This document shows, one piece after another, positions 1-37,561 of a stretch of DNA of 37,561 nucleotides (position 1 is its first letter; every line of letters begins with the position of its first letter). A program made the translations under genes and the position numbers. The notes below the pieces were generated by a model that saw nothing but the letters and a program-made list of their open reading frames with translations, was not told the origin of the DNA and ran no database searches. The DNA is taken from NCBI RefSeq assembly GCF_024448985.1, contig NZ_JAMOII010000028.1, positions 1 to 37,561 on the forward strand, read 5' to 3'. This DNA comes from Stutzerimonas stutzeri (GTDB lineage Bacteria; Pseudomonadota; Gammaproteobacteria; Pseudomonadales; Pseudomonadaceae).

Positions 1-1137
1 GGACTTATGAACAGCTTGCTGCGGTTACTCTGTGACGGGCGTTTAGCGAGGTTGGGGGGCGTCGGCTGGTGAGATGATGGCCGTGCATATTGGGGGCCGC
101 TAAAGCTTTCCCTTAGATGCGTATCAACGCTTCATGGATGACAGACTGCGATAACCACTCCCTTTGGCTGTATGGAACGGTCAGCTCGGCGCCTCGGGGA
201 TATATCAAGAACAGCATATCCAGGAATAAGCGTGCAGCAGAAAATGGCTCAGCTTTTAAGTCTCACAAACTTCTTCATGCCGGGAATAAAGTTCGCTCCG
301 CTTTAGGCGCGGTTACGGCAATAGTTCCTGAAGAATAGAAGCCGCGACAGTGCCATGTGCAGAATGGCCGTTGGGAAGCGACAGAGCGGGCTGTCGAAAC
401 CTGGGCGAGCGGCATTTTAAAAAAATGATGTGAAGGCTGTCAGCTGCAGGGAGCTCACTACGGCGCCCCGCTTGCGAGCCTAAGAGCAAGGCTGCATTGA
501 TCGGTACCATAGTCTGGGTTGTATAACGCAATTTGTTCCGCTCCTCTATTCGGCACAGTCGTAACGGTTCTGCTTGAGCCGTGGGCGCTGAGTAAAGCGT
601 TTATGGACGTGACGGAGCGCCTCGTATAGTTAGCGAATGCAATACAGCTACCGACACAGCTGAGCATTGATAAGACGCAGCTTCTTTCAGTAACGCACAT
701 GCACAGCGATAAACCTCCCATACGTTGAACCGATACTCACAAGCCGCTGCTTGACGTTTATTGTCACCAGATACACTCATCAGTTGCGTTCAGCAATGCC
801 GACAGAGTTTTCTGATCTACACGGCGTCTCAGTAGCCAGTTGCCTAAGCAGTGCCGCTTACTAACCTTTTCGCTTTTCAGTAAGCGGACATGAGGTGGCA
901 GTCGAGGAATCATAGAAACTTGCTGGCATGTCAGCTGTACAAAGCCATATCCGAAGCCACGCGGTCACGTAACCAGTCTTAGAGACGTGACGATGGGAGG
1001 CGGTGTCGCACCGCGGACAGGTGGGTAAAAGCGCCTCAACCGATGCATTAGGATATTCCTCAGGCCAAAGGTATGGCCTGGATTTCCGTCGCACCTTCTA
1101 TGAAGGCAAGCTAGGTGCGACGGGCCCACGAGAGCGG
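1..1137. other. Gene-poor stretch downstream of mksB
   Basis: I see no convincing gene here. All open frames are under about 95 codons, overlap one another on both strands, lack ribosome binding sites and resemble nothing I recognise. The stretch lies exactly where a fourth Mks/Wadjet gene (mksG/jetD) would follow mksB, but no frame is long enough for that nuclease of several hundred residues. The only clear structure is an inverted repeat at 1087-1122. It could be decayed accessory DNA; the upstream context lies outside the window. Confidence 0.5.
1087..1122. repeat. Perfect 10-bp inverted repeat downstream of mksB
   Basis: CGTCGCACCT (1087-1096) and AGGTGCGACG (1113-1122) are exact reverse complements around a 16-base spacer. 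Inside it sits a second small hairpin, CCTTC-TAT-GAAGG (1094-1106), so two alternative folds are possible. It lies 16 bp beyond the mksB stop codon. No T-tract follows on the minus strand, so it is not a canonical terminator; it may still end or protect the mks transcript. Confidence 0.5.
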
Positions 1138-3978
1138 TCAGCTTACCGGCTCTACCTTTGCAGTTTCCGCAACAGGGCGTTCAGTCTTTGTTTGCTCCCG
1201 TCGCTTGATGAATTTCCAATCCGCTTCATCGATGTAAATCCCGCTCGGGCCGCTTCCTCCCTCCAGGTCGATGGCTACATGTGCTGAGACCTGTGGCTTG
1301 ACCGAAGCCAGGATCGGCACGAAGCCCAACTGCAGACTGGTTTCGATCAGTGCGTGTTGATTACGTTCATCAATATCGGCCGCCTCGTCCAGGTAGTAGG
1401 GAAGACGGATGCGGCCTGCCTGTTCCCGGTCAATCAGGTGCAGCAACAGATACATGTTGGTCAGTGCCTTGATGGTCATGGTCGTACCGTTGGAAGCAGC
1501 GCCGTCGATGTCTGTATGGATCACAGGCTGGCCGCCCACCTTGGTAATTTCGAACGCGAGTTCGAACAGGTCTTTCAGGCCCAGCTGATTATTGTTGGCG
1601 GCAACCAGGCGCGCGAGGTATTCCTTGGCCTCTTCGTTCTTGCTGTCTTGCTCGCTGCTCTGCTGTAGATCGAATACCGATAGCGTCTCGCCTTGCTCGT
1701 ATTGCCCGGCGCTGTGGATGATCTGGTCGATATGCTTGAGCGCATCCTTGTTCGGTGCCAGGACGATGCGAAAGCTTTCGAGGTTCGAAACCTGGCGCTT
1801 GTTGATCTCGCGGTTGAACAACGCCAGCTGATGCTCAAGGCTGTCGTAGTCGCTGCGAATGTTGCGCAGGGTCCGGGCGATATCGGTGACTGCCGCCCTG
1901 CGTGCCTTGGCCAGCGTCAGGGCTTCGTCCTGGCGATGCGCATAGGCGTTCACCAGTAGCTGCAGACGACGCTCGGGATCTTCTTCGCTATCGAACTTGG
2001 CGACGCCCTTGAGGCGAACCTGTGCATACAGCGCTTCGATTTGACCGTCGACGCGCTGCAGCGCCTGCCAGCTATCCTGATAGTCGTTGAGCAGCGGTTG
2101 GAGATTTTCCAGGGAGTCGTCCACCGGGTCCATGAACGGCGTGCCGAACGGTAGATCTGCCGGAAGCAGCTGACGGCGACGTAGTGCGTCTTCTAGTGTG
2201 CGCTCTTTGGCCTCGAGATCAGCCAGCTGGCGGCCGACCAGCTGCAGTTTCGCCGAGAGGTGTTGCACCCGCTCGGTAAACGCGTCGCTGGTCCGCTTGA
2301 GTTCGTCTTGCGCCGCTTCGGCCTGGGCCAACTGCTCGAGCTTGCTGTCCTCCTCGGATGAGAGCGTCTGGCAACGACGGAAGTCCTCTAGCGCTTTCTG
2401 GGCGTCCAATACCTGCTGATAAAGCTGCTCGGCCTGCGCCTTGCTCGCCGCGCGATCGACCGCCACCGAATGCTGAGCTTTGAGTTGTTTCAGCTCGCGC
2501 TCCAGTCTATCTCTCTGGTCACGCAGCGCGGCTCGATCGGTCAGCGCTTGCAGTGCGGGCGGCTCAATGTGCGAAAGGTCGATGGACAGCCCGGGCGCCT
2601 CGAAGCGTTCTCCCTTGAAGCCATCGAGCACCGCTTCAAGCGATTTGACCCAAATACCCCCGTCGTCTACGGCAATGCCTTTTTCACCCAATGGCAGACT
2701 GAACAGCTGGCCGTTGAAAAGCCTCATCAGGCGATCAACGTCAGGCTGCGAAAATTCCTCACGTAGACGGGAATAGCTGTTGTTGTCCGCATGGTCTAAT
2801 TGCTGCCGGACCGACTTGAGTCGCTTTTCCAAGTCGCGTAGGCGCTCGTCGAGGTCCTCGCTTGAGAACTGGCGCGACTGTGATAGCGCGCCAGCCAACT
2901 CGTCATGGGCGTCCTTGGCTGCGAGCAACTGCTGCTCGAGCACATGAGCATCGTCGACTAGTGCAAAGCGGTTCTTCAACGCAGACAGTTCGCCCAGCCA
3001 GCGTTGAATTTCGCTGATATCACGCTCCAGACGCATCAGTTCCGCAGTGCCGCCACGCTGTTCGTTCTGCAGACCGTCCTGCTCGCGGCGATAGTGTTCG
3101 GCCTGGATCACCAGCTCTTCCTTGCGTGCGCCTGCATAGTCCTGCCAGGTGCCGAGCAGTGAATCGAGCAAGGGGGAAAGGCGGTGCAGCTTGCCGCGCA
3201 GAAATTCACGCTGCGCTACGCCAGCGGCCAGGGCTTCGACCAGCGGGCCGGCAGCGACAAGCGCTTGGTAATCATGCTCCATGCGGCGGACGTCGCGGAA
3301 GGCTTCTTCGGTGGCGGCAATATAGTCGACGCTGCCGGAACGCAGGCTGTGCTCAAACGCATCGAGGAACAGCTGCTTGAGCTTGGCAGCGGTGATCTCG
3401 CGCATGTGCAGAAGATTGATGAACAGAGCGCGGAAGGTCTTGAGGCTCTGCTCGCTGGTCGAGCGCAACGGGATTAGCGTCATGTCCAGCGGAATTGCAG
3501 TATGGCCACCCACCAGCAGACGGCGAAGCTCATCCGGCTTGGCCTCATATGCCTTGATGCCGGCGCGCTCCAAGTTGGCGAACAATTCACGTTGACGCAG
3601 GCAGGTGCCGTTCTGCTGGTAGTGATCGAGGTCCAACGAGCCCTGATAGACGAAGAACTGGTGCCCGAAACCGCCGCCCGGTCCCCGCCCGGCAACGCCG
3701 ATCACGTGCGGCCCATGGGGCAGGGCGACCTCGACGAGGATGTAGCTGGTATCGCTGGCAAAGTAGAACTTGCGCGACTGTTCCAGGCTGTACTTGCCGA
3801 AGCTCATGTCCGACATGCGTGCCAGGATCGGGAACTGTAGCGCGTTGATCGAGGCCGACTTGCCCAGGTTGTTGGCGCCGTAGACTGACAGCGGGTTTTC
3901 CAGTGGGAAGATGCCGAGGCTATAGCCGGCGGTGTTCAGCAGGGCGAAGCGGCGAATACCGTAGCGTTCCTGGCTCAT
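1138..3978 (-). CDS. mksB: MksB, SMC-like ATPase of the MksBEF condensin
   Basis: The 946-residue protein is the DNA-organising ATPase of the MksBEF (MukBEF-like) condensin, related to JetC of Wadjet systems. The N-terminus carries a Walker A variant GANNLGKS at residues 34-41. A long charged coiled-coil region fills most of residues 200-780. Near the C-terminus are a signature-like SNGTTMT (about 829-835) and a Walker B ending in LDEAAD (D864, E865), so both halves of the ATPase head are present. ATG overlaps the mksE stop by four bases (ATGA), which suggests translational coupling in an mksF-mksE-mksB operon. The length fits MksB rather than the larger MukB (about 1,480 residues). The role in chromosome organisation or plasmid restriction is known for the family, not shown here. 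Confidence 0.9.
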   Translation of the reverse strand: MSQERYGIRRFALLNTAGYSLGIFPLENPLSVYGANNLGKSASINALQFPILARMSDMSFGKYSLEQSRKFYFASDTSYILVEVALPHGPHVIGVAGRGPGGGFGHQFFVYQGSLDLDHYQQNGTCLRQRELFANLERAGIKAYEAKPDELRRLLVGGHTAIPLDMTLIPLRSTSEQSLKTFRALFINLLHMREITAAKLKQLFLDAFEHSLRSGSVDYIAATEEAFRDVRRMEHDYQALVAAGPLVEALAAGVAQREFLRGKLHRLSPLLDSLLGTWQDYAGARKEELVIQAEHYRREQDGLQNEQRGGTAELMRLERDISEIQRWLGELSALKNRFALVDDAHVLEQQLLAAKDAHDELAGALSQSRQFSSEDLDERLRDLEKRLKSVRQQLDHADNNSYSRLREEFSQPDVDRLMRLFNGQLFSLPLGEKGIAVDDGGIWVKSLEAVLDGFKGERFEAPGLSIDLSHIEPPALQALTDRAALRDQRDRLERELKQLKAQHSVAVDRAASKAQAEQLYQQVLDAQKALEDFRRCQTLSSEEDSKLEQLAQAEAAQDELKRTSDAFTERVQHLSAKLQLVGRQLADLEAKERTLEDALRRRQLLPADLPFGTPFMDPVDDSLENLQPLLNDYQDSWQALQRVDGQIEALYAQVRLKGVAKFDSEEDPERRLQLLVNAYAHRQDEALTLAKARRAAVTDIARTLRNIRSDYDSLEHQLALFNREINKRQVSNLESFRIVLAPNKDALKHIDQIIHSAGQYEQGETLSVFDLQQSSEQDSKNEEAKEYLARLVAANNNQLGLKDLFELAFEITKVGGQPVIHTDIDGAASNGTTMTIKALTNMYLLLHLIDREQAGRIRLPYYLDEAADIDERNQHALIETSLQLGFVPILASVKPQVSAHVAIDLEGGSGPSGIYIDEADWKFIKRREQTKTERPVAETAKVEPVS

Positions 3979-4661
3979 GCTCCAAGCTCCTTTTCTTCGG
4001 CAATGGCCCGCGCTAGGGCATCTTCTTCGCTTTCGTCCGGTTCGCGGTCGAGGAGGATGATCTCGTCCTCTTCTTCTTCGGCGATCAGTTCTGGAGCGGG
4101 TAAGGGCAGGTCGCTGCTGTGCAGGTTCGCCGCCAGGTCACGGTCCTGCTGTACTGACAGGCAGACGTCAAGGAAGCGGTGCATGGGCGGCAGAAAGCGG
4201 TAAATGCCATTGCTGTCTTCGGCGAAACCCAGCTGTGTCAGGCGCCGAATGATTTTTTCCTCCAGCTCGTCCTGAGTCGTCACCTCGGCCTGCAGGAACA
4301 GGTCACGGTACTTGTCCAGCAGCGCAGGCAGTTCGTCACGGCCCAGGCTGCCGCCGTCGAGTACCGCGAGCGGGTCGCGGCCTTGATCGGCGAGATGCTC
4401 GACCAGAATGAAGGTGAACAACGCCAGGCGTTGGGCGGTCTTGTTGACCTGCGCACCCATCTGCTCGGGGACGAAGTAGTAAAAGCCGCGCGGATCGCAG
4501 ACGAGTTCGAAGCCGAGCGCCTTGAACAGCGCGCGGTAGTGGTCCTGCATGTTGGACAGCTGGGCGTAGCATTCCGGCTCGCTGCGGGACAGGTGATACC
4601 CCTTGAACAGCTCGCGGAAGATTGGTGCCAGCTGGGTCATTTCTTTCAGATCGATGTTCAT
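3975..4661 (-). CDS. mksE: MksE, condensin accessory subunit
   Basis: MksE binds the kleisin MksF and helps control the MksB ATPase. I place the start at the ATG at 4661, giving 228 residues beginning MNIDLKEMTQLAP. The frame stays open upstream to a TTG at 4736, but those 25 residues look non-native and have no better ribosome site. The visible body is helix-rich, with a winged-helix-like middle (HLADQGRDPLAVLDGG) and a very acidic tail rich in Glu and Asp before the stop. Identification rests on position between mksF and mksB, size and general character; the family is poorly conserved in sequence. It ends inside the mksB start codon (ATGA overlap). Confidence 0.85.
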   Translation of the reverse strand: MNIDLKEMTQLAPIFRELFKGYHLSRSEPECYAQLSNMQDHYRALFKALGFELVCDPRGFYYFVPEQMGAQVNKTAQRLALFTFILVEHLADQGRDPLAVLDGGSLGRDELPALLDKYRDLFLQAEVTTQDELEEKIIRRLTQLGFAEDSNGIYRFLPPMHRFLDVCLSVQQDRDLAANLHSSDLPLPAPELIAEEEEDEIILLDREPDESEEDALARAIAEEKELGA

Positions 4662-4759
4662 AGGCAACTCAGGGCAATCGGCGGGTGAAAACCGCGAAGC
4701 GCTTTTCACAAAATGGGTTCGAGACAGGGCGCGCAATACCCGGTCCAGCTCGCAAGCGC

Positions 4760-6001
4760 TCAGGCATCGGCGTTGGCCAGCAGCGCAAAGGAGCTAAGGC
4801 TGACCTGATGCTCACGGGTCAGATACTCACGCCGCTCTAAGCGGTCGCGCTGAAAGCGCGGATCGCGGGACAGCCGTGAAAACCAGTAGAGCAGCTCGTC
4901 AGTCGCGCCCTCCGGCTCCTGTTCCAATAGCCACTGCATCAGGTCAGGCAGCGGCAGCGCCTGTTCACAGCGATCGAGCATTTCACGCGCCGTCAGCGGC
5001 GAGCGCGGTGCGTCGGTCTTGCGCTTGCTGCCGGCTCGGGGAAATTGCGCCGGCTTCGGTTCGAAACGGGCCAAGGCGTAGACGTAGGCTTCGACCTGGC
5101 TGGCCGTGCCGAGAAAGGTGCTCTGCGGCCGGGTGAACAGTGGCAGCGAGGCCTGAGGCACCGCATCCAATCCTTTCTTGCGGATCGCTGATAAGGCCAG
5201 CGCGGCGCCGCGTGTAACCGCATTGTGCCGGCGTGCCTCCTCGCGCAGCGGCAGCAATAGTTCACGGGCATGACGCAGGGTCAGCTGGGCAGTGCTCTGC
5301 ATTTCGAGGATGCGCGCATGGGTGCGTAACAGCAGGTCGTCGTCGACCAGTTGGCCGAGTCGCTGCTGCTCGCCGAGCAGCTTCATCAGTACCTGCACGA
5401 CGCGGTAGACGCCTTGTTCGAACGCGCCGTCTGCCGCGACTAGCTGAATCATCGGCTCGACGTACTCGTCCCAGGTGGCCAGTACTTCGGCGTAACGTTG
5501 ACGCAGCGGAATCTGCCGATCGCTGGTCTTGGCCCGGTCAGCCACACCGATCAGCGCCTGCTCGTCGTTGGCGAGCTTTTTCAGCACGTCGCGCACGCGC
5601 ATGTCGAGCAGGCGCAGCTGACGCGCAAGGTCTTGGCCGTCGCGGATCTCGAAGGCGTCCTGGATGTGTCCTGCTAGACGCTCCAGATGGCGCAAGTAGG
5701 CTTCGATCTCCAAGCACAGGCCGAGCCGATGCTCGCGGCGCAAATACGCCAGGAAGTCATGGATCTGCGCGTTGAGCTCGAAGCGATTCGGGCTTTTCGC
5801 CACCGGGACCAGTATGTCCAGCCGGATCCACTGATCGAGCAGGGCGGTGATATCGGTGGGCGTGCCTTCCGGCAGTTGTGCGGCGAGCTGATGACGAAGT
5901 TCGACCAGGCTCAGGGTGCCGGCATCGAAGCGCTCGCACAGCGGCTCTAGCAACGTCCAGTGTTCGGCAAGGGCTCGCAGTACGCGCTTGGGTTCGATCA
6001 T
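4760..6001 (-). CDS. mksF: MksF, kleisin subunit of the MksBEF condensin
   Basis: MksF is the kleisin that bridges the two MksB heads and recruits MksE. I choose the ATG at 6001 (413 residues, beginning MIEPKRVLRALAEHW). A GTG at 6133 would add 44 residues but would run into the leuA control region and has no good ribosome site. The N-terminal part resembles a winged helix (LRALAEHWTLLEPLCERFD), the centre is a long helical region rich in Arg and Glu, and the C-terminus is a basic segment (LSRDPRFQRDRLERREYLT) typical of JetA/MksF-like kleisins. It is first in the mksF-mksE-mksB operon and divergent from leuA; the 187-bp gap between them should hold both promoters. Confidence 0.85.
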   Translation of the reverse strand: MIEPKRVLRALAEHWTLLEPLCERFDAGTLSLVELRHQLAAQLPEGTPTDITALLDQWIRLDILVPVAKSPNRFELNAQIHDFLAYLRREHRLGLCLEIEAYLRHLERLAGHIQDAFEIRDGQDLARQLRLLDMRVRDVLKKLANDEQALIGVADRAKTSDRQIPLRQRYAEVLATWDEYVEPMIQLVAADGAFEQGVYRVVQVLMKLLGEQQRLGQLVDDDLLLRTHARILEMQSTAQLTLRHARELLLPLREEARRHNAVTRGAALALSAIRKKGLDAVPQASLPLFTRPQSTFLGTASQVEAYVYALARFEPKPAQFPRAGSKRKTDAPRSPLTAREMLDRCEQALPLPDLMQWLLEQEPEGATDELLYWFSRLSRDPRFQRDRLERREYLTREHQVSLSSFALLANADA

Positions 6002-6188
6002 CTGAATCGGTTCTGTCAGCTGCAAAATAGTCGGCAATTGTACTGCCTGGCCCCGGTGCAAATCAGCCCAAACCGATCGTTGGATTCGTGCAATGAGGTG
6101 CTCGGCCTTCCCGCGTTGTGGGTTTCCGGCCACAATTCACACTTGAGGCGCCACCTGAGTCCGCACGGCTGGCCAAGAGGAGTTCGAT

Positions 6189-7736
6189 ATGAGCAGCAAC
6201 GACCGCGTCATCATCTTCGACACCACCCTGCGAGACGGCGAACAGAGCCCCGGCGCTTCCATGACCGGTGAAGAAAAACTGCGCATCGCCAAGGCTCTCG
6301 AGCGGCTGAAGGTCGATGTGATCGAAGCCGGCTTCGCCATTGCTAGCCCGGGAGATTTCGCCGCGGTCAAAGCGGTAGCCGACCACATCAAGGACAGCAC
6401 CGTATGCAGCCTGGCCCGCGCCGTCGATGCGGACATCGAGCGCGCGGCCGAAGCGCTGGCTGGCGCTAGCTCCGGACGGATTCATACTTTCATCGCAACC
6501 AGCCCGATCCACATGCAATACAAGCTGCGCATGCAGCCGGATCAGGTCATCGAGCAGGCCGTACGCGCCGTGACCAAAGCACGTAACCTCTGCGCCGATG
6601 TGGAGTTTTCTTGCGAGGACGCCGGGCGTTCGGAAATCGATTTCCTCTGCCGCATCATCGAAGCGGCGATCAATGCCGGTGCGCGGACCATCAATATTCC
6701 GGACACCGTCGGCTACGCCATTCCGCATCAATACGCCGATACCATCCGCCAACTGCTCGAGCGCATCCCCAACGCCGACAAGGCCGTGTTTTCCGTGCAT
6801 TGCCACAATGACCTCGGCCTGGCCGTCGCCAACTCGCTGGCAGCCGTCGTAGCGGGCGCGCGCCAGGTCGAATGCACTATTAATGGCCTCGGCGAACGCG
6901 CCGGCAACGCCGCGCTGGAAGAAATTGTGATGGCGATCAAGACCCGCCAGGACTTGCTCAACGTGCACACCCGCATCGAGACCGAACATATCCTCAGCGC
7001 CTCGCGCTTGGTCTCCGGCATCACCGGCTTTCCGGTGCAGCCAAACAAAGCCATCGTCGGCGCCAATGCATTCGCCCACGAGTCGGGCATTCATCAGGAC
7101 GGCGTGCTCAAGCACCGCGAAACCTACGAGATCATGTCCGCGCAATCGGTAGGCTGGAATGCCAACAAGATGGTCATGGGCAAGCACTCTGGGCGTGCTG
7201 CTTTCCGCTCGCGGCTGGATGAATTGGGCATCGTCCTGTCCGGCGAAGGCGAGCTGAATGCTGCGTTTGCGCGCTTCAAGGAGTTGGCGGACAAGAAGCA
7301 CGAAATCTTCGACGAAGACTTGCAGGCGCTCGTCTCCGATGCCCTGACCGAAGACGTCCAAGAGCATTTCAAACTGGTGACGTTGGAAGTGGCGAGCAAG
7401 ACCGGTGAGATCCCCGATGCCAAGCTGGTGATCAGCGTAAACGGCAGCGAACAGAGCGCCGCAGGCCAAGGTTCCGGTCCGGTGGACGCGACCTTCAAGG
7501 CCATCGAATCGGTGGCCAATTCCGGCGCCACGTTGCAGCTGTATTCGGTCAACGCCATCACCAAAGGCACCGATTCGCAGGGCGAGGTCACGGTGCGGCT
7601 GGAGAAGGGTGGGCGCATCGTCAATGGCAACGGTGCCGACACCGACATTGTCGTGGCCTCCGCCAAGGCTTACCTGAATGCGTTGAACTTGATGCAGGTG
7701 GGTGCGAAGGCCCATCCGCAGGTGGCCGAGGTTTGA
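6189..7736 (+). CDS. leuA: 2-isopropylmalate synthase
   Basis: The enzyme condenses acetyl-CoA with 2-ketoisovalerate, the first committed step of leucine synthesis. The 515-residue protein has the DRE-TIM barrel signature [13 protein letters not shown] near the start (D11, R15), the metal-binding HCHND (H204, H206), [10 protein letters not shown] further on, and a C-terminal regulatory domain (about residues 390-515) where leucine feedback normally acts. The length matches the E. coli-type enzyme of about 520 residues. AAGAGGAG lies 9 bases before the ATG. Its stop overlaps the start of the psi-like gene. I found no leucine-rich leader peptide in the 187-bp upstream gap, so classical attenuation is not evident. 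Confidence 0.95.
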
Positions 7737-8554
7737 TCGCCGAACATCGGCGTCGGGCCTTTCTCGACGCCATGCAGATCACCACTTGGCTGCCACGGAC
7801 CGAGCTGCCTTTCGCCGCGCCTTCGCGCCCGGAGCTGCTGCAGTGCGCCGAGCCTGATCCGGCGCCAGCCATCGAACTCGAACAGCCAATCGCGCCGCCG
7901 GCCCCGCCGACGCCCAAACCAGTAACCTCTACACCGGCTGCTGCGGCGAGCCCGGCGGCAGATGCGGTTCGCTCGGTTATGCCGCGTATCGCCATGCCCG
8001 AGCCTAAAAAGCCGGCCCTGAAACCCGACGAGCCGCAAGCGTCCGCCGTCGAGCAGAAAGCCGTAGTGCCGCCGCCGCGTTTCGCCTTGCAGTTGCTGCG
8101 TGCGGGCAACGTGCTGCTGTTAGTGGAGCTGCCGACAGGTGAGTCCTTCCAGAGTCGCGACCCAGCTTACATCCTGCTCAAGGACTTGCTGCGCGCCGCC
8201 AGGCTGCCGGACAAGCCCCAGCAGGTCGGTGATGGCGAGCCGATCCGCTGGCCGCTGTTGCATCGCGGCAGCCTCGATCAGGGGATCGAGGCCGCACGCG
8301 ATTACGTGCAGGGCGTGGTCGCTGCTGAACTGGAGGGAATGGGTTGTGCCTGCCTCTGGTTGATCGGCTCACCGGCCCTTCGTTTCGCTGGCGAAGTCGA
8401 GGCGGATGCCTGCTATCGCGAGCTCACCATCGAAGGTTTGGGACTCGCGCTGACCATGCCAGGCCTCGAACAACTGATGGAGCAGCCTGAAAGCAAGGCG
8501 CAGCTGTGGAAGGCCATGCGTCGTAGCATGCCGCGTTGGGTAACCGGTTTATGA
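7733..8554 (+). CDS. holD: Probable DNA polymerase III psi subunit (long pseudomonad form)
   Basis: Psi bridges chi and the clamp loader in the replicase. Support: E. coli has the order holD-rimI and rimI follows here. The N-terminus [17 protein letters not shown] resembles the chi-binding start of E. coli psi (RRDWQLQQLGITQW), and the C-terminus (SPALRF... then [13 protein letters not shown]) resembles its SPAL...ARAALWQQI end. At 273 residues it is twice the E. coli length; the extra is mostly a Pro/Ala-rich linker (about 38-115). A divergent psi has been described in P. aeruginosa. The conserved N-terminus supports a TTG start at 7733, overlapping the leuA stop (TTGA), with AGGTGG 8 bases upstream; the next ATG (7772) would remove the chi-binding residues. 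Confidence 0.75.
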
Positions 8555-8577
8555 GTGGCTCCCTTGAGTAGTGTTGA

Positions 8578-9030
8578 ATGAGTGATGCAGTCAGCTTTCG
8601 CCCGATGACCGTGGCGGATATCGAAACCGTCCTGAAAATCGAATACGCCGCTTTCAGCCATCCCTGGACCCGAGGCATCTTCACCGATGCGCTGACGGCT
8701 TACGAGTGCTGGGTCATGTTCGAAGGTGACCAGCAGGTCGGGCACGGTGTGATCAACGTCATCCTCGACGAGGCGCACCTGTTGAACATTACCGTCAAAC
8801 CGCAGAGCCAGGGCCGTGGCCTTGGTTTGCGTCTGCTCGAGCACCTGATGCAGCGGGCTCACGAGCGTGGCGGGCGAGAATGCTTTCTGGAGGTGCGCGC
8901 CAGCAATGCACCGGCTTACCGACTGTACGAACGCTATGGTTTTAACGAAGTGGGGCGCCGCCGGGGCTATTACCCGTCCGCTGACGGACGCGAAGATGCC
9001 TTGGTGATGGCCTGCACCCTGATCGACTGA
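8578..9030 (+). CDS. rimI: RimI, ribosomal protein S18 alanine N-acetyltransferase
   Basis: This is a 150-residue GNAT acetyltransferase that acetylates the N-terminal alanine of ribosomal protein S18. The acetyl-CoA loop QSQGRGLG is at residues 76-83, and the family C-terminal block LEVRASNAPAYRLYERYGF follows (about 104-122), with E105 and Y117 as likely catalytic residues. YYP near residue 131 precedes the end, typical of RimI. It lies 23 bp after the psi-like gene in the same direction, as in E. coli holD-rimI, and is followed by a strong hairpin terminator, so leuA-holD-rimI may be one transcription unit. Confidence 0.95.
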   Translation: MSDAVSFRPMTVADIETVLKIEYAAFSHPWTRGIFTDALTAYECWVMFEGDQQVGHGVINVILDEAHLLNITVKPQSQGRGLGLRLLEHLMQRAHERGGRECFLEVRASNAPAYRLYERYGFNEVGRRRGYYPSADGREDALVMACTLID

Positions 9031-9050
9031 TCAGCGAAAGGGCATGCACG

Positions 9051-9086
9051 AAAAGGCCGGGCTCGAAAGAGTCCGGCCTTTTCGTT
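9051..9086 (+). terminator. Rho-independent terminator after rimI
   Basis: AAAAGGCCGG (9051-9060) pairs with CCGGCCTTTT (9073-9082), extended inside by CTC/GAG around a GAAA tetraloop, and is followed by a T-rich stretch. The A-tract on the left arm would let it act on the minus strand too, facing the acidic-protein gene that ends at 9136. Confidence 0.9.
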
Positions 9087-9135
9087 TTGCTCGACGAACC
9101 TTTCTGCCTGAGCCCGATGAGCGGCCCTGACGAGA

Positions 9136-9678
9136 TTACCGCCCCGGCGCCTTGTCCCGCCCCGAATCCAGCGGGGCGTCGCCGCCCAGTTCGTTGTCAT
9201 CCATCACATCATCGTTCTCGTGCAGTACGGCGTCGCCACCACCGAGGCCAGTATCCGGATCGCCATCGGCAGGACCATTCCAGGCCTTCCCATCCAACGG
9301 GTCATAACGGGCCTCTTCGGCCTCGTCCAGATCCATGCCGGCTCCGATGCGGTGCTCGGAAACTTCACTCAGTTCCTGATCGGCTGGGCCGCCATGGCCG
9401 CGCTCGTGGGGCGAACGTGCACCGTCTTCCTTGATCAATGTTTCCGGTGCCAGGTCATCCATGGTTGCGCCGTCATCCGGCACTTCGCCGGCAGACATGC
9501 CGGCTTCGGCTACACGCTCCGGCGGAAACTCATCCTCTATTTCTTGCGCAGGGGCCTCGTCACCGATACGGCCCTTGCGCTCGTCCCGACGCTGGTCGAA
9601 ATCGAGCTGCTCAATCGAACCCATGCGGTCCTCGGTATCGTCGATTTCAGTGGGTGTGTAGGGCTTGCGATCATTCAT
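9136..9678 (-). CDS. Acidic, disordered hypothetical protein
   Basis: The 180-residue protein begins MNDRKPYTPTEIDDTEDRM and has an AGGAGG ribosome site 6 bases before the ATG at 9678. It is extremely rich in Asp, Glu, Gly and Pro, has no hydrophobic segment, signal peptide or Cys, and should be largely unstructured in the cytoplasm. I do not recognise a catalytic motif. I recall similar sequences in other Pseudomonas under inconsistent names, which I would not trust. It is divergent from otsB, so the 184-bp gap may carry a shared control region; a stress or osmotic role alongside trehalose synthesis is only an inference. Upstream in-frame codons reach far into otsB antisense and are not used. 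Confidence 0.75.
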   Translation of the reverse strand: MNDRKPYTPTEIDDTEDRMGSIEQLDFDQRRDERKGRIGDEAPAQEIEDEFPPERVAEAGMSAGEVPDDGATMDDLAPETLIKEDGARSPHERGHGGPADQELSEVSEHRIGAGMDLDEAEEARYDPLDGKAWNGPADGDPDTGLGGGDAVLHENDDVMDDNELGGDAPLDSGRDKAPGR

Positions 9679-9862
9679 GACAACCTCCTGCGAAATTGCG
9701 GTCTTGCAGATTGTGACCCGGTGTCGGGGTGAAGATTCAGGCTGGCCGCTGGCCGGCTCGGGCTTTATGAACCAAGCTGCAAGAGTCTTTCGCGTAACGC
9801 TTCCGGGGCTGTCGCGTTGCAAACCGCGCGAACCACTGACGAGGATCGAGAGTCTCAGAAGC

Positions 9863-10639
9863 ATGAACGAATCCCATGATCTATCCGGGCTGGACGTCCG
9901 CCACTGCGCTTTTTTCTTCGATGTCGATGGCACGCTGGCTGAGATACAGCCTCGTCCCGAACTCGTTTTCATCCCGCCTGGCTCGTTGACGGCGCTCGAA
10001 CATCTGCATGTCAGCGAGATCCCCATAGCCGTCATTTCGGGACGCCCGCTCAGCCAGCTCGACGATCTGCTTTCGCCACTGCGCCTGCCAGCTGCCGGCG
10101 TGCACGGTGCCGAAAGGCGCACCGCCGAAGGCCAGTTACGGAATCTGGCGCTGGACAACGTTCTGTTCGACCGCATCCACCAAGAGCTGGCTCGAGCGTG
10201 CGCCGAGCTTCCCGGCCTATCGCTGGAAAACAAGGATGTCGCCTTCGCGCTGCATTTTCGGTTGGCTCCAGAGCTGGAAGAGGCCGCTCGTGCTCTGGCT
10301 GAAGACTTCATTGGCCGCTACGGCGACGTGCTGGCCCTGCAACCAGGCAAATGCGTGTTCGAACTCAAGCCGCGTGGTGCCAGCAAGGGCGAGGTGATTC
10401 GCACCTTTATGCAGGAAGCGCCTTTCAAGGGGCGAACGCCTGTCTTCATCGGTGACGATCTGACCGACGAGGCGGGCTTCAAGGCTGTCAATGAGTTGGG
10501 CGGGTTGAGCATCAAGGTCGGCACCGGTGCGACCGAAGCCACGCAGCGTCTGGATTCGGTAGAAGCCGTCGGCGCCTGGCTCGAAAGCCTACTTAGCGCC
10601 CTGTCCGAACAGCCGGTAAATCCAATAAAACCAGACTGA
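9863..10639 (+). CDS. otsB: Trehalose-6-phosphate phosphatase
   Basis: OtsB removes phosphate from trehalose-6-phosphate, the second step of osmolyte trehalose synthesis. The 258-residue HAD-family protein shows motif I DVDGT (D20 nucleophile, D22 acid/base), motif II ISGRP (S59), Lys175 in RGASKGE for motif III, and motif IV GDDLTDE (197-203). The start is the ATG at 9863; codons in frame upstream lack the family pattern. It lies 13 bp before otsA in the order otsB-otsA, so the two enzymes should be co-expressed, normally under osmotic or stationary-phase control. Confidence 0.95.
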   Translation: MNESHDLSGLDVRHCAFFFDVDGTLAEIQPRPELVFIPPGSLTALEHLHVSEIPIAVISGRPLSQLDDLLSPLRLPAAGVHGAERRTAEGQLRNLALDNVLFDRIHQELARACAELPGLSLENKDVAFALHFRLAPELEEAARALAEDFIGRYGDVLALQPGKCVFELKPRGASKGEVIRTFMQEAPFKGRTPVFIGDDLTDEAGFKAVNELGGLSIKVGTGATEATQRLDSVEAVGAWLESLLSALSEQPVNPIKPD

Positions 10640-10652
10640 AGCGAGAACCATC

Positions 10653-12062
10653 ATGAGCCGACTAGTAGTGGTTTCCAACCGCGTAGCGCCTATCAAGGCG
10701 GGGAAGGTCGCTGCTGGCGGACTTGCAGTGGGCGTCTATGACGCGTTGCGCCAGGCCGGAGGCATCTGGTTTGGCTGGAGCGGTGAGGTAAGCAGCTCCC
10801 CGCAAACCAATAGCGAGACCATCGGTAACATCACCTACGTGACCCTCGGGCTGACCAAGCAAGACTATGATCAGTATTACCGCGGCTTTTCTAACGCCAC
10901 GCTTTGGCCGATCTTCCATTACCGCATCGACCTGGCTCGCTACAACCGTCAGGAATATGATGGTTACAGACGGGTCAACGCCATGCTGGCGGAGAAACTC
11001 AAGCCGCTGCTCAAACCCGACGACATTATTTGGATCCATGACTACCACCTGATTCCCTTCGCCGAATGCTGCCGCCAGTTGGGCATTCGTAACCGCATCG
11101 GCTTTTTTCTGCATATCCCGTTTCCACCGCCGGAAATTCTCACCGTTATCCCGCCGCACAATGAGCTGCTCAAGACGCTCTGCTTCTATGACCTCATCGG
11201 GTTTCAGACCGAAACCGATCGTCTCGCCTTTCAGGACTACATGACTCGTGAAGTGCGCGGCATTCTGGAATCCGATGGCAGTCTGACCGCCTATGGGCAG
11301 AACTTCCGTGCGGGGGTCTATCCGATCGGGGTGGTCCCGGATGAAATCCACGACCTCGCCGAGTCTTACAAAGGTCGACGCAAGCCGATGCGGCGCACCA
11401 CGGACATCGCCCGCAAGAAAATCATCAGCGTCGACCGTCTCGACTATTCAAAAGGTCTGTTGGAGCGTTTCAAGGCCTACGAGGCGTTTCTCGAGCGTTA
11501 CCCAGAGCACCGCCGCTCGGTCGAGTTCATCCAGATCGCACCCACTTCCCGTTCCGATGTAAAGACCTACCAGCACATCCGTCAGCAACTGGAAAGCGCG
11601 GCGGGGCACATCAACGGTTGGCTGTCGGACCTGGACTGGACGCCGCTGCACTACCTCAACAAGAGCCATGATCGGCGCGTGCTGATGGGCCTGTTCCGCA
11701 ATGCCGACATTGGCTTCGTCACGCCGCTGCGCGACGGCATGAACCTCGTCGCCAAAGAATACGTCGCCTCGCAAGACCCTGAAGACCCCGGCGTGCTCGT
11801 GCTGTCGCGCTTTGCCGGCGCCGCTCGCGAGTTGACCTCGGCATTGATCGTCAATCCGTACGACTGCATCGGCATGGCCGAAGCGCTGGATCGAGCCCTG
11901 CGGATGTCGCTCTCAGAACGCAAAGATCGTTACGAGCACATGATGCGCGCCATTCGCGCCGCCGATCTCGATGCCTGGCGTGACAACTTTTTACGCGACC
12001 TGCGCGCCTTTTCGTCCCGACCGCGAGCCGAAGTCCCTTCCAATCCGCTCTTCACTGTCTAG
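10653..12062 (+). CDS. otsA: Trehalose-6-phosphate synthase
   Basis: OtsA transfers glucose from UDP-glucose to glucose-6-phosphate, giving trehalose-6-phosphate for OtsB. The 469-residue GT20 enzyme has the N-loop AAGGLAVGV (GGL at 22-24), [15 protein letters not shown] near residue 127, the sugar-binding DRLDYSKGL and the nucleotide-sugar loop [13 protein letters not shown]. The length equals that of E. coli OtsA (474). The start ATG at 10653 follows a short purine-rich site (GCGAGAA). It is the second gene of otsBA. No clear terminator is seen in the 80 bp before the carbonic anhydrase gene. Confidence 0.97.
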
Positions 12063-12142
12063 TCTGTGACGTCCCGGCCTGCATGCTTGTCAAAACGTGG
12101 TCCGGTTCGTAACGTGCGTATCGGAGCACAAAGGGACAATCG

Positions 12143-12790
12143 ATGAGCAACGATCTTCAACAGTTATTCGAAAACAATGCGCGTTGGGCTGAAGCCATCA
12201 ACGAGGAAGACCCGACGTTTTTCGCCAAACTGGCCAAGCAGCAGACGCCGGAATATCTCTGGATCGGCTGCTCGGATGCCCGCGTGCCGGCCAACGAGAT
12301 CGTCGGCATGCTGCCGGGCGATCTGTTCGTTCACCGCAACGTCGCCAATGTCGTGTTGCATACCGACCTCAACTGCCTGTCCGTCATTCAGTACGCCGTC
12401 GACGTACTCAAGGTGAAGCACATTCTGGTCACCGGCCATTACGGCTGTGGTGGCGTTCGCGCTTCCATGCGTGACGACCAGCTGGGTCTAATCGATGGCT
12501 GGCTACGCACCATCCGCGACCTTTATTACGAGCACCGTGACCATATCTCCACCTTTGCGACAGAAGAGGAGCAGGTGGACCGCATGTGCGAGCTCAACGT
12601 CATTCAGCAGGTCGCCAACGTCAGCCACACCAGCATCGTCCAGAACGCTTGGCATCGCGGCCAGGCACTGTCCGTGCACGGCTGCATCTACGGGATCAAG
12701 GACGGCATCTGGAAGGACCTCAACGTCACCATCAGCGGCCCCGAGCAAGTGCCACCGCAATACCGTCTGCGCCCGCAACGGTCAGTCTGA
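12143..12790 (+). CDS. can: Beta-class carbonic anhydrase
   Basis: The enzyme interconverts CO2 and bicarbonate in the cytoplasm. All zinc-site residues of the beta class are present in the 215-residue protein: C43 and D45 in GCSDARVP, H99 and C102 in GHYGCGG, with R47 completing the Asp-Arg dyad. The length equals E. coli Can (220). AAAGGGA lies about 8 bases before the ATG. The stop codon overlaps the ATG of the downstream EamA exporter (TGATG), suggesting coupling. Confidence 0.93.
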   Translation: MSNDLQQLFENNARWAEAINEEDPTFFAKLAKQQTPEYLWIGCSDARVPANEIVGMLPGDLFVHRNVANVVLHTDLNCLSVIQYAVDVLKVKHILVTGHYGCGGVRASMRDDQLGLIDGWLRTIRDLYYEHRDHISTFATEEEQVDRMCELNVIQQVANVSHTSIVQNAWHRGQALSVHGCIYGIKDGIWKDLNVTISGPEQVPPQYRLRPQRSV

Positions 12791-13701
12791 TGGCGAGTCG
12801 CCAAGGATGGGCCTTCGCTGGTCTGCTGCTCGCTGTGCTCTGCTGGAGCGGTAATGCGTTGGTCGCGAGGGCCTTCCACGACGCAATCCCTCCGTTGACT
12901 TTGTCTTTCTGGCGTTGGGTGCTGGCGACCTGTCTGCTGCTCCCTTTCGTCGCGCGATCGATCTGGGCTCACCGCACAGTGCTACGCGCGGCAAGCTGGC
13001 GTCTGCCTGTCATCGCTGCGCTGGGCATCAGCAGCTATAACTCGCTGCTGTACACGGCAGCGCAAAGCACCGAAGCCATCAACCTCACATTGGTGAATAC
13101 CTGCCTGCCGCTTTTCACCTTCATCGGTGGTGGACTGCTGCTGAATGAATGGCCGGCGCGGCGCGCTTGGTTCGGTATGGCCATTGCGGCTGGAGGGCTG
13201 GTTTATCTCATCAGCCGGGGCAGCTGGGAGGTGTTCAGTGGGCTGTCGTTTCAAGCAGGTGACCTGATTATGCTGGTGGCGGTTCTGGTCTGGGCGCTAT
13301 ACACCTTGCTGTTGCGGCGCTGGTCAGGCTTTCTCCAGCTTCCGCCGTTGACGCTGCTCGGCGTGCTGATGCTGTTCGGCGTGCCGATGATCCTGCCGTT
13401 CTACCTGTTCGAACTGGCCCAAGTGGGTGGCTTCACGCCCACCCCAACCAACCTCGCCGCAATCGGCTACACCGCCATCTTCGCCTCGCTGGTGGCTTAT
13501 CTATCCTGGAACCACGGCGTCAAAACCGTTGGCGCGGCGAAGGCCGCCATGACGACCTACCTGATGCCGGTTTTCACCGCGATTCTCGCCTGGCTGGTGC
13601 TGGGGGAAGGGGTGCAGCTGTTCCATCTGGTTGGTGGTGGGCTGATCTTCGCCGGTCTGCTGTTGGCGACCCAGACCACCATGCGCAAGGCGGCTCGCTG
13701 A
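12790..13701 (+). CDS. EamA/DMT-family membrane exporter
   Basis: The 303-residue protein belongs to the drug/metabolite transporter superfamily, with two repeated EamA domains (about 7-143 and 155-297) and ten predicted hydrophobic helices. The first helix carries the usual CWSGNALVARAF pattern, and the second repeat ends near LVLGEGVQLFHLVGGGLIFAG. The substrate cannot be read from the sequence; relatives move amino acids, purines or small metabolites out of the cell. The start is the ATG that shares its A with the carbonic anhydrase stop; an earlier in-frame start would lie inside that gene. The coupling with a carbonic anhydrase may be incidental. Confidence 0.9.
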   Translation: MASRQGWAFAGLLLAVLCWSGNALVARAFHDAIPPLTLSFWRWVLATCLLLPFVARSIWAHRTVLRAASWRLPVIAALGISSYNSLLYTAAQSTEAINLTLVNTCLPLFTFIGGGLLLNEWPARRAWFGMAIAAGGLVYLISRGSWEVFSGLSFQAGDLIMLVAVLVWALYTLLLRRWSGFLQLPPLTLLGVLMLFGVPMILPFYLFELAQVGGFTPTPTNLAAIGYTAIFASLVAYLSWNHGVKTVGAAKAAMTTYLMPVFTAILAWLVLGEGVQLFHLVGGGLIFAGLLLATQTTMRKAAR

Positions 13702-13957
13702 CGTCGAGCCCGGATAGCTTCAAATAGCCCTGCTTCGGCGCAATGCTGTTCGTTCGTAAGTTCGCCTCGAGGTCGGACCTCTCACGTTAAACGGCAGGTG
13801 CACACCAGCTCCTGTGGGAGGCGCAACCTCGCGGCGAATACAGGCCGCAGGCCTGTCCGAAACGCAGCGTGCCTAGAGTCGATAGTGTTCAAGTGAACAG
13901 CATTCACGCTCTAAGGCGGGGCTTATCCTCGTCCGGTTACTTCTATCGTCGTGCCCT
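13702..13957. other. Intergenic region with a degenerate REP-like element
   Basis: This gap lies between the convergent EamA and ABM-monooxygenase genes. The stretch near 13809-13840 (CTCCTGTGGGAGGCGC, then CGCGGCGAA) resembles Pseudomonas REP-type palindromes, which often begin CCTGTGGGAG. A short inverted repeat GAGGTC-G-GACCTC is at 13770-13782. I see no gene and no clean T-tailed terminator. Confidence 0.35.
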
Positions 13958-14260
13958 TCAACGTTTGCTGTTACCGCTGACCATGCGACCCTTCATGGCC
14001 TCTTGCTTGACGATGTACTCGCCTACCAGCGGACGGCTTTGCAGGTAGTGCTCGGTGGTCTTGTGATAAGTGAAGGCCAATTCGTCGCGGTACAGCTCGT
14101 AGAGATACACCAGATCAGGGTCATTCAGATCCTGCACGACATCGAACACAAGGCAATCCGGCTCGTTCTGCACCGAAGCGGCGGCGTTGACGCGCATGGC
14201 CTCCATGAACTGAGCGAACGAGCCAGGCTTGAGCTGCGTTTTCAAAATGAGACAGTACAT
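13958..14260 (-). CDS. Putative quinol monooxygenase (ABM domain)
   Basis: The protein of about 100 residues fits the antibiotic-biosynthesis-monooxygenase fold of YgiN/LsrG-like enzymes. It has a beta strand start (YCLILKTQLKPG), a helix with FMEAMRVNAAASVQNEPDCL, and the typical YELYRDELAFTYHKTTEHY block in the second half. Members act as dimers on quinols or small signalling molecules without a cofactor. I start at the second ATG (14260), because AGGA overlaps the first ATG six bases earlier at the right distance. It is divergent from a VOC-family gene across a 58-bp gap holding a GntR-type palindrome. Confidence 0.8.
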   Translation of the reverse strand: MYCLILKTQLKPGSFAQFMEAMRVNAAASVQNEPDCLVFDVVQDLNDPDLVYLYELYRDELAFTYHKTTEHYLQSRPLVGEYIVKQEAMKGRMVSGNSKR

Positions 14261-14294
14261 AAGCATCCTGTTTTGTTTTATGGTTACGGCCTGA

Positions 14295-14304
14295 TTGTAT
14301 ACAA
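14295..14304. promoter_or_regulatory. Palindrome TTGTATACAA, candidate GntR-family operator
   Basis: A perfect 10-bp palindrome sits between the divergent ABM-monooxygenase and VOC genes. TTGTATACAA-type sites are typical of FadR/VanR-type (FCD) GntR regulators. It lies 15 bp before the VOC ATG and abuts that gene's ribosome site, where a bound repressor would block expression. No GntR gene is in the window, so the regulator would act from elsewhere. Confidence 0.45.
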
Positions 14305-14318
14305 AAAAGGATCAAGCC

Positions 14319-14732
14319 ATGCCAACCCGTCCCGGTCGCCTGAATGGCCTGCGCCACCTGGCGCTGACCGCCCCGAATCTTGAAGAGTGCGAACGTTTCT
14401 ATGTCGACGTGCTGGGCATGGAAGTGCTCAACCGCGCCAGCAAGGACCTCGTCTACCTGACCTGCGGCAACGACAACCTCTCCCTGGGCCGCGCACGGGA
14501 AAAAAGCAGCGGCGTTCAGGCGATGGATCACTACGGCTTTATCGTCGATAGCCTGGACGAGCTACATGCCTGGTACGAATACTTGCAAACCCAAGGCGTG
14601 ACTCTGTTGGATCGGCCCTTCGCCCATAGCGACGGCGCTTATAGCTTTCATATGCTCGACCCAGCTGGTAATACGGTTCAGCCGCTTTATCATCCGGCGA
14701 TATCGGGGCAGCGGTTTAGCCGAGACAGCTGA
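14319..14732 (+). CDS. VOC-family (glyoxalase/FosX-like) protein
   Basis: The 137-residue single-domain protein has two beta-alpha-beta-beta-beta units. Typical vicinal-oxygen-chelate features are LRHLALTAPNLEECERFYVDVLGM, the second metal His in MDHYGFIVDSLDEL and the end block LDPAGNTVQPLYHP. In most metal-dependent members the last block reads GNxIEL with a Glu ligand; here Gln stands in that place, so metal binding or activity may differ from FosA/glyoxalase. The start is the ATG at 14319, 9 bases after AAGG; a TTG at 14295 is open in frame but lies in the palindrome. The substrate is unknown. Confidence 0.85.
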   Translation: MPTRPGRLNGLRHLALTAPNLEECERFYVDVLGMEVLNRASKDLVYLTCGNDNLSLGRAREKSSGVQAMDHYGFIVDSLDELHAWYEYLQTQGVTLLDRPFAHSDGAYSFHMLDPAGNTVQPLYHPAISGQRFSRDS

Positions 14733-14749
14733 GCGCGGTGCGCCTGCTG

Positions 14750-14954
14750 TTAAGGCACCGTGAACGGCAGACCGTTGAGTAAGAACTTCGTCGCAACCAT
14801 CCAGACCACCGCACTTATCAACCCCAACGACAGATGCCCAACAACGATCCCTATAGCGATCTGTTTCCAGAGCCCGGCGTATTGTTGGGCGACGTAGCGG
14901 CGGCGCGGTAGGGCGTCTCGCGTTCGGCGCGGATGTTGTCGAAGCAACTCTCAT
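14750..14954 (-). pseudogene. Frameshifted copy of the small membrane protein gene at 18803-19030
   Basis: This minus-strand stretch matches the gene at 18803-19030 along most of its length, including the start ATG (14954) and the core WKQIAIGIVVGHLSLGL plus AVVWMVA. Compared with that copy it has lost one base just after the start (GACGAC became GTTGC) and another near 14887, so the beginning reads out of frame. The C-terminus also differs and ends at 14750. It is a decayed paralogue and part of the 251-bp direct repeat. Confidence 0.75.
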
Positions 14955-15047
14955 GGCGGGTACTCGATGCTGTTTGGCTAAACGGCAGGCACAAAAAAAG
15001 GGTTCAGCTTTCGCTGAACCCTTTCTTGAATATGTTGGCTACGCAGG
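14797..15047. repeat. Direct repeat, left copy (decayed)
   Basis: This block aligns base for base with 18871-19122: the small membrane protein core, the same TTCAGC-hairpin terminator and the last bases of tRNA-Met (GGCTACGCAGG at 15037-15047). Lengths are 251 and 252 bp and the orientation is the same. The similarity stops abruptly inside the tRNA. The left copy is the worse preserved. The two copies bracket about 3.8 kb of accessory genes. Confidence 0.8.
14997..15025 (-). terminator. Hairpin terminator, duplicated copy
   Basis: AAAGGGTTCAGC (14997-15008) pairs perfectly with GCTGAACCCTTT (15013-15024) around TTTC. An A-run to the left becomes a T-tract on the minus strand. It matches the terminator downstream of the intact tRNA-Met (19072-19102). 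Confidence 0.85.
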
Positions 15048-15220
15048 CATATGAACTCGCATGCTTAAGCCTTGAGTTACCGGGGTTCTACATTGAAAGC
15101 TAGTTAGGCCTACAGGAAGGCATACGCCGTGCCGGTTGCTACTGCGTTCTGGTCGTCGGGCCGGGCCTGTTCTGCTGCTAATTCTTCCTGATAGTATCCA
15201 TCGCCTCATCACCCCATCGC

Positions 15221-15438
15221 AAGGAAGCAACCGTGGCTACCTCGTCCTCACTCGTAAGGAAAGCGAGCACATTACTCTCCGTGTACAGCCTGGCACCGAT
15301 GCCAATGATCTCCTCGCACAGCTGCTGCTGGATGGGATCACGATCCGCGTTGGGCAGATGGGTGGCGGGCAGGTAAAGATTGGCATTGAAGCGCCGATAG
15401 ATCTTCAGATACTGCGGGGCGAGCTTGAAGAGGCATAG
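15221..15438 (+). pseudogene. RsmN/CsrA-like RNA-binding regulator, start out of frame
   Basis: The frame reads GYLVLTRKESEHITLR..., then a helical insert (ANDLLAQLLLDG), then GGGQVKIGIEAPIDLQILRGEL. This is the CsrA fold with the extra helix seen in P. aeruginosa RsmN/RsmF (MGFLILSRREGEGITL... IEAPRGVLIVRDEL). CsrA proteins bind GGA motifs in mRNA leaders. A good ribosome site (AAGGAAG, 15221-15227) precedes a GTG at 15233, but GTG is followed by GCTAC instead of GGCTAC. One G is missing, so start and body are in different frames. The only in-frame start upstream is a TTG at 15136 with unrelated residues. It is either a recent pseudogene, a sequencing error, or uses an unusual start. Confidence 0.7.
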
Positions 15439-15536
15439 AAACCATCGTGTCGGCCCGAGATAAAGGTAGGGATGCGCTGTTGTATGAACTGCGCAGAGGT
15501 TCCAACGGCGCCTGCAGGCAAGCCTTACAATATTAT

Positions 15537-15546
15537 CCTAGGATGC
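15537..15546. promoter_or_regulatory. Palindrome ATCCTAGGAT before the HipA-like gene
   Basis: A perfect 10-bp palindrome lies 21 bp upstream of the kinase start, next to AT-rich TTACAATATTAT that could serve as a -10 region. The half-site recurs loosely downstream (TAGGAC, GGATCC). It could be the operator of an autoregulated kinase/DUF3037 operon; no matching HTH protein is visible in the operon itself. Confidence 0.35.
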
Positions 15547-15566
15547 GAATGCATTAGGACGGATCC

Positions 15567-16394
15567 ATGACCAAAGACGCAACATCTGGCGATAGTCTTT
15601 CATCACGCTCTGGCAGCGCGCAGGCGCTTCCGATCGAGGCTAGGTATCAGAAAACTCTGATACCCATCGAGGCCATCACGACTTTCAACAGCAACATGGG
15701 AAGTGCTGACCTAAAACAGATCGTTGAGGCCCGCGATGGAAAGCACTACGCAGTCAAGACCACGCGGGACGGTGCGGGCAAAGTGCCTGCGTCGGAATTC
15801 TTCTGTTATGAGCTTGCCTGCCGAGTGGTTATTCCAACCCCGGCGTTCGCGATCATCTCTATGCCACAAGGCGACTTGGCCTTCGGCTCTTTGTGGGAAG
15901 GCGGGGTTGTCAATGGCAATAAAAGGGTCGACTACCAAGCTTTCGTTATGGCTGTGCTCCAGGGAAAGACTAAGGTACCTAATCTCAAAGCATTTTTAAG
16001 CCGACTCTACGCGTTCGACTTGTTTGTTAATAACGTAGATCGCCATTGGGGGAACTACCTGTGGCGGTCCAGCTTTGGTGATTCTTTTATAGCTCTTGCA
16101 TTCGATTTTAGCAGGGCGTGTTTCGAAGTCGGCCACCTGGGGTTTGAGGCAGTGCACCCGGCATCCAATACGCAAATCGCTTTCAGGATGATAAACCTGA
16201 CCAAAAATTACATAAGAGCCGAGGCTTTGGGATGTCTTGAGGCCATTGAAGCCATAGATTCTAACGAAATAGCGACAATTCTTGAAAACTTCCCTGCCAG
16301 CTGGATGTCCAAAGCCGACCGTAAAGCGTACATTGACTGGTGGGATTCTCAAGCGCGGCTGGACAGAATCAGCTCTTTGAAGAATACAATTTAG
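15567..16394 (+). CDS. HipA-like Ser/Thr kinase-fold protein
   Basis: The 275-residue protein has the HipA/PI-kinase-like catalytic pattern: ATP-lysine in KHYAVKTT (K64), catalytic loop NVDRHWGN with D158 and N163, and metal-binding D180 in ALAFDFSRA. All three key positions are kept, so it is probably active. It lacks the N-terminal domain of classical HipA (about 440 residues) and matches the shorter HipA-like families. HipA kinases phosphorylate glutamyl-tRNA synthetase or other targets and cause dormancy; the target here is unknown. No HipB-type HTH antitoxin is adjacent. The next gene, a DUF3037 protein, starts 10 bp later behind AGGAGG, so the pair is an operon. AGGAC precedes the ATG. 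The region is more AT-rich than the core genes, a sign of transfer. Confidence 0.8.
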   Translation: MTKDATSGDSLSSRSGSAQALPIEARYQKTLIPIEAITTFNSNMGSADLKQIVEARDGKHYAVKTTRDGAGKVPASEFFCYELACRVVIPTPAFAIISMPQGDLAFGSLWEGGVVNGNKRVDYQAFVMAVLQGKTKVPNLKAFLSRLYAFDLFVNNVDRHWGNYLWRSSFGDSFIALAFDFSRACFEVGHLGFEAVHPASNTQIAFRMINLTKNYIRAEALGCLEAIEAIDSNEIATILENFPASWMSKADRKAYIDWWDSQARLDRISSLKNTI

Positions 16395-16404
16395 GAGGTA
16401 ATAA

Positions 16405-17235
16405 ATGATTACCTTTGAATATTCGATTATTAAATACATGCCTGACCCAAAGCGTGGCGAGATAGTAAATGTTGGGTTAGTAGTATTTAATGCCGGAAGG
16501 GCCGATGTCAGGGTTCTTAATGCCTCTGCCAAGGTCCGCATAATCGATGGGACTACCAGGATTGAAGATCTTGAGTCGTTAAAGGAAGGGATCACTTCAG
16601 TCGCAGCATTGGCGGATAATCCCAAACAAGCAATAGAATTGTTAAAATCGTTCCACGCATCTAGCTCTTTTCTGAGCGAGCCTTCGTGCTTTGTTTTAGA
16701 CGACATCAACCAATATGAAAAGAGAGTGTCAGCTCTTTTTAACGAACTAGTAAAGCCATATAGCTCGAAAGAAAAAGTCATAAAAAGCTCTAGAATTCAC
16801 ACTTATGTGAAAAATATATTTCAAGGCATGGAAATATTAGGAAAGGATGTAGATGATCTTAGCAGGCATAAGGTTATTTACAATTATCCGCTTAATGAAA
16901 ACTCTGGATTTTCCGCAGACTTCTTGTTAAAGAACGGGAAATTCCATATGACCGAAGCCATTGATTTTAATTTAAATGACCCGAGCGCTAAATTCAAAGA
17001 AACAACCATGAAAGTAATGACTTTCATGGAGGGGCGTAAATTCCTCGGCGATGACTCGGCTCGTTACTTCGTTTATTTTGCGAGCGCAGCGAAGGAAAAA
17101 GAAGTCATACCGCATATAAATCTTGCAGAAGAGTATAGTGACAAGATATTTAACTTAGAATCTAAGGAAGAACACACCGAATACTTCGGATTGATGTCAT
17201 CACTTGTTGGTCGCGATCTATTAAGGGTTCATTAA
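16405..17235 (+). CDS. DUF3037 domain protein, partner of the HipA-like kinase
   Basis: The 276-residue protein starts with the DUF3037 signature FEYSIIKYMPDPKRGE followed by IVNVGLVVFN (residues 4-29). A charged helical middle (about 60-150) and a C-terminal domain with FSADFLLKNGKFHMTEAIDFN follow. No catalytic motif, signal or membrane segment is seen. A strong AGGAGG is 5 bases before the ATG. It directly follows the HipA-like kinase and is followed by a terminator, so the two form a complete two-gene unit. Codon use is clearly AT-rich compared with flanking core genes. The function of DUF3037 is unknown to me; it could be antitoxin, substrate or effector of the kinase. Confidence 0.8.
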   Translation: MITFEYSIIKYMPDPKRGEIVNVGLVVFNAGRADVRVLNASAKVRIIDGTTRIEDLESLKEGITSVAALADNPKQAIELLKSFHASSSFLSEPSCFVLDDINQYEKRVSALFNELVKPYSSKEKVIKSSRIHTYVKNIFQGMEILGKDVDDLSRHKVIYNYPLNENSGFSADFLLKNGKFHMTEAIDFNLNDPSAKFKETTMKVMTFMEGRKFLGDDSARYFVYFASAAKEKEVIPHINLAEEYSDKIFNLESKEEHTEYFGLMSSLVGRDLLRVH

Positions 17236-17254
17236 GTCGTTGCAGGCGACGCCT

Positions 17255-17281
17255 AAGCCCCCGCACTTGGCGGGGCTTTTG
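17255..17281 (+). terminator. Terminator of the kinase/DUF3037 operon
   Basis: AAGCCCCCGC pairs with GCGGGGCTT (one extra C on the left arm) around ACTTG and runs into TTTT. It lies 19 bp after the DUF3037 stop. Confidence 0.85.
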
Positions 17282-17408
17282 TAAGTGTTTCGGCTGTAGG
17301 CCAAAGCGCACAAATCTTGCCGGTATTCAGTCATTCTCAAGCCTACGATTAAGACGATAGTTCGCTCGCGATGACGCAGGAAGCGCACCGAGCCTGGATG
17401 GCCTGACG

Positions 17409-17900
17409 CTATGGGAGAAGATATGCGGAACCCGCCAAGTAAACTTTGATACTTATTCGGGCCCGCTTTACGAGTGAAGTGTCGAATCCAAATGCCATGC
17501 ATGGTCGCGTCTGAAGTGACGTTCTGGCGTAGCAGCCGAGAACTCCATGAGCCATGCAATAGCCCACCTGGAAGCTATCGCCGCGTCTATTGAGGATAGG
17601 CGACCCGTAACGCTCCACCTCATCGCTATGTAGATTTAGCAGATCGATTTCCAAAGGGATCGACACTAGCCGCCCATTCAGGTCTATGAACCCAAAATCG
17701 ACAACACGAATAGGGTGGTCACTTTTACTAACCACATTCATCATCGTTTCTGGGATGGCCTCGGGCGACAATGTTCCGAGAGAAACTAATATTTCATCCC
17801 GGACTCCTCGGAGCTGAATTATAAGTGCCCACACACCAGAGACGGCTGCAACGACCGCGCCGATGAGCGTCACCCACTTGGTCCAAATATCTACGTCCAT
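17409..17900 (-). CDS. Membrane-anchored hypothetical protein
   Basis: The 163-residue protein has one N-terminal hydrophobic helix (TLIGAVVAAVSGVWALIIQL, about residues 11-30). A soluble domain follows with SDHPIRVVDFGFIDLNGRLV and QTRPCMAFGFDTSLVKRARI. I do not recognise a named family, but the pattern of a single anchor followed by a SDHPIR-type beta domain resembles small accessory-region proteins I have seen without function. It starts 5 bp after the stop of the 162-residue gene upstream, so the two are an operon. It is convergent with the kinase/DUF3037 unit. Confidence 0.7.
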   Translation of the reverse strand: MDVDIWTKWVTLIGAVVAAVSGVWALIIQLRGVRDEILVSLGTLSPEAIPETMMNVVSKSDHPIRVVDFGFIDLNGRLVSIPLEIDLLNLHSDEVERYGSPILNRRGDSFQVGYCMAHGVLGCYARTSLQTRPCMAFGFDTSLVKRARISIKVYLAGSAYLLP

Positions 17901-17905
17901 GCGGG

Positions 17906-18394
17906 TTAACTGGCAGTAAGCTGCAGGTCAGTGTAGTACTCCAAGTAAGATTTCGGCTGCCTCGTTATAAATGGCGCCGACAGCACTGTGTTGTCTGACT
18001 GGATGTAGTCATCGACATACACGGCCAAGACTTCTTGGGACCGTAAAAATACACCGGCGAAGATGAACTCATATCTCCCTATTTTTCGAATGACGCCGAT
18101 CATGTGATCGAAAGCTGGATCAAGATGACGATTTTTCTTTTGGTGACACTGCTGTGCCATTCGTCGTGCTTCTGTGATTCGCGAGCTTCTGATGGTTGGT
18201 AGTTCGATCGGCTGAATGGTAGGAGGCGCTTCTTCGATCTCCTGCGAATAGCGCAGCCTATACCGGTTTTTGAGAACGATTAGAGGTAAACCATAGGCGT
18301 CAGATGCGCCAGAGAGCGCTTCATCTGCCGTCATGCCGTTTCTGCGATCCAGTCGCAGCAGTTCGACTGCCTCCGCGATATTTTTTTCGTCCAT
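17906..18394 (-). CDS. Hypothetical protein with helical N-terminus
   Basis: The 162-residue protein is not one I recognise. The first 50 residues are helical and look like a compact HTH or UBA-like fold (MDEKNIAEAVELLRLDRRNG, then TADEALSGASDAYGLP). The second half is beta-rich and hydrophobic (YEFIFAGVFLRSQEVLAVYVDDY) without a membrane helix. AAGGTG lies about 7 bases before the ATG at 18394. It is first of a two-gene minus-strand operon with the membrane-anchored protein, inside the repeat-flanked accessory region. Confidence 0.65.
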   Translation of the reverse strand: MDEKNIAEAVELLRLDRRNGMTADEALSGASDAYGLPLIVLKNRYRLRYSQEIEEAPPTIQPIELPTIRSSRITEARRMAQQCHQKKNRHLDPAFDHMIGVIRKIGRYEFIFAGVFLRSQEVLAVYVDDYIQSDNTVLSAPFITRQPKSYLEYYTDLQLTAS

Positions 18395-18501
18395 GAATAT
18401 TCACCTTGTTGTCACTAGATATTAGATTAGCCGTTGCACATCACGGGCTTGTCCTCAAGTTGAACATTAAACAACGTGACAGGGCGTGGCAATTAGCAGG
18501 C

Positions 18502-18690
18502 TCAGCGGCAGATAGCCTCACACGGAATACCGTCGTTGTCGCCGACGATGCGCGGGTTCCGACACTGGTTGAGCTGGAAACGAGCCTCCGCGCAACCGCT
18601 CATTTTGGGCGCATGACTTGATAGTGCTGCAGCTGAAACCGTCTTGCTGCTTCGGCGCGAAAGTGAGTGAGACAGTCTTTTGCGGGGCAT
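18502..18690 (-). pseudogene. Frameshifted excalibur calcium-binding domain remnant
   Basis: The minus strand encodes MSGCAEARFQLNQC, then NPRIVGDNDGIPCEAICR, a clear excalibur domain with the DxDxDG-like loop GDNDGIPCE. The expected upstream piece CSTIKSCAQ is present but in another frame: a run of four A where three are expected (near 18612) breaks it, and a further shift seems to lie near 18632. What remains is therefore a broken gene. Intact relatives are short secreted or membrane proteins, often with a cold-shock or DUF1294 domain in front, which I cannot find here. Confidence 0.6.
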
Positions 18691-18802
18691 TACCGGTCCG
18701 GCGTTCCTTGCGTCAATCCCACGGCGCTTGCTGCTCAGCTTGCGAAAAGGGGACAAAATCATTTTCCGACCCTAACTGTCCCTTGCGAAGCACAGAAAAT
18801 AA

Positions 18803-19030
18803 TCACCCCGGCTGCTGGCCAGCCCACGGCATCACAATCTGCAAATCCCCAACAGGCAGTTGCGCCGCTACCATCCAGACCACCGCACCAATCAACCCCA
18901 ACGACAGATGCCCAACCACGATGCCGATGGCGATCTGTTTCCAGAGGCCGGCATGCTGGTTGGCTTGGGTAGCGGCGGTGCGATAGGGCGTTTCGCGCTC
19001 GGCGCGGATGTTGTCGAAGTCGTCTCTCAT
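18803..19030 (-). CDS. Small membrane protein downstream of tRNA-Met
   Basis: The 75-residue protein begins MRDDFDNIRAERETPYRTAA and has one membrane helix (IAIGIVVGHLSLGLIGAVVW). The soluble N-terminus is charged. Function is unknown. It follows tRNA-Met and its terminator on the same strand. A frameshifted relative lies at 14750-14954 within the direct repeat; this copy is intact over the shared part, though its last about 18 residues differ from the other copy and may be rearranged. Confidence 0.65.
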   Translation of the reverse strand: MRDDFDNIRAERETPYRTAATQANQHAGLWKQIAIGIVVGHLSLGLIGAVVWMVAAQLPVGDLQIVMPWAGQQPG

Positions 19031-19122
19031 GGTGCGCTCTCGGTGATGCTGGGCTAAACGGCGGGCACAAAAAAAGGGTTCAGCTTTCGCTGAACCCTTT
19101 TTGAATTTGGTGGCTACGCAGG
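18871..19122. repeat. Direct repeat, right copy
   Basis: This is the counterpart of 14797-15047. It holds the intact small membrane protein core, the hairpin terminator and the 3' tip of tRNA-Met. Within this copy the tRNA is complete. The arrangement resembles a tRNA-linked insertion site, with accessory DNA between the copies, though no integrase gene remains. Confidence 0.8.
19072..19102 (-). terminator. Terminator downstream of tRNA-Met
   Basis: AAAAGGGTTCAGC pairs with GCTGAACCCTTTT around TTTC and ends in a T-tract on the minus strand (A-run at 19068-19075). It lies 6 bp beyond the tRNA 3' end. Confidence 0.9.
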
Positions 19123-19184
19123 GACTTGAACCCCGGACCCCAGCATTATGAATGCTATGCTCTAACCAACTGAGCTACGTAGCC
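19108..19184 (-). tRNA. tRNA-Met (CAT), elongator type
   Basis: The 77-nt cloverleaf starts GGCTACGTAGCTCAG and ends CGTAGCC plus A and encoded CCA. The acceptor stem GGCTACG/CGTAGCC is perfect, the anticodon loop is TTCATAA with CAT, and the T-arm has GGTTCAAGTCC. A first base pair G-C and the close match to E. coli metT indicate the elongator rather than the initiator tRNA. Its 3' tip is duplicated at 15037-15047. Confidence 0.95.
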
Positions 19185-19323
19185 AAGTGGCGCGCATTAT
19201 TCTCGTCGCGCCTGTGGCTGTCAACCCTCCTTCCGTGATTTTTCGTCCGTCTATCAAATGCTTATGCCGCGCCGCCGGTGGGCGCTTGAAGCCGCCGCGG
19301 CGGCGCGTCTGTTTGCGTGTCGA

Positions 19324-20124
19324 TCAGTCCCATTTTGGTGCGAAGCCGGGGTTGGCCAGGCGTTCGTTGCGGTCCAGCGTGGCGATCTGCTGCATCTCTT
19401 CATCGGTCAAGCGCAGCTCCTGAGCAGCCAGATTAGCGGCGAGGTTTTCGCGTTTGGTGGAGGAGGGGATAACGGCAAGGCTCTGTTGCAGTAGCCAGGC
19501 GAGGGCGACATGCGCGGGGCTGGCGTTGTGGCTTTCGCCGATGCGTTGCAGTACCTCGTCCTGCATCACCTTGCCGTAGGCCAACGGCATATAAGCGGTG
19601 ATGTGCATGCCATGGCTGCGGGCGAAGTCGATCACCTTTAGGTTCTGCAGAAAGGGATGCACCTCGACCTGATTGGTGGCGATGTTCTCGGCGCCGATGG
19701 CGTCGATGGCTTGCTGCATATGGGCAATGGTGAAGTTGGAGATGCCGATGGCACGGGTCAGGCCGCGCTCTTTGGCTTCCATCATGCGGGCCAGATAGTC
19801 GGCGACTGCCAGTTCGTCGTTCGGTGATGGCCAATGCACCAGGGTGAGGTCGACTTGCTGCAGGCGCAGCTTGGTCAGGCTTTCCTCGAGGCTGGGAATC
19901 AGCCGGTCAGAGCCGAGGTTGCTGGTCCAGACCTTGGTGGTCACGAACAGCTCTTCGCGAGGCACATCGCTCTCGGCAATGGCCTGGCCGACTTCCGCTT
20001 CGTTCTCGTAGATCTGCGCGGTGTCGACGTGGCGATAGCCGAGCTCAAGGCCCATCTTCACCGAATCGATGACTTGCTGGCCCTTGAGGCGGAAGGTGCC
20101 GAGGCCGAAAGCGGGAATGCTCAT
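19324..20124 (-). CDS. dkgB: 2,5-diketo-D-gluconate/methylglyoxal reductase (aldo/keto reductase)
   Basis: The 266-residue NADPH-dependent aldo/keto reductase matches E. coli DkgB almost end to end ([45 protein letters not shown]). The catalytic tetrad is complete: D34, Y39, K64 and H97. It reduces 2,5-diketogluconate, methylglyoxal and other carbonyls. The start is the ATG at 20124 behind AGGAG; in-frame codons further up overlap the MFS gene. It follows the MFS exporter by 17 bp in one operon, divergent from a YafC-like regulator; E. coli also has dkgB beside yafC. Confidence 0.95.
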
Positions 20125-20141
20125 AGGGGTCTCCTGTGTGA

Positions 20142-21347
20142 TCAATGCGAGGCGGCGAGGGCCGACTGCGTGTCGTTGCCGGGGCTCGTGCCCAAGCTAT
20201 CCAGCCGGCCGCTCCAATACGTGAGGGCCAGGGCGATCAGCACGACCAGCGCGCCAATCCAGGCGGTATGGATCAGACCCATGGATGCGACTATGTGTCC
20301 GCCGAGCCATGCGCCACCGGCGATGCCAAGGTTGAATGCGGCAATGTTCAGGCCGGAGGCGACGTCCACGGCGCTCGGCGTGTAGTGCTCGGCCTGGCGT
20401 ACCACGTAGACCTGCAGGCCGGGCACGTTGCCGAACGCCACCGCACCCCAGAGCAAAACCGTCGCCAGTGCCAACCAAGGGTTGGCCGCGGTAAAGGTGA
20501 GCGTGAAGAGCACGGCGGACAGCAGTGCGAAGATCAACTTCAACGCGCTGATTGGCCCGCGACGGTCGGCCAGTTTGCCGCCCCAGATATTGCCCACCGC
20601 CACCGAGACGCCGTAAACCAGCAACACCAGGCTCACCGCGCCTTCGCCGAAGCCGCTGATCTCCTGCAGGATCGGCGCAAGAAAGGTGAAGGCGATAAAG
20701 GTGCCGCCGTAGCCGACCGCAGTCATCGCGTAGACCAACAGCAGGCGCGGCTGTTTCAGTACAGCCAGTTGCTGGACGATGGAGGCGGGCTTGCTGTGCT
20801 GGATGGTACGTGGCACGAAGATCAGGCTGCCGATAAAGGCGATCACACCGAGCAGCGACACCGCGAGAAAGGTTTCGCGCCAGCCAAACTGCTGGCCGAT
20901 AAAGGTGCCCAGCGGCACGCCCGTGACCAAAGCAACCGTCAATCCGGTGAACATGATCGCAATGGCGCTCGCGGCCTTTTCTTTCGAAACCAGGCTGGTG
21001 GCGATGGTCGAGCCGATGGAGAAGAACACGCCGTGGGCGAGGCCGGTGACGATGCGCGCCAGAATCAATGACTCATAATCCGGCGACTGCCAGGCGAGCA
21101 GGTTGCCGGCAGTGAACAGGACCATGAGCGACAGCAGTAGCAGCTTGCGCGGCACCTTGCCGGTCAGGGCGGTGAGCAATGGCGCGCCGACCGCGACGCC
21201 GAGTGCGTAAAGGCTGACCAGCAGCCCGGCCGAAGGCAGGCTGACGCTGAGGTCGTTGGCGATGGTGGGGATCAGGCCGACGATGACGAACTCGGTCGTG
21301 CCGATGGCGAATGCGCTGAGCGTCAGCGCGAGCAGAGCGATGGGCAT
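20142..21347 (-). CDS. MFS transporter, DHA1 family (YdhP/AraJ-like)
   Basis: The 401-residue protein has twelve hydrophobic helices. The N-terminal [18 protein letters not shown], the [12 protein letters not shown] segment and the [12 protein letters not shown] block near the C-terminus are typical of YdhP/AraJ-type efflux proteins. Helix 4 carries the conserved R of the LARIVTG pattern. The substrate is unknown; relatives export sugars, drugs or purine analogues. It is first in an operon with dkgB and divergent from a LysR regulator (102-bp gap), which probably controls it. Confidence 0.9.
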
Positions 21348-21448
21348 GGATTGGAACTCCGGTTTGATTGCATGGCGCGTAGTGTCTGCCGCAGACTCAT
21401 GCGGAAAAACCGGGTTTCAGGCCAAACATAATTGACTGCGAGTCACAG

Positions 21449-22357
21449 ATGAAAACCACGCTCGACGAGTTGCAAGCCTTCACGGCTGTCATCGATACCG
21501 GCTCGATATCCAGCGCTGCGGTGCAGCTGGGGCAGACGGCTTCGGGTGTCAGTCGTGCGTTGAGCCGGCTCGAAGCCAAGTTGGCCACCACGCTGCTGCG
21601 CCGCACGACCCGACGTCTGGAGCTGACGGAGGAGGGCGCGACCTTCCTGATCCAGGCAAGGCGGATTCTCGAGGCCGTAGAGGAAGCCGAGGAGCAGATG
21701 TCGCGCCGCTTGCAACACCCTGCCGGGCGGTTACGGGTAAACGCCTCGGCGCCGTTCATGCTGCACGTGCTGGTGCCGCTGATAGATGGGTTTCGCGAGC
21801 GCTATCCGGACATCGAACTGGAGCTGAACAGCAGCGACCTAATCATTGACTTGCTTGAACATCGCACCGATCTGGCACTGCGCCACGGCCCGCTGCGCGA
21901 TTCCACCCTGCATGCGCGGCCGCTGGGTCGCAGCCGAATCCGTGTAGTGGCCAGCCCCGAGTATCTGGCGCGACGCGGTATGCCTCAGCAGGTAACCGAG
22001 CTGGCGACGCACAGCCTGATCGGCTTCACCCAGCCGGAAAGCCTCAATCAATGGCCGCTGCGTCACCCCCTTGGCGAAACCTGGCCCATCGTGCCGAGCG
22101 TATGGGCATCGAGCGGTGAAACGGTGAGGCATCTGGCGCTGGCCGGGCAGGGCATCGCCTGCTTGTCGGACTTCATGACCGCGCGGGACCGCGTCGAGGG
22201 CACCCTGGTCGAAGTGCTGGCTGAGGCAAACGTCCGGGTGCTGCAGCCGATCAATGCGGTGTACTACCGCAACACCGTACTGGCAACGCGCATTACCTGC
22301 TTTCTCGATTATCTGAGTGAATGCCTGGCGGAGCAGGCGTGGACGCATCACGGATGA
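21449..22357 (+). CDS. LysR-family regulator, YafC-like
   Basis: The 302-residue regulator has an N-terminal winged HTH (FTAVIDTGSISSAAVQLGQT, then ASGVSRALSRLEAKL; residues 10-46) and a periplasmic-binding-like effector domain from about residue 90. It resembles E. coli YafC, also next to dkgB. LysR proteins usually control the divergent gene, here the MFS-dkgB operon. The start ATG at 21449 has only a weak ribosome site. The effector is unknown. Confidence 0.92.
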   Translation: MKTTLDELQAFTAVIDTGSISSAAVQLGQTASGVSRALSRLEAKLATTLLRRTTRRLELTEEGATFLIQARRILEAVEEAEEQMSRRLQHPAGRLRVNASAPFMLHVLVPLIDGFRERYPDIELELNSSDLIIDLLEHRTDLALRHGPLRDSTLHARPLGRSRIRVVASPEYLARRGMPQQVTELATHSLIGFTQPESLNQWPLRHPLGETWPIVPSVWASSGETVRHLALAGQGIACLSDFMTARDRVEGTLVEVLAEANVRVLQPINAVYYRNTVLATRITCFLDYLSECLAEQAWTHHG

Positions 22358-22394
22358 CCGGTCCGAACGATGTGAGGGTGTGCCTGCCTAATAT

Positions 22395-22415
22395 CGCAGG
22401 TACACCTGCGAGGAG
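22395..22415 (+). promoter_or_regulatory. Inverted repeat CGCAGGT-AC-ACCTGCG abutting a ribosome site
   Basis: A perfect 7-bp inverted repeat with a 2-base spacer (22395-22410) is followed at once by AGGAG (22411-22415), the ribosome site of the small acidic gene. It could be a protein operator, or the 3' end of the LysR transcript. A 2-base loop is too tight for a good RNA hairpin, which favours a DNA-binding site. Confidence 0.4.
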
Positions 22416-22421
22416 ACTTTC

Positions 22422-22616
22422 ATGCTCAGCATTGCCTTCCCAAGCGATCAGCCGCAGCCCCCTTGGCTGGCGGACGAATCGCCTCTGAACGATCTCGATG
22501 ACGCCGAGAGTGACACCGAGCTGGACGACGGCGACACGCTGCCGGACGAAGTGCTCGAACAGCTGGAGAAAGAGCCGCCGCCGCCGGACCCGATGCCTGA
22601 CACTGGGGTGATGTAG
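22422..22616 (+). CDS. Small acidic protein
   Basis: The 64-residue protein has a strong AGGAGA ribosome site 6 bases before the ATG. It is dominated by Asp, Glu and Pro (for example DDLDDAESDTELDDGD, then EKEPPPPDPMPDTG), with no hydrophobic segment. I do not recognise it. The base composition is biased enough that the frame could be partly fortuitous, but the ribosome site and the absence of a competing frame support it. Confidence 0.55.
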   Translation: MLSIAFPSDQPQPPWLADESPLNDLDDAESDTELDDGDTLPDEVLEQLEKEPPPPDPMPDTGVM

Positions 22617-22682
22617 CTGCGGTTGTTTCCGGCGATGCGACCGGCCGCAGGCGGCCAGCGCATCGGTCTGATGCCTTACGAC

Positions 22683-22707
22683 CGGTCGAATAAATTCGAC
22701 CCTACGG
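22683..22707. repeat. Palindromic repeat GGTCGAA-TAAA-TTCGACC
   Basis: A perfect 7-bp inverted repeat (22683-22700) is followed by CTACGG. Palindromes of this wording (GGTCGAATAAATTCGACC) are, from memory, common intergenic elements in Pseudomonas. It lies in the 266-bp gap before the phosphoesterase gene, which otherwise holds no gene I can support. Confidence 0.5.
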
Positions 22708-22882
22708 ACAGGGACGCAGGACCCGATGCGTTCGGTCCGGCTGCGTAGCGCCCATTTCCTGATGAATGCTGTCGGACGTGCCCATGTCCCGCGTGGGTAC
22801 GCTACCTTTCGTGCACCGAAACGCAGCCAGCTCAGCACGCTGCGCATGCCAAACGTATCCATCCCTTCTGTAGAGACGAAGC

Positions 22883-24001
22883 ATGAACAGGCGGTTGTTG
22901 ATAGGAATATTGCTGATTGGCCTGCATGTGTTCGTTGGTGTCACGCTGATTCCAGATCTCCCGCTCGGGCCGCTCGGTAGCGCTCTCGCTTGGCTGTACC
23001 TCGCGCTTTCAGCCGTGCTGATGCGCTACGGCGTGCTGGTGCGAGGGGCTGGCAACCCGTTGCTGGCGTGGTCCGGACTGTTGGCGATGGGGATATTTTC
23101 CAGCCTGTCGATATTTTCACTGCTGCGTGCTTTCGTGTTGGCGCTGGGATCGCTGCTGGGCTGGGAATCGGCGGGCTTCGCGCGTGGCTCGGCGCTTGTC
23201 GTCATCGTTGCGGTGATGGCGGTGACGCTGTTCGGGGTGCTCAACGCCCGGCGGACGGCGCGGGTAATCGAGCGCGACATCGCTTTGCGGAACCTGCCCG
23301 CCGCGCTGGAAGGTTTCAGCATCGTGCAGCTCAGCGACATCCATGTGGGGCCGACGATCAAGCAGGGCTATATCGATGCGATCGTGAAGCGAGTCAACGA
23401 GCTCTCGCCTGACCTCGTCGTCATCACTGGCGACTTGGTAGATGGCAGCGTTGCCGATCTGACCGGGGATATAGCGCCGCTGGCACAGCTAAGCGCTCGG
23501 CACGGTGTCTACGTGGTGACAGGCAACCACGAGTATTACTCCGGCGCGGACAGCTGGATCGCTGAATTCGAGCGGCTGGGCATGAAGGTGCTGCTCAACC
23601 GCCACGTCCAACTCGAACACAGTGGCGCTCGGTTAGTGCTGGCGGGTATCGCCGACTATTCGGCCGAACTGTTCAGACCCAGTCATCGCAGTGACCCGGT
23701 TGCGGCATTCGCTGGCGCACCGAATGATGTGCCGCGCATTCTGCTGGCGCATCAGCCGCGTTCGGCGAAGGCCGCGCTGGAGGTGGGTTGCGATTTGCAG
23801 CTGTCGGGTCATACGCACGGCGGGCAGTTCTGGCCCTGGATGCATTTCGTGCGCTGGCAGCAGCCGTGGGTGGCGGGGCTGCAGCGTGTCGGCGAGATGC
23901 GAATCTACATCAGCCGCGGCACCGGCTATTGGGGGCCGCCGCTGCGCTTCGGTGCCCCTTCGGAAATAACCCGGATTCGTCTGGTGAAAGCCGGCGAGTG
24001 A
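22883..24001 (+). CDS. Membrane metallophosphoesterase (YaeI-like)
   Basis: The 372-residue protein has four hydrophobic helices in the first 125 residues and a calcineurin-type phosphoesterase domain after about residue 145. Metal-binding motifs appear in order: LSDIHVGP, TGDLVDG, GNHEYY, LLAHQP and SGHTHGGQF. The domain should lie on one face of the inner membrane. YaeI-like members hydrolyse phosphodiesters, possibly in lipid metabolism; the substrate here is unknown. The start ATG at 22883 follows GAGACGAAGC. It is convergent with the DNA glycosylase gene. Confidence 0.92.
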   Translation: MNRRLLIGILLIGLHVFVGVTLIPDLPLGPLGSALAWLYLALSAVLMRYGVLVRGAGNPLLAWSGLLAMGIFSSLSIFSLLRAFVLALGSLLGWESAGFARGSALVVIVAVMAVTLFGVLNARRTARVIERDIALRNLPAALEGFSIVQLSDIHVGPTIKQGYIDAIVKRVNELSPDLVVITGDLVDGSVADLTGDIAPLAQLSARHGVYVVTGNHEYYSGADSWIAEFERLGMKVLLNRHVQLEHSGARLVLAGIADYSAELFRPSHRSDPVAAFAGAPNDVPRILLAHQPRSAKAALEVGCDLQLSGHTHGGQFWPWMHFVRWQQPWVAGLQRVGEMRIYISRGTGYWGPPLRFGAPSEITRIRLVKAGE

Positions 24002-24012
24002 GCGCTGTACTG

Positions 24013-24711
24013 CTAACTCGCCAGCAGTTCGCGGCGCAGCATGACGTAGTCCTGGCCTTCCAGTTGCCCACGGCGCAGCGGATTGCGCGTGCAGTGCGCG
24101 GCGAAGCCCGCATCGACGAAACGGTACGGTAAATGCTCGTCGCGACCGGCCGGGATGCCCAGGCGCGTGGTCTGAACGATGTCGGGACGCGCGCCGATGT
24201 CGTCTACGCGCAGCCGAGCGGGGTCCATGCGCTGAGCGTTCCACTCCGTGACGGTCAATCCCAATGCTTTGCACAGCAGGGTCTGGCCGGAGCATAGGCG
24301 AGTCAATGGACGGGGACCGCCAGCCGCTGCGGGGCTGTTGTTGCGCATGCGGGCGATGGATTCTTCGCACGACAGCGAGTCGACCCAGGGGTAGCCGGCC
24401 TTGATGCACACTGCGTTGCCGTCACCCTGCACGCTGAAGTTCAGCGAATCCCCGCCACGCGAGTAATACAGATAGAGATGGCCGGCCGGCATGAACATCG
24501 CGCGCCGTGACGGGCTGTAGCCGAGCGAGGAGTGGCTGGCCTTTTCGTCGACGTAATAGGCTTCGGTCTCGATGATGCGAGCCGACAACCACAGTCCATC
24601 GACGCAATGGCGAATCACGGTTCCCAACAGATCCTGGGCGACTAGCTGCGCGTCCCGGTCGAAAAAAGCGTCGTCGAGAAACTGTGATGGCGGTTCGGTA
24701 AGGCTGTTCAT
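24013..24711 (-). CDS. 3-methyladenine (alkyladenine) DNA glycosylase, AAG/MPG family
   Basis: The 232-residue enzyme removes alkylated purines in base excision repair. AAG-family signatures are LVAQDLLGTVI, the catalytic-Glu block RIIETEAYY, the DNA-contact region HSSLGYSPSRRAMFM and the YLYYSRGG strand, with GPRPLTRLCSGQTLLCKALG further on. The start is the ATG at 24711, behind GGAG; upstream in-frame codons lack family similarity. The last residues RRELL complete the fold. Confidence 0.93.
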   Translation of the reverse strand: MNSLTEPPSQFLDDAFFDRDAQLVAQDLLGTVIRHCVDGLWLSARIIETEAYYVDEKASHSSLGYSPSRRAMFMPAGHLYLYYSRGGDSLNFSVQGDGNAVCIKAGYPWVDSLSCEESIARMRNNSPAAAGGPRPLTRLCSGQTLLCKALGLTVTEWNAQRMDPARLRVDDIGARPDIVQTTRLGIPAGRDEHLPYRFVDAGFAAHCTRNPLRRGQLEGQDYVMLRRELLAS

Positions 24712-25001
24712 CTGCGCTCCGGCTTCGGCAAGTCTGCCTGTTCCGACCGCATAAGCAGGGCGAATATTCCGCATTTGATGAATGGATTCCGTGCCGGTCG
24801 TCAGACAGATGTCCGGGGCAGAGCCATTTTTCGGTGTTTCAGAGCGGGTGGTTCGGCCCTCAGAATTGCAAAAAAGCCCCGCTTTAGCGAGGCTTTCGGG
24901 TAGTGCAATCAGCGAGTGCCAATCTGGCAGATTCGCTTAGAGGTAACGTACTGAGTCTAAAGCCAGCCCGGCAGCACGGCGACTGCCGGCGGCAATAAGC
25001 T
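24712..25001. other. Intergenic region between glycosylase and curlin gene
   Basis: No gene is visible. The stretch holds the promoter side of the glycosylase gene and, at 24871-24897, a terminator for the curlin-repeat gene. Confidence 0.6.
24868..24897 (-). terminator. Terminator of the curlin-repeat gene
   Basis: Read on the minus strand, AAAGCCTCGC-TAAA-GCGGGGCTTT forms a 10-bp stem with one G-T pair, followed by further T residues. It lies about 105 bp beyond the curlin gene stop. Confidence 0.85.
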
Positions 25002-26237
25002 TTAGCGCTGCACTACGCGCGCCGAGTTGGTCGAGCCACTCTGGAGGACGCTGGCACTGTCGCTGGCGCCATACTGCGAAACGTCTGCAAAGTTTGCAGT
25101 GCCGGCTTGGCTGACAAGCGCGTAGTTGCCCTCGTTGAATTGCGAGGCCTGGATGATGTGGCTCTCACCGTTCTGCTCCAGATCCAGTTCGTTTACCTCA
25201 CCCACTCCAACCTGAACGGTCACGATGCTGTTGTCGTTTCCTGTCGTCACGGCACGCAATACGTTGCCGACCGCGTTCTGCGAGAGGCTGGCCGTGTTGC
25301 GATTGCCGGTCTGCACGATGGCGATGCTGCTGTCTCTGCCGGCTTGTGCAAGTTCGATCGCGTTGTCATTGCCGGTCTGGGAAGAAACGGATGTGTTCTG
25401 CCGGCCACCTTGGCTCGCTACGACCTCGTTGCGGTCGCCATTCTGCTCGCTCGAGAAACTCATCAAGATGTCGGATTGGGTGACCGTCGCGCTGTTGTAG
25501 CTGCCAGTGCCTTCAATCTCGGCTTTCGAGGCGATCGCAGAGGACTGAACCACGGTCGCCGAATTGCCGACGCCAAAGGACAAAATCGTGACATCAGAAA
25601 CACTGCCGAAGTCCTGCCTCACACTGGCAATGTTCGCAGTACCATCCTGCCAAACATAGGCCGTGTCGCCTAAGGCATCGTTCTGGAGGGTATTGCTGAC
25701 GTTGTCGTTACCGTGCTGTTGGCTGGTGGATTTCGCTTCGGCGAACGATTGGTTCGCGGTAGCAGAATTCCCGTTGCCTACTTGCAGCTGGTAGAGCTCT
25801 GCTCCGACGGAATCCGACTGGGTACCCTCCGCAGAGTTCGAGCTGCCATGTTGGCCTTGTGAAATGACACTGCCGGTGGAGTTGGTCTCAGTGGCGTTTG
25901 CAACATTCTCAGAACCAACTGCCTGGTGCTGCAGGATCATGTTGCCTGAGGCAAGGCCCGCTACGGTGTAGTCCGATTGACGCGCTTCGCTGTAGTTGGC
26001 GCTGCCTTGCTGGTATTGATTGATCGAGTCGCCTATGCCGGCTTGCTGGAAGGAAATCGCTTCGTTGGACGCGCCGCCCTGGGTGATTGAGGTTGTGTTA
26101 TCAATACCACCAGTCTGTGTGACAGTGGCTTGCAGCGAGACGCCGGACTGATCAACGTTGGCGGAGTTTTGAGCTGCGAATGCCGGTGAGGACATTGCAG
26201 CAATCACAGCAAGGGCAAGCGGCTTCAGGGTGCGCAT
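25002..26237 (-). CDS. Secreted curlin-repeat protein, putative amyloid subunit
   Basis: The 411-residue protein starts MRTLKPLALAVIAAMSS with a Sec signal peptide cleaved about after AFA (residue 21). The rest is many imperfect repeats of about 20-23 residues built on NxAxVxQxGxxN (examples: GDRNEVVASQ, GNRNTASLSQNAVGN, GTANFADVSQYG, GSTNSARVVQ). This is the CsgA/CsgB curlin repeat, with regularly spaced Gln and Asn that stack into an amyloid beta-solenoid. CsgA has five repeats and about 150 residues, so this is far longer. GGAG is 8 bases before the ATG. No csgE, csgF, csgG or csgD is in the window, so export would depend on genes elsewhere. Confidence 0.85.
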   Translation of the reverse strand: MRTLKPLALAVIAAMSSPAFAAQNSANVDQSGVSLQATVTQTGGIDNTTSITQGGASNEAISFQQAGIGDSINQYQQGSANYSEARQSDYTVAGLASGNMILQHQAVGSENVANATETNSTGSVISQGQHGSSNSAEGTQSDSVGAELYQLQVGNGNSATANQSFAEAKSTSQQHGNDNVSNTLQNDALGDTAYVWQDGTANIASVRQDFGSVSDVTILSFGVGNSATVVQSSAIASKAEIEGTGSYNSATVTQSDILMSFSSEQNGDRNEVVASQGGRQNTSVSSQTGNDNAIELAQAGRDSSIAIVQTGNRNTASLSQNAVGNVLRAVTTGNDNSIVTVQVGVGEVNELDLEQNGESHIIQASQFNEGNYALVSQAGTANFADVSQYGASDSASVLQSGSTNSARVVQR

Positions 26238-26289
26238 GATGTAGCTCCGATTAGGTGTGTTCCTGCTTACGGAAATCAGTCCTGAATGA

Positions 26290-26487
26290 TCACGACTGTA
26301 CAAGCTGTCGGGCTTTGAAGAACCACAGCCCTATTTCCCGTCCCCACCTGATCGACCTCGATGGCCCATAGGAGCCGCCCTGATCCAGTGTTGTGGTGTT
26401 CTTTGACCCAAATTGGGTAATGACAGCACCGTTACGCTTAATGCGGTTACGAACAGTAGTGACGCGCGTCTTGAGTGCGGCTGACAT
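26290..26487 (-). CDS. Short curlin-like fragment, possibly a decayed gene
   Basis: The 65-residue frame has AGGGG before its ATG and one curlin-like unit (AVITQFGSKNTTTLDQGGSYG) that fits the VxQxGxxNxxxxxQ pattern. It has no signal peptide, and the rest (SIRWGREIGLWFFKARQLVQS) does not look like curlin. It could be a small nucleator-type gene, but a truncated remnant of a csgB-like neighbour of the following curlin gene is more likely. Confidence 0.4.
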   Translation of the reverse strand: MSAALKTRVTTVRNRIKRNGAVITQFGSKNTTTLDQGGSYGPSRSIRWGREIGLWFFKARQLVQS

Positions 26488-26858
26488 GACAGACCCCTAA
26501 GTTCCATTGCCTGACGGAGGCCGGCACAGGCCCAGCCATAGCCGGGGCTGGTCTGTCTCAGCATTGAAAGCCATCTGAGGCAAATGCTGCGGGCGACAGG
26601 CAGGATCGCAAGAAGGGCGGTGAAAAGCCCGGTTCATTCCTCGTCCAATCTGTCCTGGGCGCACCTTTGTTTATCTCTGTCGTGTCGCACCATCATGCTC
26701 GCGCATACGCAGCCAGGCGTATCCCCTATTCGATTGAAAAAGAGGGACTAACGCCGTGGGAGCATCGGGACGAGCGCGCCTCGCTGGTCGTGCTCCGGCA
26801 ACGAGGGCAAATGCACATTCCATTTCGTGAGTAAGTGATTCGGGTAGTTCTTGAAACA
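26488..26858. other. Intergenic region without a supported gene
   Basis: Short minus-strand frames exist (about 60 codons) but have no ribosome site or recognisable product. An imperfect palindrome CCCAGCCATAGCCGGGGCTGG lies at about 26530-26550. The promoter of the curlin region is probably here. Confidence 0.5.
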
Positions 26859-26888
26859 AAAAAGGCCGCGCTAATGCGCGGCCTTTTT
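26859..26888 (-). terminator. Terminator of ychF
   Basis: AAAAAGGCCGCGC pairs perfectly with GCGCGGCCTTTTT around TAAT, with T runs in both directions. It lies 62 bp after the ychF stop on the minus strand and could act both ways. Confidence 0.92.
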
Positions 26889-26949
26889 ATTGTTTCGTTA
26901 CTTTCAGGAGGTTTTTTCACGCAAAACGCGCTGAAGTTACTGCTTCGAC

Positions 26950-28050
26950 TTAAACGTTAAAGCGGAAGTGCATCACGTCACCATCCTTGATGATGTACTC
27001 CTTGCCTTCCAGGCGCCATTTGCCAGCTTCCTTGGCGCCGGCTTCGCCCTTGTATTGGATGAAGTCGTTATAGGCGACTACTTCAGCACGGATGAAGCCC
27101 TTTTCGAAATCGGTGTGAATCACGCCGGCGCCCTGGGGCGCGGTAGCGCCGACCTTTACGGTCCAGGCGCGGACTTCCTTCACGCCGGCGGTGAAGTAGG
27201 TCTGCAGGTTGAGCAGTTCGTAGCCGGCGCGGATCACGCGATTCAAGCCCGGCTCTTCGAGGCCGAGGGATTCGAGGAACATGTCCTTTTCCTCGCCATC
27301 GTCCAGTTCGGCGATCTCCGCTTCGATCTTGTTGCACACCGGCACTACGACGGCGCCTTCTTCGGCGGCGATGGCGTTGACCACGTCCAGGTGCGGATTG
27401 TTCTCGAAGCCGTCTTCGGCAACGTTGGCGATGTACATCACCGGCTTGCTGGTCAGCAGGTGGAAGCCCTTGGCCAGCTGGATTTCATCGTCACCCAGCT
27501 TCTTCAGCAGTGTGCGAGCCGGCTTGCCTTCGGTGAAGTGGGGAATGAGTTTTTCCAACAATGCCTTTTGCGCCACGGCTTCCTTGTCGCCGCCCTTGGC
27601 GTTGCGGGTGACGCGCTGCAGTTGCTTTTCGCAGCTGTCGAGGTCGGCGAAGATCAGCTCGAGTTCGATGATTTCGATGTCGCGCTTGGGATCGACCGAA
27701 TTGGAAACATGAATGACGTTGTCGTCTTCGAAGCAACGCACCACGTGGGCGATGGCATCGGTCTCACGGATGTTGGCTAGGAACTTGTTGCCCAGGCCCT
27801 CACCCTTGGACGCGCCTTCGACGAGGCCGGCAATGTCGACGAACTCCATGGTGGTCGGCAGTATCCGTTCAGGCTTGACGATGTCAGCCAGTGCCTGGAG
27901 ACGCGGATCGGGCATCGGTACGATGCCGCTGTTCGGCTCGATGGTGCAGAAGGGGAAGTTTTCCGCAGCGATACCGGATTTGGTCAGTGCGTTGAACAGG
28001 GTGGACTTGCCGACGTTGGGCAGGCCGACGATGCCGCAATTGAATCCCAT
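26950..28050 (-). CDS. ychF: Redox-regulated ATPase YchF (OLA1 family)
   Basis: YchF/OLA1 is a universal Obg-family NTPase that prefers ATP and binds ribosomes. The 366-residue protein has G1 GLPNVGKS (9-16), G3 [16 protein letters not shown] and the altered G4-like CNKIEAE that explains ATP preference. A coiled-coil arm lies about 130-200 and a C-terminal TGS domain ends with [17 protein letters not shown]. The length matches E. coli YchF (363). It is 129 bp downstream of pth, the usual pth-ychF order, and is followed by a terminator. Confidence 0.97.
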
Positions 28051-28179
28051 GGTGTCTTTGCCTCGGTGTGGCTGGCAGCTGGAAAGCTACCGGCGTTGCC
28101 AAACTGCGTTAACGGCGTCGGGGTGCGCTGTGATGCAAGCGTCCTGTCCAGCCGTCGCCTAGTAGTGTGTGCTTGTGCC

Positions 28180-28764
28180 TCAGGCTTTCTGGCTATGCAG
28201 CTTATGCATCGCCCGCGTCCAGTCGCCCCCCAGGATCTCGGGCAGCACGTCGAAACTGAAATCGATACTGGCGTCCAGCTTTTCGCGCTCGGCCTGAGGC
28301 GCTCGCCCCAATACGTAGCCCGTCACCAGGCTACTGTGCCCGGGATGGCCGATGCCCAGACGCAGGCGATAGAAATTGTTCTGGTTGCCGAGCTTGGCGA
28401 TGATGTCGCGAAGCCCATTGTGCCCGCCGTGGCCGCCGCCCTGTTTGAGCTTGGCGACGCCGGGAGGCATGTCGAGTTCATCATGGGCGACCAGGATGGA
28501 CTCAGGGGGAATTCGGAAAAATCCGGCCAGTGCCGCCACCGCCTGACCGCTGCGGTTCATATAGGTGGTGGGAATCAACAGGCGGATGTCTTCGTCCTGA
28601 TGGCGAAACTTGCCGACCAGCCCGAAGTATTTACGATCTACGCTGAGGTTGACGCCCTTGTGGGCGGCCAGACGCTCAACGAAAAGGGCCCCTGCGTTAT
28701 GCCGGGTCTGGTCGTACTCAGGGCCTGGATTACCCAGGCCAACGATCAGTTTAACGGCGGTCAC
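28180..28764 (-). CDS. pth: Peptidyl-tRNA hydrolase
   Basis: Pth releases peptides from stalled peptidyl-tRNA so the tRNA can be recycled. The 194-residue protein has [18 protein letters not shown] with catalytic H22, [22 protein letters not shown] with the conserved Asp, and [12 protein letters not shown]. The length equals E. coli Pth (194). It lies 34 bp after rplY on the same strand. Confidence 0.97.
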
Positions 28765-28798
28765 GGCAGAGGCCCTTCCTCAGGTGATGACGAGTGGA

Positions 28799-29416
28799 TT
28801 ACTCGGCAGCGCCTTCTTCTTTCGGTGCGTCTTCCTTGCTCACGCGCGGAGCGTGAACGTTGGCAACCGGCAGGTCGCTGCCATGTGCCAGGGAAACCAG
28901 CTCAACACCTTTCGGCAGCTTGATGTCAGTCATGTGCAGTACCTGACCGACTTCAACGTTGGCCATATCGACCTCGATGAACTCAGGCAGATCCTGCGGC
29001 ATGCAGGAGACTTCAACTTCGTTGATGTTGTGCAGGATTTCGCCGCCCTGCTGCTTCACGCCAACCGAGGTTTCCTGGTTGATGAAGTGCAGAGGAACGA
29101 TAGCGGTCAGCTTCTGGCCAGCGACGACGCGAACGAAGTCAGCGTGCAGAACGAAGCCCTTGGCCGGATGACGCTGCAGCGCCTTGATCAGAACGGATTC
29201 GTTCTGACCATCGACGTCCAGGGTCAGCACGTGGCTGAAGGAAGCTTCGTTTTCCAGCATCTTGGCCAGATCTTTGGCCAGCAGGCTGATGGACTGCGGA
29301 GCCTTGTCGCCACCGTAGATTACGGCTGGGACGAGGTTGGCGTTACGACGCAGGCGGCGGCTCGCACCTTTCCCCAGGTCGGAACGCACTTGGGCATTCA
29401 GAGTGAAGTCAGTCAT
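28799..29416 (-). CDS. rplY: Ribosomal protein L25 (CTC family, long form)
   Basis: L25 binds 5S rRNA in the large subunit. The 205-residue protein is the long general-stress-protein CTC form: an N-terminal L25 beta-barrel (about 1-92, with [22 protein letters not shown]) plus a C-terminal TL5-like domain and an acidic-tailed end ([12 protein letters not shown]). E. coli L25 has only 94 residues. The start is the ATG at 29416 behind TGGAG. It lies between prs and pth, the usual Pseudomonas order. Confidence 0.96.
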
Positions 29417-29480
29417 TGTGTTTCTCCAGGATAACAACGCGCCCGAAACACTCGCGACCAGTGCTATCGGGCGGTTGGGC

Positions 29481-29505
29481 AAAAAGCCCCGCACGCGGCG
29501 GGGCA
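29481..29505 (-). terminator. Terminator between prs and rplY
   Basis: GCCCCGC (29486-29492) pairs with GCGGGGC (29498-29504), with an A-run at 29481-29485 that forms a T-tract on the minus strand. It probably ends most prs transcripts before rplY. Confidence 0.85.
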
Positions 29506-29541
29506 CATTTTTCGTTCGGCGCGAAGAGCTAAGCTTTCGGC

Positions 29542-30483
29542 TTAGCGGAACATCGCGCTGATCGATTCAGCATTGCTGATGCGGCGAACCGCCTCAGCCA
29601 CCATTGGCGCGATGTCCAATTGGCGAATACGGGTGCAGGCTTGTGCCGCTGCGGACAGCGGAATGGTATTGGTCACTACCAGTTCGTCGAGCACCGAGCC
29701 GTCGATGTTCTCGATGGCGCGACCAGACAGAATCGGATGCGTGCAATACGCGTAGACTTTCGAAGCACCATGATTTTTCAACGCGGTCGCAGCGTGGCAC
29801 AGGGTACCGGCAGTATCGACCATGTCGTCGACGAGGATGCACGTACGGCCTTCGATATCACCGATGATGTGCATCACTTCGGACTGGTTGGCTTTCGGGC
29901 GACGCTTGTCGATGATAGCCAGATCCACGCCCAGCGACTTGGCAACGGCGCGAGCACGCACCACACCGCCGATGTCGGGGGAAACGATCATCAGGTTCTC
30001 GAAACGCTGAGCCTGGATATCATCGACCAGGACCGGCGAGCCGTAGATGTTGTCTACCGGCATGTCGAAGAAGCCCTGGATCTGATCGGCGTGCAGGTCG
30101 ACGGTTAGGACGCGGTTGACTCCAACCACATCGAGCATGTCGGCCACGACCTTGGCGCTAATCGGTACGCGAGCGGAGCGCGGGCGGCGATCCTGGCGGG
30201 CGTAACCGAAGTAGGGAATGACTGCCGTGATGCGAGTAGCGGAGGAGCGGCGGAAGGCGTCTGCCATCACCACCAGTTCCATCAGGTTGTCATTGGTAGG
30301 CGCGCAGGTCGGCTGAATCAGAAAGACGTCCTTACCGCGAACGTTCTCGTTGATCTCGACACTGATCTCGCCGTCGGAGAATTTTCCGACGTAGGCGTCA
30401 CCGAGGGGGATATGCAGCTGACGTACAACACGCCGGGCCAGGTCGGGGTTGGCGTTCCCCGTGAAGACCATCATCTTGGACAC
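29542..30483 (-). CDS. prs: Ribose-phosphate pyrophosphokinase (PRPP synthetase)
   Basis: Prs makes PRPP from ribose-5-phosphate and ATP for nucleotides, His and Trp. The 313-residue protein starts [19 protein letters not shown] and has the flexible loop region [10 protein letters not shown], the signature [12 protein letters not shown] and the PRPP-binding loop [13 protein letters not shown]. The length matches E. coli Prs (315). It lies 84 bp downstream of a tRNA-Gln pair on the same strand, as in other pseudomonads, so joint transcription is possible. Confidence 0.97.
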
Positions 30484-30566
30484 GCGCAGTACCTGCCTGA
30501 GGGTGGATCCGATGAAACAAAAAGCTGTTCAAAAGGCCAGGCGTTTTGAACAGCTCTCGTGAGATA

Positions 30567-30641
30567 TGGCAGGGGCGGCTGGATTCGAACCAACGCATGC
30601 CAGGATCAAAACCTGGTGCCTTACCGCTTGGCGACGCCCCT
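30567..30641 (-). tRNA. tRNA-Gln (TTG), copy 2
   Basis: The 75-nt cloverleaf runs from AGGGGCGTCGCCAAGCGG to the encoded CCA. The acceptor stem AGGGGCG/CGCCCCT is perfect. The anticodon stem CCAGG/CCTGG encloses TTTTGAT with TTG. It is identical to the copy at 30690-30764. Confidence 0.97.
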
Positions 30642-30689
30642 GTGGATATAACTTTGAAGTGTTTCAGCTGTACTAACCTTGAAAGGTTA

Positions 30690-30764
30690 TGGCAGGGGCG
30701 GCTGGATTCGAACCAACGCATGCCAGGATCAAAACCTGGTGCCTTACCGCTTGGCGACGCCCCT
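30690..30764 (-). tRNA. tRNA-Gln (TTG), copy 1
   Basis: Same 75-nt sequence as 30567-30641, with encoded CCA. It is 48 bp upstream of the other copy and 14 bp downstream of the ispE stop, so both may be cut from an ispE-tRNA-tRNA-prs transcript. Confidence 0.97.
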
Positions 30765-30778
30765 GTAACGTACAACCT

Positions 30779-31642
30779 CTAACCACTCACTCCCTGCGCC
30801 AGTTGCGCGAGCCTTCGGTGCAGCATCGAAATGTTGCGTCCTTGAGCTACGAAAGCTGGTAAATCGGCTGGAAGTTGGCGGCAAACTCTATCAGCCTCGC
30901 CTTTGTTTGGGAAGCTCCCAAACACACAAGCTCCAGTGCCGGTCATTCTTGCTGGAACAAATTTGTTCAACAAGCTCAAAGCGTTACGCACTTCTGGATA
31001 ACGCTTCTCGACCACCGGCTGACAGTCGTTATGACCGCCCCCTGCAAGAAGGCTGCGAACTGTAATGGCGGGGGTATTGCGTGTCAACTCCGGGTCGGAA
31101 AATATTTCCGCTGTACTAACAGAGACTTGCGGGGCGATCACGAGGAACCACGGCTCGCTCAATTTGACCGGTTGCAGGCGCTCGCCAACCCCTTCGGCAA
31201 TGGCCGCACTACCCCGTACGAAGACCGGCACATCGGCCCCGAGCGACAGGCCGATCTCCGCCAGCCGGTCCTCGCCCAGCTCTGTCTGCCAGAGATGATC
31301 GAGACCGACGAGCGTGGTTGCCGCATCGGAGCTGCCGCCGCCTATGCCGCCGCCCATGGGCAGGCGCTTGGTTAGCTCGATATCAGCGCCCTGGCGGCAT
31401 CCGCCGTGGCGCTGCAGCAGACGGGCGGCGCGCACGATCAGGTTGTTTTCATGATCGACGCCGGGCAGTTCGGTGTGCAGTTGGATCTGGCCATCGGCAC
31501 GAGGCGTGAAGCTCAGCTCGTCGCCATAGTCGAGAAACTGAAACAGCGTCTGCAGCTCATGGTAGCCATCGGCGCGACGACCGAGAATGTGCAACATCAG
31601 ATTGAGCTTGGCCGGGGCCGGCAGGGTCAGCCTATGCATCAT
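30779..31642 (-). CDS. ispE: 4-diphosphocytidyl-2-C-methyl-D-erythritol kinase
   Basis: IspE phosphorylates CDP-methylerythritol in the MEP isoprenoid pathway. The 287-residue GHMP kinase has [21 protein letters not shown] at its start (catalytic Lys), the glycine-rich [14 protein letters not shown] loop and [23 protein letters not shown] lies near the C-terminus. The first ATG overlaps the lolB stop (ATGA), so the two genes are coupled; a second ATG follows directly and could serve. Confidence 0.96.
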
Positions 31643-32259
31643 TGGCCGAGCTGGCGCGGCTGCCAGTCCTTGACCACCAAGGTGATCTGCAGGTCGCGGC
31701 CTGCCAGCTTGATGCGCGACGGCAGCTCGTAGCCGGCTTCTTCGCTATAGCCGAGATACTGGATGTCCCAGCCGTCTTGCTGCAGGTTGGCGAGACGCCC
31801 GTTGCCATCCAGTGCGATACGGCTGCGGCTGTCCGGCGCGGGAAGTCCGCGCACCCACCAGAGCAGATTCGATACTGGCAATTGCCAGCCGAGCTGACTT
31901 TCCACCAGCGCTTCTGGGGATTCGGCTTCGAAACGTCCCTGGCCCGCGACTTCTAGCGCGACGGCGTCTGGCCGACCAGTCAGGCGAGTGGCGCCACGCC
32001 CCAGCGGGCCGGAGAGGCGAATATCGAAATAGTCCTGACGCTGCAGCCAGAACAGCGTGCCGCTGCCCGAGTCCTGCGGCGCGCGAATGCCGATCTTCCC
32101 GCTGATCTGCCAGCCATCTATTTCACTGACCCGCGCCTTGTGAGTCGTCCAGTCTTCCTTGTTGCCGGGGCCTTCGATCGATTCCTGCGGGCCGAGACCG
32201 GCGCAGCCGGCGAGCAACAGCACGAGAGCGGGGATCAGCAGGTTGCGCATCAGCTTCAT
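31639..32259 (-). CDS. lolB: LolB, outer-membrane lipoprotein receptor
   Basis: LolB takes lipoproteins from periplasmic LolA and inserts them into the outer membrane. The 206-residue precursor has a lipoprotein signal [19 protein letters not shown] with the lipobox LAGC, and a [20 protein letters not shown] block typical of LolB. The C-terminus ends [20 protein letters not shown]. It starts 3 bp after the TPR gene stop and overlaps ispE, forming a tight TPR-lolB-ispE operon as in P. aeruginosa. Confidence 0.95.
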
Positions 32260-32262
32260 GGG

Positions 32263-33990
32263 TCAGGGATTCTCCGAGCCTGTCAGGCGTTTGATAGTTT
32301 CGCGCAGGATCTGGCTGTCCGGCTGTTGCTTTAGCGCTTCGGTCCAGACGGCCCGCGCTTCACGTTGTTCGCCAGACACCCAGAGCACCTCTCCGAGATG
32401 GGCGGCGACTTCGTGGTCTGGAAAGCGCTCGAGGGCTTTGCGCAACTGGGTTTCCGCTTCCTTCAGGTTGCCCAGGCGATAATTGACCCAGCCGAGGCTG
32501 TCGAGAATAGCGGCGTCATCGGGGCTGAGCCGGTAGGCCTGCTCGATGAGGGCGAGGGCTTCCTCGTATCGATCGGTGCGATCGGCAAGGGTGTAGCCCA
32601 GCGCGTTGATGGCCATGGCGTTGTCGGGTTCGCGCTCGATGATGAAGCGTAAGTCCTGCTCGAGTTGCGCCAGGTCGCCACGCTTTTCGGCGATCATCGC
32701 GCGGGTATAGAGCAGGTTGAGGTCTTCTGGAAACTGCTGCAGCGCTTGCTCGGTGAGTTGCCAGGCCGCGTCGAGGCGCTGTTGCCCAGAGAGTGCTTCG
32801 ATCTCGATCAGATACAGCTGGATGGCATAGTCGGGCTGTTCGTCGCGGGCGCTGGCCAGCAACCGCGAGGCTTCTTCGTTGCGATCGAGGGTGAACAGCA
32901 GCTCCGCCTGCATCAGCTTTGCTGGTAGATATTCGTTGCCGGGACCGACCTTGGCAAATGCGCTCAACGCCTGCTCGGGCTGATTCAGCTCGCGATAGGC
33001 GCGGCCGAGGTTGAAGTGGGCCGCATCGCGATGGCTGCCGCGCGCGATCAGCTCTTCCAGATATACGATCGCTTCCCGCCAAGCCTCTGCTTCAAGGCAT
33101 ACCAGCGCCATGGAAAAACGCAGGTCGTCATCGCCGGGATACTGCTGGACCAGGGTGGCGAACTCGCCCATCGCCTCGTCGAGGCGATCCTGCTCGACTA
33201 GCAGGCGCGCATAGGTCAAGCGAAGGCGTTTGTCTTCGGGATGCCGGCGCAGGCTCTTCTCCAGCAGCGGCAATGCTTCCTTGCCGCGCTCGAGGATCTG
33301 CAGCAGCCGAGCCTGGAGCAGGATCGACGGGATCTCTTGCTCACTGGTGCCCTGCGCTTCGAGCAGAGCGAGCGCTTCTTCCGGACGACCGTCCTGCTGC
33401 AGCAGCACCGCCTTGCCAAATTGGAGCTGGGGGTTGTCCGGGTGTTTGATCAGCAACTGGTCGAAGCTTTTCAGCAGGCCGGTCCGGGTATCCGGGTCGG
33501 TTTCGGCGGCGGACAAGGCGAGGAAGTCGAAGTGGGTATCACCCTGACCCTGCAGCACCTTTTCCATGTATTCCATCGATTGCTCGTACCGCCCGGCACG
33601 CGCCAGCTGCACTGCCGCGGCGCGCTGGGCGTCGAGGTTGGACGGCGCGTTGCTCGCCCAGATCATCGCTGTGTCCAGCGCGGCCTGTTCGGCGCCGAGG
33701 TATTCGGCGATGCGGAATCCGCGCTCGGCAACGCCCGCGTCCTGGGTCGCATTGGCCTGCTGGAGGTAATTGCCCAGGGCGATATCGAAGCGATTGCGTT
33801 GGCCTGCCAGTTCGGCCACCAGCAGGGCATAAAGCGTGTCGCTGCTGAACGATCCATATGTGCCGGTATCTGGCTCAACGGCTTGCGGAGTGGCCTCCTC
33901 GACCGGCGGGCTGCTTTCGGGCGTGCTCTGCATGATGCTTTGGCAGCCACCGAGAAACAGAAGGGCGCTGAGGGCGAGGAGTTTTTTCAT
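32263..33990 (-). CDS. TPR-repeat lipoprotein
   Basis: The 575-residue protein has a lipoprotein signal MKKLLALSALLFLGGC and a long array of TPR units from about residue 50 to the end (for example NAMAINALGYTLADRTDRYEEALALIEQAYRLSPDD, cut here to show A/G/Y spacing). It probably sits in the outer membrane facing the periplasm as a scaffold. It is first in the operon with lolB and ispE, a conserved pseudomonad arrangement. Its partners are unknown. It is divergent from hemA over a 181-bp gap. Confidence 0.9.
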   Translation of the reverse strand: MKKLLALSALLFLGGCQSIMQSTPESSPPVEEATPQAVEPDTGTYGSFSSDTLYALLVAELAGQRNRFDIALGNYLQQANATQDAGVAERGFRIAEYLGAEQAALDTAMIWASNAPSNLDAQRAAAVQLARAGRYEQSMEYMEKVLQGQGDTHFDFLALSAAETDPDTRTGLLKSFDQLLIKHPDNPQLQFGKAVLLQQDGRPEEALALLEAQGTSEQEIPSILLQARLLQILERGKEALPLLEKSLRRHPEDKRLRLTYARLLVEQDRLDEAMGEFATLVQQYPGDDDLRFSMALVCLEAEAWREAIVYLEELIARGSHRDAAHFNLGRAYRELNQPEQALSAFAKVGPGNEYLPAKLMQAELLFTLDRNEEASRLLASARDEQPDYAIQLYLIEIEALSGQQRLDAAWQLTEQALQQFPEDLNLLYTRAMIAEKRGDLAQLEQDLRFIIEREPDNAMAINALGYTLADRTDRYEEALALIEQAYRLSPDDAAILDSLGWVNYRLGNLKEAETQLRKALERFPDHEVAAHLGEVLWVSGEQREARAVWTEALKQQPDSQILRETIKRLTGSENP

Positions 33991-34171
33991 AGGGGATTAC
34001 AAGGCTGGTCTGGGGTCGCGGCATCATGACACAAGCCGTCAGGCAAGCGCACGGGCTGGCATGCGAGGCGAGTAGGAAGGCTCGATAGGTACAGACAATG
34101 AAGGGCAATGGTTGTTCTGAGACAGGCGAAGTAGGAGAATCGCGCGCTCCGTTTTCGATCAGCGACCCTGC
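33991..34171. promoter_or_regulatory. Divergent control region of hemA and the TPR-lolB-ispE operon
   Basis: The 181-bp gap holds no gene and should contain both promoters. I see no strong -35/-10 pair that I would commit to, and hemA has no clear ribosome site in front of its ATG. Confidence 0.4.
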
Positions 34172-35440
34172 ATGGCTTTCATCGCGCTTGGCATTAATCA
34201 CAAGACCGCATCGGTGGACGTGCGCGAGCGTGTTGCATTCACGCCTGAACAAACGGTCGAGGCGCTTCAGCAGCTGTGCCGTGTCACGCCGACGCGAGAG
34301 GCTGCGATCCTTTCGACCTGTAACCGCAGCGAACTTTACCTCGAGCAGGACCAGGTCGAGGCCGAGGCGGTACTCGCCTGGCTGGCCAATTACCATCGGC
34401 TGAAACTTGAAGACGTCCGGGCCTGTGCCTACGTTCATACCGACGATCAGGCGGTGCGGCACATGATGCGCGTCGCGTCCGGGCTGGACTCAATGGTGCT
34501 CGGCGAGCCACAGATTCTCGGGCAGATGAAGTCGGCCTATGCCGTCGCGCGTGAGGCCGGCAGCGTTGGTCCGCTGCTGGGGCGTCTGTTCCAGGCGACG
34601 TTCAGCACCGCCAAGACCGTACGGACCGATACCGCCATTGGCGAGAGTCCTGTCTCGGTAGCCTTCGCAGCGGTCAGTCTGGCCAAGCAGATCTTCGCCA
34701 ACCTTCATCGCAGCCAGGCCCTGCTGATCGGTGCTGGAGAGACCATTACGCTGGTCGCTCGTCATCTGCACGAGCAGGGCGTCAAGCGCATCGTGGTTGC
34801 CAACCGTACCCTCGAACGCGCCAGCGCGCTGGCGGAGCAGTTCGGTGCCCATGCGATCCTGCTCGCTGATATTCCGCAAGAGCTCTATAACAGCGACATC
34901 GTCATCAGCTCCACTGCCAGCCAATTGCCGATTCTGGGCAAGGGCGCCGTGGAGCAGGCGCTGAAGAAGCGCAAGCACAAGCCGATGTTCATGGTTGATA
35001 TTGCCGTGCCCCGCGACATAGAGGCGCAGGTTGGCGAGCTGGACGACGTCTACCTCTATACCGTCGATGACCTGCATGAGGTGGTGGCGGAGAATCTCAA
35101 GAGTCGCCAGGGTGCCGCCCAAGCTGCTGAAGAGCTGGTTGCCGCCGGAACCGATGAATTCATGGGGCGGCTGCGGGAACTGGCTGCGGTAGACGTGCTC
35201 AAGTCCTATCGGCAGCACGCGGAGCGCATTCGAGATGAAGAGTTATTCAAGGCCCAGCGGCTGCTGGCCAATGGCGTTACGCCCGAGGATGCACTGGCCC
35301 AGCTGGCGCGAGGGCTCACCAACAAGCTGCTGCACGCACCCAGCGTTCAGCTGAAAAAACTTTCCGCCGAGGGGCGAGTGGAGGCACTGAGCGTCGTTCA
35401 GGAACTCTTCGCCCTGCCGGACAGCACGGACAAACCATGA
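34172..35440 (+). CDS. hemA: Glutamyl-tRNA reductase
   Basis: HemA reduces Glu-tRNA(Glu) to glutamate-1-semialdehyde, the committed step of tetrapyrrole synthesis in the C5 pathway. The 422-residue protein starts [19 protein letters not shown] and has catalytic C50 in [10 protein letters not shown] and [13 protein letters not shown]. The NADPH site GAGETI is near residue 188 and a helical dimerisation domain completes it. The stop overlaps the prfA start (ATGA), the hemA-prfA-prmC order of many gammaproteobacteria. Only a weak ribosome site precedes the ATG; the conserved N-terminus still fixes this start. Confidence 0.97.
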
Positions 35441-36519
35441 AAGCGTCGCTGCTCAACAAACTCGACATTCTGCAGGACCGCTTTGAAGAGCTGACGGCGT
35501 TGCTTGGCGACGCCGAGGTGATCAGCGATCAGACGCGGTTTCGTGCCTATTCGCGCGAGTACGCCGAGGTCGAACCGGTCATCGCCACCTATCGTGAGTT
35601 TCTCAAGCTGCAGTCCGACCTCGAGGGCGCTCAGGCGCTGCTCAAGGACAACGATCCGGACGTGCGCGAGATGGCCGAAGAGGAAGTAGCCGACGCGCGC
35701 GCGAAGCTGGAGGAAATTGAAGCCCGCCTGCAGCGCATGCTGCTGCCGAAGGATCCCAAGGACGGGCGTAATGTCTTTCTCGAAATTCGCGCCGGCACCG
35801 GTGGCGACGAGGCGGCGATCTTCTCCGGCGATCTGTTTCGCATGTATTCCCGCTACGCCGAGCGGCAAGGATGGCGTGTCGAGATTCTCTCCGAAAGCCC
35901 GGGTGAACACGGCGGTTATAAGGAGGTCATCTCGCGCGTCGAGGGCGACAACGTCTACGCTAAGCTGAAATTCGAGTCTGGCGCCCACCGCGTCCAGCGC
36001 GTCCCGGAAACCGAGTCCCAAGGCCGTATTCACACTTCGGCCTGTACCGTCGCGGTGCTGCCGGAGCCGGATGAGCAGATCGCAATTGAGATCAACCCGG
36101 CCGACCTGCGCGTCGATACCTATCGTGCATCCGGCGCCGGTGGGCAGCACATCAACAAGACCGATTCGGCGGTGCGTATCACCCATATGCCCAGCGGCAT
36201 CGTCGTCGAATGCCAGGAAGAGCGCTCGCAGCACAAGAACCGCGCCCGTGCCATGTCGTGGCTGGCGGCCAAGCTGCAGGACGTGCAGGACAGCGCCGCG
36301 CACAAGGAAATCTCCGATACGCGCAAGCTGCTGGTGGGCTCCGGTGACCGCTCCGAGCGTATCCGCACCTACAATTTCCCGCAGGGGCGCGTGACCGACC
36401 ACCGCATCAACCTGACCCTGTATTCGCTCGGCGAAGTCATCGGCGGCGCGGTTGAGCAAGTTATCGAACCGCTATTGCAGGAATATCAGGCGGATCAGCT
36501 GGCTGCGTTGGGAGATTAA
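35437..36519 (+). CDS. prfA: Peptide chain release factor 1
   Basis: RF1 reads UAA and UAG and triggers peptide release. The 360-residue protein has the codon-recognition motif PET (190-192, PxT class) and the catalytic GGQ at 235-237 in [12 protein letters not shown]; its Gln is methylated by PrmC, encoded next. The length equals E. coli RF1 (360). It overlaps hemA by four bases. Confidence 0.98.
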
Positions 36520-36596
36520 AGACGGCGGCAGCCTCAAGCCACAAGTTGAGTATGTGGTGTGTTGTCGTTTGAGGCTTTCGCTTGAGGCTTAACCTT

Positions 36597-37424
36597 ATGG
36601 CAACCATTGAATCCCTGCTTAACGACAGCAACTTGCCCGATTCACCGAGCGCCAGGCTCGACGCGGAGCTATTGCTCGCGCATGTGCTGGGCAAGTCGCG
36701 CAGCTATTTGCACACATGGCCGGAGAAGGAACTCGACGCCGAGCAGTGCGGCGTCTTTACCGAATGCCTGGAGCGCCGCCGCCGTGGCGAGCCGGTGGCC
36801 TATATTCTTGGCAGGCAAGGGTTCTGGAGTCTGGATCTCGAAGTCGCGCCGCATACGCTAATTCCGCGACCGGACACCGAACTGCTGGTGGAAACCGCGC
36901 TGCAACTGATTCCGACAACAGCGGCGCAGATTCTCGACCTCGGCACCGGCACGGGTGCGATTGCCTTGGCATTGGCCAGCGAGCGTCCGGCCTGGCAGGT
37001 GACGGGTGTAGACCGCGTCGCTGAGGCGGTTGCCCTGGCGGCCCGTAACGCCCAACAGCTGCGCCTGAATAACGTGCGCTTCCATGAAAGCCATTGGTTT
37101 TCCAGGGTGGAGGGGCAGCGCTATCGGCTGATTGTCAGCAATCCGCCTTACATCCCTGCCGGCGATCCGCATCTGGCGCAGGGTGACGTGCGTTTCGAGC
37201 CGGGCAGCGCGCTGATTGCCGGTGTGGATGGCCTCGATGACATTCGCCAGATCATCGCGCAGGCACGGGCGTATCTGCAGGAAGACGGCTGGTTACTGCT
37301 GGAGCATGGCTACGATCAGGCCGCGGCGGTGCGCGAGCTGCTCGTCGAGAGCGGATTCGTCGACGTCGAAAGCCGCCGGGATTTCGGCGGGCACGAGCGC
37401 ATCAGTTTAGGCCATCGACCATAA
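36597..37424 (+). CDS. prmC: Release factor glutamine methyltransferase
   Basis: PrmC methylates the Gln of the GGQ motif of RF1 and RF2. The 275-residue protein has an N-terminal helical domain (about 1-75) and a Rossmann methyltransferase fold with the SAM loop LDLGTGTGAIALALA. The catalytic NPPY is in IVSNPPYIPAGDPHL. The start is the ATG at 36597, 9 bases after GAGG; a TTG 15 bases earlier is open but less likely. It lies 77 bp after prfA. Confidence 0.96.
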   Translation: MATIESLLNDSNLPDSPSARLDAELLLAHVLGKSRSYLHTWPEKELDAEQCGVFTECLERRRRGEPVAYILGRQGFWSLDLEVAPHTLIPRPDTELLVETALQLIPTTAAQILDLGTGTGAIALALASERPAWQVTGVDRVAEAVALAARNAQQLRLNNVRFHESHWFSRVEGQRYRLIVSNPPYIPAGDPHLAQGDVRFEPGSALIAGVDGLDDIRQIIAQARAYLQEDGWLLLEHGYDQAAAVRELLVESGFVDVESRRDFGGHERISLGHRP

Positions 37425-37446
37425 TTTCATCATCCAGGAGAGCAAC

Positions 37447-37561
37447 ATGCTGAGCGATGACGAGCTGCTGCGTTACAGCAGGCAGATATTGCTGAAACAG
37501 GTCGACATCGAGGGCCAGCTGAAACTCAAACAGAGCCGGGTGCTGATCGTCGGGCTGGGCG
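37447..37561 (+). CDS. moeB: MoeB/ThiF-family adenylyltransferase (5' part only)
   Basis: Only 38 codons are in the window, running off its end. They read MLSDDELLRYSRQILLKQ, then DIEGQLKLKQSRVLIVGLG, the N-terminus of molybdopterin-synthase adenylyltransferases (RYSRQ plus the start of the nucleotide-binding GxGxxG). AGGAGAG precedes the ATG. Its place behind prmC fits moeB in pseudomonads; ThiF-type relatives cannot be excluded from this fragment. Confidence 0.85.
   Translation, partial: MLSDDELLRYSRQILLKQVDIEGQLKLKQSRVLIVGLG

Follow-up and report, generated by a model that had tools for sequence, protein, structure and literature searches.

A HipAD-type kinase-antitoxin gene pair in a tRNA-Met insert of Stutzerimonas stutzeri and a predicted restriction-endonuclease-like domain in its DUF3037 partner

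Introduction

We wondered what a HipA-like kinase might do beside a DUF3037 protein when no HipB is encoded with it. The question is raised by a contig of Stutzerimonas stutzeri (NZ_JAMOII010000028.1, assembly GCF_024448985.1), the 37,561 nucleotides of which are called the window here. An initial annotation had proposed that the two genes form an uncharacterised toxin-antitoxin or anti-phage unit without a DNA-binding antitoxin, in which the DUF3037 protein is the antitoxin, substrate or effector of the kinase. This proposal is well supported in kind and already in print: toxin-antitoxin and defence logic, with DUF3037 as the probable antitoxin, is described for other members in the accessible text of two papers (PMC12548924, PMC13092281). 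The term ‘uncharacterised’ does not hold because the pair is named PDC-M66 in PADLOC and DS-6 or HipAD in print. Reading the raw sequence had independently led to a defence system whose validation elsewhere is of recent date. The main fresh lead is the restriction-endonuclease-like fold predicted for the partner of the kinase.

Results

The pair belongs to the HipA_2 and DUF3037 families

The two genes lie on the same strand with a spacer of 10 bp, as initially annotated, and an AGGAGGT motif overlaps the kinase stop codon (Table 1). The kinase matches Pfam HipA_2 with 34.5 bits (cut-off 27), the one HipA_2 match in the source genome, and scores 20.6 bits with HipA_C, below the Pfam cut-off of 30.5. 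Its partner matches PF11236 with 40.2 bits (cut-off 22.6). In PADLOC, where no curated cut-off is shown for these profiles, the DUF3037 protein matches PDC-M66B at 1.1e-12 and the kinase gives weak matches to PDC-M03A (2.6e-5) and PDC-M66A (0.0015). PHROGs families without assigned function cover kinase residues 52-272 (phrog_3162, 1.9e-26) and DUF3037 protein residues 3-261 (phrog_5137, 2.3e-32); NCBIfam gave no match to either protein. The catalytic positions K64, D158, N163 and D180, which the initial annotation had listed as kept, are invariant in 29/29 aligned kinases, as is E77, and the predicted kinase fold is common to CtkA, HipT and HipA.

Table 1. Features of the pair and of the insert that carries it (window coordinates).
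Feature	Position	Strand	Remark
Left repeat of insert	14789..15056	.	85% copy of 18863-19131; decayed tRNA-Met 3' end
10-bp palindrome GCCTGCAGGC, 5' of kinase	15510..15519	.	function doubtful
10-bp palindrome ATCCTAGGAT, 5' of kinase	15535..15544	.	function doubtful
HipA_2-type protein kinase gene, predicted toxin/effector	15567..16394	+	275 aa
DUF3037 protein gene, predicted antitoxin/sensor	16405..17235	+	276 aa; PF11236, PDC-M66B, phrog_5137
Predicted C-terminal restriction-endonuclease-like domain of DUF3037 protein	16777..17223	+	residues about 125-273
Candidate intrinsic terminator 3' of pair	17259..17281	+	hairpin 17259-17275, 6 G-C pairs, loop 5, then CTTTTGT
Right repeat of insert	18863..19131	.	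small ORF, hairpin, tRNA-Met 3' end
tRNA-Met(cat), presumed integration site	19108..19184	-	ARAGORN; Rfam tRNA 19111-19184

We scanned the five flanking ORFs against Pfam and found one CsrA-like protein, one ABM monooxygenase, one glyoxalase and two ORFs without a match at E <= 1. None of the five encodes a HipB-like or other HTH protein, in line with the first reading, and neither HipS nor a reverse transcriptase is among them. The AT-rich composition seen earlier was borne out by the numbers: GC and GC3 are 0.504 and 0.572 for the kinase gene and 0.392 and 0.412 for the DUF3037 gene, the lower of the pair relative to its surroundings, against 0.587-0.642 and 0.699-0.843 in six other genes of the window. 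The three remaining ORFs of the insert are intermediate (GC 0.493-0.564, GC3 0.534-0.600).

The signals around the pair are less distinct. The terminator assigned to it is plausible as a hairpin and weak as evidence, with five sites in the terminator scan of the region against 4.5 expected from shuffles. Two perfect 10-bp palindromes do stand in front of the kinase gene, where one had been noted, and inverted repeats with arms of at least 6 were not found in 15421-15600. Neither palindrome was seen in nine relatives, and at least one such palindrome arises in 210/2000 shuffles; their candidacy as an operator was therefore dropped. A promoter scan gave two sites against 4.3 expected, none of them ahead of the kinase gene.

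Kinase and DUF3037 genes are conserved neighbours

The two families co-occur consistently. Among 321 genomes of the class, DUF3037 is found above its cut-off in 11, each time with a same-strand HipA_2 gene immediately upstream. HipA_2 matches of any strength occur in 19 genomes; 13 are above the cut-off, 11 of these with DUF3037 and two without (G174 and G155), and the six genomes with a sub-cut-off match have no DUF3037 match. In G174 a 284-aa ORF overlaps the end of the kinase gene and has no A3 profile match. When matches of any strength are counted, DUF3037 occurs in 12 genomes of the class, including one (G261) where it is below the cut-off and HipA_2 gives no match. Within the genus, the DUF3037 protein is present in 2/56 genomes and adjoins the kinase in both.

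A DUF3037 search of IMG/VR gave 30 loci. The kinase lies upstream in 29 of them, detected by tblastn in 28 and by profile in L069. A kinase search gave 36 loci, and a DUF3037 sequence follows in all 36. The counts are not independent, as contigs recur between the searches and near-identical loci are numerous. At L097 the downstream DUF3037 is a broken piece found only by profile. At L066 (2227-4780) a transposase, IS3-type by eye, occupies the kinase position while the DUF3037 frame is mostly open, a state fitting loss of a toxin with survival of its antitoxin. The intergenic gap ranges from -17 to +11 bp in 28/28 compared pairs, 13 of which overlap by 4 bp. Over these 28 pairs, kinase distances and DUF3037 protein distances have a matrix correlation of 0.96, as would be expected if both genes are inherited together. 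Outside these collections, three plasmid records match the DUF3037 protein, each at less than 60% identity, a scan of genome contigs gave one relative, and tblastn of the protein against 50,697 phage records found nothing at 1e-5.

Many relatives follow a CI-type repressor gene in prophages

We tabulated 30 loci, 29 on viral contigs and one in Pseudomonas maioricensis, and scanned the upstream ORF in 20. A same-strand ORF with a Peptidase_S24 domain, in most cases combined with an HTH in the manner of CI-type repressors, precedes the pair in 19/20 scanned loci (19/30 tabulated), and the twentieth scanned ORF (L078) is a CI-like HTH. L058 and L060 have an extra short ORF between the S24 gene and the pair. 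Prophage copies are thus common in the viral collection and not necessarily the majority overall, since that collection was searched deliberately. Near-identical copies of the relative L085 were found in 24/5426 E. coli genomes and matches to L060 in 2/5426. One of the 24 E. coli genomes with the L085 copy has the order XRE regulator, ORF at the kinase position, DUF3037, cell division inhibitor, gam, bet and lambda exonuclease; on a Klebsiella plasmid with phage genes the pair comes after an S24 gene. In lambda, rexAB sits at the corresponding position after cI. Many prophage relatives match RexAB in this position; the proteins are different, and the copy in the window has no adjacent cI.

The pair is of the HipAD (PDC-M66) type

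Comparison with known systems identifies the pair as a HipAD-type (PDC-M66) kinase-antitoxin module, a kind already described for other bacteria. As in that arrangement, a HipA-like kinase gene is followed by DUF3037 on the same strand. DS-6, renamed HipAD in PMC13092281, where Brenes and Laub 2025 is cited for HipAD, consists of a kinase and a DUF3037-DUF1829 protein, DS-6B. According to the accessible text of that paper, a substitution at a key predicted catalytic residue in the kinase eliminates defence, AlphaFold3 predicts contact of the two proteins with ipTM 0.76-0.79, and DS-6B is predicted to contact DNA with ipTM 0.67. The pair in the window likewise combines a HipA-related kinase with a DUF3037 protein and no HipB; in contrast to the description of DS-6B, its partner gave no DUF1829 match by hmmscan, and this copy lies in a chromosomal tRNA-Met insert.

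The same two families form the HipA-like/DUF3037 pair of the Retron-Sda1 operon, which corresponds to PADLOC PDC-M66 and, as far as the available text of PMC12548924 goes, has a partner described as DUF3037 only. That pair defends against Bas51 without the HTH protein, the ncRNA or an active reverse transcriptase; the kinase is required for defence, and deletion of DUF3037 is toxic (PMC12548924). In contrast to Retron-Sda1, the five ORFs flanking the pair studied here include no reverse transcriptase, no retron RNA was found at the Rfam gathering threshold in 14500-19300, where the tRNA was the one match, and the kinase resembles PDC-M66A weakly.

The kinase fold and the catalytic residues are common to HipBA of E. 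coli and Shewanella, whereas no HipB was found beside the kinase here and the kinase has 275 aa against roughly 400-440 residues in HipA chains. HipBST and HipT(Lp)-HipS(Lp) differ in that neither HipS nor HipB is among the ORFs scanned here and the partner is DUF3037. CtkA of Helicobacter pylori is about 16% identical over the aligned part, and we know of no link between CtkA and DUF3037.

The DUF3037 partner is predicted to end in a restriction-endonuclease-like domain

In the predicted structure of the DUF3037 protein, the C-terminal part has the alpha-beta-beta-beta-alpha-beta core of the PD-(D/E)XK fold. We compared 30 DUF3037 proteins at the positions of its active site. All 30 carry D or E at position 172, and 29/30 carry E at position 184; the position of the catalytic lysine, 186, as assigned from secondary structure, is I or L in 30/30, and the D...(D/E)XK catalytic set is therefore incomplete. 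K203, present in 26/30, could be a displaced catalytic lysine. Sequence searches of solved structures gave no match with single proteins and weak matches with profiles. DUF1829 was found in 0/30 proteins at E <= 1 by hmmscan, a result to be set beside DS-6B with the caution that the detection method of that paper may differ.

Such a domain, which lacks the usual lysine, would probably bind DNA, speculatively for phage sensing or for autoregulation. Together with the predicted contact of DS-6B with DNA (PMC13092281), the predicted domain casts doubt on the initial view of a unit without a DNA-binding antitoxin. A bolder version, in which the lysine-less domain of the HipAD antitoxin senses phage DNA and this binding releases or activates the HipA kinase, is tentative, and we rate it as rather unlikely in this specific form. 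If true, a DNA-recognition fold would be the trigger of kinase-based abortive infection. The predicted domain offers a testable idea of how HipAD might sense phage, a point left open in the accessible parts of PMC12548924 and PMC13092281.

The pair lies in an insert at a variable tRNA-Met site

Copies of a repeat with 85% identity, about 4075 bp apart, flank a CsrA-like ORF, the pair and two minus-strand ORFs, which we therefore take together as a 4-kb insert. Neither phage genes beside this copy nor an adjoining repressor gene were seen. The tRNA-Met(cat) site is variable across the genus: where it is occupied, the cargo measures about 1.6 to 16.5 kb, several related genomes have two or three divergent copies of the repeat (tRNA 3' end, hairpin, small ORF), and the site is empty in one genome, G013, where 7 bp separate both query matches. 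Among the fetched stretches L118 represents the empty site.

We fetched 15 stretches from this site and scanned ten proteins from seven of them, selected by eye among the listed ORFs; a second scan covered eight of these ten plus the integrase and the Zot protein of L114. Strong matches to defence systems were found in 5/15 stretches, a share biased upwards because the proteins were chosen by eye. They comprise PD-Lambda-1 (1.1e-141) and Ppl (1.8e-41) in L115, GmrSD/HEC-06 in L117 (1.1e-221) and L123 (3.7e-83), a SIR2 protein with a ThsA match (1.3e-13) in L114 and a type II methyltransferase (5.5e-100) in L124. L116 gave a weak defence match and L113 none.

The minus strand of L113 (664-6462, genome G041) has ORFs of 1348 and 414 aa without Pfam or PADLOC match, a candidate unknown system. 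A phage integrase and Zot in L114 (783-4376) are signs of a filamentous prophage at tRNA-Met, and L124 (1314-4983) contains ORFs that look like those of filamentous phages by eye. Some cargo of L119-L122 and L125-L127, which were outside the scan, looks metabolic by eye.

Discussion

We consider it likely that the pair works as a HipAD module in which DUF3037 restrains the kinase, infection frees it, and phosphorylation of a host target aborts the infection. One translationally coupled transcript would yield both proteins, and a DUF3037-kinase complex would keep the HipA-like kinase inactive, compatible with the toxicity of the DUF3037 deletion in Retron-Sda1 (PMC12548924). Phage infection would then remove the restraint, and the freed kinase would act on a target in the host, which may be a translation factor as it is for HipA; phosphorylation of this target would stop growth and abort the infection. 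The C-terminal domain may add DNA binding, in sensing or autoregulation, to this scheme. The reading draws on the family matches, the conserved adjacency with its narrow range of gaps and correlated distances, the invariant kinase residues and the shared fold. It also draws on what has been published for other members (defence, toxicity, dependence on the kinase), on the CI/S24 genes upstream and on the defence matches at the hotspot. By analogy with its published relatives, the copy in the window would act in the same way, its kinase being released on infection.

Other roles can be envisaged. A plain addiction module, with toxin kinase and antitoxin stabilising a prophage or island and no specific anti-phage role, would suit the many relatives in viral contigs, though the viral collection was searched deliberately, as well as the position of this copy between tRNA-Met repeats and the transposase in place of the kinase at L066, as expected if only the toxin can be lost. 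We regard this as unlikely, given that protection against phage is published for two members and that a catalytic-residue change abolishes protection in one (PMC12548924, PMC13092281). The CI/S24-type repressor genes upstream of 19/30 tabulated loci and the lambda-like order of repressor, pair, kil-like gene, gam, bet and exo in an E. coli genome would suit an accessory of lysogeny, co-expressed with CI and causing superinfection exclusion as RexAB does, in place of classical toxin-antitoxin action. Such a role is compatible with the HipAD reading; we rate it as rather unlikely, as no repressor adjoins this copy, and the toxic DUF3037 deletion in Retron-Sda1 fits a toxin-antitoxin pair (PMC12548924).

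A further alternative is a persistence module like HipBA, with DUF3037 replacing HipB as antitoxin and as operator-binding repressor. The HipA type of the kinase, the AlphaFold3 contact between DS-6B and DNA (PMC13092281) and the fold predicted for the DUF3037 protein would all accommodate it. The upstream palindromes, not seen in nine relatives, speak against it, and the many prophage copies behind CI may not need an operator of their own; we find this role unlikely. The HipAD reading, with phage defence as its outcome, is the one we prefer.

Some further ORFs of the window deserve mention. The CsrA-family ORF of the insert (15136-15438, Pfam 7.2e-12), just upstream of the kinase gene, is perhaps a mobile CsrA paralogue. 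The adjacent minus-strand ORFs at 17409-17900 (163 aa) and 17906-18394 (162 aa) match nothing in Pfam or PADLOC and are possible unknown cargo. Elsewhere in the window, a three-gene operon on the minus strand (1138-6133) looks condensin-like by eye (MukB/MukE/MukF type) and gives weak matches to LmuB (4.4e-5) and JetB (5e-4).
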